64,000 bases of DNA from NCBI RefSeq assembly GCF_024713945.1, contig NC_134678.1:806001-870000 (forward strand), read 5' to 3'. Positions 1-64,000 of this stretch are shown here, one piece after another. Made by a program: the position numbers and the translations under genes. The first letter of the stretch is position 1. The number at the start of each line of letters is the position of its first letter. The DNA is from Dermatophagoides farinae. Its lineage: Eukaryota; Arthropoda; Arachnida; Sarcoptiformes; Pyroglyphidae. Under the pieces are notes generated by a model. The model had not been told where the DNA came from, searched no databases, and saw nothing but the letters and a program-made list of their open reading frames with translations.

Positions 1-73
1 AATTCATTCAAACTTGAAAAAAAATTTCATAATTCACATAAATTAAATACTAACACACACACACAGATTCCAT

Positions 74-1915
74 TTATTTCGATTCATTTGACAGTGTTGT
101 TGTTGTTGATGGTGGTGGTGGTGGTGATGATGGTGGCCCTTCTTTAGCTACTTGACGATTATCATCAGGTTTCATAGCTGGAAAGAATAACACTTCTTTG
201 ATGTTATTTGTATTGGTTAGATACATTGTTAAACGATCGATACCTATTCCAACACCACCAGTTGGTGGCAAACCAAATTCTAATGCTGTACAGAAATTTT
301 CATCAATCAATTGTGCTTCATCATCACCAGCTGCTTTATCACGAGCTTGTTGTTCGAAACGTTGTCGCTGTGCAAATGGATCATTCAATTCAGTATAGCC
401 ATTAACAATTTCTTTGTGATGAACAAACAATTCAAAACGTTCAGTCAGACCCGGTTTAGTACGATGATATTTCGACAATGGTGACATAACAATCGGATGT
501 TCAGTAATGAAAGTTGGATGAATAATTTGATCTTCAATAAAATGACCAACCAATTTATCTAATAATCTGGCGCTTGTACGCGGTGGTGGACATTCAATTT
601 CATGTTTATTACATAAATCGGTCAATAATTTATTTGCCTCCGGTGTATCTAATTCAGTGGCCGGTGGTAATGTTACATTCAATCGATTTTCCAATTCTTC
701 CATCATTTGTACTTTTCGAAATGGTGGTTTAAAACTTATAGTTATCGGAGGGGTATCCGAATCTGGTCCATCTGGATGATATGAAATTTCATAAGTACCA
801 AACAATTGATACACTAGACCAGATAACATTTTTTCCACCATTTCCATCAGATCATTGTAATCAGCATAAGCAATATAAAATTCACATGTAGTAAATTCTG
901 GATTATGTGTCAAATCGATACTTTCATTACGAAATTGACGGCCGATTTCATAAACACGATCCAAACCACCTACGACCAACATTTTCAGATACAATTCTGG
1001 TGCAATACGCATAAATAGATCCATATTCAATTCATTGTGATGAGTGACAAATGGTTTAGCTGTAGCACCGCCGGCAATCATATTCATCATCGGTGTTTCC
1101 ACTTCCAGAAAACCCATACGATCAAGAAATTCACGAATAAAACGTATGACACAGGCTCGGGTAACGAATTTGTTACGTGTTGATTCATTGACAATAAGAT
1201 CAAGATAACGTTGACGATATCTTTTTTCTTTATCTTTAAGACCATAATGTAGATTGGGCAACATGTGCAAACATGGCGTCAACAGGGCCAGCTTTTGTGG
1301 CATGATACTAAGTTCACCTTTTTTCGTTTTACATGGATGTCCAAGTGCACCGACAATATCACCACGATGAATTCGACCATTTATTTCTTGAAATTCCGTT
1401 TCATCAACATAATAACGAGCATTGGCCATCACCTGGATTTTTGTCCCTTCACCACGAAGATCATAGAATATAAGTTTAGCGCCAGATTCACGTTTTGAAT
1501 AGATTCTTCCTGCCACCGATACTTTCACATCATCACGAATTTCTCCATTTTTCAATGATGAATATTTTTCAATATAATCAGTCAATGAAATTGATACATG
1601 AAATTTATGTGGATATGGATTTTCACCAGATTCACGCCATTCAGTAATTTCTTTAGATCGATTTTCATGATATTCATTCGGGTCCAATTCTTCATCACTT
1701 TTAGCTTTTGCTGCTGCTTTATCGGAATCAGCTGAAGGACTTTGTTGTTGTTGTTGTGGTGATGCCGGTTCAGTTTGTTTCGATTTAGCTTTTTCTTCTT
1801 TCATTTTTTCAAATTTTTGTTGTTTCAATCTTCGTTTCAATTCATTTTTACTCAATTTTTCTTCACCACCAGCTTGCAGTGGTGGTTGCTGTTGATTCGA
1901 ACTACTACTCATCAT
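74..1915 (-). CDS. KARS1: Lysyl-tRNA synthetase (class II), probably cytosolic and mitochondrial forms
   Basis: Attaches lysine to tRNA-Lys for translation. From the Met at 1915 the protein is 613 residues, close to the human cytosolic enzyme (597). It has a Lys/Glu-rich N-terminal helix typical of animal KARS ([17 protein letters not shown]), an OB-fold anticodon-binding domain ([20 protein letters not shown]), then the class II core: motif 2 ([18 protein letters not shown]) and motif 3 ([15 protein letters not shown]). There is no intron in the coding part. The frame stays open upstream to 2257. A Met at 2065 would add 50 residues that are basic and poor in acidic residues, like a mitochondrial presequence, so a second start is plausible because animals make both forms from one gene. 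The C-terminus has short Pro and Thr runs. It is divergent from Arp3. The family is certain; the choice of start is inference. Confidence 0.96.
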
Positions 1916-2963
1916 ACGAACCGGTAATTGATACGATTTTTGATAAATTAATTCTGATTTCAAACAAAATCTATTGATTGATGAATTGATTACGGATTGA
2001 TTAATGATGATAAATTTAAACAAACTAAATGTTCGACAATTACGTTTTATAAAAGTGACCAGCATCAGATTGTAAAAGAATAATTTCTTGAAAATTTTTT
2101 CTTCACTTTTCTTCGTAAATCGACCATGTGGAACGATGAAGACAATGATGAGCATGAAAAAAAAATAACCAAAATCTTGGTTGTATTGAACGCGTGGATG
2201 GTAAAATTCTATACTATTTTTATACATTGAAAGTAGCCGAAAAAAAATCATCATCAATGTATAAATTTAGCATTTTTTTAATATATATAAATTGTGTAAA
2301 GAAGGCGTTTAATATAATTATTAAGACATGCGCATAACATGCAATATTGCTATTTCTTTTTCTTTGGCTGCTGCTGCTGACTAAGCTTTTAGCTGCCTGA
2401 ATGAATGTGATGAATTATGATGACGCGAAATGAGTGCCGACGACACTTTGTGTTTGTTATGTGTGTGTGTGTGTGTTTGATTCATGTTGTTAATTGGACA
2501 CAATATTTCGATTTTAAATATCATCATCATCATTACCACCACCAACAACAACAAAGTAAAATCCTGGCTTACACCAAAAAAAAAAAAAAAAAACACATAC
2601 GGATGTTGATTAATCTTTGTATAACTCTCACTCTTTTGATACATTTTTTTTATTATTATTATTGCAATAACTTGCTTGTGTTGTTCTCATATACATTTTA
2701 GTTAAATCAACATTTTTTTTTTTGGCCATTGTCATCATCAGCTATTGTTGTTGTTGTTGTTGTTGTTGTTAGAGGTGTGACGATTATAATACTGGTGGTA
2801 GTTTGTTAATGGTAAATACCACACCTAGAAAACATCATTCATTAATTTGGTGTTGATTATATTAGTTTTTTTTCTAATCTTGGAACATTGAAAGAAGAAA
2901 AAAAAAGAATTTTTAAGTTCACTTTTTTTTAGAGACTCAATCAACCGATAATTGTACATCAAA
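1916..2963. other. Divergent KARS/ARP3 5' region with optional KARS leader
   Basis: This segment separates two divergent starts. The part up to 2065 (or 2257) stays open in the KARS frame and may encode a mitochondrial leader. The rest holds short GT, CAT and GTT repeats and A/T runs, with no further gene that I can support. Promoters of both genes must lie here, but no clear core element stands out. Confidence 0.5.
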
Positions 2964-4413
2964 ATGGCATATTCGATGCCTGCAATCGTCATTGATAATG
3001 GAACAGGGTATGTTTGTGTGTTGATAATGTTTAATAATTCGAATAATTCGAATCGAATAAATGTTTGTGATTTTATCTAGTTATACAAAAATGGGTTATT
3101 CCGGTAATCGTGAACCAAATTTCATTATACCATCTGCTATAGCTATAAAAGAAACATCAAAACTTGGTGATCAAGCATCCAGACGTCTGGCTCGTGGTGT
3201 TGATGATTTAGATTTCTATATCGGTGATGAAGCATTAGATGCAACAGGATATTCAGTAAAGGTTTGAAATAGTTATGGAAAGGAAATTCTGATTCTATAT
3301 TGGTCAAATTTTAGTATCCAATTCGTCATGGAATCGTGGAAGATTGGGATCTAATGGAACGTTATTGGGAACAATGTATATTTAGATATCTACGTGCTGA
3401 ACCTGAAGATCATTATTTCTTATTGACAGAACCACCATTGAATACACCAGAGAATCGTGAATATACTGCCGAAATTATGTTTGAAACATTCAATGTGCCT
3501 GGATTGTATATTGCTGTACAAGCTGTACTTGCATTGGCCGCTTCATGGACTAATCGACAATTATATGAACGAACATTAACTGGAATAGTTATCGATTCCG
3601 GTGATGGTGTTACACATTGTATTCCGGTAGCCGAAGGTTATATCATTGGAAGCTGTATCAAACACATTCCAATTGCTGGACGAAACATTACATATTTCAT
3701 ACAGAATCTGTTAAGAGAACGAGAATTCGGTATACCAGCTGAACAATCATTAGAAACGGCAAAAGCAATCAAAGAACGATTCTGTTATGTATGTCCGGAT
3801 ATTGCCAAAGAGTTTGAAAAATATGATAAAAATCAATCAAAATGGATCAAGAAATATACGGGCATCACTGCAATAACGAAACAACCGTTCGAAGTTGATG
3901 TTGGTTTCGAACGTTTTCTTGGTCCAGAAGTATTTTTCAATCCAGAAATTGCCAATCCTGATTTTGTTACTTCATTATCGGATATTGTCGATACATGTAT
4001 TCAGAATTGTCCAATAGATGTACGACGACCACTTTACAAGGTAAATATATAATGTACATATTTTGAAATACAAATAGATTTTAAATTTACAAATGCAATT
4101 TTCTTAGAATATTGTATTGTCCGGTGGTTCAACAATGTTCAAAGATTTTGATCGCCGTCTTCAACGTGATATTCATCGTTTGGTTAATCAACGAATGAAA
4201 TTAAGTTATCAATTAAGTCAAGGCCGTTTAAATCCGAAACCTATCGAAGTACAAGTAGTATCACATAATATGCAACGATATGCCGTTTGGTTTGGTGGTT
4301 CAATGCTTGCATCGACAGAAGAATTCTATTCAGTATGCCATACAAAATCACAATATGAAGAATATGGACCATCCATATGTCGCCATAATCCGGTTTTCGG
4401 TACAATGACATGA
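2964..4413 (+). CDS. ARP3: Actin-related protein 3 (Arp2/3 complex subunit)
   Basis: Subunit of the Arp2/3 complex, which nucleates branched actin filaments. Four exons: 2964-3007, 3081-3261, 3315-4040 and 4108-4413, with GT-AG introns of 73, 53 and 67 bp. The joined protein is 418 residues, the same length as human Arp3. Family marks include the N-terminal nucleotide-binding segment [23 protein letters not shown] (second phosphate loop), LSGGSTMF and the C-terminal [15 protein letters not shown] and ICRHNPVFG. The first exon has only 15 codons; its start is fixed by the conserved [12 protein letters not shown] polyadenylation signal follows at 4708. No defects are seen. Confidence 0.97.
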
Positions 4414-5182
4414 TGATCAATGTTTTCAAAAAAAATTTTTTCTTTTTCTTCTATTCCAGACGTGGATTGCCTGTGGCAAGCAAAAATACAGCTCTATGAA
4501 AGATCCATTTTTACTATTAATTAATTGATTATTAATTTCAAATTTTTGAAAAATGGCTCACTATCAAAGAGCTTGGCCACCACTGTTCTATTCGGATGTT
4601 CCAATCACACCATCAATATATATTTAAACAAAGAGAGAGAGAGAGAGAAAATTTTGGAATCATTTTGTCCAGCATTAAGCTTTTGTATTTGTAAAGTGTA
4701 TCCTATTAATAAAATCTTCATTACATCAAAATGATTTTTTTTTTGTTCGGTTTGTTGATTTGCATTTTGTTTGATTATGTTGAAAGATTATTGTTCTATA
4801 ATATAAACAAACAAACAAAAAAATCTTTGTATATTCAATATTTCAATTCAAATTCTCTGAATGCATTGATTTGCTTGTTTTACCAGATTCACGCATGTGT
4901 CGAATGATGACCAGTTCTCTCTGCTGCTGTCGTCTGGTGATGATTATGATGATGATGATGGCAGATGGCTTGTTTTTGTTGTTGATATTTACACGGCCAA
5001 TTTATCTATACATTCGAATTTACACGTCGACTAAATGTGACTGGGTGTAAGATATATTGGTGGTGTGTGAATTGTTGTTTGTTTCGTTTCGTGTTTCATT
5101 TCTATATCTTCCCTGTTCGATTTTGGATTGAATTGGAGTTTTATTCTTCTTCATTTAGTTTAATTCTAGTTCAAAGATTTAA
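4414..5182. other. ARP3 3' UTR and upstream region of the calumenin-like gene
   Basis: Holds the ARP3 3' UTR, including a short (GA)n tract near 4630 and an AATAAA at 4708. AT-rich spacer with GAT/ATG triplet repeats follows near 4940-4970. No coding sequence can be supported here. Confidence 0.5.
4708..4713 (+). promoter_or_regulatory. Polyadenylation signal (ARP3)
   Basis: AATAAA about 295 bp past the ARP3 stop, the first on this strand that I noticed in the 3' flank. Confidence 0.5.
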
Positions 5183-6287
5183 ATGATGATTATGGCAATA
5201 AACAAACGGTTGTCACTTGTCATCTTTACATTGATGATAATCACGAAAGGCATGTGTCAACAAGATGACCATTTATCAGCAGTAGCATCAGAGAGCGATG
5301 ATCGCCATCTACATGAAAGTCAAATTCCACCACCATATCAACAACCCAGTCAAGATGATGTGAACACGATGTTGACCAAAGTATTTGAAACAATGGATAA
5401 GAATGATGATACAAAAGTGGATTCAGATGAATTGAAACAATGGCTTGATAAAATCCACGAAGGACTTATCGATGATAATGTTGAACAGCAATGGACTTAT
5501 TATTCACCACCATTACAAGAGGTACATAGCTGGGAATCATATGATCCAGAAAAAAGAGAAGCATTAATCTGGGATCATTATATTAACACTACATATACTG
5601 ATGATGTGGTTCAAGCATATCGTCAAGATGTAAATATTGATGAATTTAAATCAGATGATCCAAATTTTAAAAGCTATTATACAATGCTTAAACGTGCTGA
5701 GCGTCGTTGGAAAGTGGCTGATAAAAATAATGATACTGTTTTGATTAAAGAAGAATTTAAATTCTTTCTACATCCAGAAGAATCTGATCATACTAAACAC
5801 CTGTTGGTAGAAGAGGCTATGGAAGATATGGATTTGGATGGAAATAAAGAAATTACATTGGAAGAATATATGAAACATATGAATGAAGTAACGCCTGAAC
5901 AGGAAAAACAAGATCCTGGTTTTGAATCGGTAAATCACTTTTTTTACGCAAATAATAATACTTGATTAAATTACTTACCATTTTTTTTTGATTTGATTAT
6001 AGAATCATCAATCACAATTTCAGACCTATTTAGATAAAAACAAAGATGGTAATCTTTGTATGACAGAATTATCAGAATGGCTAATACCTAGCTATGATCG
6101 TCATGAAGCGGAAGCTACACGTATGATTCATGATACTGATAATGATCATGATCAAAAATTGAATCAACAGGAATTACTTGGTAATAATCAATATTTTTTG
6201 AGCTTGATACCAGGAGAAATGTGGCGACAATATTCTCAACAAACAGATGGTGATTCAACAACCGCAGCTACACATGATGAATTCTGA
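5183..6287 (+). CDS. CALU: Calumenin/reticulocalbin-like ER EF-hand protein
   Basis: Low-affinity calcium-binding protein of the secretory pathway (CREC family). Two exons, 5183-5929 and 6003-6287, with a 73-bp intron, give about 343 residues (human calumenin 315). A hydrophobic signal peptide covers residues 1-25. EF-hand loops are visible at DKNDDTKVDSDE, DKNNDTVLIKEE, DLDGNKEITLEE, DKNKDGNLCMTE and DNDHDQKLNQQE. The protein ends in HDEF, the ER-retrieval tetrapeptide of calumenin. The region that holds another EF-hand in vertebrates (around the tract with SWESYDPEKREALIWDHY) has lost the acidic loop residues. The first Met at 5183 is kept because the signal peptide follows at once; a Met three codons on is equally possible. 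Confidence 0.9.
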
Positions 6288-9200
6288 TTGATATTCTTGG
6301 AACAACAAAAATTTACCTGCCAGAAAATTTTAAATAAAACAAAATAACTAGTTGAAAAATAGGGAAAACTCACAAAATTTTTATCAAATTATTATTTGAT
6401 TGTGATATTTGCAACACAAAATTTTTTTTTTGCATTTCCAAAAAAAAATCGAATCTTTTGTTTACTTCCTTAACGGTAAAATTTCTCCTTTGACAACCAA
6501 TAAAAAAAAAATTTTCCGGAATTTTTCTTGATGCTAATTAAATTAAAACAAAAAAAAAATAAATAAATTCTTTAAATGCCCGTTAGCAATTTGAATTTGA
6601 GAAAAAAAAATGATTAAAACCAGTCCACCAATAAGTTTAAATGATTGGTGATGAATGTCTTCTAATTATTATCCTCATCATCATCATACAGTTCAACGAA
6701 CCTCATAGGTTTTTTTTATCTTTAGTCATAAGCAATAACAACAAAGGTCATACAACAGTAATACAAACCATGAACTTGTGAAGAAATATCCAAAAAACAA
6801 CAAACTTGTTCAAATAATCGGATGATTATTTGAAACAAAAAATAATAATAATAATAAATTAGATGGTCAGATCATTGGATGACGAGGATTATTTTTTTTC
6901 AAAAAAAAATCGATCATTCTAAGAAACACACATTAATGAATAGGTATAAATTTCATTGAACATTTTGATTTCCAAGAATGATCGATAGGAATGATTTTCT
7001 TTGATCAAATTGATTATTGAGATACATAATTCGATAAAATGATCATCATTGATCATTGATGATGATTGATTAAGCCGATTTTTTATAGCAAAAGATTGAA
7101 TTACAATGAATCTCCCGTTTTTTTTTTGTTGTTGTTCGAATCTATTGTTCGAATGTATAAAGACATCAAAGTGATGGACGATTTTGTTATGACAACAATC
7201 GATCAATAATCGATGTTGAGCCAATTCCGTTTTATTCTCATCCATTCGAATGATTGTGTTTTACATTTTGTTTTGTTTTGTTTTGTTTTTGTTTTTAATG
7301 ATTTCAATCCTAATTGTGAAAATCTTCAGATCATGAATAAATTCATCAAACAAATGTAATAATTTTGGATCGAAAACAAAAAAATCAAATTCATTCATTT
7401 GAAAATCACGAGTATATGAAATAAATTCGAAACAAACTTTCGAATGTATTAAATGTGTTTATATGGTTATGCACATAACCACCAAACCCCAAATGTATGT
7501 TTCTTTATTGTTAATTTTATTTCATTTTTTTTTCTCAACACAATACAAAATACTTACGTTTTTTTCTGATAAAATCCATTTTTAGAACTATAGATTTGAG
7601 CACCTAATCACAAAAAAAACCAATTCAAATATGGTTCCATTATTATTATTATTACGAAAACCGAGTGAACAAACAAAATGTGAATATGCATGTGGTCAAA
7701 GACAACAACATGATAAGATGTTTGTGTGTGTGTGTTCGTGTTTGTATGGCGAAAGAAAAGAGGTGTAAAATAAACTTTCCAATTTTGAATTTGGTCGACA
7801 CACACACACACACACACATTACCATCATCACCACCACCAGTTCACACCCTGATTGCCTCAATCTTTTTTTCTTCTCACTATAGTCGTCGTTTTTAAATCG
7901 CATCCATCAAACGAATAACGGATTTTCCATTTGAATAGATTGTGTAATGGATGAACATCATCCAAATAATTCTTAGTACTGAAATTTCCGATGAAAATTG
8001 GTTCGTTGAATGAAAAATTTTAAAATGATCATTTTCATTCGTACACAAATTAGGTAGGAAAAAAAAGCAGGTAGGATAGATGAATGAATGCTAATGGATG
8101 AAATTGATTCATGTGTCGTTGTTTGCTTTTTTTTTGCTTCTCTATCTAGATTTTTTTCATTCAACAAAAAAAAATCCAGTAATAGCAACCTTTGTGTGTG
8201 TGTGTGTGAAGAAGAAATTTAAGTAATTCAACCCGATTATATAACCGGGAAATTTTTTCGTCTTTATTCACAATGATGATGGTGAGCTGTGATTAATATA
8301 TTCAAACTAATATGTTGTTATTGTTGATGATCGATTTTTTTTTTTGAAAATATAGATCGATCACTACAATCGAATAATGATTATATCTCTGACCTTCCTG
8401 GTAAACTAATAACCGATTTTCAATGAACATCATGACTTGTATCAACTCAATTTTACATTTAATTTCATTAACAACTACAGCATCCTGTTTTTTTTCGATT
8501 GTACATATGCTTCAAGCGATTTAAAATCTGAAAAAGGATTGTTATTGATGAATGCACTACATGATCACGAATAGCCATTTTTAATTAATCAATAAATTGA
8601 TCCACATCTGATTAAGGGAGGTATGTAATTAAAATTCTGGGGGTCATCTACATCATCGGCTTGTCCATTTTTTTTCTTCGTTTTTACACAGCTTTTCATA
8701 TTAATTTGTAACTATGTTCATCATCATCATCATCATCATCATGTATTTATCACATAGAAAATTTTTATTTCTGAAAAAGAAAAATTATACATACATCAAA
8801 TTAATATCACAAGACACACACACACACACACAAGGAAGCAATTTTTTTTCTTTTCTTAACCATGAATAGATGTGAAAGCATTAATGGACATAACATATTA
8901 TACAGCCAAGCGATGATTTGACATGTCAAAGCTTAAATCTTATAGTTTTGGAGAATCATCATTACAATACTATTGCACATGACATAGCTCATCATCATGC
9001 TCATCATAATATTCACCGACGATCATCTCATAGTCATAGATTAATTGAAATGTACACATCCTATTTGGTCAATACACTTTTTTTTTGGTGAATACCAGTT
9101 ACTACTATACAGTCAAAACTATTCCGTCTTTTTTTTCTCTCATTTTATCTTGTTTGTTTGTTAGTAGAAAAAGAGATGCTCTCGCATGTATATATATTTA

Positions 9201-10320
9201 CTGGTCAAGTAAAACCAAGTGGCCAACCAACTAACCGATCTACGTATGGACAACCAACAGGTCGACCAACCTATCGATAAAGAAAAAAAAAATACTAACC
9301 GTCCGATGGTGATTGTCCATATAGTTTGAAGCCACGATAGATTCAATAGATTGGATAAAGCATCATCATACTTTGCAAAAAAAAAAACTTGTCCCGTTAG
9401 TTTTTTTTCCTACATACACATATAACATGATTATGGCAAAAAACATCATTGTTTGGCTATGTGTGTTTGTGTAGGTAGTGTACACAATAACCGCAATTTA
9501 CCGCTACTACCCGTCTATGCTAAGTTATCATCTAGCCAGAAAAAAAATGTATGGATGTCCGACATAATGATAACACCATGTTAGTTTCCCTCCAATCGTT
9601 CGAATGATGATGTGATGGCAACAGCATCCATTCTATCATGTTTTTGTGTTTGTCTTTTTGTGAATGTCATGTGAATGTTTGTTGTTTATCCTCATAATCA
9701 TCGTATTGGAGCGGAACAGAATAATTTCCGGCCACATAATTACCAATGTAAACATCATCAACCTGTTGAATACAGGTGAACAAATCACATGATCAAAATA
9801 CTGTATCGAATCTCTGTTCAAATAGACAATCATCATCAACATTCAAATGTGATCAAATATTGATCACTATTTTTTTTAAATAATACAACATGTATAAATG
9901 AGTTCAATACAAATTCTTGATTCATCCGGTTTCTCATTCAATTTTTTTTTTTTGGAATTTTGTTTATCATTTTTTCTATGTGTTGTTTCTCCATTCAATA
10001 ATGACATGGTTTTCATAGATTATTCATCAATTCAATCATCATTCAAAATTGTTCCATTGTCATTTGTATGTCCTTCATCTATGGGTGTGTTTGTGTGTGT
10101 GTGTGTTGGACACCCTTTCAATGATAATGTGATTGATAATCATTTTGTTTTGATTTGAAATTGATTTTTTTATCAAATTTCAGCATTATTTGTGTGTAAA
10201 TCAAACATTTTTTTCTTTATTGAATTCATCAATTATTCTCAACTCTCATCGATTGCCATCATCAATCCAGGTGGATTGACCGACCGTTCATCAATAATCA
10301 CATTGGTTACCGAAAAAAAG
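6288..10320. other. 4 kb non-coding stretch upstream of the ABCA gene
   Basis: After the calumenin-like 3' UTR (AATAAA at 6333) the DNA is AT-rich with A/T homopolymers, (CA)n or (GT)n tracts near 7720, 7800, 8195, 8815 and 10095, and CAT/GAT triplet runs (for example near 8720). The largest open frame, about 108 codons on the minus strand at 6919-7245, has no recognisable family and I do not call it. A pyrimidine tract ending in CAG just before 10182 could be the acceptor of an ABCA 5'-UTR exon. Confidence 0.45.
6333..6338 (+). promoter_or_regulatory. Polyadenylation signal (calumenin-like gene)
   Basis: AATAAA 46 bp after the stop codon of the calumenin-like gene. Confidence 0.5.
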
Positions 10321-13300
10321 ATGGCTTTCTTCAAACAATTACGTCTTTTATTAAGGCACAAGATTCTATTACGACGTCGACAACCGGTAATTATAAAATC
10401 TACAAATCTCGTACACATACACAACAGAAATTACTTTATCTAATCGGTTAATTGATTAATTTTTTTTTTCTTTCAGACAACATTGATACTCGAATTATTC
10501 TGGCCGGCATTTGTTTTTCTTACAATATTGATTGCACGATGGCAATTTCCACCAACATTTCGTCAAACATGTAGGTTAATTTCTGTCTGTTATTTTTTGA
10601 CATTAACCAATTCAATTTTTTTTGTATTGTTCCTCTTGAATGATTCTACTATCATACACACACACACACACCACACACTTACAAACAAACAAACAAACAA
10701 TAGGTTATTATAATGCAAAAGCATTACCATCTGCCGGTATGGTTAATCTTATACAATCATATATTTGTTCAATGGACAATCCATGTTTGAATCGTGAACA
10801 ATATGAAGAAGTGCCAAATTATCCAAATGCAAGGTATGATTTCCAAATATAAATACTTGACACTTATATTCCCTATATCACTCTCTTTCTTTATTTATAT
10901 TTTGGCCATATTTTCAATTGATGATAGACACACATATACACACACAATGTTCTAGTACTTTATAATTGGTGTTTGTTTTTCTCGCCTTTTTATTTGAATT
11001 TTTTTTCTCTGGTTCTCATATATAATCAATTAATCGGTAATTTTTTTTTTATAAACCAGAGTTGTTCCCATTTTTTTTGTTCGTTTGGTTTTTAGTGTTT
11101 GTCAGAATTGTTTATGCCGATAATATGTTATGCACTTGGTCGATAATTTTTATTTTTTTCTTTTTTGGTCTGCCTTGTTAATCAATTTTCATTAGGATTT
11201 GTTTCAATTAATTGTTATCAGTCTTTCAAATACACACCCAGAGGGGCTTGTGTTTAGTTTCAGTTGATCCATCATATACACAAACATATAAAAACACTGA
11301 CATTAATGATTATGATGATGATGGCTATAGCATCATCATCATCATCATCTATAATTAGCAATCGTCTGGCCATATAAAGTGGCCGACATTATGGTTTTAT
11401 TTTCATCATCATCATCTAGATTAAAATAGCAAACATTTTATTTTTCTTTTAAACAAATTCATTTCATTTTTGTCTTTTTTTTTGAATGTATAAGTACTAT
11501 ATGCAGCCAGAAATTAAATCTACCTATGCTTTAACCATCGATTATTTTCTTTTTCCTTTTTCACCCTTTCCCTCTTCATCATCATCAATATAGTATACAT
11601 GCAATAGTTGATCAAATATTACCATTATTGACCGATAAAAATGTCACGAACGTAATCAATGATCTACCAAAAGGTATACGTTTAATTGCTGCCATAATCG
11701 ATACATTATCAATACCATCTGTACAACGATTATTGGAAGATGGATTCCCGTTACGTTCAATGTTACGGCCATCCGGTTGGAAATATGTACAACAAGAATT
11801 GTATCGTCTTGAATCAACATTAGTGCCATTCTATCCGGATATGGATTTAATTATTGAACATTCATCATCATCATCATCATGGGACGATCATAATAATAAT
11901 CAGGTAAAACAATTCAATCATATATTCTCATGCATAATTATAAATAATTTTTCAAACGATATATAGAGTTTACAAAAGGATTCAAAAGGTCGAACCTATG
12001 ATATCCTAGTCAATGCTCATCTAAATTTAATGCGATTCGGTATTCATTCAGATGATAGTGGTAGCCATCAATCATTTCGTTCATTTCGTGATGTTATCTG
12101 TGATCATAATGAATTGGAAAAATTTCTAATCATTCCTAATCGACGACAATCATCCGATGATGATATACGTTTTCTATCTCGACATTTATGTCTACTTGAA
12201 CGTAAAGATCTTTATTATCTATTCGATCTTGTACAGGAAAATATCGATTTTGGTAACATTCTACAGCAATTATCATTGGTTTTTCATTCAGTCGGACTTG
12301 ATGAACATCAACAACATCTTAATAATATTCGTTCAATGATTACAACCATTGATCGAGCAAATATTTTTCCATCTATGACTGCTTTACGTAATACATCATG
12401 GCTTTATGATCTTCCTAGCCTATTCGACGTGCTTCGATCTGGTGAAATAGATGTTCATACATTGCTGAAAATCATTAATGATATTGAACCAATTTTTGGT
12501 AGCAACAATTCTGATGATGAAAATGAACAGCTCACAAATCAGCGACAACGTCAACGTATTGAATACCTAATGCGTCTTTACGATTCTGATGATTCGACAT
12601 TGAAAACAATCGCACATTCCGCTCTTGGTTCAATTTCGACAGATGATGAAACCATTGATTCGGCTGATGTAGATTATCCGTTCGATGGTGAAGACGAATT
12701 ATTTTCCTCGACAAATGATACTGACATTCGAGCAGAACATAAAGAGATGACTATTCTACATAGTATTGATGATTTGGATACAAGTGAAACGGCTAATGTC
12801 AATCTTTTATCTATTGCAGCTACAAATTATCCAACCGATAGCATAGGTCGACGTTTCTTACCCAAACTTTTGGCCAACATGGACAAATTCATTGATGGAG
12901 CCGAAAAATTTACACGTACACCACAATGGAATTCATTGCTTAACGCATTTCAAGGCCTACAAATGATGCTCGAAATGACCGATTCAAATGGACAACAACA
13001 ATTCTCATCTACCAATATCGAACAATTTATCATCAATTTCCCGAAAAACATACAAGCATTGACAAATTTTTTCAATTCAATTGTACCGGAAAAATTTCAA
13101 CCACTTGTATTGCCATTGTTTAATCTCATACAACGAATTACCGATTCAATGTTACAACATTTAAGCGGTGCATTCACTCGTGCTTTGAATGAGGATAAAA
13201 TCTATTATTTTGACAAATTGGTTCAATTGTTGATCGCATCAATGAATAATGGAACATTACCAAGGAAATGTTTCGATATGCAACGTGCAATGTGTGATTT

Positions 13301-16300
13301 TGATCAATTTCAATCAGTTTTTGTACATAATGTTGATGATGAAACCGGTGAAGTAACTGTAATGGTCGACGAAGATATTGGTACATTGCAAGGTATTCAA
13401 GAATTGGGTTGTATATTTTTTGGCCAAAATTATCTAAAACAAAATGTGGAAGAATCAACACCAATTTTAGCCAAACTTTATTATACATTGTCTGCATTGA
13501 ATGATACGAATCAATTATCATCATCTTTAGCTGCATTGGGTAATTCTACTGGTAAATCTAGCAATGATGATGATGCCGTTTTTTGGAATAATTTTACAAC
13601 CAGAATGCTTGAAGTATATCTATTGGCCACTAAATCTGTGAATGCAAATGCCTGGTCAGCAATGATGGGACAAATGTCATATGTTTGGAAACGTAATCGT
13701 CTATTTGATCGAATTATTCTTGCATCTCGTGTTTTGCAATTGACAGCCAATTGTTTTACACCTGAACGTATTATGAATTCACCAATATGGTTCCATATTC
13801 AACGTAAAAATATAATTATTAATGAGATTGTCAATTTGGTTATGGATGAAATCAATCAGGCTGTCGAAAATGAAGCACTACGTGTTCAACAATTATCAAT
13901 GGGTTCACCAACGTTGCACGATTTTCTTCATAAAAATCTTCATCTTTTACCCGTTTTGATGGACTCGGTGTTCGATACATTGTTTCTTAATCTGCCACGT
14001 TTCGTCGAACATATGTTTCAATCATCGAATACATTTATGGCCAATTGGCCATGTAATCGATTCAGTCTTGTCGATCTATTAGCCATTCAAAATGAACAAC
14101 ATCGTGCTGAAATTTATGCAGTCGAAGATTTTCTATGCCGTCAATATCACATGAATGAAGGTGATTATGGCCGTATTATAGATGAATTAGTTGCTCCTGC
14201 TAACAATCAATCACGTGGTGCACCATTAATTCGTGTTCTGCAGAACAAATCAAATAATCTGAGTATGATTTATGAACATGTACCACCATTGGATTGGGTT
14301 GAAGCTGCTCACAGTGTATCGATGATTAAAGAATCTGCGGAAAAATTAATTTTTGCCGATAATAATTGGATTTGGTTTCCAGAGGTTGATGAACTTGATT
14401 CATCGATTCGTAATTCATTTGGTCGTGCACATATTGTATTTCAACAATTCTATAGTCAAGGAATGGCCGGTCTATTCACCTATGTTGGTGATATAATCAC
14501 ACCATTTGCTATACGTTACATGTCATTGAATGAAACATTTAGCCAGATCTGTGATTATGGTGTATCCGGTATACTTATGGCACCAGTTGTTAATGATAAA
14601 GAATGGCGTTGTTTTTTTGTATCCTCAAAATTTGCCAGCTATTCGTTACAACATTTGCTCGAATTACTCAATCAAGTAATGACCAATTTTCTTCATGATG
14701 ATCATAAATGTCAATTATTCGATATAGATGACAATATTAAATCATCGAACAACAATAGCCATAATCAGATTCTATTTCTAAGTGATCATATGGCTGAAAT
14801 TATAGAATTAGTCATGAATCAAATATTGCTTGGTGATATGAATCGATTATCAAATGCAACATCATTACAAGATATCATCTGTCATTCGAATCTAAATTTT
14901 AATATTTTCAGTGAACATCGAGCTTTATATCTGGATATTCGTAATGCTTTATGTGGACTACCTACACAATTTGCAAACTGTTTTCGTTTGACAATACCAC
15001 AAAAATGGATTGAAGCTTCTGATCATTTGAATTTTACCTGGTATACACAATCATTGGCTGAATTATCCAGTAAATCATCATTTGTTGATGCATATCGTAG
15101 TGTTTATCGTTTTCTAACATTATTTGGTCAATTTTCGCCACGTTTTATGAATCGATTATTATCCAGATTTCAATCAAATAATAATGGACAACAATTCGTT
15201 CAGGATGTATTGAAACGAATGAATCGTATGGAACAATTTCGTGGAAAACGATTTACTTATGTTATGCAATCAATTTCATTAGAGCTATATGGAATTTTAT
15301 TCACCAATGGTAAAGTTCCTCATGTACCTATTCATAATGAAGAAAAACGTGATCTTATGATGGCATTAATATATGCTCTTAATGAATTACCTGTTCGTTT
15401 ACGGCAACGATATAAATTGGGTGGTATTCATTTTCGACAAACAATCAACTTGAATAACAACAACAACAATGATGATGATGATGATGATGATACTCTTCTA
15501 CAAGTGGATTTATTGGATTCATTACTTGATTGGATTGATAGCCATCTGTTGACTGTTACAGAGATGGTGTTACAAACCATAACATTAGATCGTCAACGAT
15601 TAAATCGGCTATTTATCAATAAATTCGATACAGTATCTGTATGGCGTGCATTTTGTCGAGCACCAATTAGCCAATATTTTATTGTTGATAATGAAATTTC
15701 ACCATTGTCTCATAAAGCTAAAGATGAAATCTGTTCAATGGATTTTAATGCTGTTTATAATCAATGGTTTCGAAGAGCTCGACATTATCTAAGCAATTAT
15801 AGTAACCATGAATTAATCGGATTACTAATGACCGAAACAGGATCCACTATTGATCTGATACTAAACGATCCCATCTATAAAAATGATTTACTCAAAATGA
15901 ATGATTGGCAAGTAATTATGACCAAATTGAATCGATTAATGGATCATTCAGAAGATAATAATGGCTCAAATAATTATAATCATAAAATCCTATTATCGAT
16001 TGAAAATTTTCTTCATGAATTTTTATCACCAACTACAATAGAATCAATACATCGAATCATTGTCCACTTGAAATGTGGTTTGAATGCCGTTCCATTGCAA
16101 GGTTTAAATTGGGATATCATACCGAAAGTATATGCCAATAAAACAGATGTGATGGCTTTATATTCAACATTCAATTCAGCTTTCACATTGGCATCAGTTG
16201 GATTGAATACATTTTTAACACAATCCAAATTCTATAATCACATTCAGTTGTCTCTGAAATATGGTGGTCATCGTCGTGGTTTTTGTCATCTGGAAAATGA

Positions 16301-17756
16301 ACAAGAATTTCAAGAAGTTTTTGCTCTGGTTCCACAATCATCGGCTAATGAAATATTATTCGCTTTACGTAATCTACAAACATTGTTATGTGGTCAAGAA
16401 TCTGGACAATTCTGGAGAAATCTTAATCCCATTTCACAATGTTTATGGTCATCGATTCAATCAGCTGAAAGTTTTTCAAATGATTTACAAAAAATAGTTC
16501 AACATTTTCAATTAGCATTACAAAATCGTAAAATGGATCTGTATAATGATCGTGAATCAATTCCACCAATTCTAGACACAAAACAATGGAATCGTTTTTT
16601 TAAATGGTGGCAAGAAGAAATTGGTCCATATCCAAATAGTGGTCGTACTTTAACGATGATGAGAGCATTTCAATTGATTGATTCATTGGCCGATGGACAT
16701 GTTATATGGAAAGCATTCTATCGTCTTACGTTTTTAACATCGGAAATGTTTGCCTATAGTTTACGTGCATTACAATTAACTGATGCTATGTATCCAATGC
16801 AACCGGATATGAAATGGCAAACAAATCGTAACAATCGATTATCAATAAAAGTATCTTCACATCATCAATCACCTAAAAAATCATTATCATCATTACTTAC
16901 ATCAACTGTATCGAATCTAATATTTCCAGAAGTTAATCATTTCATTACATTCGCCACTTTTCGTCAGCTTCGATGGATACGCCATATTAGTCATTATTTT
17001 GCACAACATCCAGGCATCTTACATGATGAACTATGTCCAACATTGAATAATTTCAATAATCAACGTGATAACAATTCTTCGTCATCCTCGTCGGTGATTG
17101 TTGATGAAGATTTCAATGATTTATTATTACTTTTATGTCATAATCATCCATCCGATTGGATCTATAGTCTTACGTTTAAATCGAATCTATTCAATATTAA
17201 AGCATCGCCAAGACCAAAATTTATTTCACATCGTAAAATACGTGAAAGAATTGGCAAACTAACACAAGTGCTTGCTCGTATGCTTGATTATAATAGTGAT
17301 AAAAATAATCAAAAATTGGATCATGTTATCAGATTTTTGAAACTCAAACAATTGGAATCAATTGAAAATGTAGCCGGTACTGGTGATATATTGATCGAAA
17401 CAATGTTAGCCACCAGTCATCAGAATAATCGAACTGCCATTACGTTTAAAGAATTGTTACGAACAAGTTGGCATTCTGTACCCACATTATTGGATGCTGT
17501 TGATCAATACATCTGTAGCTATAAACAAATGGATCAACCGAAAAATAATCAAACAATCGATGATACGATGGATATAGAATTTCGATATCAACCAAAAGCA
17601 CCAGATATGAAAGTGGTCATGTGTGAAATGCCTGGTTGGAATTTTGATCAAGCATATACTTATCTATCGAAACATTTTGATTTGAAAAATATGTTGGCTG
17701 TGTTTGCTGCATCATCTGATGTTGTTGTTGTTGCAAACGATTCTCATAATCGATTG

Positions 17757-17792
<36 letters not shown>

Positions 17793-20700
17793 ACATCGAA
17801 ATGTCGTACACAATGTGTCACACCACTTCGTTTTCTATCTCGTTGGATCGATGTTGGCCAGGATATATTCCGACAAATGTATAGTAGCTCATTTTGGTCG
17901 GAATTAAAATCTTGTCGTAAACGTCGTCTTATTTCATTATTAGCATCGACAAAATCTTCCAATACATTCCTATTGAGGCATTCATTAAGATATGTACGTT
18001 TTATGAACAAACTATTGACAACGATCGATAAGTTTTCCCATGAAAATAAGGGCGTTTCATGGAATAATGTTCGACAGCTATGGCAAACATTTAGTTTTTT
18101 CATTTTGAATCAAGTACCAGCATATGTTCCAATCACTGATATTGTACGTGATGATGTTAATCTACCGGAATATCTGAATGCAACTCTTGATCGAATATCG
18201 ACATTATCACGTTCAAGAGCTAAACAGGCCATCCGTTTATTGACCGATTCAATGTTGGATGTGAATGCAATTTCATGGCATAATTTCAGTAATATTGCTC
18301 TCAAAGAAATGATCTGCAAACAAAAAGAATCAGTAAAATTTTTGGATTCAAAAAATCATTATTTACCCATTATTGTTAAATTATCGGCAAATCAAACAAC
18401 ACAATCGAATATTGATACTTCTGAACAGGAATCTTTGTATGATACATTGTGTCATAATAACAATCATCTGATGCCAATTATTGATTCTTTAATGGCTATC
18501 ATTGATCATGATTCAGTTACAAATCGTTTGTCACGATTACAACGAACAGAATTGGCTCGTTCTAATTGGATCAATGATGTATTGATACCGGAATTGACTG
18601 AAATGTGGACGTCTGGTTTACTGTTTGAAATTGGCAATAAAATGGGCATTATACATCAGCAAACAGATCCATCAAAATCGGAAAGCTCTAGCCAAAAAGG
18701 AATTAATCACTTGTTGATATCATTTGTATCGATGACAAGAGCACGAAATTTCAATACACTTTATGATACAATCAAACAGGCGGTTGAAAAATTATCACCA
18801 AAATTTCATCAAGGTGCCATTGTTGATTCATTGAATCGTATATTGGATGGTCTTCAAAGTCTTCGGCAACTAGCTGAACATGGTCTTTTTCAGATTAAAT
18901 ATCAAATTTCTGATTTATTGGTCAATGCTGATAATGTCAAAATATTTTTAGAGAAAAATCTGGCCATCAATCGATCTTGGGTAGAACAAATAATGAACGC
19001 ATCGATTGATTTAAGTGAATTTATTCAGATGTCTGCACGAGTTCGATTTGATTCCAGCGCCTTCTGTAATCAAACATTATTGTATGATGAATTAAAATTA
19101 CAATTGCCAGATGTTGATAGTGATGACATAGAAGCAGCAGCAGCAGCGGTTCCTAATGGTCAATTAGTCACCAATGTTCTTTGTACACTGAGCGTGACTG
19201 AAGATTTCAAATTCAATAATCAAATCCTCAATCAATTGGTCATACGTCGATTAACATTCAATATTGTCAATCTAATACAAAATAGTTTATTGAAAAAAGC
19301 TAAAATCGATAGTGATCAAATACCGAAAGCATTGAATGCCATAAAAGCTTCATCTGAAGCAATGCCCTATGTTAAATCATATATTAAAAATATGACCATG
19401 TCATTCGATCATCTGGATGAATCGATCACCAGTACAAGCCTGCATAATCTAAGCCTATCGTATGCATCGGATTTGATTGGAAAAATTGTCTGTGGTGGTT
19501 CGAATCCATCATTGAATCGTGAGATTAAATTACTCAAAGTTAAAGTACAACAACCAAAAATTTTATCAGCAAATGAACGAAATGCTTTCAGTTCAGATTT
19601 TTGTCTCGATGGTTATAGACAAATTATGCAAATTCAAGGCGGACCTGTCATATGGAATTTCCTAAAACCAATATTAGTGGGTAAAATTTTATACACACCA
19701 AAAGCACCGATTACCGACATGATAATGGTTCAAATGAATTCAACATTAAAATTTATGCCACGAATGGTTGAAATGCTTCATGCATGGGCACAAACATTAT
19801 CCAATTTGGAAAGTTTTTATCATCAATCCGATGTTAATAATCGTATGAATCATGTGAAACATTTAATCCAATCGGTTTTCATCAATGGAGAAGCTGATGG
19901 TCTTTTCAACGATTTCGATACATTCGATTTGATTGAAAAATTAATAAAATCTGGCAATATATTGGCCATTGTCAAATTGATTGGCCAAGTTGCCAATTGT
20001 GCTTCATTTGATCGTTTTGTCGGTGTAAATGATGAAATTGAATTGGAAGAAATGGCTAGAAATCTAACTCGATCACATCAATTTATAGCTGGTATTGTGT
20101 TTGCTGGAAAACAGCATGATTATTTAAACAAACATACATTGCCCAATAATATTGAATATAAAATACGAATTGATATTGATTTTGTACCATCAACAAAAGC
20201 ATTGAAAAGTCGTATATGGGAACCAGGTCCACGTGATCATTATCTTGATGATATGCAATATTTACATGGTTTTGTTCAAATTCAAGAAATGATTGATCGT
20301 TCAATAATGGCATTGTTAACAAATCAAACCAATCATCAACGGCGATTACCTATCGATCCAGAAGTACATCTTCAACAACAACCATATCTATGTTATGGTA
20401 GTGATAAATATGGAAATTATATACGATCATTAGCTCCATTAATTACAACAATGGCATGGATATTTTTGATTGCCTATCTGATTCGTGAACATGTTTTGGA
20501 ACGAGAATTACATCTGGAAGAAGTAATGCGTGTTATGGGTTTAAAATCAGGTGTTGCATGGCTTACCTGGTTTTTATTGGGAATATCGATTATGGCATTT
20601 GCAACAATATGTGCAATATTACTTCTTTTTGTTGGCCAATTAATACCGGCTTCTGATCCGATACTTCTTTTCCTGTTTTTTATGGTATTCAATGTATCAT

Positions 20701-23700
20701 TGTTAATGTTTTGCTATATGATTAGTTCATTTTTTCGTACTGCTACAATTGCAGCATTATCCGGTATTGTCGCATATTTGGCTTCATTCCTACCGTTTAT
20801 GGTAGCCATAACATTAGAGAATGAAATGAGTTTTACACAGAAAATTTTCACCTGTCTATCGATGTCGACATCATTTTGTTTCGGTATGATGTATATGACA
20901 AGATTTGAAGTTCAAGGTGTCGGTATGCAATGGAACAATCTTTGGCATAGTCCAATGCAAGGTGATACTATGAATGTTGGTACAGCTATTATTATGATGG
21001 CCATCGATTCTGTAATCTATTTTATAGTGGCATGGTACATTTCACATGTACATCCACCTGGCAATAATGCACGAAGATATCCAGCTTTATTTTTTCTTTC
21101 GTTTTCATATTGGAAAAATGATTTCTTACGTGCATTTGGCTTCGGTGAAGACCAGAATTCATCATCACCATTACGTGTCAATCAAATGAATCATCATCAA
21201 GATTCATTATCATATAGTATGGATAGATATGAAGATTGTCATAATAATGATCGACTAGGTGATAAGATAAACGATGTAGATAATACTTCAATCACATTGG
21301 AAAATGATGATGCATTTAATATTGTCGATCCTGAAGAATGGAAATCATTGAGTAGTAAAACATTTTTTAATTTTCATCATGATGATAATACCATGATTGC
21401 TGATGGTACATTGAAAACTGTATCGGGTACGTTGAAGAAAGCCATTCATCATCATATGGATTGTACAACGTTAACACGAAAAGCCAGTCAACAATCAACT
21501 CATTCATCAACGACAGCATCCACAATAAGTCAGAATCCATTAGGCATGGAAATCAATGGACTTTATGTTATCTACAATGAACGAAGTAATAGTTTAAAAC
21601 ATATGGCTGTATCAAATTTGAATCTTAATTTGAAAGAAGGTCAAATAACTACAATATTGGGAAGAAATGGAGCTGGAAAAACTACCACAATTAATGTACT
21701 TACCGGTCAAATGCCACCAACATCAGGTACTGTCACAATATATGGTTATCGAATACCGGATGATTTTAGCCATGCTAGACGTTTACTTGGATATTGTCCA
21801 CAATATAATACATTATTTGATGATTTGACCGTTCGGGAACATTTATTATTTTTTGCTGAACTGAAAGGTTTGCTTCAGGATTCAAAAACCATCGAGCATG
21901 ATGTGAATGAAATCCTACACAATATGGGTTTATGGAATCTACAACATCAAATGGCCAAACATTTATCCGGTGGCCTAAAACGTAGACTTTGTGTTGCATT
22001 GGCTTTCGTTGGTGGTAGTAAACTAATCATTTTGGATGAACCAACTGCCAGTGTTGATCCTGTAGCAAGACGAAGAATTTGGGATTTAATTGTTCAACAG
22101 AAACGATCACGTACAATTTTACTTACCACACATCATATGGATGAAGCAGATATTCTATCGGATGAAGTGGCCGTCATTTATCGTGGCAAATTATTATGTA
22201 TTGGTTCACCATTATTACTTAAATCTAAATATGGATGTGGTTATCGATTAACGGTTTCTAGACAAGGTGGTCTACTGGATTGTGATTCAATTGCAAATCT
22301 AAATCATATCGAACATAATGAAGAAGAAGAATCAAATGTAAATAGTTTTGATAGCCGCGTAACAATTCGTCCAAGGAGTGAAGTAGAAAAATTGATGGCA
22401 TTCACCAAATGTCTTATACCGAATGCTTCATTTGTTGAAGATAACAATGGTCAGGTTATTCTTTCATTGCCACATTTAGATGACCATAGTATAGCACATG
22501 ATTATGCTACATTTTTTCGTTGTCTTGATTCAAACATACGTACACTTGGATTTGGAAGTTATGGAGTTACCAGTACGACGTTAGAAGAAGTATTTCTTAC
22601 ACTTTGTAGTCTTGAAGAATTAAACATGCCAGTAGATGAGGCAAAATTGGCTGTAGCACGTCGACTAAGTCACCAGGCTACGGGCAGCGGATCCTACAGT
22701 AGCCGGAATACCGATGATCCAATCCAATGTTCAAATACCAGACGACCTGATATTCAAATAGATACAGGTATCCGATTAAAATCTCGACAATTATATGCAT
22801 TATTTAAGAAACGATTCCTGCATATGATACGTGATTGGAAACTATTGTTCTGTACACTGTTTTTACCTTGTTTATTCATTGCTTTCGCCATGGCCATGAC
22901 ATTGATCAAACCATCGTTTGCTCCAGATCCAGCATTGCCATTAGTACCACACATATATGGCTCTTCGACCGTATCATTTTTGCATAATCATCCTAGACAT
23001 GGTAATTTCACTGAAAAATTTCATATGATTGAGAAAGAATTAATCGAATCAAATGATAATGAGCAATCAGTTGTTGATTGTATGCGACCACGAGATAGAT
23101 GGCGTACAGCTAAATGTCCTATTATGAAAAATAAATTTGAATCACCATTGCCTTTACATCTGATTACATTGAAAGGCGCTGCTTGGCATCGTAATTCAAG
23201 ATCATCATGTAAATGTCCAGATTGTTTTCATGATATTCATACAATGTCACATTTTATACCAATGCCACAACAAAGCTCTTATGGTTGGATCTATAACCTC
23301 AGCAGATTGATTGATATTAATCAATTTTTATTGCGAACACAACCCGAATTTATGGATCGTCGTTGGGGTGGTTGGAGTTTTCGTTCACTGCGATCACAAC
23401 ATCAAAAAACAACAATGTCTAAAAGACGAATTATTAAAGTTTGGTATGATAATAATGGATTTCATGCTATGCCTTCCTATTTGAATGCCATCAACAATGC
23501 AGTGCTTCGTGCCAATTTAAAAGCTTTGGGTCAAACGAATAGTTCATATCGGATAACCACGTATTCACATCCATTACATGTACGATCAAATCAATTGGGT
23601 GATCAATCGGTTATGCAACAGGCAGGTGATGCAGGTATTGCCATCATTATATTGGTTGGATTCATTTTCATACCAACCAGTTTTGTATTCTACATTGTAC

Positions 23701-26585
23701 GTGAAAGAATTTGTGAAGAGAAACATTTGCAGAAAACTTTTGGCGTTGGTCCAATACTGTATTGGTTATCTAGCTTATTCTGGGATCTAACCATATTGAT
23801 TATTGCTATCGGATTTGCATCTGCAATTATTGGTTTCTTTCGTTTACCGATCTATATGTCACGTTTGAATTTACCGGCCATCCTAATGCTTTTATTCTTT
23901 TTCGGTTGGGCTATGATCAATCTAGTTTATTTGATGGAAAAATGTTTCAATGAACCAAGCATTGCATTCATGGGTATCTATTGTCTTTCGTTATTCATTG
24001 GCATACATACGATGGTCATGCGATTGATGATTGATGTTTTTAAATTAATTGAAATCACACCCACTATATATCAATGGTTCGAGAAGATTGCAATATTTTT
24101 ACCACCATATCTATTACTTAGCGGTATTGTTGATGTTCATCGTAATCAATTATTTGCTGATATTTTTAGCCTGTTTGATCAGGATACCTATGTGAATCCA
24201 TTTTCATTTGAATTGTTGGGACGTCATTACACTATTTTTGCTGTACAAGGCTTGCTGTTTTTCATCATCAATTTAGCCATTGAATGTGATCTCATTTGTA
24301 AGCTTAGTGCCATATTCAAATTGAATCATCGTCGATCATTGCCTAGCGGGCTAGGCCATCGTTCAGATGATCAAAATGAAGACAGTGATGTTGCCGATGA
24401 AAGACGTCGTGTTCATATGGCATTTGGCCTTCCAGTACCTGTACAAAATTTTTCTTCTAATTCACCAGATTCCAGTCGAAAAGTTTCATCGGATTGTCAA
24501 TCAACAACAAGTTCCATTTCGAGCAACAGTATGACTTCACCAAGTTCCGATATACTTCGAGTATTTAATGTGACCAAATTGTTTGAAAATATGTTCGGAT
24601 ATCGTAGTGCTGTGAACAATATAACTTTCTCTGTGCCTAGAGGTGAATGTTTTGGATTATTGGGAGTGAATGGTGCAGGTAAAACTACATTGTTCCGTAT
24701 AATAACCGGACAGGTAAAAGCTACGACCGGAGAAACAATGTTTAATGGCCGAAACATACGTGAAGCATTGGCCAATAATTATCATAATGAATCTATTGGA
24801 TACTGTCCACAAGCTGATGCATTGGACGGTTTTCTTACACCGGTAGAACATTTAACAATATATGCACATCTTAGAGGAATACCAAGGCATCAAGTTTCAA
24901 AGGTAATTTTATCAAAATTCATTTTCATCGTCATGTCGTCTTACTAATTATTTTATTGTTTACATAGTTTGTGAAAGAATCGATTGATAAATTTCAATTA
25001 CAAATGCATTCAACAATGCCCGTTCAAGCATTAAGTCGTGGAAATCGACGAAAACTTTGTCTAGCTATTGCTATGATAGGCCGACCACAATTGATTTTGT
25101 TGGTAAATTTTTTCCTTGTATCTTTTACATCAATTTTCTAAATATTTTCTGATTTAACAGGATGAACCAACCAGTGGTCTTGATCCGCAAAGTCGTCGAC
25201 ATGTATGCCAGAATATTCAGGATGCTATACGTGATCGTCGTTCAATACTGCTTACATCGCATAGTATGGAAGAATGTGATATACTATGTTCACGTTTGGC
25301 CATCATGGTTAATGGTCGATTTAAATGTATTGGTAGTCCTCAATACCTCAAACACAAGTGAGTATTGCATTAATATTGAAAATTACATAATATCATTGTA
25401 AACTGTTTATATTCCATGATCTTATTTTAGATTCGGTACCGGTTACATCATTACGCTTAGATTATCAGAAATAAAGGCCAATTTTAATGAAGCCATTGAA
25501 TATATCCATGAGAATTTTCCTCAATCAATTCTCAGGGTAATAATCATCATCATCATGGATTTGATTTAAATAAATTAACTTTTTTTTTATTCAATTCAAC
25601 AATCAGGCTCATCATCATACAATGTTGGAATTTAATTTGCCCACGAACGAAATACTCTTGTCGACCATATTCCAGGTGTTACAAAGTGCCCAATCATTAT
25701 TGTCATTACAGGACTATTCGGTCAGTCAGACAACTCTTGATCAGGTAAACATTTATTCGGTCCTATTTTTTGCTTTGGTTTTTTGACTCTTTTTTCCAAC
25801 AATTTAACCAGGTGTTTGTCACATTTGCCAGCCAACAAGTAAACGATTTCGATGGCCAAGGGGATGGATCCAATGATAAAACTATGACAAATAACAAAAA
25901 TGACGAACAAGATTGTCCAAATTCGAAACGTTCTTCGTTTTTAATGGCACATGATGCTAGACATCAGATTAAACGGCATGCATCAATGTTGGTATCATTG
26001 TGTCGGGAATCGCCTTGTACTAAATCGACAGCCGCATGCAATAACAATAATATTAATCATCAAACAATGAAAGCTTCCATTCCATGGCAATCACAGCATC
26101 GACATGCATCTCTTGGTGCTGATCGAAGAAATTCGCCTTTGGCATCCAAAGTTCTACACAGGCGTCAATCGATTGAACACCAACAGCGAATTAAATCAAA
26201 ATCTCCAACCTCAAAGATATTGGACACGGTTGATTTGAATGCACATTCTATCAAGACAAATTTTATAATGAATGGAAAAAACAAATTAATGGTCAATAGA
26301 TTAGTCCATAGACATAGTTTTCGAGATTCCATGCCATCTATCATTTGGAGGGATCATCATTATCATCGCTATCATCATAGGCAACCACCTACAATTCCTA
26401 CAATTCACAATGGCAATAGTCATCTCTATCCAAGTCTAATGTATGAAACGCCTATATCAGCTTGTCGATATTGTACGAATTCAACGCACAATCATTATCA
26501 ACCACATCATCATCATCATCATCATCGGCAACAGCAAGTGACCAAAAATAAATCTAGACATCGACAAATGAAGCCATCAATCTGA
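10321..26585 (+). CDS. Giant full-length ABCA transporter, ABCA12/ABCA13-type
   Basis: Predicted lipid-moving ABC subfamily A transporter. Ten exons: 10321-10386, 10477-10570, 10704-10833, 11594-11903, 11967-24902, 24968-25102, 25161-25357, 25431-25536, 25607-25744 and 25812-26585. All junctions are GT-AG and keep frame, giving about 4,961 residues (human ABCA13 about 5,058). Order: first membrane helix (residues 23-45), an enormous first extracellular domain to about residue 3010, membrane helices about 3020-3250, NBD1 with Walker [10 protein letters not shown] near 3432, LSGGLKRRL and [13 protein letters not shown], a second extracellular loop with clustered Cys, membrane helices about 4087-4290, and NBD2 with Walker [10 protein letters not shown] near 4433. 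The NBD2 signature reads LSRGNRRKL rather than SGG. A disordered His/Arg/Ser tail ends the protein. The opening [11 protein letters not shown] is ABCA-like. Exon 5 alone is 12,936 nt. The subfamily is secure; ABCA13 orthology rests mainly on size. Confidence 0.93.
10834..11593 (+). other. Largest intron of the ABCA gene
   Basis: 760-bp intron between exons 3 and 4, ten times the size of the gene's other introns. It holds T-rich tracts, CAT repeats near 11330 and 11410, and no open frame of note. A long early intron is a common place for enhancers, but nothing specific is visible. Confidence 0.5.
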
Positions 26586-26750
26586 TTTTTTTTCCCCATA
26601 GATTTACATGTTTTTGTTATTTGTACAATTGCAATTCATCATTATATAACTTTCAATTTCTTTTTATTAAATATGGTTTTCGTTGAATCGGTTCAATTGA
26701 TTAAAATCTAACTATATTCAATTTGATTGTGTGGTTCAATGATTTTATTT

Positions 26751-27208
26751 TTATAAAAAGGATAATACAGAAAATAATAAAACTTTCAATATGGATACAG
26801 AGATTAACATTATACATTCAAACATTAAAAGATATTGTTGCCATAACAATGAATAGACAATGTTTAGCATTAAATTAAGGGCATACAGCAGCGGTATCGA
26901 TAAATGTCTATGTCGAAGTAATGCCAATAAATTGAATTCGGTTATCAGGATTGAAACGAATAACAACATCTCCAGCCAAAATATCAATGTACGATAGGTG
27001 AATACAGATGCTAGAAATAGTATAGAAAATGAAATGCAAAAAAAGAAATTAATAATTTGAGAAATATAAACTTTAAGGTTAACTGACCTTTATAGGAAAA
27101 AATGATTGATTGAACAATCCCGTGAAATAATGTTAAAATCAGAATGAAATTGATCGACGATTTAGTTATGATTGTCATCTTGGAGTTTCTTTGAAAAGTA
27201 GGCACCAT
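26751..27208 (-). CDS. Small four-helix membrane protein, TMEM17/TMEM216-like
   Basis: Two exons, 27208-27088 and 27010-26751, with a 77-bp GT-AG intron, encode about 126 residues that are almost wholly hydrophobic. Likely helices are INFILILTLFHGIVQSIIF, FWLEMLLFVSILITEF, a segment from LLYALNLMLNIVYSLL, and a last one from CIMLISVSILKVLLF. The pattern YSLLWQQYLLMFECIM near the end resembles the Tyr/Leu/Gln/Tyr/Glu/Ile-Met pattern of TMEM216 in the transmembrane-17 family of ciliary transition-zone proteins. That match is from memory and is weak. An in-frame ATG at 27259 would add 17 residues. The gene starts only about 100 bp after the EIPR1 stop on the same strand, with no AATAAA between, so the two may share a transcript. 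It could also be an unrelated small membrane protein. Confidence 0.6.
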
Positions 27209-27307
27209 TTTGTTTCTTGAATAATAAGATTTTCTATACTCGAATAAAATGATGACCATAAACAATTCAAACGACAATCACCATGGTAACCAAAAAAATG
27301 TGTTTGG

Positions 27308-28514
27308 TCAAACAAGAATATTCATCTTTTCATCTTCAGGTACCTTGTTAATAATTAAACGTCCGTCATAGCTTAATGATGCAAAAATCCATGGATCATT
27401 AGGTGACCATTCAATTGCATAAACACTATCAGCATGATCTTCAAACTTTCGGATAAGACCATCATCATTTCGAGATTGTCGTTGATCAGAAACTAATAAA
27501 CGTTTTATGGTTGAATCCTCTTCTTCATCTAATAAATCTTCCTGTTCGATAAGTTGTCCATATGGTTGTGATGCAATTGATGATGCTCTTAGTAGATTGA
27601 CATTTCCATCACTACTTGATGATAGTACAAGATGATCATGGAATGAATTATAACGTACGGACCAAACCCAATGTGAATGATGTAACATTTTCAATACCGG
27701 TTTCGTTGTATCACGAATATCCCAAAATTTTACCTCACAATCATCACCACATGTAGCAAGATAATGCTGTGAATTTGGATTGAAATCCATATCACGTACC
27801 ATTTGACTATGAGCTTGTGATATTTGCCAGGCATGATTCGATGATGATCGTAAATCTTTTGGCATATATATTATTATTACAAACAATGGTGACAATATTT
27901 GAACTAAAATGTGGACTCCAATTACATGTAGATATTTTTGACAAACGACTGGTTGTTGTTTTAGGGCCACCGGGATTATCAACGGTAATATAACGTTTCA
28001 TTTGTCTTGTTTCCAGATCAATGTAGGCTAATTTGGTTTCCAAACATAAAATCAATTCATCCTCTTCTTCCGGTTTTAATCGAGCTAATCGGCCAGAATT
28101 TTCATCAAAATCATTCCGGTTGAATGTATGACATTTTTCCAGTTCCAATGAGGTGGCATTTTCATTTTCATTCAGATTTTCCGTCACATCAATGGGTATT
28201 CGCCATAATGTAAAACGATTCTCAATCTTATTCGATTCGGATAATGATGAAAAACAGGTTAATAATTGTTGTGGTTGTTTTGAAAATGATATTATATGCC
28301 ATATCTCACCGGAACGATGTTGAAATACAGCTTTCAATAATGAATTACTTTCTTCAATATATTCCAATAGATGAACTTGATTTTCATTCGATTTTAATGA
28401 TTGTGTACCGATAAAGAATCGTGATGGAAGATGTTCACTATATTGTGAACATAATGCACGACATTCATGATCTAATCCATAGATTAATGATGGATTTTCT
28501 GATACTGAACGCAT
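27308..28514 (-). CDS. EIPR1: EIPR1 (TSSC1) WD40 protein, with one frame break
   Basis: WD-repeat partner of the EARP and GARP tethering complexes, needed for endosome recycling and dense-core-vesicle traffic. Matches to the family run the whole length: ENPSLIYGLDHECRAL, FFIGTQSLKSNENQVHLLE, RSGEIWHI, then QMVRDMDFNPNSQHYLATCG, DCEVKFWDIRD, HSHWVWSVRYN, DSVYAIEWSPNDPW and FASLSYDGRLIINKVP near the C-terminus. The first 218 codons (28514 to about 27861) and the last 184 (about 27860 to 27308) are in different frames. Removing one A from the AAAA run at 27857-27860 would join them at the expected spacing, so there is one extra base or an equivalent indel. No normal-sized intron explains it. About 400 residues in total, human 387. 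I favour a sequencing or assembly indel over a real lesion. Confidence 0.9.
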
Positions 28515-28711
28515 AATGATTTTTTTCAAACAAAAAAAAAAGATTAAATCATCCAAATATTTACGTGTTCGATTTTTGCATTGATATACGTACATTATGA
28601 TCGGTTCATATTTTCATGTTTTTAAAAGACGACATGTGATTAAAAATTTTTTTTTTAGATGACAAATTATCAACAAAAACAAAAATTAGTTCATCAATTC
28701 AAACGAATGAT
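28515..28711. promoter_or_regulatory. Bidirectional promoter region EIPR1/COA4
   Basis: Only 197 bp separate the divergent EIPR1 and COA4 start codons, so both promoters must lie here or overlap the genes. The segment contains A- and T-runs. A TTTTTTTTTTAG at about 28647-28658 could also be an acceptor for a COA4 5' exon. Confidence 0.4.
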
Positions 28712-29079
28712 ATGGAAGAAAAGGATCCAATCGAAGAAATGTTAGATCGTACCGGATGTAAAACGATTCATATATCTTTACAGGTCTCATTTATTTTCAT
28801 TTAATTGTATTTTTTTTTTTTTTTTTTTGAAAATTTCTTAATCGTAATGTTTTTTTTTTACTGTTTCTTCTTCTACCCACCATCAATTCAATTCAATTCA
28901 ACAACAAAAAATGTATGCAGGAATGTATGTATGAATATAAAGATTGGCGAAAATGTCAACATCTAGTCAATGAATTACGTGATTGTATGTTGAAACATGA
29001 AAAACAGAAAAATGAAGCTGAATTTCAAAGTGAAAAGAAAAAAAAACTAAATTTCTTCTTTTCAGAATTTTTTTTTTAA
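28712..29079 (+). CDS. COA4: COA4-like twin CX9C mitochondrial protein
   Basis: Cytochrome c oxidase assembly factor of the mitochondrial intermembrane space. Exons 28712-28783 and 28921-29079 with a 137-bp intron give 76 residues. Four Cys are spaced C-x9-C-x9-C-x9-C across GCKTIHISLQEC and YEYKDWRKCQHLVNELRDC, the CHCH arrangement imported by Mia40. The lead-in MEEKDPIEEMLDRTGC matches the human EEDPLDQLISRSGC. The tail is Lys-rich and ends in Phe residues encoded by a T-run. The frame is open upstream to an AG at 28658, so a short 5' exon with an earlier Met is possible. It converges on the TMEM145-like gene 118 bp downstream. Confidence 0.9.
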
Positions 29080-29196
29080 TTATTAAAAACGAATGAAAAC
29101 AAAAAAAAACGACAACAACAAACAAATTCATCTTTTTCTTTTGAAAATAATAATTTACATTAATTAAAATAATTTCTAGAAATATTAAAATAAAAA

Positions 29197-31204
29197 TTAG
29201 GCTCTGATTGTTGTTGTTGTTATTGTAGCTGTTGTTATTGGTGTTGGTGTTATTGTTGTTGTTGTTGTCGATGTTATTGTTGTATTATTATCACAAACAG
29301 CATGATGATTATCATATTGAAAATGTTTTGATGATGAATTCTTTAAATGATGATTTGCATTTGAAAATTTATATGTTTCACTTTGATGTACAACGAATGA
29401 ACTATCATCATCATCATAATATTCCAATTCTTCATTATAGATATGATTATCTGGAATTAAAAATTGTTTATTATTTGTTGTCCACATAATTCTAGTCAAT
29501 ATGGCAAAGGCAAGAAAATCGGCTGTTGATGAGAATCCTAATTTTTTTAAAAAAAAAGAATTTTCAATTTAAAAACAATGAAAACAAACTAATAATATAT
29601 TTACCAGTAATAATTTTACAACGCCACATAAGATCAATATGTATGGCTACCATTGCAACCAATGGTAAATGTACGAACCAAACAAGCATACCGGCACCAA
29701 AATGTAAATAAAATTTTAATCGCCGTGAATCCTGTTCCAACATCATTGTATGCCGTAATTCATATATAAACCATAACATTAATACGATACGAAAACCGAG
29801 ACTAATCCAACCGGGTACCGTATGAAATTCATCCACTTCTTCAATCATGTTCAATGAATTTTTCATCCATATAAATAACAATATATTGATAACAATATAA
29901 ATGGTTGCCATAATTATCATTAAAGTTTTGGAGAATGTTTCCGGTTTAGTGAATGGCCATCCTTTTGCTATGACCAATACGAATAAAATTAACAAGGCCT
30001 AGGAAAATGGAAAAAAAAATTCATCATCATCATCATCATTATAAAATTTAAAATGTTCACATACGATTGACATAATTTTCATCACTTCAGCAATAATGAA
30101 TAATGTTTCCAATCCTTTACCATTTTGAGCGAAAACAATTTTATGTAAACAAATGAAAAAATATGATAATGAATGTAGCAATAGAGAAATGGTAAATAAA
30201 TAATTTAAATTTTTCATCTTCTTCTGCATAGATAGTAAATAGATTTGCATCAAGAACAGTATAATGTAACCAAAATCAAGTAGAATATAGAACCAAAAAT
30301 TTTGTTGTTCATATGAAAATTGATAATCTGAATCAATTAGACGAGTAGTTAGACGATTATTAGGATGACCATTTACTATCCATAAATCATATGAAAGTAA
30401 TGTTTTTGTATTTGATTTTCTTGTCCATATAAATGATGTTTGATTTAAAAATTTTCTACGACATGGTAATAATAATAGATACCAGAAACTGGCATCTTTC
30501 TGTTCATCAATAACATAGGTCAATTGATAATTTGGTATATTCATTTCTTGGCATTGATTATCACAGGTACCACCAGTGGGGCATGGTACATAACGAAAAT
30601 ATTCATCATCATCATCATTATCATCATTTGAGGAATTATGACAAATTTTTTCAGTATTTTTCGGATGAATAGCTTTGAAAATATCGGCACAAAATTTTCC
30701 ACCCAAACCATCGTCAGTTTGATTACAATTCATATGAACATTTTTAGTTTTCTTATAAAGTTGATAAATATGTTTGAATAATGTACGATTTGCAAATAAT
30801 AATATTCCCGAATTGAAATATGGATTCGATGAATCTAATATTGTTGAATGATTATTATTGTTTTTATTCAATAAAATTTTTCTATTCGATGATGACGATT
30901 GATGATTCAATAAGGTTATATTGCCAAACATATAACCACTAGTTTCAAGTCGATGATTCTGATCAGTACGTTGAAAACCAAATCTAGTTATCACCTGTGT
31001 AAACGAAATGAAAAAAAAATTCACCAAATGTCAACAACAGCAACAAAAAAAAATTCAAATCAATACCTTGAACAAAGTTGTTGATGGTGACCATATTCCC
31101 TGTACATGTATGCCATCGACCAATGTCCATAAAGAGAATAATGATAAAATCAATATATAGAATAGCCAAAAATATGTCCCCGGTGAACATTTTGACCGAG
31201 GCAT
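29197..31204 (-). CDS. TMEM145/GPR180-family seven-helix protein
   Basis: Receptor-like membrane protein with an extracellular N-domain and a rhodopsin-like seven-helix core (GPR180/TMEM145 family). Four exons: 31204-31067, 30994-30065, 29998-29605 and 29537-29197, all GT-AG and in frame, about 600 residues. A signal peptide follows the Met at 31204 (hydrophobic FWLFYILILSLFSLW). The ectodomain has family-like ITRFGFQRTD and SGYMFGNIT and several Cys. The core holds FWFYILLDFGYIILFLMQIY, helices after NLNYLFTISLL, PGWISLGFRIVLMLW and MLVWFVHLPLVAMVAI, then ILTRIMWTTNNKQF, which parallels the TMEM145 end. The C-terminal 60 residues are Thr-rich and poorly conserved, as expected of a cytosolic tail. 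The ligand is unknown. TMEM145 seems nearer than GPR180. Confidence 0.85.
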
Positions 31205-31758
31205 ATTTTTGAATCTTTCTTTTGTTTAATTTAGAAAGAAAATTTTGATTTTATAATTATGATAATGATGATGATGATGAAAATATGGCTACGTTGTTGC
31301 AATTCAAAGCATTTTTTGGCCTTAATAAGTAAAAATTAGGAAATTGTCAACGATGGCAATATATAAAAAAAAGTGACAAATTTTTTGTTCCCACTTTGTA
31401 ATGAAAACAATCAACTATAACTCAACTCAATGGATATATAATCGATTCGATCATGGTATAAACACAGCTTTTTTTTCACAAACGTATCTGTTCTATTGAT
31501 ATTTTTTTCCGGTATTAAGATCTTTTTCATCGTTAATATCATTAACAGGATTTCTGGGATTATTTTGCCCCATATGAATGTTTGATTTATGTCATATTTT
31601 TGTTGGTCAAATTTTTGTCAATATTCAAAGATAAACGACACGTTTCCTGTCACGTGAATATTACTTGTAACGTATGAATTTGTTTATCGAAAGTTGTCGA
31701 AAATCATGCCTTGTGATTTTAATCAAAAAATAAAAAAAATTGATTTAATTTTGAAAAA
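31205..31758. other. Divergent spacer TMEM145-like / UTP25
   Basis: 554 bp between two divergent starts. AT-rich, with a GAT run near 31265 and no open frame of interest. It presumably holds both promoters. Confidence 0.45.
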
Positions 31759-34030
31759 ATGGCCCGAAAACATGGAATCAAACGAAAAACGGTTATTAGT
31801 GATGATGATAAAAAATTACAACGAAAAGAGGCAAAACATTTGAAAGATTTTGGTGAAGAACATCCGATTAATGATAAAATTCGATTAGAAGATCGTTGTG
31901 TTAAACGTGTTTATGAAAATGATACAATTGATGATGATGACAAAAACAACGAGAAACATGATGATAATTCCTCGGAAATTGTTGATAAATCCGATATACA
32001 ACCCAATTATTACGAAGAATTATTGAATGCGTAAGTATAATGCATTTTTTCCTACATTCATTGATTCTATATTTATCTTTAGATTTGGTAAAAAGAAAAA
32101 TGTTGATCCACAATCCGATTCTAGTAGCGATGATGATGATGATGAAGTGAAGCTACCATCAGAAATTGATGAAAACGAAGATTTTGATGACGAAAATAAT
32201 GATATCGATGATGATGATGATAATGATGACGATGAGCAGCAGCAGCAAATGAAATCGGAAAACAATACCGACGATAATTTTGCTCGACATTTTTTCACCA
32301 ATTTTGATTCAACCGATATAGAATCATTAATGACATCGAAACAAATGATCAACAAACAATACTTGTGGCCAAACATTGGTTCATTTGTTGAATCACGATC
32401 GGATCGAAAATGTTTTGATTTAATTCAAATTGATGAACCGCCAAAAAATTTGGATAAAATTCAAGTGAAACCATTATTACGTGAAAATATTTCAAAAACA
32501 TTGATAAAATCAACAAATAAAAAACAGCAAACATTAACAGCATTTCAATTGGAATTATTATCACTGTTAACAACGTATAAAAATCTATTCTATCCAGAAC
32601 GAACCATAGAAAATGGTGAACAAATTCGTTTGGTCTATTCATTACATGCTTTGAATCATATTCTTCGTACACGTTCAAGAATCGTTTCACATAATGCTAA
32701 AATCAAAAATAATAATCAAAATTATGATAAAGATGAATATCGTGATCAAGGTCTTACCAGGCCAAAAGTATTGATCATATTACCATTTCGACATTCAGCA
32801 TATTTAACGGTGAATATAATGGTTGATATACTTTTTGGTGATAACAAAGATTCTGATAAAAAAAGAATACATCTAATGAATTATAAACGTTTTCTTAAAG
32901 AATTTGGACCAGATTCTGCGGATGGATCAAAGATTAGTTCACGAAAACCAGATGATTATAAACAATTATTCGCTGGCAATATTGATGATTCATTTCGTGT
33001 AGGATTATCATTGACAAAAAAATCATTGAAATTATATTCAGATTTCTATTCATCCGATATAATCATAGCATCACCATTGGGTCTTCGTTTAATTATCGGT
33101 GCCGCTGGTGAAGAGAAACGTGATTTTGATTTTCTTTCATCCATCGATATGATCATTATGGATCAGGCCGATATTTTTCTTATGCAAAATTGGGAACATG
33201 TTCTTCATTTATTTGATCATCTTCATCGAAAACCTAATGAAACACATGGAGTGGATTTTTCTCGTGTAAAATTATGGGTCTTGGAATTATGGTCAAAATT
33301 TTATTATCAATTATTATTGTTCACTACAGTTCCATCGCCACTGATTACCGGATTTTTCAATAAATTTTCAACAAATTTTAGCGGTAAATTAATCATCCGT
33401 AATGAAATCCAAATTAATCGTGCAGCAATAAACAATGTTTACATTCAATGTTCACAAATATTTCATCGATTCGAATGTCAATCATATGGACAAATGGCCG
33501 ATGCTAGATTTGAATTTTTTACGACAAAAATTCTGCCAAAATTTCGTCATGATCCAATGATGATTCGTACAATGATTTTTGTACCATCATATTTTGATTA
33601 TGTTCGTCTACGTAATTATTTCCGTAATGATGATATAAGTTTTACACAGATTTGTGAATACTCTAAACCGGGTAAAGTGGCAAAAGCACGTCATATTTTC
33701 TTCTATGGTGGTCGTCATTTTCTTCTTTATACTGAACGTTATCATTTCTATAATCGGCCAACAATCAAAGGTATTCGTCATTTGATTTTCTATGAACCAC
33801 CTGTTTATCCACAATTCTATTCAGAAATGGTGAATGCAATGAATCATGCAAATCAAGGTCAAAAAATGTTTACCGATTATAGTTCAATGTCGGTCACTGT
33901 TCTTTATAATAGATTCGATACGCCATCATTATTACCATTGGTTGGAACTAAATCAATGACAAAATTATTATCAAATGATGATTCTTCTTCAAATGTTCAT
34001 ATGTTTCTTACGGAAAATGTTTTACATTGA
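31759..34030 (+). CDS. UTP25: UTP25 / DEF (small-subunit processome factor)
   Basis: Nucleolar protein of 18S pre-rRNA processing (vertebrate DIEXF, yeast Utp25), with a helicase-like fold. Exons 31759-32030 and 32083-34030 with a 52-bp intron give about 739 residues (human 756). After a Lys-rich start comes a strongly acidic Asp/Glu region coded by GAT repeats (32120-32270), as in the family. The conserved core follows: RPKVLIILPFRHSAYLTVN, RFLKEFG, DDYKQLFAGNIDDSFRVG, SDIIIASPLGLRLIIG, IDMIIMDQADIFLMQNWEHV and, near the end, GIRHLIFYEPPVYPQFYSE. The family lacks classical helicase Walker residues, and none are seen here. A polyadenylation signal lies at 34052. Confidence 0.94.
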
Positions 34031-34051
34031 TCATTGTAATAATTGATTTTC

Positions 34052-34057
34052 AATAAA
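34052..34057 (+). promoter_or_regulatory. Polyadenylation signal (UTP25)
   Basis: AATAAA 22 bp past the UTP25 stop. Confidence 0.5.
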
Positions 34058-34233
34058 TTTTTCATCGTTTTTTTTTGAAGAACAAAAAAATGAAAAATTT
34101 TGTCTCAAATGATTGATCGAAACAATTTTCTAATTCAAATGATGGGTGGGTGTGGCGTCAATAATGGCTTAAAGAACAATATTTCAATAGTGTCCGTTTT
34201 CCAATCATAGCTACGATCATAGCTTATTATAGT

Positions 34234-34490
34234 GTCAAGATGCCCGAGTGGTTAAGGGGTTTGTTTCAGGCGGGTGTTTTTTATGGGTGTGGTACGCGTT
34301 GGGTAACATAAAAATTCTTAGTAACCAGAAAAAACAACTAATTCTCGCGAGAATTAGTGATTGTTGTTTCGTTTCAGGGGACAACATTTCTGGTTACCAT
34401 TTGATTATTAATCATTAATTAAGAACTTTATGTGATGATGAACATACAAATCGACGGAAGTCGGCGTGGGTTCGAATCCCACTCTTGACA
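34234..34490 (+). tRNA. tRNA-Leu(CAG) with about 174-nt intron
   Basis: All cloverleaf parts are present. Acceptor GTCAAGA (34234-34240) pairs perfectly with TCTTGAC (34483-34489), with discriminator A at 34490. D-stem is CCC/GGG (34243-45/34256-58). Anticodon stem TTTGT (34260-64) pairs with ACAAA (34446-50). The anticodon is CAG at 34267-69. Variable arm is CGAC-GGAA-GTCG (34452-63), and the T-arm GTGGG-TTCGAAT-CCCAC is at 34466-82. The long variable arm and discriminator A fit leucine. The canonical B box GGTTCGAATCC is intact. The 34271-34444 segment sits just after position 37, the standard place for eukaryotic tRNA introns, but is far longer than usual. A T7 terminator follows at 34497. 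The intron also has a T6 run at 34277 that could stop Pol III, so a decayed copy is possible. Confidence 0.78.
34271..34444 (+). repeat. Structured intron of tRNA-Leu with nested inverted repeats
   Basis: Nested complementary arms: CATAAAAATTCTTA (34307-34320) with TAAGAACTTTATG (34420-34432), GTAACCAGAAA (34321-34331) perfectly with TTTCTGGTTAC (34387-34397), and a perfect 20-bp palindrome around TCGCGA at 34338-34357. The 5' exon word GTTTCAGG (34263-34270) recurs at 34371-34378. The terminal inverted symmetry resembles a small fold-back (MITE-like) insertion, but no target-site duplication is evident. Confidence 0.65.
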
Positions 34491-34496
34491 AAATGG

Positions 34497-34503
34497 TTTT
34501 TTT
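34497..34503 (+). terminator. Pol III terminator of tRNA-Leu
   Basis: T7 run starting 7 bp after the tRNA 3' end, as expected for RNA polymerase III termination. Confidence 0.65.
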
Positions 34504-34740
34504 GTTGTTCATAGAACCGGAATTGAATAACACATTAGATCGATTTAGAATTGTTTTTGGAAAGGTCGCCAAACTGCTTGTGCTGACATCTATCCACCGT
34601 CATGGTTAGTTTTATGATGACAATAGCGCAACGAGCACGGCCATCATTCACATGTGTGTGAGTGTGTGTATTTTGTTTTTTGAGATTTTCTATCTTTTGT
34701 CAATTTTTTTTTTGTTTGAAATAAAAAAAACCAAAAAAAA

Positions 34741-35542
34741 ATGGGTGTTGGTAATGCTGATATCAAACCGAACAACACTATTTATATTCGTAATCTTAAT
34801 GAAAAGATTAAAAAAGAAGGTAAATCCACTTTTCGTATCATTATTATTTTCATGATTGATTCTTTTTTTTGTTGGTGATTTTATGTAGAATTGAAAAAAT
34901 CACTTCATGCCATTTTTTCACAATTTGGAACAATTTTGGATATTCATGCAAAAAAATCATTGAAAATGCGTGGACAAGCATTTGTCATATTCAAAGATAT
35001 TAACAGTGCATCAAATGCTATACGTTCGATGCAGAATTTTCCATTCTATGATAAACCAATGGTTTGTTTGTTTTTTTTTTGGAAATATTTCCGTAATTGA
35101 TTCTAATTCTTTTTTTTCTTCATTATAGCAAATCCAATATGCACGAAAAGATTCCGATTTGATTGCCAAAATGAAAGGTACTTATATTGAACGACCGAAA
35201 ATGCCACGTTCTGATGAACCGAAAAAGAAGAGAAAAGAAAAACGAACAGCACCGATAAACACTGTAAATGCAGCCGGTATTCCACATTCAGCATTAGCTG
35301 AACAACCACCAAACAATATTCTATTCTTAACGAATTTGCCACCAGAAACCACTGCACCAATGGTACAGGTATTGTTCACACAATTTTCTGGCTTTAAAGA
35401 AGCACGTCTTGTACCTGGCCGTTATGATATTGCATTCGTTGAATTTGAAACCGAATATCAAGCCGGTATGGCCAAGGATACATTACAAGGATTCAAAATA
35501 ACACCCACACATGCTATTAAAATTACTTATGCTAAAAAATAG
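34741..35542 (+). CDS. snf: U1A/U2B''-type snRNP protein (sans fille-like)
   Basis: Spliceosomal RNA-binding protein that binds U1 and/or U2 snRNA stem-loops. Three exons, 34741-34819, 34889-35061 and 35129-35542, give 221 residues (human U2B'' 225). RRM1 covers residues about 10-90, with RNP2 [16 protein letters not shown] and RNP1 [12 protein letters not shown]. The linker is Lys/Arg-rich (PKKKRKEKR). RRM2 runs to the end, with [32 protein letters not shown] and the near-invariant [16 protein letters not shown]. Arthropods often have one snf protein doing both U1A and U2B'' jobs, and this may be that gene. The coding start lies 250 bp after the tRNA. AATAAA lies at 35621. Confidence 0.95.
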
Positions 35543-36090
35543 AATTCACATCATTATAATTATCAACCATCAATCATCATTATAATTATGGATATATTGT
35601 TTTTTTCCCTCATATTTAATAATAAAATTAAAATTTTTTTCTTTACGAGCAAATAGTTGTGAAAAATTTCTTTTCCATTTTTTTTTTAGAATTGAAAATT
35701 GACAAAATCAAAATTAGTAGAGAAAAACGTTGATAAATGTTCTGTTTTGTTTTGTTTTGTTTTGCTTGTGTTATATAATAATTTCTCTTTTTATGTTTTT
35801 GTGTGTGTGTATTTATGTGGGTGTGTGCCCGCCATCCGCCGCACAGTAAATCGATAGAATATTCTTTCACATTCAATGTTAATTCAGTTTGTGAGTGTGT
35901 GTGTGTGTTTCAAAGGAAACGGATCATCAAAAAAAAAATAATAAGATTTCATCATCATCATCAATCAATCATCATCATCATCATTGTTGTTGTTGTTGTT
36001 GTTTTTGTTTGTGGGTATGTGTTTAGTGTGTATGCAAAAAAAAGAAGAAGAAATGAAAAAGAAACAATTATTTAAAAATTTTTCTTGAAA
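35543..36090. other. Convergent spacer between snf and PC2
   Basis: 548 bp holding both 3' UTRs: AATAAA at 35621 for snf, a TTTTG repeat near 35745, (GT)n near 35800 and 35890, CAT and GTT triplet runs near 35950-36000. No gene is seen. Confidence 0.45.
35621..35626 (+). promoter_or_regulatory. Polyadenylation signal (snf-like gene)
   Basis: AATAAA 79 bp past the stop codon. Confidence 0.5.
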
Positions 36091-39000
36091 TTAATTCTTT
36101 TTATTATCAATTGCATCTTCATGTGCTTTTTTAACGATTGCCAATTTTGAATTATCATCCTCTACAGGTAGATCTTTATATGGCTGTTCTTTTGTACCAT
36201 GAATCATTAGAATCCATTCTTTTATAAAACCATGTTGTTGTTCAGGACCAGAATGTGCTACCTCTAAACGCCAAACACCGCGTGGATTTTCACCCCATGT
36301 ATGTGTGGTCATAAATGGCCATTTAACAAAACCATCATGTCCATCATCATCGTTTGGTCTACGGCTCAATATCATTGATCTAATTATTTATAGCGCAAAT
36401 AAAAAAGTGAAAATGAATTCATTTAATTAATTTATCTACTACAACTTACTTGGTACCCATTGGTGATATAAGATATAATAAAACATCACCACGACGTGTT
36501 GAATTCAATGTAATCACTGCCTGTACATGTTCAATATAATTCACTTCAGTTTCGGTATTTGCACATGCATTTGTTTCAATATTCAATGTAAGGCTTCTAT
36601 TCGTTGGTATTGATAAATTATCCGATACAATTGAACCGGCTTCACAATGATAACGTGGTGGTACTGTTTTCCATTGTTTGGACAATGCAACCATTGCACC
36701 GGCATCGAGTACACCGTAGCCAAATAAATGATTAAATTCTAAACCAACGCCATTCATATTCCAAAAGAAACGTTTCTTTGAATCATATAATGAATTTCGT
36801 TTTGAAGTCAGAACACACAAATGTTGTACATCACGCCATGTTAATGATGGGCTATTGTTTTTATTTTGAAATTGGAAAAAAAATTCAATTTAAATAATTT
36901 ATATATGTATGATAAGGGCATCACACACACACAAACTTACTTGGCTTCCAATGCTAATGCAAATACACCAGCAGCTTCGGGTGCAGCAGCCGATGTACCT
37001 GAATGTGTTTTCGTACAACGTCCATATAGATCGGTAGTAGCTACACCTGTATGTGGATCTTTAGCTCCATTGCTAAAAGTCGATGCTAATGTACTTGAGC
37101 ATGACTCATCATAATGAGCATTCTGACCATCATTAATAGCTGAATTAATTGAAATGGTCCACATTGATGCTGCATAACCATCACAATTACAATCATCATC
37201 TTCACCACCATCACCTGATGCCCATACATAGATATTACCTAATCCACGACGACCCTGTTTAGGAAAATTTTATTTGAAAAATGTTTACATTTTCATCATA
37301 ATTTTATATAATATGACAAACCTCATTAACACCACGAACAATAGCACGCATCGTAGCATTTCTTGGGCCATCAACTGTTTTGCCATCATCAGTTGGTCCC
37401 CATGATGCACTATAGATATCGATCAAATCTGGTTCATGTCCCATTGAATTAGCTTCAATCAAATCGGTCATATATGGTTGATCAAGCATTCGTATACCGG
37501 CCACTTTAGAATCATATGCAACACCAACACCACAAATGCCATTATCTCGTTTAGCAGCCACTTCACCAGCACATCTAGTACCGTGGCTATTAAACCAATC
37601 ATCCGTATAACGTGGATATGGATATGGATCATTGCTACTAAAATCATAGCTTGCTTTTGCATTCTGTTTACATTATCGTTGTTATATAGCAAAAAAAAAT
37701 TAAACAAAAATTTAAAAAGTCAAAAGGCTTCATAACAAACTTACATAATTATCTTTAAGATCTGGATGCATATAATCAACACCATCATCCATAATGGCTG
37801 TGGTTACATTTTTACCGGTTATACCTTGCGCCCAAGCTATTTGATTATTTGGTTAAAAAAAAATTAAAATTTAATCGACACCTACACACATTAAAAAAAA
37901 CAACATACCAGCTTCAACATTTAAATCTAAACGTGGTTTACCACCATTTTGTCCAGTATTCTTTAAATACCATTGATATTGAAAGAATGGATCATTTGGA
38001 TCATTTTGTAGTTGTAAATTTTCAATTTCATCCAATACTAATGATTTATAGCCACGTTTTATACGACGGAAGCCTAATTGTTGTTGTGCCGATTCAATCT
38101 GAAATCGATTTGATCATCAATATTTATTGGTATTTGATTATAGGAATAAAAGAATGAAAAAGTTAACAAAACAAAAAAAAACACGTAAATGAATAATAAA
38201 CGAAAAAGTTTATCTCTCTCGTTCTTTCTCATATTCATTGCCACTAATCGGATTTATTATCGGAAAAAAATTCGAACACAAAAACACAAACATCACATAC
38301 CCACACGGTAGAAATAGTATATCCTATCCTATTCATTAAAATTTTACTAGATTCCAACTCTTTTTATTTTCTAATTTTGTTTTCAAACACCAACATAAAA
38401 TGTTCAATTATCCATCGTTTTGTTGTCTATTTGTTGTTGTTGTTGTTGTTTCATGAAATGAAAATATCAAATTCAAACAATTTAGGATTAAAACCGATTC
38501 GACTCGACTCGACTCGACTCGACTCGACTATTTGACTAAATTAACAATGCAATGAGTCAAAATTAACAAATTTTGACAGTGAAGCAAACTTTTTTTCCCT
38601 TCTTTTCTTTTGTTTTCACTTTTTTCCTCAACAACAACAACAACAACGACAAAAGCAATCAAGAATTGCAAAGTTTTTTTTTCTTTTTCTCAAAACACAC
38701 ATGATTATGATTCTGGTGATATCATTTGTCTTATTTTGAAAAATTCTACCACATTGGAGGAAAAAGTAGAAAAGAAAAACTTTCCGAAAATCAATTATCT
38801 TTCAGTAAAAAAAAATTATCAAACATTGCCAGTAAATCATTTGTTATTTGGCCGGCAATTTAGTCATTTAGTCATCTATTGGATTAAAATTAATGATGAT
38901 GATTTTTTTTCATCTTGATTCTTTACATGTGCTACTACTACAACTACTACTGCTACTACCACGTAAATGATAAGGGTCATGACGATCATTTTAATTCAAT

Positions 39001-39745
39001 TGAAAAAAAGAAGACAACTTACCAAATGATCAGATCGAAGTTTACGATAATGGCCAATACTACGTTTATTACGTGCATGTGGTAATGCACGATGTTGAAA
39101 ATGATATTCACGCTGCGAGCCTAATATCTGTTGTTGTTGTTGTTGTATGTGGGTGTGGGTGTGGGTGTGTGTGTGTTTTGGTGGACATGATGATAGAGAG
39201 AGAAAAAAAAATGAACAAACAAAGATAAAAAACAAAATGAGAAAATAATAATGATAATAATCATCAGTCATTTTTTTGAAAAATATAATAAGCCAACACA
39301 ATACACAGACAGACACACAATCGAAAGAAAAACGAATAAAAATTGATTTTGATCGATCGATTTTTTCTCGTTCAACTTATATATGAATATATCGATCAAT
39401 TTTTTTTTTTGGAATCCAATTATTTTTATTGTCATTATATAATTGACATTTCCAGTGCTGTTGACGAATTTTCATTTTCATTTTTTACTCTGATAGTGTG
39501 GTGTATTGATATTTTTTTTTTTTTTTTTGTTGTTCAATTCTTACCGGACCAAGATTTATAAATCCATGTTTTTTGGCTATCTGATGGGCTAATTGTTGAT
39601 CAATATTACGACGAAATCTAATTTGAAATGAATTGGTAAACACTTCATTTTGATGATGATTATGATTATTAGGGGTAAACTGTAATGATTGTTCTACAGT
39701 AATAATCATTATTATTAATATGGTCAACATGATCATCATGAACAT
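36091..39745 (-). CDS. PCSK2: Prohormone convertase 2 (PCSK2/amontillado)
   Basis: Kexin-type serine protease that matures neuropeptides in dense-core granules. Eight exons: 39745-39545, 39127-39023, 38098-37909, 37836-37745, 37663-37322, 37254-36941, 36851-36450 and 36379-36091. From the Met at 39745, followed at once by a signal peptide, it is about 644 residues (human 638). Pro-domain ends at RRIKRGY. Catalytic Asp lies in [13 protein letters not shown], His in [12 protein letters not shown] and Ser in [13 protein letters not shown]. The oxyanion residue is Asp in YVWASGDGG, the hallmark of PC2 (furin and PC1 have Asn). The P domain carries [12 protein letters not shown] and [15 protein letters not shown]. 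The frame is open further upstream to 40159 and beyond to an acceptor near 40182, allowing a 138-residue or longer low-complexity extension. I prefer the internal Met on length and signal peptide. Confidence 0.95.
38099..39022 (-). other. Long intron of PC2 with CGACT pentamers
   Basis: 924-bp intron between exons 2 and 3 of PC2, far longer than most of the gene's introns. It contains a (CGACT)6 array at 38500-38529 and A/T-rich low-complexity DNA. No coding segment is seen. Confidence 0.5.
38500..38529 (+). repeat. (CGACT)6 pentanucleotide array
   Basis: Six perfect tandem copies of CGACT inside the long PC2 intron. It is unlike the CA, CAT and GTT repeats elsewhere in the window. Confidence 0.9.
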
Positions 39746-42700
39746 TTTTGATGATTTGCATAAATAATTTCGTCGCTGCAATAATAATGGCCACCATATT
39801 GATGATTTCGATGATGATAATGTTGATAATAATAATGATGATGATGGTGATCGATGAGATTTTGTTACAGATAGCCAATCATATTTTCTTGTTGCAGTTG
39901 TGGTTTTATGATTTTTATTTAAAAAATTTAAATAATCATCATCATCATCATTGTTGTTGTTGTTGTTGTTGACAACATCGTGCCTTAATTTCGATGTTGT
40001 CGTTGTATCATCATTCTTCATATGATGATTGTAATTATAATGATTTTTATCGTTGTCGTTGGTGTCGCTGCCGCTGCCGCTGTTGTTGTTGTTGTTGTTG
40101 TTATTTTGATGATAACATTCGAATATGCTGGATCTATTGGATGACATGACACAAAACAATAGTAAAAATGATGAAACGAGCTAGAAAAGAAAAATCACAA
40201 TGAAAAAAAAATAGATAGATGGATGATTGTTGAATTAATCGATTGATTTAATCGATTTTTTTTCCGTATTCAATCAATCGATGATAAGCCAGCCATTCGG
40301 GTAGAACCAAAAAATAAATAAATTTCAATTTGAATTGAAGAAAAATTTTTGGATCTAAACAATCGGTCGTAATAATCACATACAAACAAACTGAACAAAA
40401 ATCACATCACATGATTTAAAACAAAACAAGCAAACAAGCAAACAACAACAACTACGACGACGACAACAACAACAAAATACAAAAAATGTCCATCACTGTC
40501 TGTCTTTCACTTTTATTATACACACGATAAATGTGAAAAAAAAAAATTTCCAACAACCAAAAATGACTACCAAAAACAATAATAACGAAAACGACGACAA
40601 CAACAACAACAACAATAACAACAATCTGATTGAACAACTAATGAATACTCAATGGAAAATAGATGAATAGAGTGAATGCAAGAAATATGAGTGAAAACCG
40701 ATGTTCGACACAAACAAACACAAACACAAACGAATACGAATAACAAAAAAAAAAAAAAAATTCTCGACGTCAAACGTTATGAGAATATTTTCCATTCTCT
40801 GTTGTTTGCCATCTACAGTTATATATAGGCCATATTTTTCTTCTAATATAGGGTATTATTTGTATGATGATGGAATAGTGGTACCAAAAAAAAAACAAAA
40901 AAAAAATCGAAATTCCTGAAAAAAACTAGAATTTCAGAATCGTTTGCGTTGAATCTAGTCTATAGTCTTTCTTTCGTTTTTATTATTATTATTATTTTGG
41001 ACCATTTAGATATGCGCACATTGATCATCCTTGGCACTTTTGGAATATTAAAAGAATGAATGAATCGATTTTGTCAGAATCGATTTATTCTATATATATA
41101 TACAGATGTATTTGAAAAATATCCAAGAATTTTTTCCATACACACACACACACACAGTGAGATAGCAATTTGAGTGATTCCAATTCGTGAATATCTATTT
41201 TTCCCCCTTCAGTGAACAGGACAGTCTCATATTCTCATGAATTTATACCAGAATTTTTTTTTTTTTTTTTGATAGTGAAGAATTTCGGTTGATGATGTGT
41301 TCCATTTTGTATCCGACACGAACAAAATTCAATATATATTGTTGAAACAGGAATTCCAGTAGGTGGCATTACTTGTCACTTGGAGGTTATCAGTGGTTTT
41401 CAACCGTTTTTTTTTGTTTATTTGGGTTCGCTCGGATATATAATACCAGTGGATATAATTCCTTTATCTCTTCTTCAAGTGGCTAATATCTAAAAATATC
41501 CGTGGACAAGCATAATTGATTGTAAACACAAACACACAGCATTAAATATTTTTCTTGTTGTGTTGTCGTGGCAATAATTCAATATCCGATGAGAGAAAAA
41601 AAAACGAACGACTAACCATCGATACAATCGATTCGAATGTTAATTTTTCATCAATATATTCGATTTTTATTTTTTATTTATTTATAACTGCTGCTGTTTT
41701 TGTCACCACAATCCACTTTTTTTTATGGAAAATTATTATTTATTTCCATGAAATTATGCAGAATTCACATGATGATGATGATGATGATTAACGATTCTAT
41801 CAACGTTTTTTTTCTGGTTGTTTGGCTAGCTTATCGTAGAAAAACAAAAAAAAAAAATTCTGTCACATTTGTAATTCCAATCAATATAATTCGGCCAATG
41901 GAATTAAAATTGATTGATCATCAGCATCAATGTCGTCATCATCATCAAATTCAACATAATCGATGAGTTCAAATAATATTGCCTTTTATTTAATGGAATG
42001 ATGATGAAAAAAAAACGATATATTTGTAATTCTGTTGATTGAATCGTTGGCACATAATGTAGGATTTCTTCATCGATCAAATCGAATCACATCGAATTAT
42101 CATCATTTCGCAATAATAAAATGGATTTTGCGTTCTTTCAAATCAATGCGTAGGTGTTTTGGTTTTTTGATTCGTTGAAACTTATTGAGACTATGGCTGC
42201 CACAATCAATAATGATTATCGTTTTGTTTCAACAAAAAAAAATTCTGAATTTTTGAAAGTTCAAAAAGATTTCTATAGAAACATAAAAAAAATTAATTCA
42301 ATTCAATGGATAGAATTTGAACATTCGGAACATTTTTCCGGTTTGATTTTTTTCCACCAAAGCTGCACTTTGCAAAAAAAAAACTTTTCATTTAATGAAA
42401 ATTCAATGGAAAGGGTTCAGTTTTTTTTTCATTTTTTTTCCACATTCCACATATTTACATTTTCGATGATCAAGTTTGATTTGATGGAAAAAAATTTCAT
42501 TCAATTGTCATTCATAATCATCACATTACAAACACACACCCACACACACACATACCGATTCATTGTGTCAATCTAAAATGAAATTCATTCGAATTTATTC
42601 AAATATTCGATTCCACTATTTTCATCCAACTGTGTGTGTGTGTTCAAATGGAATTTGAAATCATTTATATTCTTTTATTTCCCTATAGTGTTTCAATGAT

Positions 42701-43467
42701 GATGATGGATTTATTTGCATTTTACATCTACGTTTGTTAGTTTGTCTATGTGTGTTTTGCATTTATAATTCTTGAAAATTCTTGAGAATATCTCAACGAT
42801 CAATTTGTGAACAAACAAACAAACAAAAAAAAATTATTTTGGGAATTGACCATCATTGCCACCATTTTTATGATAACAAGACACACAGCAGCAGCAGTAA
42901 ATGGCAAATATATTAATATGCAACAGACATGTGAATTTTATTTTTCAAAAAAAAAAAAAAATCCAAATTCTTGTCGTCGTTGTCGTTTTTATATATATTA
43001 TCATTATCGTTTTATTCGCACATATTCTGTTTATTTCATCATAAATTTCAAACAAACTAGTTTTATGGTTCTTTTCTGAAAATTCTGAATGCTGAAAATG
43101 TTTGAAAAGCAATTTTTTTTTTTTGCTATATATAAATAAAACTTTGTTAAATGATGATAACGATGATGAGTTTGAATTGGCTGGCCGGTGGTTCCAAAAA
43201 AAAAAAAAAAAACTACAACATCATCAACATCCAGGGCAATGAAAACAAAAACGCCATGATGGAACTTTCTGCTTGAACACACACACACACACACACAGAA
43301 TAATTTTTTCTTTCCATCTCTCATGGAGTGATTGACGTCATTCGTGGTTGCCTTTATATATATAGTAGTAAGTTATTATATAAAAAAATAATTGAAAAAA
43401 ACAGCAGCAGTACTTAGAAGAATATAACAACAATCAAGCATCGTGTGTACGTCATTCAAAGAATATT

Positions 43468-43483
43468 GAAAGAATATTCTTTC
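43468..43483. repeat. 16-bp perfect palindrome containing GAATATTC
   Basis: GAAAGAATATTCTTTC reads the same on both strands. The GAAnnTTC core fits the shape of a heat-shock element, but with one clear unit and no transcript mapped this is only a structural note. Confidence 0.5.
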
Positions 43484-43940
43484 GTTTGTTCATTTTTTTT
43501 TTGTTTTGTTTTGTTTTCTTTTAGGCTAAAATAAAATGATTCTCATCTTTTTCCATTTGATGATTGATATATTAAATTCATTTCATCATTTTGTTGTTTT
43601 TATCTCTCTATATATAGTATGCTGCCCGGCATTTATATTCGTTTATTTAATCAAAAATAAAATTTAATTGCAATAAATATATGGACAAAATTATATGTAA
43701 TTCATATGCAATAATGTCTATATAAATTTTACCTGTGTATCATGCATACACTTGAAACCTGTTATATCATCATCATCATCATCATCATTAATAGGCCGGA
43801 TGGAATGTCATGTCTTGCAGCGAATCTAGAATGAATTCTGGATGATCAATTTTTTTTTTTATTCATCATCATCACCACCATAATATAAAAAAAAAACAAC
43901 GGCAATAAAAGTATCAAAAAAAAAAAAAAAAAAATTCTCT

Positions 43941-43967
43941 GAAATGACAAAAATTCATTGTCATTTC
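43941..43967. repeat. Short hairpin, 10-bp arms
   Basis: GAAATGACAA and TTGTCATTTC are perfect inverted repeats around a 7-nt spacer. No link to a gene end is obvious. Confidence 0.5.
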
Positions 43968-44154
43968 ATCATCATCATCATCAATTTTCTTGTTGTTTTT
44001 GTTTCTATTTTGATATAGCCAAATTGAACATCTGATTTTTTTTCCCATACAGCTTCACATTGTCTTTATCAATGATAAAAAAAAATTGGCTGTCAAATTG
44101 TATGGAACGATTTGGGCAAAATAATCTGTTTATTGCCGTAATTTTTTTTTTTTG

Positions 44155-44246
44155 TTGGTCAACAAACAAACAGAAACTCGACTTTTTTTTCTGGAATGTC
44201 GTTGGCTATTCGTCGTATATTTATGTTTGTCTTTGTTGTTGACCAA
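44155..44246. repeat. Fold-back with 11-bp perfect arms
   Basis: TTGGTCAACAA (44155-44165) is matched by TTGTTGACCAA (44236-44246). Pairing continues imperfectly inward through ACAAACAGAAAC-like sequence. Total span of 92 nt is hairpin-precursor size. Confidence 0.5.
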
Positions 44247-45047
44247 ATTAATAGTGTGTGTGTGTGTGTTTGTCTGTAAACTTTCACGATTTATCTTATT
44301 TTACACAATTATAAATCTTCATTCATTCATTCATTCATTCATTTGAATTTGAATTTGAATTGAATGTTTGTTTTAGCTGCTTTTTTTCACTCTGTAATGG
44401 CTATTCTTTAATTTTAATGTTTATAGATAGATAGATTAATGTCGATATAATATAGTTTGAGTATCGTGGCGCTTGGCGTTTGGTGGTGGTGGCAGAGATA
44501 ATGTTTACATTTTAGTTTTGTTGCTGTTGTTGTTGTTGTTATTTTGGCTACACAGGAAAAAATCCAATTTTAACATTGACATTTACTACTACACATTCGC
44601 ACACACACACACACACACAAAAATTGGGATTAAATTTCCGAATACATTTTTTTGTCGGGTATTTCAAAAAAAAAAAAAAAATGAAATGAAATGAAATGAA
44701 AAAAAATTTTATTCTCCGTCATCTTGTGATTCAATGAAAATCAGTCAGTTGGTTGGTTGGTTATCCAATTTCATCATCATTGAAATGAATGAATTAATGA
44801 GCGCGTGTGTGTGGGTGTAGGTAGGTGGGTATATATGTGCGATAATTAACACGTATCACACCAATTACATATATGTGACAATTGGAATTCAATTCATGTA
44901 AATGTGTGGAATATATATATATAAATATAAATTATATGATGATATATGATAATTTGGGCTGTTGTTGAATGTGGCATGTATAATAATTAGTCAAATTTTG
45001 ATGATTTATTGTCGTTGTCGTTGTTGTTGTTGTTGTTGTTGTTGGTT

Positions 45048-45198
45048 TCAAAGTTCTTCATGACATTTATATGCTTTACGACAATCGGCACCATTACGTC
45101 CAATACGTATGGCTTCAAAACTAGCACCAAATGGTAGTGAACGTTGATTTTCCAACATATAACTGGTTGCATATCTATGTAAAAAGAGATTTTTTTTT

Positions 45199-45229
<31 letters not shown>

Positions 45230-45941
45230 GTATTACTTCAATCAAACTTACCCTCCAACCTGTGCAATTAGATTACCCAATTCACGACTTTCACGTGCTG
45301 CATTCGATGCACCTTCACAAATGGAACGTTTTATACATTGTTTATCGGTGGCCAATACCGATTTAACATAACCTTGTATCATTGATATACCAGCTTGTGC
45401 TGCATTATCCATTGTATCTCTTAATCGTGATGTTGTTGATGTTGAACGTGCACGTTGTCCAAATGATGATTTTAATACTTCTAACATCTAGTAATAGTAG
45501 TAGTAGGGGTAAATTTTTTTTTTTTTTTTTTTTTTGAAAAAATTTTCAAATTTAAACCACACAACATACCTTGACAAAAACATTCAACACTTGACGTGAA
45601 GTGACCATTGATTCTTCATTTGTACCGAATAATAATTTTAACATTGTTTTCACTACATTTTTTGTATTCAAATATTGTAATATTTCACGTTTATCTTGAC
45701 TTAGCCGTATGTTACGATCATCGAGAAAATTATCAGCATTTGATGTTGAATTTGTGAATGAAAAATTTATTTGTGGCTGCTGCTGCTGCTGCTGCTGATG
45801 TTGTTGAATTGATGATGATGATGATGATGATGATGAATGTCCATTTGAATTATTTAGTTGTTGTTGAACGTATTGGCCATTGGTAAGCCAAAGAATTGAT
45901 GTAAAATTAATGAGAAAAATAAACAGATTGAATGAATGCAT
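45048..45941 (-). CDS. Unrecognised secreted protein with four conserved-looking Cys
   Basis: I do not recognise a named family. Three exons, 45941-45570, 45487-45252 and 45174-45048, with clean GT-AG junctions, give 244 residues. A signal peptide is clear (hydrophobic LFIFLINFTSILWLTNGQ). Residues about 25-80 are a Ser/Gln/Asn low-complexity linker. The second half is ordered-looking and carries ATDKQCIKRSICEGASNAAR, ELGNLIAQVGGYATSYM and ADCRKAYKCHEEL. The Cys pattern C-x4-C ... C-x5-C, with a GR-x-G before the last pair, resembles a loose pattern I recall from uncharacterised secreted arthropod proteins. It is likely an extracellular or cuticle/gland product, function unknown. Single-exon shadows do not explain three compatible splice junctions, so I judge it real. 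Confidence 0.75.
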
Positions 45942-46591
45942 TTTTTTCGGTTTCTTTGCGATTTTTTAACAGAATCGACAAGAATTGAAAATTTTTTTTC
46001 CTTCTACTTCAACACGTTGTTATATATCCAATCGAACAAACCGTTACATCGACACTACTGTTTGTGTGTGTGTGTGTGTATGTCTTTGAACAAGACGTCA
46101 AGGAAGGTAATGAAAAAATTTTTATTATTGAGGATATCAAGGTAGGTCATCCATCCAGATAATTCTTCTTATACAAAACATTCGTTTGCTCTTTTTTTTC
46201 AACAAATTCATTGTGAATACCGGTTTTTTTTTGTTTGGTTGTTCGCAGCCAATCTATGGTATCAACCTCAATCATCATCATCATCATCATCATCATGATC
46301 ATTTTTTTCAATTCGACTGGATTCTATTGAAATTCATTTACCGTTACCTTGTTGTTCAAGTTTTCCGTTTTCAATATAAAGAGTTGCCGGTTTTTAAAGA
46401 TTTTCTTTACAACAAAAAAAAAACAAAACAAAACAAAACAAGTCAATACCAAATACCAGATGCAAACGCATAAGAAATACTTGTTTTTATTTGGCCACCA
46501 CTACTACCTGGTGATGATCATTACTGGTCACAAGAACAAGTTCAAGGTTCAGCATTTTCTGGAAAATACGAACAACAAACAAACGAAAAAA

Positions 46592-46673
46592 AAAATGTTG
46601 GCCACACACAAAAAAAAAACTTGTCGAACCATTTTTTTTTCCTTATTCGTTTGTTGTTTGTGGCCAACATTTT
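46592..46673. repeat. Fold-back with 15-bp perfect arms
   Basis: AAAATGTTGGCCACA (46592-46606) is exactly complementary to TGTGGCCAACATTTT (46659-46673), with a 52-nt A/T-rich spacer. The arms contain the GC-rich core TTGGCCA, so they are not a by-product of homopolymers. Confidence 0.6.
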
Positions 46674-47885
46674 CGCCCATATATACTGAACACACGGATG
46701 AATCACACACATGGATGGATGGTCGAAAATAATAACAAAAAAAAACAGATCAATTTGTCATTGTCGGGGTAATGCTTTCGGTTATTTTTTTTCCATCATC
46801 ATCATCAAATTGATATCAAAAAAAAAAAAAAAAATCACTGAACTGGTGAAATAAAAATTTAGGCCACAAAATTAAGAAAAAATAAGAATCACATATCACA
46901 CACACACACCAGTGTTATTATAGTGGCTATTTTGACATTAAAATAGCCAGAAAAAAAAATCGAACGTTTTAAAAGCAAAGAAAATTACATTATCCCATTG
47001 TGTGTGTGTGTGTGTGTACGGGAATTATAGACCAAAAAGACCGTTTTTTTTTCTTTCGATAATTGAATTTTTCCAACAAATAAACACAAACAAACAACCA
47101 TTTCATTGTTTATTTAGATCAAAAAAATTTTTTTTTCTGATTTAATCACCACCTGAGAAAATTTTTACCTGACAATGTCACCTGTTTCCGGTAAAAGTTT
47201 CAATCAATCATTTCATTTCATTATTATTATTTAGTTTGTGAATTGAATAATCTTCGAAGATTGGAGATGTTTTTTTGTTTTTGTTTTTATATTACGAAAA
47301 TTGGTAAGAAAGAATGTCATTTATTCTTAGAAATTTTTTTATATGTAAAATAGTGATTTACAATCGAATAAATTAATGATCACAACGAATGGAAAATGAC
47401 GTGTTATCCATATTTTTTCTGATATGAAAATTTTTTTTTTTCATCATTTGTAATGATTTATAATGATAATCCTACTATTACGAAATGCGTTTTCGATTCG
47501 TGTGTTTGTGTGTGTATGTACGGTATGAACGTCATACAAAATTTGGTGCTCATAAAAAAAAAAAAAAAAAATCTTAAGCCCATGACAACATCATCAACAG
47601 AATCTAATCTAATAATTCAGAAAAGGAAACAACGACAGAGAGAGAGAGAGTAATGTAATTCGTTTTTCTTCTTAATAATAAGAAAATAAAATTCCATGAA
47701 TAACATCATCATCATCATCATCATGGAATCATCTTGAAAATGAAGTGAGAGAGAGAGATGGCCACAGACACAAACACAAACACATACGATGTGTATATGT
47801 TTGTGGATTAATTTAATTTTATTCTCCTAGATTCTATCTAGTCTGTAGATATGTAGCATAGTGATTCTTTTTTTTCATTTTTTCA

Positions 47886-47911
47886 TTTTTTTTTTTTTTT
47901 TTTTTTTTTTT
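47886..47911 (+). repeat. T26 homopolymer
   Basis: Uninterrupted run of 26 T, one of the longest homopolymers in the window; its length may be uncertain. Confidence 0.8.
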
Positions 47912-48100
47912 GGTTCTGTTTGTTACATCATAATCATCATGTTTGGATTTTTTTTCTTTTCTTTTGAAATCAAGATTTTATTGTGTTTATATATGAATCA
48001 TAAATTTGTAATAATAATAAGAATATATACAGAATATATAATGTAATGTGACCTATTGGGACCCTATAGGATAATGAATAATGAATGAAGCAGAATTTGC

Positions 48101-48102
<2 letters not shown>

Positions 48103-48154
<52 letters not shown>
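48103..48154 (+). repeat. (CA)26 microsatellite
   Basis: Perfect dinucleotide run in the spacer downstream of TMEM135, a likely length polymorphism. Confidence 0.95.
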
Positions 48155-48160
<6 letters not shown>

Positions 48161-48747
48161 AAACTCAATTATAAAATCAGCATCATCATCATCATCATCG
48201 TTGTTGTTGTTCAAAAACAATTGAGAAAAAGTATGCATCACGTTCAAAAATGGACCAATTTTTTTCATTTTTTGTTTTATTCGAAATAAAATCAAAAAAA
48301 AAATCGAAAAAATTTTTTTGTGTGTGTATGAATGATGTAGTGGTAGTGGTGAAAAACATGGAATTTTTTTTTCTTGAGAATATATCGCATACACACCAAA
48401 AAAAAAAAAAAACGCGATATATTTTCGTTTTCAATGATTTTGATTATTAATCATTTGAGATTGGCGCTGATGATGATGATGATGATGATGATGGCAATAC
48501 ATGTATACCTCTCGTGTACGATATACGATTATTGTCTTGTAATATGAGATTTTTTTTTTGTCCTCTTACAAAGATAGACAAATTTTTTGAATCTTCAATC
48601 TATCGATTGGTTGATTGACTGATTGATTGATTGATTGATTGATTGGAGAAAAAAGTACAGATTTTTTTTTGCACGTGAGATGTTAATTTTTTTTTTCTAT
48701 CACCAACTCCAACACACATATATATGTAAGATATCGAACTGATTGAT

Positions 48748-50381
48748 TTAAAAAAGCCATATTAATACAGATTCTTGAAATTGTCTAGTGGTGAATCGAA
48801 GATCATATGATGGTAGAAAATATTCATAACCTTTGGATGCATTTGTACCAAATACTTCGAGTACATTACGATTAATGTATTGTAAACGATTTTGACAAAT
48901 AGAATCCAAAAAACGTTTATATGATGGTTTCATTTGTGATGGTTCCAATATGGATGCATAGAATATTTGTGAACATGCAATAGCATAGATTATTGTTATC
49001 CATAATCGATCACATGGTATGTATCCTTTCATGACAGCAACGTTGAATAGTGCCTGTTATTTTTTTGGGGGTAATGATTTAAAGAATTTATTAATAATCA
49101 AAACATTCGATAATTGCTGCTAAACACACAAACCTCAACACTTTTCCATACTAAATACAATGACATTGATGTATTTGGTGTGGAAAATAATGAAAATGAT
49201 GCTGTTGATGCTAAAATTGATGACAATAAACAATTCCATGATCGATGATGAATGAAATGATTCAGCATACAAATGGATGAATTATAAACAGTAGAAAATG
49301 ATGATATAAACAATGCAAATGACAAATATCTAGATGATGAAATTAAATGATTTGGTCGAAAAACATTAAATGCATCAAGAAAATGGCCAGCCATTAATTT
49401 CGATATGAAACGTAAACCAAGCTGTGAAAACCAACCAAGTGTAAATGATTTTAAAAAACTTTGAAATAGAATATTTTCAAAACAAGAATATCCTAGATGA
49501 TGACTACAGTATGGATGACTATAGGCTAGAATTGGAAAACGATTCTTTATTGTAAACCACCAGAATCGACCGAGATGTTTTGGCCACCACCACCACCACC
49601 AACATTTATTCCAGAGGTTTTTGTTCGATTCAATTATTGATTCTTGATCATCATCGTCATTTTCATGTTCATGTTGTTGTTGTTGTTGTTGTTGTTGTGG
49701 TTGTTGTCGCCGACTATTTCGATTTCCAATTACCAATTGAAAAATAAAACAAATCAACGGATCACGTAATAAATTGTTTTCATAGATGAACAACAAAATG
49801 CTGATCGCCATTGTGAATAATAAATATTTTCCATTGGGCAATGGCCGTATATAACCACGTGATATGGAAATTTTATATGTAATTTCTGAGGCAATATTTG
49901 CAACATAAAATGCCAATGCTTTACGACGTGATGGCCGTTCATTCAATATGGCCAATAATGAACCAAAAAAACTGGGTAAATATGCATTCAATGGATAATA
50001 AAATCGGCCCGAAATACGTAAACTAAGACAAAGAAACAGAATGACAAGAAATGCATTGGCGCCCAAAAATATTGATGAACGTAAAATGCTTTGTGTGGTT
50101 TTCATTAGATTTTTTTGATCAAATTTTTTCTGCAATATTGTTTGTCCCTATATATAATGATGAAGAAAAAAAAATTAAATTTCAATCAATCAATCAATTA
50201 ATTGATAAAGTGAACAAACCAGATAAAGTGGTGCATAAAGTTTCAATGATTGTTGAAACACAATCAATCCAATTTCCAATGCCGCTGCTGAACAATATGG
50301 TGTCCATCCATGTCCCATTTCATAACAATTGTACGGTACATTCCATTCGGGTGAGAAAAATTTACTCAAAATTGAAGGCAT
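48748..50381 (-). CDS. TMEM135: TMEM135-like peroxisomal/mitochondrial membrane protein
   Basis: Multi-pass protein linked in vertebrates to mitochondrial fission, peroxisomes and lipid handling. Three exons, 50381-50220, 50147-49134 and 49053-48748, give about 493 residues (human 458). The Cys-rich N-terminal start is conserved: YNCYEMGHGWTPYC, then QQSLKLYAPLYL. Later come LPSFFGSLLAILNERPSRRK, ALAFYVANIASE, GHFLDAFNVFRP, TPNTSMSLYLVWKSVE and NRNVLEVFGTNASKGYEYF at the C-terminus, matching the human NRKVLDVFGTGASK. An inserted Gln/His/Asp-rich loop lies in the middle, coded by a TTG repeat near 49675. The start is fixed by the N-terminal Cys domain. Confidence 0.92.
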
Positions 50382-50701
50382 TTTTTGTTTAATTTGGATC
50401 AAACGAATTTTTTTAAAAAATTTACACACGTAATTTACACACAATTTTTCGGCAACAGCGAAAAAAAAAACAATATGTGAAAACTCATTCAACAATGGAA
50501 AATGGATAAATCAAGGTAACAATGGAATAAAATAAAGCGGTTATACCAGCGAATCATCCATAAATAATAATACAGTTAGATGAAAAGATGGATCAAACTT
50601 GTCAAACTGGCTAGTATCCTTGTTTAGTCTGTTCGAAAAGAAACAAACTGATGATGATGATGTGAAAAAGATGGCCAAAATAATATTTTTTTCCATATCT
50701 T

Positions 50702-50725
50702 TCTCTCTCTCTCTCTCTCTCTCTC
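50702..50725 (+). repeat. (TC)12 tract
   Basis: Perfect CT/GA dinucleotide run about 320 bp upstream of the TMEM135 start codon. GAGA-type runs can act as promoter elements in arthropods, but this is only suggestive. Confidence 0.8.
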
Positions 50726-53678
50726 GTTTTCTCGCCTGAAATTTTGTTTGTGAAAACATTGAAGTTGGAAAGAAAAATGATGACAAAACGAAAGATGAAA
50801 ATCCCCCCACCCCCATGAATATACACCTGTTGAATGTACCTGTTGTTGTTGTTGTTGTTTACCTAAAAAAAACCATACTTGACATATATTTTTATCATCA
50901 TTGAATTGATGTTGTTAAGATTTGAATTTTATTCATTTTTTTTTTGCTTTTCCAAAAATAAACGATTGAAATGGAGGAAAAAAATTGATTAAATTTTCAA
51001 TCATTGATTAATTCAATCAATCAGTCAATCAAACGTCATCGATGATGATGTCTTTTTAAAAAAAAAATTCAAGTGAATCGATAATAGCCTTGATTACGAT
51101 TTACTCGGGTTAATAATATCTTTCTCTCTCTCTCTTCATTTATTTTTTTTTGTTGTTGTACAGACTGAAAAAAAAGAACTGGCGACAAACAATCAGCAAT
51201 GAACCATCGGTGAAATCATGTCATTCAAGAGAAAAAAAAAGATGGACGATAATTGTAATACAAATGAACAAAAAGTCTCTCTCTCAATCATCTATTTTCT
51301 TCTTCGCATCAGCAATTTTTCTCAAGGATAACAACAATTGAGATCTAAAAAAGAGACGACGACGATGATGATGATGATGATGGAGGGAGAGAGTTAATCA
51401 AAAAAGAAAAAAAAACCACATTGTACACATACACAAATCCCAGATTGGATACCTGTTTCTTTTTTTTTATTTGAATGTATCTATCTCAAGTTCCAATCGC
51501 ACACACACACACACACTCGTACAGGTTCCCATTTTTTTTCTTTCTCTCACTTTTTGTCTGTAAAAAAAAGGAAAAAAAAAAAAATTACTTTCACTCACGA
51601 CGACAGAATTGTAGATTTGTTGTTGTCAATATACAATTGATAAACTGGCAAAAAAAAAAACGTCAGAGTGCCTTGTTTGTTTTGTTCTGTTTTTTGTTTT
51701 TTTTTTTTTTTGGTATGAAAAAGTCCAAAATGGAATTTTTTTTACCAGTTTATAAATGGAAAAATCCAGACACTTGTAAATGTTGATATGAAACAATATC
51801 CTGTCAAAAATTATAATGAATGATATTGATAGCAAAAGCAACAAACAAACATTCGATAAATGAAGAATTCATTTGTGTTTCATTTCCTTGTTGTTGTTGT
51901 TGTTGTTGTTGAAATCTGGCCAATAAAATTTCCACAATGTGAATCAATGACCATTAATCAACATATATTAACACAACCACCGCCATTACCACCAAATCGA
52001 TAATCAGCCACCGAGAAAATTTTTTTTCTTTTCTTTTTGTCATCAAATATCAAATAATCAACGACGAACGACGACGACAACAGAAATGTTACACTACTGA
52101 CTTCCTTTTGTGATTATTATTGTAGTGTTGTTGTTGTTGTTTTGTTTAGGTTAGAAAATTTTTTTTCATTTCAAAATTATTAATAATAACATAAACAAAC
52201 AAACATTGTGTGGTTATTTCGCATATTTTACACCCAAAAAAAATTAATTCATTAATGGTACGTGTTTTGCTTCGTTTTCTATTTATTTTTTTTTTACATT
52301 TGTTAATAAGAAAAAAAACTATTGCAAAATATGTTGCCAAGGCACCGTAAATCAACGATTTAGCTAACCAGAGAAAATCAAAATCAAAATCAATCAACAT
52401 GTACAGTGAGTTGATCATATTGCGATAAATTGACAAAAAACAAAAAAAATTTCATTTCAATTTTTTTCTGTACATTTTTTTCTGGTTATTTTCACGTGTA
52501 TGAGGCGATGTTTAACTGTACACACACACACACACACACATACACATTAACACTGAGAGAGATAGAGGGAGAAGAAAAAAAAAATCTTAAAACTTGTGAT
52601 TTATTTGTCTGTTTGTATATATCGCTGATGATGTCAGATCATTCAGAAGAAAAAAAAACTGATCAATGAAACAAAAAAAATTGATAAATAAACAAACGAA
52701 TCAAATTTCAATTTTGATTCCTGGATCAATATAGCCTAAATAAATGTTTACTAATGATTTAGAATCGTTTTCATTATTTTGTTCCTGATCCTGGTTCATC
52801 ATCATCAGCAACAGTTTGTTGTTGTTGTTGTTGATGATTGCAATTTTTTTTTCTTTTTTGGTGTAATAATTTTCCGCTATACAGATTTTTAGCTACTGAA
52901 CATTTAAATTGTGAAAAAGTGTGTGTGCGTGTGGAAAATTTCTTGATTTGATAAAAAAAAAAAAAAAAAATTTCAAAAAAACAAAAAATTCATATGATAT
53001 GGCGTAAGAGGAGGCAAAAAAAAACTATGTGTGTGTGTGTGTGTGCTATATCGACACACATATATACGCATATGGTGGAGGGGTAGAGAGATATTTATCT
53101 CGAAGTCATAAAAAAAAATATATTTGATAATCAATGATAAGAAGACTTGTGGTAAGAAGATTTTCTTCTTCAACAAGATAATGCCGACTGTATGTGTATG
53201 ACGATACCGAACACACCGCACACACACACACACACACAGCAGATCGATAATTAATTCAATAATAGCGAAAATTTTCCATATAAATTACAGACACGAATAT
53301 GAATTGTATCATTAGTTCAATTTTTCAACAAAAAAGTGTGTGTGTGTGTATGTCCACTAATGAATCACGAATTTATTTGTCTGTTTGTTTATTTGTTCAT
53401 TTTTCACTATACAACGCAACGGTGAATTTTTTTTTATTATCATCATTCCGGAATCATTCAATTTTGCCGGTTATTCAGCCAATTTATTGTCGTCAGATTC
53501 TAAAAATAATAGGTATGTCTATCATTTCAAAAATTTTTTTTTCATTGTTTTTGTTGGTCCAAAAAAAAAAAAAAAAAAATTAAAAATTTGTCCCTTTGAC
53601 AAAAAAACGGGCGTTTTTTTTTCTTGGCCACCAACAAGTCGAATGACCTGTAAATGGCTATGATCGATGATGATGTAA

Positions 53679-53681
<3 letters not shown>

Positions 53682-53759
<78 letters not shown>
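53682..53759 (+). repeat. (TG)39 microsatellite
   Basis: The longest simple repeat in the window, 78 bp and perfect. It lies between TMEM135 and SLC36. Alternating purine-pyrimidine DNA of this length can adopt left-handed Z form. Confidence 0.95.
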
Positions 53760-53760
<1 letters not shown>

Positions 53761-54533
53761 TGTGAAATAGAAACAAACAAACGAAAACAGAAAAAATTTA
53801 TTCGATAATATAAATCAATGGTAATCGAAATAAAAAAAAAAGTTTGATGATTGTAAAAATCAAAGTCCATCATCATGATCATCAACCATTCTCAAGATGG
53901 TGATAAGATATACATATACATGGTACGGGTTGACCAGAAAAATCTTATCAATTTTTCTCCATGATTGATATCTCCGTTTTTTTTTCTTGGATCAACTTTC
54001 TTACCTTAAAAGAAGAAATAAAAACTTGATCAATGAAAACGGAAAAATTTTCTTCTTGTTGATCAATTTGAAGAAAAAGAAGAGGAAATTTTTCCATTTC
54101 AGAATTTTTTTTTCTGTTTTTCGATAAGCAGAAAAAAAACGTGATGGAAAAATAACCAAAACCAAAACAACCGCAATGACAACAACAAATGTATGTACAG
54201 GTTGTAGGAAATAGGAAGCGTTATCGAATCTTATTTATTCAATTTATCAAGTTTGAATTTAGAATGATAAAAACAACGACAACAACAACAACAACAACGA
54301 CAAAATGTACAATTATTTATCATCAATAATTAGCAATCATATCGAACATTTGATTTGATAGTATATATATATATATAAAGAGTACAAAAACATGAAATGA
54401 AATGAATAAAAATTTTTGATCTCTTTCTTCTCACAGATTTAATAACAAAAATTCCTACATGTATTCGATTGATTAATCGATTGTATCGAATCTATTTTGA
54501 CCTAAGAAGAAAATAAAACCAAAATCAGAATTC

Positions 54534-57177
54534 ATGGCCGATCATCCAAATCGAATATTTGTCAATGCACAATTAGCTAGTGGATTGAAAAAGAATGGCA
54601 GCAATTTTACTAATAATAAAATGAAAAGATCTCAATATAATCAACTTTATCCATCATTGTTTCCATCATCATCATCGTCATCGTCATCTAGGAAATCAAA
54701 TAAATTTATAGCCACACCATCATCATCATCGGCAGCAATACATCATTTACATGGAATCCAACAACAACACCATTATAAACATCACCATGATGAAAATTAT
54801 CATCAACATCAATTTTATGATGATGATAGCGCTATTGGTATGTCGGAAAAACAGCCATTAATCGACAATGAAATTACTACTACCGGAAATTATTATGATG
54901 ATGATACTGATGATACATTGGCTAAAACGTATAATAATAAATATGAAGTATCCAATTATGAAAGTGGAAGTAGCAGCAGTAGCAGCAACAATAATTCAAA
55001 TGATGATGATTTTAATCACTTCAAGGTAAGATTTTTATTTTTTTTTTTTTTTTGTACTTTTTTTCACCCATTGTCTGTAAATCAAGAAAAAAAGAAATCA
55101 CCAGAAAATGAGAGCGAGAGAAAAGAGAGAGAGTGAAAGATAAGAAAGTGCTGATTAATTAATTACCGATTATCATTTTTAGGTGAATAATAATTTATTA
55201 TATATAGTACGCATTAGATAAAAAAATTTTGAAAATTTTTTTTCCCTTTTTTTTGCACCTGTTTCGCTTAGCATAGTTTTTTTTGTGCTTAAGATTTCAA
55301 TAGATTAATCGGTTTTGATATCGATCAATTTGTGACCGAAACAAAAGACAGAACAGTGAAAAAAAAATCATAGGAAATAACAGATTTTTCATTTTCTCAT
55401 CTCCAAACAAAATATCGATATCGATCAGTGATTTAATTAGTGTCAATTACCGATTGTTCTTAAGATTTATAGACATATATAACGAAAACAAGTTTTTTTT
55501 TTACTGAATCCATTTTCATCATCATCAAAATTCATCTAAACATTTTCATTTCTACTATTGCACACAGTACACACAATCAACAGGTGATCAAGAACAAAAA
55601 AAGAAAATGTTGGTAAAAGAAAAACGTACAACAAATATGCAAACAATGATGCATATTATGAAGGCAAATATTGGCACCGGAATATTGGCAATGCCAAGTA
55701 AGTATAAATGATCAGAATTTTTAATTCCATAAAATCTAATCTAATATTCATATATATAAAATAATACAGCTGCATTCATGAATGCCGGTCTCTATGTTGG
55801 TCTAATATCATTGCCATTACTTTGTATACTTTGTACACATTGTATGCATATATTGGTTAGAGCCAATAATATATTATCAACACGTTTAGGTACTGGAAAA
55901 CTTGAATATCAAGATGTAAGTTTGTCTGTTGTTTATTTGTTTTTGAGAATTTTTTTTCAAAAATTATAAATTACTACACTAATCAACAGGTAGCATCGAA
56001 TGCCTTTACAATTGGACCACGACCATTACGGCCTTTTGCGCATTGGGCTGCAAGAATTGTTAATCTATTTTTATTAATAACACAATTTGGTTTCTGTTGT
56101 GTTTATTCATTGTTTGTTGCCGAAAATATTAGTCAAGTAAGTTTATTGATTGATTCACAGATTGATTGATTGTTACTAATCACCATTTTCTTTTTTTTTC
56201 AATTTTCAGTTTTTCAATGAATTAACACCAAAAGAATATCATTTTCCACCGCTTACATTTTTGGCATTCTTTTTACCATTGTTTATATTGCTTTCATTTG
56301 TTAAAAGTTTAAAACATCTTTCATTGGCTTCCAGTATGGCAAATCTTCTGCAAACTGTTGGTCTATTTATTGTCATGATTAATCTAGTACAAGATCTGCC
56401 TAGTCCGGACCAAGTAACACAAGTTGGTTCAATAGCAACATATCCGCTATTTTTGGGCACAGCTGTTTATGCATTCGAAGGAATTGGTTTAATATTGCCA
56501 TTACAAAAAGAAATGAAAACACCGGAATCATTACAAGGTTATGTAGGCGTATTAAATAAATCAATGGTACTTGTTGCTTCCATTAATTTGGCAATCGGTT
56601 TTTTTGGTTATCTTAAATTTGGTGATAATGTCAAAGGATCTATTACATTGAATTTACCTGCCGAACCATTGTATCAATCTTGTAAAGTGATATTTGCATG
56701 TGCAATATTTTTATCATATGCAATACAATTCTATGTACCTGTGACAATCATATGGCCATGGGTTTGTCGACGTTTCAATCTTAAAGAAGGTGCCAAAAAA
56801 ACCAATACAATTGAATATTTTTTCCGTGCTGGCCTAGTCATATTTACAGGTAAAAATCTCATTCATTCACCTGATTATTATAATCATTAATCGATATTTT
56901 CTTCTTCTTCAAAAAAAAAATTTCAGTTGCATTGGCCGCAGCGATACCAAAATTAGATTTATTCATCTCATTGGTTGGCGCCATTTCATCCAGTGGCATT
57001 GCATTAATGTTTCCACCAATTATCGATATTTGTGTTTTATGGAACGAAGAAAAAGGTTTCAAAAAATGGACATGGATTTTCATTAAAGATGGTGCCATTT
57101 TCTTATTGGGTATTGCAGGCTTTACTACCGGTACTTATGCAAGTATTGAAAATATTTTAATTCATTTCAATGATTGA
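54534..57177 (+). CDS. SLC36-type (PAT) amino-acid transporter
   Basis: Proton-coupled amino-acid transporter of the SLC36/pathetic group (AAAP superfamily), acting at lysosome or plasma membrane. Six exons: 54534-55025, 55568-55697, 55770-55915, 55990-56136, 56210-56849 and 56927-57177, all GT-AG, about 601 residues. The first 180 residues are a disordered Ser/His/Asn/Asp-rich cytosolic tail. The core starts with MMHIMKANIGTGILAMP, the PAT signature of helix 1. Other family marks are QFGFCCVYSLFVAENI, GTAVYAFEGIGLILPL, YLKFGDNVKGSITLNLP, AIQFYVPVTIIWPW and LVGAISSSGIALMFPP. SLC36 proteins are usually about 450-500 residues, so the N-tail is an addition. AATAAA lies at 57447. Confidence 0.93.
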
Positions 57178-57716
57178 TTGATGATAAAAAAAAATCTATC
57201 AATCAATCCAATCGACATTCAAATGAACAAAACAAAACGAAACAAAACAGAAACCGCCTTTCAATTATTCGAGTCAACATTCAGTCGTTTTTCATTCATT
57301 TTTTTTTACACTATGTTTTTAGTTGATCTCTACTTTTTTTTCATATACAACAAAATTCGTGATTGAACTAATACTTTGATCGATCAATCAATCAATTTTG
57401 TAAATATCGAATTTTTAAATTTTACTTTTTAAATTTAAAAAATTGAAATAAATTTATTCTTTTCTTCTTATTAAATGAATAATATAAATGCTAAACATTA
57501 GTTTTTTGTTTCAATTTGTTTGCTTGTGTGTGTGTGTGTGTGTGTGTGTGATAATAGAAAAAAACGAAACTCACGTGTGTTGTTGTTTGATTTTGTCCAA
57601 AGAAAAAGTAGGGGGCAAAATGCATCCCAATATAATATACTACAGTGTGTTGTTTTGGATGACCATATGATGTTGTTATGCTAATTTTCCATCAATATAT
57701 ATCGAATAAATAGAAA
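57178..57716. other. Convergent spacer between SLC36 and PRPF40
   Basis: 539 bp of 3' UTR sequence for both genes, with AATAAA on the plus strand at 57447 and (GT)n near 57525. No gene is seen. Confidence 0.45.
57447..57452 (+). promoter_or_regulatory. Polyadenylation signal (SLC36 gene)
   Basis: AATAAA about 270 bp after the SLC36 stop. Confidence 0.5.
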
Positions 57717-58130
57717 TCATGTTGAATTTTCCAATTGTTTGAGCAATAATTTACGTTGTTTTTCCAGATCTTCAAGATCATCAGAACCATTCAGACCAAT
57801 AGAATCTAATGGAATTAAATGATTATTAGGATCATCATCATTATCATAACGTTTATTGTTATTATTTCGATTACGTCCACTATTGCTACTTGTTGAACTG
57901 CCAATATCATATTCCTGGTGTTATAGAATAAAGAAATAAATAATTAAAAATTCAATCAATTTATTTCAACTTACGGAAGTATGTTTAACTCGTTTCGTCC
58001 TTGATCGTGTTGGTGATATACTTGATGATCGACGATGATATGATGATGATGATGAAATTCGATGATGATGATTAATTGGTATTGGTGATCGACTACGACT
58101 ATGATGATGATAACGATTCAATGCTTTAGA

Positions 58131-58164
<34 letters not shown>

Positions 58165-60824
58165 GGTGATGATGTTGGTGATTGTGATCGATGATGACGA
58201 TCAATTGATTTCAAGTGACGTTTTTGTGAACTATGTTGATGATGATGTCGTGAATTATTATTACGATTATTTTGTAAATTACTACCACTACTATTTCGAT
58301 CATAGTGGCTATTATTTTCATCATCATCATCATTGTTGAATGATGATGATGACGTAATAGGTGTTGTTGGTGATCGTGAATGATCCGATATTGATACATC
58401 ATCATCATCATCACCACCACCACCACCGCCATCAATTGATTCATTTGATTCCGATATCGATGATGATGATTGATGTTGTCGACGATGATGATGATGATGA
58501 TGTTTCGATGAACTTTTCTTTTTCAATTTTTTCTTTTTATCTTTATTAGTATTAATAATAATTTCTTTTTCTTTATTTTGACGTTTAATTTGACGTTCAC
58601 TACTACCACCACCACCACCACTAACACCATCATCATCATTTGTTGAACTACGACAACGATGTTGTTGTTGTTGTTGATGTTGATGACGATGTCCAGATTT
58701 ATGATGATTATGATGATGTGAACAACTTTCTACAATTGAATTAATAGCTCTTTCAAATATCGTAATACGTTCTTGTTCATCCGTTATGGACACAAATGCT
58801 TCTTGATTACAAATTAATGGTCGTATATCATTCCATTTGGAATTTTCATCCAATGATGGTGATATCCGTGATAACATATCCAAAAATATTGATTCCATTC
58901 GTTTACGTTGTTTATTTTCTTCACGTTTTTTTGCACGATATTTTTCACGTTCTTTTTCCAATAATTTTTCATGCATTAATTTTACATTACCAGAATCCAG
59001 TTTAGCACTTCTAGTATCTTTACTTAGAATTGTAACAAATTCGGAAAATTCTGTATTCGGTGTCATAATGAAATCCGTTGCTTTTTGCAATATATCTTTG
59101 ATGACAATTTTTTCATCTTCATAACGTGCTTTCAAATCATCAACATAGAATTTAAACAAATCCAATGGTGTCGATCCAGATAATGGCTGTGAAAGCATTG
59201 AATCAAATCGTACATCTGATGATATATCCGGATAAAGTGTACACCATTTTGACAATGAATTCAATTTACCTGAAGCATGTAATTCATCAAGAAATTGTAT
59301 GAATGATTCACGATTCAATCGTTTCTGTCGTTCTTGTATACGTTTAGCACGTGCTTTTTCTTCATCTTCTTCTGATTCTAATTGTCTTATATGGCGTTCG
59401 AAAACAATCAATGCATCTTCTTTATCCATATTTAATAATTGAGAATCTTCAGCAAATGTTGCGTTATCCAATAATAATTGCTGCGCTTCTTGCCATGTAG
59501 TACGAAACGTAATTTTTGGCATTGAATCCAATATTTCACTCAACACGGACATATTACGTTTTCGTAGCTGTTTGGCTTCATCACGTTCTTTTCGGGATAA
59601 TTCAGCTACAGCATCTTCAAATATTTCACGACGTTCTGTTTCCGGTACAATTTTCCAATGTTCATGATCACGAAATAATTCACATGCATGACGATAACGT
59701 ATCATTGAATTCATACGATCAGTACGGCGAAGAAACGATGCCAATGCTTCTTTAGCACGACGAATTTTATTTTTCATTTCTTCTTTTTCCTCTTTAGCTC
59801 GTTGGATTTTATAAGCATTGAAAAATTGTTTCCTTTCTGGATGTGAACGAAATTTTTCAAATCGTGAATCATTACCAACAATTTTCAATGTATTTTCCCA
59901 ACTTGCATTGCTTGAAATATTTTTTTCACGAAGAATATCTTTAAACATTTCAAGAAGATCACCTTTACTTGGTTGTTTTGGTAAACTATCGGGTAATGAA
60001 TCAGATTTTGATGATGATGGTGGTGGTGGTGGTGTTTCCGGCATTGAATTGGAATTATCATTCGAATCTGTATCATACGATGATGATGATGGTAATTGAG
60101 AATTGACATTTTCATTTTGAATGTTTTCATCATTGGTTGGTGTTTGATCATTATTATTCTCATTATTATTATTATCATTGGTTGAAATCAAAGTTGAAGT
60201 CTGTGAATTGATTGATTCAGAAGCAGACTGAATGGTACTATTATCGGATTGTTGTTGTTGTTGTTCGAATGTCGTATTATCGTTCGATTCTGCAGCTGAC
60301 GTATTATCATTCGATTGTTTTTTCAGTTCTTCCAATTCTTTTGGCATGGTCCACGAAGAATTTTTCGTTACAATATTATGATAATATATTTTTCCATCCT
60401 CGGTTTTATATTCTTTCCATGGGCAAGAATCCAATAAACGTTCAATGTCACTTTTCAATTCATCAGGCTTTGTCCATGATGTTTGTTTAGTGATGATATT
60501 ATAATAATATGGACTACCATCGGGTGTTTTATATTCAACCCAATTATTATTATTCGATGATAATGATGATGATGATGTTACCATTGGTGTTGTTGTTGGC
60601 AGCATAGTTTGTGGCATAGGTGTAAGTTGTGTAACTGGTGGTATCGGTATACCAGCAGCAGCAGCAGCTGCTGCTGCTGCTGCTGAAAATGGATTAAATG
60701 GTGGTTGGAATGGAATGATTGGTTGACCAACACCAGCACCAGGAATCATTGAAGCTGTATTTGATGATGATGGCATAATAATCGGTGGAAATGGTGCCGT
60801 TGGAAATCCCGATGGATTTTGCAT
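57717..60824 (-). CDS. PRPF40: PRPF40 (U1 snRNP-associated WW/FF splicing factor)
   Basis: Bridges the 5' splice site and branch-point proteins in early spliceosome assembly. Exons 60824-57975 and 57914-57717 with a 60-bp intron give about 1,015 residues. A Pro-rich head with an Ala run (residues 48-57) is followed by two WW domains at about 95-121 (WVEYKTPDGSPYYYN) and 136-162 (WKEYKTEDGKIYYHN). Several FF domains lie at about 290-700 (for example SWENTLKIVGNDSRFEKF and RHACELFRDHEHWKIV). The C-terminal 250 residues are His/Arg/Ser/Asp low complexity, partly RS-like, coded by ATG/CAT repeats. The short last exon carries the conserved end DLEKQRKLLLKQLE. The Met at 60824 is chosen over one 12 codons earlier because the MQNP-type Pro-rich start follows. 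Confidence 0.95.
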
Positions 60825-61621
60825 TTTTATTCTTTGACAATAAATTTGAATATATATCAAATATGAATGGGCGTTTTTTTTAAAAAATACGGTGTGCGTG
60901 ATTGTGGTTAATTTTTTTTTTTTTTTTTTTGATTGAAAAATTTTTATCGTTTCAGAAGACGAGCCAATATTAACAAATCAATTTGTAATCGTATTTTGCA
61001 ATGCTGATTATTAATAATGAATGGCAAAAAAAAAAAAAGATTATTATGACTATTAAATGAAGAAAAAAAATGTTTCAATTAATTTCAAGGCAGAAACAAC
61101 TAAAAAACAAAACAAAAGAAAAGATGTAAATTTTTGATCGAATCTTTATGGATTTATGGGATATATATTGATGATGATTGTATTTGTACAATGAACACAA
61201 TCAACACACCGCATTAACAATAAACATACAATACACACACACACAAGGAACGAATACATTTCCACTATATCTACTCAAATTGTTTGATCCATACTTGGTT
61301 ATGTAATTTTGGTTCTAATGGATAAAAAATTCTATATGCACACACACACACAATGCTACTACTACTACTACTACACTGCTACATTTATTTTTGCTCGCGC
61401 GAACCAATTTTGATTGATTTTGGAAATTTCGACTGTTCCAAAAAAAAAAAAAAAAAATATGATCCACAATGAAATCATAATGTGAACCAAAAAAAAAAAC
61501 AAACAATCAAATGGAACAAATTCTAGTCATTTGATAAATCTATTTCCATGACGACCAAAATACAATATACAAGAAATTCAAACGACCAACAACAATTCGA
61601 AAGTTTGAAAAAAGATCACCA
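60825..61621. other. Divergent spacer PRPF40/kinesin
   Basis: 797 bp with poly-A/T runs, (CA)n near 61225 and 61345, and a CTA/ACT triplet run near 61353-61373. It presumably holds both promoters. No gene is seen. Confidence 0.45.
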
Positions 61622-63479
61622 ATGTCATCGAAAGAAGATAATGTACGTGTTGTGGTCAGATGTCGACCATTATTACCGGATTTAGAATCAAATGAAGAGA
61701 TTATTGCAAAAGTAAGTCAATAATGAATGAACGTTTTCGATCATCGTTTTTTTTCTGGTGTTGTTCAATTTTCAGATTAGAAATGATGGCCAAACACTAC
61801 AGCTAACAAATCGTCAATTTACATTTGATCGTGTTTTTGGTGCAGAATCCACCGAGAATGATGTCTATACAAAAGCCGCCAAACATATTGTCGATTGTGT
61901 ATTACAAGGTTATAATGGTACAATATTTGCATATGGTCAAACGGGTACGGGAAAAACACATACTGCCTCAGGAATAATGCAACATAGTTTCGAACATATA
62001 TTTGATCACATATCGCGAAGTAAAAATAATCAAAAATTTTTAGTACGTGCTTCATATTATGAAATTTATAATGAAGAAATACGTGATTTATTGGCCGGCA
62101 ATAAAAAAACAAACAATGGTAAAAAAAATGAACGTGGTAACAAAACATTAGAATTGAAAGAAAATTCGGATGGAAAAATTGTGATAAAAGATTTATCAAA
62201 TTTCATAGTCAATAATGTAAATGATTTGAAAAAATTAAAAGAATCCGGTGATAAACATCGTCAATTTGGATCGACAAAAATGAATCAACGATCTAGTCGT
62301 TCACATACAATTTTCACTATTACTATTGAAACCGAAATCGGTGCTGATAATCCAGATACATCTGTAGTACGTGTTGGAAAATTTCATCTTATTGATTTGG
62401 CTGGTTCCGAAAGACAAACAAAAACCGGTACAACTGGTATACGTTTGAAAGAGGCGGCAAAAATTAATCTATCACTTACATCATTATCATTGGTGATAGC
62501 CGCATTGACCGATCCGAAAGCTACATTTGTTCCGTATCGAAATTCAAAATTAACACGTATTCTTTCGGATTCATTGGGTGGTAATTCAAAAACATTGTTG
62601 ATAGCTTGTGTAGGACCAGCAAAAGTGAATTTGGAAGAAACAATCAGTACATTACGTTTTGCTAGTACGACAAAAAATATCAAAAATAAACCAATAATCA
62701 ATGAAGATAGTAAAGATGCTTTGCTGAAACGTTTCGAAGAACAAGTAAAAGAATTACGTGCACAATTAGAAGAACAAGAAAATGATAATAATAATAATAA
62801 TAATAATGTAAATGATGATGATGCTACTACGACAACAACATCCAACAAAATAATTCCGGCTGAATTATTGGAAAAATTACGTACACTTGAAGCAAAAATT
62901 TGTGTTGGTGGCGAAAATCTAATTGAAAAAGCTGAAATACAAGAAAAATTAATCGCCGAAAGTGAACGTGAATTACATGAACGACGTGAAAAAGAATCTG
63001 AATTACGTAAAGAATTGGAACAAAGACAAGCTGAAATTTTGGAAATGGAAGATTCATATGCATCATTACAAGAAGAGGTTGTGGCATTAAATCGTAAAAT
63101 ACGAAAAGCATATGGCTACCTGAAAGATGCCCGTTCCGAATTGGATGATATGAATGTTGAACATGAAAAATTACGTAGTGAACTATTGGATTCCATAAGA
63201 ATATCGGAAAAAGAATTAAAACTAACCAATGCATTGATTAGCCATTATATACCAGAATCATGTTTGAAATTGATTGAAGAAAATGTTAATTATAATCAAT
63301 TAACAGGTGAATGGGAATTACGTTGTATAGCATACACTGGTAATAATATGCGTAATGAATATGAATTATTCAACGATCATACAAATGATGGTGATGGTAA
63401 TGGATCAAAATATCAACAAATTTTACAGCATAATTATGATAATATCTATCTATCATATTCAACACTTAATTTAACCTAA
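61622..63479 (+). CDS. KIF3A: Kinesin-2 motor, KIF3A-like
   Basis: Plus-end microtubule motor subunit of heterotrimeric kinesin-2, used in intraflagellar transport and axonal cargo transport. Exons 61622-61711 and 61776-63479 give 597 residues (human KIF3A 699). The motor has a P-loop in FAYGQTGTGKTHT, switch I NQRSSRSHTIF and switch II DLAGSER, then the neck AKNIKNKPIINEDSKDALL with coiled coil to about residue 530. The end carries YNQLTGEWELRCIAYTGNNMR, the KIF3A-specific tail motif. Oddities: the segment after the P-loop is only TASGIMQHSFEHIF, about ten residues shorter than in KIF3A, so loop 5 is nearly absent. The usual SLSTLGNVI is SLTSLSLVI. The basic end of the KIF3A tail is also missing. 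Confidence 0.9.
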
Positions 63480-63695
63480 TAATCAGACTCAATTCGATTG
63501 TTGTGTTGTGTATGGAAATTTTTTTTTTCATTTTATTTAAATTCCAAAATAATCAAAGCTCTCCAGATAGACACCGACACACACACACACAAGTTCCATA
63601 TATTCTCATAGAATTTGAAAATAAATTGATTTAAGAAAACAAAAATGATGAAATGATGTGATGATGAAAAAAAATTATGCAAACATTAACTGTTG
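63480..63695. other. Convergent spacer kinesin / APBB-like
   Basis: 216 bp with both 3' ends, a (CA)n tract near 63580 and no gene. Confidence 0.4.
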
Positions 63696-64000
63696 CTATT
63701 GATGTGATGTAGTAGTAGCTGTAGATGTTTTGTTTAAAATTTTTGAAAATACACCCGATATCGATGATTTTAATGCTGCAACTGGTGATGAATTTGTTGT
63801 TGTTGTCGTCGTTGTTGTTGTTGATTTTGATGTAGCTACCGAATTATTATTTTGTTTTGGTTGTTGTTTATTCGAATGTGCATCCAAACATTTTTGATAA
63901 CGTAATTTACAAGCTGCTTCAATTATTTTACAAAGTGCACCGGCACTAGGTTCCACCTGGAAACAATGGCAAACAAATTCTTTTTCATTCACTTGCATTA
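63696..64000 (-). CDS. C-terminal end of a Fe65/APBB-like PTB protein (partial)
   Basis: Open frame entering from the right edge, last about 101 codons, stop at 63696. The segment [20 protein letters not shown] followed by [16 protein letters not shown] matches the last strand and C-terminal helix of the second phosphotyrosine-binding (PID) domain of Fe65/APBB proteins, whose human form reads [26 protein letters not shown]. Fe65 binds the cytosolic tail of amyloid-precursor-like proteins. The remaining 60 residues are Thr/Ser/Asn-rich with [13 protein letters not shown] near the end. The rest of the gene lies outside the window, so other PTB adaptors are not fully excluded. Confidence 0.72.
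   Translation of the reverse strand, partial: [100 protein letters not shown]

Follow-up and report, generated by a model that had tools for sequence, protein, structure and literature searches.

The window, by which we mean the whole 64-kb stretch of DNA analysed (C2:806001-870000 of the assembly), carries a complete tRNA-Leu(CAG) gene at 34234-34490 (+) once the 174 nt that follow position 37 are excluded. The gene was read in the sequence and recovered by both ARAGORN and a custom cloverleaf scanner. At its usual settings ARAGORN finds no tRNA in the window. With introns of 0-300 nt allowed, a long-intron search of the kind that an earlier sequence-only reading had proposed with tRNAscan-SE, it returns exactly one in the 64 kb, Leu(cag) with an intron of 174 nt. 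That reading had described a tRNA-Leu(CAG) whose arms are all perfect but which is split behind position 37 by about 174 nt; the description holds and its coordinates proved exact. The gene sits in a 710-nt gap between two same-strand genes, which we take to encode UTP25-like and U1A/snf-like proteins.

The 5' exon (34234-34270, +) comprises positions 1-37, with the anticodon CAG at 34267-34269 and a 17-nt segment, TGCCCGAGTGGTTAAGG (34241-34257, +), which we take from the sequence to be the A box of the internal Pol III promoter. The 3' exon (34445-34490, +) comprises positions 38-73 and includes the long variable arm, the T arm, the acceptor strand and a B box, GGTTCGAATCC (34469-34479, +), located by pattern search. 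Downstream lies a run of seven T (34497-34503, +) that is likely the Pol III terminator. The scanner paired the acceptor stem GTCAAGA/TCTTGAC at 7/7 positions, the anticodon stem TTTGT/ACAAA at 5/5 and the T stem GTGGG/CCCAC at 5/5, and it assigned a D stem of CCC/GGG, a variable arm of 15 nt and the anticodon CAG. The locus thus has the cloverleaf, long variable arm, leucine anticodon, A and B boxes and T-run of a nuclear eukaryotic tRNA-Leu gene.

The scanner requires all four stems, A14, GG in the D loop, U33 and a B box, and it permits an intron only at 37/38; ARAGORN placed the Leu(CAG) intron there without such a restriction. We used a cut-off of 57, and all 50 intron-containing genes described below score at least 57.8. 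In the second version of the scanner Leu(CAG) scores 68.2 and is the sole match in the window at or above 57. Random sequence from a first-order Markov model, 1.28 Mb in all, gave no match at or above this cut-off, and we therefore rejected a chance cloverleaf.

The 174-nt intron (34271-34444, +) occupies the canonical 37/38 position according to both ARAGORN with long introns and the scanner. Sequence and folding place its main hairpin at 34321-34397 (+), where GTAACCAGAAA (34321-34331) pairs with TTTCTGGTTAC (34387-34397) around the palindrome ACTAATTCTCGCGAGAATTAGT (34338-34359). The nested inverted repeats noticed earlier are therefore real, and the whole pre-tRNA folds with a z of -4.0. 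Near the 3' end, intron bases -6 to -3 (TGAA, 34439-34442, +) can pair with positions 32-35 (TTCA, 34265-34268). In this predicted anticodon-intron helix the proximal pair is U32-A(-3), which leaves a 3-nt bulge across the 3' cut. The 37/38 site, the 32:-3 pair and the 3-nt bulge are the features of a TSEN-type intron. The free fold is about 5 kcal/mol better than the fold with the splicing helix enforced. At 174 nt the intron lies outside the published eukaryotic range of 6-133 nt, which describes what is usual and is not a requirement. We rejected a Group I intron because a search of the whole window gave no Rfam match at gathering score, and a spliceosomal intron because the ends read CGGGTG...GAACA and not GT...AG.

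We then examined the tRNA genes of the assembly, which totals 62.4 Mb in 22 contigs. Ten of these, C1-C10, are large (3.3-9.2 Mb each, together 58.8 Mb). On them we found 55 complete tRNA genes, 50 of which have an intron of 12-231 nt at 37/38; the median over the first 47 introns is 56 nt. Some of the genes are recent duplicates with identical introns (two Met, three Arg(ACG) and two Tyr genes), so we counted anticodons as well. Interrupted genes cover 36 of the 39 anticodons seen, including every one of the five Leu anticodons found. Only five genes lack introns: two Asn(GTT), one Val(TAC) and two Pro(TGG). The longest introns belong to Arg(CCG) (231 nt), Leu(CAG) (174 nt), Leu(TAG) (156 nt), Leu(TAA) (153 nt) and Glu(TTC) (140 nt), and these are the 5/50 that exceed 133 nt. 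A run of at least four T lies within 30 nt downstream of all 47 genes checked. The sequence-only reading had called the Leu(CAG) intron unusual. This stands when the gene is set against published animals, but not within its own genome, where 50/55 genes are likewise interrupted, a pattern that was missed because one window was read.

The Rfam tRNA model gave 62 matches in the assembly, 25 of them on C1-C10 and 20 of those 25 interrupted; none of the five Leu genes on the large contigs is among its matches. B-box pattern searches are blind to introns. The pattern GGTTCGANNCC occurs at 210 places (control 48); 97 of the 100 listed, which run through C5, were examined, all except C5:1827617, C5:3494025 and C5:4292963. 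For GGTTCGAATCC (39 places, control 2), GGGTTCRANYCCC (67 places, control 0), AGGTTCRANNCCT (22 places, control 17) and GAGTTCRANYCTC (17 places, control 2), we examined every place on C1-C10, namely 34, 40, 17 and 12, respectively. For YGGTTCRANYCCR (94 places, control 16), 36 of the 86 places on C1-C10 were examined. Scanning these stretches added 30 complete genes on C1-C10, and all 30 are interrupted. In the search with a control of zero, GGGTTCRANYCCC, the 40 places on C1-C10 resolved into 34 complete genes, 32 of them interrupted, and six orphan 3' halves. Genes for His, Trp, initiator Met, Val(AAC, CAC) and Ala(AGC) were not found in the C1-C10 stretches scanned, and the catalogue is thus incomplete. 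A second Leu(CAG) gene was found neither by whole-gene BLAST nor among the 34 GGTTCGAATCC places on C1-C10, and these contigs yielded no intronless Leu(CAG).

Orphan or 5'-truncated 3' halves were left out of the gene counts. We observed 3' halves without a 5' half for Phe, Ser, Tyr, Asn, Met, Asp and Gln, some of which retain the intron end; for most of them an intact gene is found 0.1-1.3 kb upstream (C1:3164810; C3:2090253; C4:783215 and 783564; C6:1125451, 1125603 and 2869237; C7:4522505, 4636408, 4636628 and 4728153; C9:1725157). The 3' exon of Leu(AAG) also occurs as three copies, at C1:2272044, C5:173230 and C9:1310757. Two of these start precisely where the exon resumes behind the intron, and the third starts two bases later. 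The copies at C1:2272044 and C5:173230 have flanking repeat blocks in common, and a frame at the C9:1310757 copy looks to us like a Ty3-type RNase H. One reading is that a retroelement was primed by a free 3' exon. The CCA that follows these copies is no evidence for it because the flank of the Leu(AAG) gene itself also reads CCA.

We next asked whether the introns resemble substrates of the animal splicing endonuclease. Positions 32 and -3 can form a Watson-Crick pair in 46/50 genes, with C-G in 40 and U-A in six, Leu(CAG) among the latter. The four without such a pair are Ala(TGC), which has U-G instead, Arg(TCG), Ala(CGC) and Thr(CGT). We shuffled introns among genes, using one gene per anticodon (n = 36) and 20,000 trials. 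The 32:-3 pair is present in 32/36 genes; the permutation mean was 22.5, and 32 was never reached in 20,000 trials. The best offset other than 32:-3 gave 17/36 paired. Pairing at 34:-5 (22/36, permutation mean 9.8, 0 of 20,000) and at 35:-6 (20/36, permutation mean 9.0, 2 of 20,000) was likewise in excess. Pairing at 33:-4 (19/36, mean 19) was no better than chance; position 33 is always U, so this count cannot change under shuffling. Judged by sequence, the introns resemble those that TSEN and RtcB ordinarily process in animals, and the match of their ends to their own anticodons goes far beyond permutation.

Our search for the splicing machinery covered TSEN2, TSEN34 and RtcB. A Sen2-like protein is encoded at C6:4826621 (E = 2e-22 to 8iss) and a Sen34-like protein at C3:5509422 (E = 1e-12 to 6z9u). 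RtcB is encoded at C1:141209-142581 (E = 2e-86 for the first segment) in adjoining, overlapping pieces in different frames, with a stop counted inside one piece. In this assembly a single break interrupts its reading frame near C1:141640, adjacent to a stretch of A, and may be an assembly error or a real lesion.

The twelve small contigs, C11-C22 (about 3.6 Mb by subtraction), serve as an internal control. Their tRNA set differs from that of C1-C10. In the small-contig stretches scanned, 27 of the 28 tRNAs reported by ARAGORN with long introns allowed have no intron, and the Tyr intron is 5 nt. The small contigs also carry their own TSEN-family gene and their own RtcB gene. By these features they look like a second, compact eukaryote. 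Neither protein families nor PDB matches gave a clear answer as to its identity. We also observed that the small contigs encode a cysteine-rich repeat protein with a weak Pfam match to the EB module and to nothing else; it presumably resembles apicomplexan oocyst wall proteins. On the large contigs, a protein encoded on C1 is similar to the mite allergens Der p 2 and Der f 2 alike (E ~1e-30), indicating that C1-C10 come from a mite related to house dust mites. A second Der p 2-like family member matches neither Der p 2 nor Der f 2.

Taking the gene, its genomic setting and the machinery together, we assign a probability of about 0.88 to the reading that the locus is a working nuclear tRNA-Leu(CAG), the sole one found on C1-C10, whose intron would be spliced out by the usual route for animal tRNAs. 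The A and B boxes would direct transcription by Pol III, which would end at the seven-T run. The TSEN endonuclease, with TSEN2 and TSEN34 as the cutting subunits, would measure from the tRNA body and use the U32-A(-3) pair. RtcB would then ligate the exons and may circularise the intron. Leu(CAG) shares this build with roughly 90% of the mite tRNA genes that we found.

Genes with the same anticodon show which of their parts are kept. The five Gly(GCC) genes have one mature sequence and five different introns. The mature sequence is also identical in the three Glu(TTC) genes, whose introns measure 31, 23 and 140 nt, and the two Ile(AAT) and the three Lys(TTT) genes likewise combine identical mature sequences with different introns. 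Exons are kept and introns drift. Several introns contain local tandem repeats or fold-backs. As a separate observation, CCGGAAG occurs on either strand in nine of 40 distinct introns, covering six amino-acid types, with four of the nine being Gly paralogues; about 0.13 would be expected from its 10 occurrences in 221 kb of other mite sequence. We take this motif to resemble an ETS-factor site and also tRNA anticodon-stem sequence.

The drift of the introns bears on a function for the intron itself. The Leu(CAG) intron might be retained for the sake of its own circular RNA (tricRNA), and in line with this an RtcB-type ligase gene is present and RtcB determines intron circularisation in flies (PMC6614914). 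A circular Leu(CAG) intron is plausible by analogy with flies. However, where genes share an anticodon, neither the sequence nor the length of their introns is conserved. This is not the pattern one would look for under selection on circles, and we regard retention for such a function as unlikely.

A dead tRNA-Leu(CAG) copy, disrupted by an insertion, is less likely still. Default tRNA finding does miss the gene, and truncated tRNA copies are present in this genome. Against this, every stem of Leu(CAG) is perfect, no other Leu(CAG) was found on C1-C10, and 49 other genes have an insert at exactly the same site. Several intact intronless Leu(CAG) genes elsewhere, together with a lack of spliced tRNA reads, had been named in advance as the sign of a dead copy. 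The only intronless one that we found lies on C14. We considered it as a rescue copy and discounted it, since the small contigs differ in their tRNA set and encode a TSEN-family protein and an RtcB of their own.

That a fold-back element, as the sequence-only reading suggested, or another mobile element was captured as the intron of Leu(CAG) alone is no more likely. The nested inverted repeats would fit it, but BLAST of the assembly, which skips very common words, found no other copy of the intron, and unlike introns in 36 anticodons would require many captures. Folded alone, the intron has a z of -2.3, which ranks ninth of the 37 distinct catalogued introns of at least 30 nt. Its folding is thus not exceptional in this genome, and with eight other introns folding more unusually we rejected an exceptional structure.

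That the interrupted genes belong to a contaminating organism and not to the animal is the least credible alternative: the assembly does seem to include a second organism, whose small contigs differ in their tRNAs and encode a separate TSEN-family protein and RtcB, but the interrupted genes lie on nine of the ten large contigs, which together make up 58.8 of the 62.4 Mb, these contigs bear the gene like the mite allergen Der p 2 (E = 1e-30), and the small-contig tRNAs are nearly uninterrupted.

As most of the tRNA genes found in the mite are interrupted in this way, the animal probably must splice most of its tRNAs before protein synthesis. A wider proposal, which we hold tentatively and would rate somewhat short of an even chance, is that the mite lineage, perhaps astigmatid mites at large, is saturated with tRNA introns. 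About nine in ten genes would need TSEN/RtcB and most codons would depend on splicing, introns would outgrow the length usual in eukaryotes through tandem and inverted duplications of local sequence, and circular RNAs could come from dozens of loci. Introns in animal tRNAs are treated as a minority feature whose purpose is unclear. Here most anticodons were found only in interrupted form, and in such an animal one can test directly how introns are gained, how they grow and how far the organism depends on TSEN/RtcB. Usual settings also under-count nuclear tRNA genes in such genomes, as the lack of ARAGORN hits here and the 0/5 Leu genes found by Rfam illustrate.

Both the saturation of an animal with tRNA introns and the length of these introns appear to be new. 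Among the open papers listed by our searches, no title or abstract opening describes a mite or other animal in which most tRNA genes have introns, or an animal with about 90% of its genes interrupted and introns of up to 231 nt; the pattern may be known elsewhere. The tRNA passages of scabies-mite, follicle-mite and sarcoptiform mitochondrial papers concern mitochondrial tRNAs or report no nuclear tRNA introns (PMC4641413, PMC9218549, PMC6006854).

The mite introns resemble canonical metazoan introns, such as those of Drosophila, in the 37/38 site, in a proximal pair six bases before the exon end and in the 3-nt bulge at the 3' cut (fly features from PMC6614914). Homologues of TSEN2, TSEN34 and RtcB, the enzymes of the canonical metazoan pathway, are encoded in the mite too, RtcB with its single frame break. 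The mite differs in the extent of interruption. Drosophila has 16 intron-containing tRNA genes (PMC6614914), and a review gives shares from 3.7% in the sea urchin (39/1068) to 92% in Cryptococcus neoformans (132/143; PMC4090602); in the mite, about 90% of the genes found and 36/39 anticodons are interrupted. Eukaryotic tRNA introns are given there as 6-133 nt long (PMC4090602) and are described elsewhere as short, <100 nt (PMC4033280), whereas the mite introns reach 231 nt. In its share of interrupted genes the mite set (50/55) is like that of C. neoformans (PMC4090602). However, plants and fungi join tRNA exons by "healing and sealing" (PMC6614914), so that the fungus uses another exon-joining pathway. 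The mite, an animal, has RtcB, and its tRNA set is small and its introns are longer. By analogy, the pathway that yields tricRNAs would produce them from the mite introns as well. Unlike the known tricRNA sources, which are few genes, the mite offers many possible source genes for circular tRNA introns.
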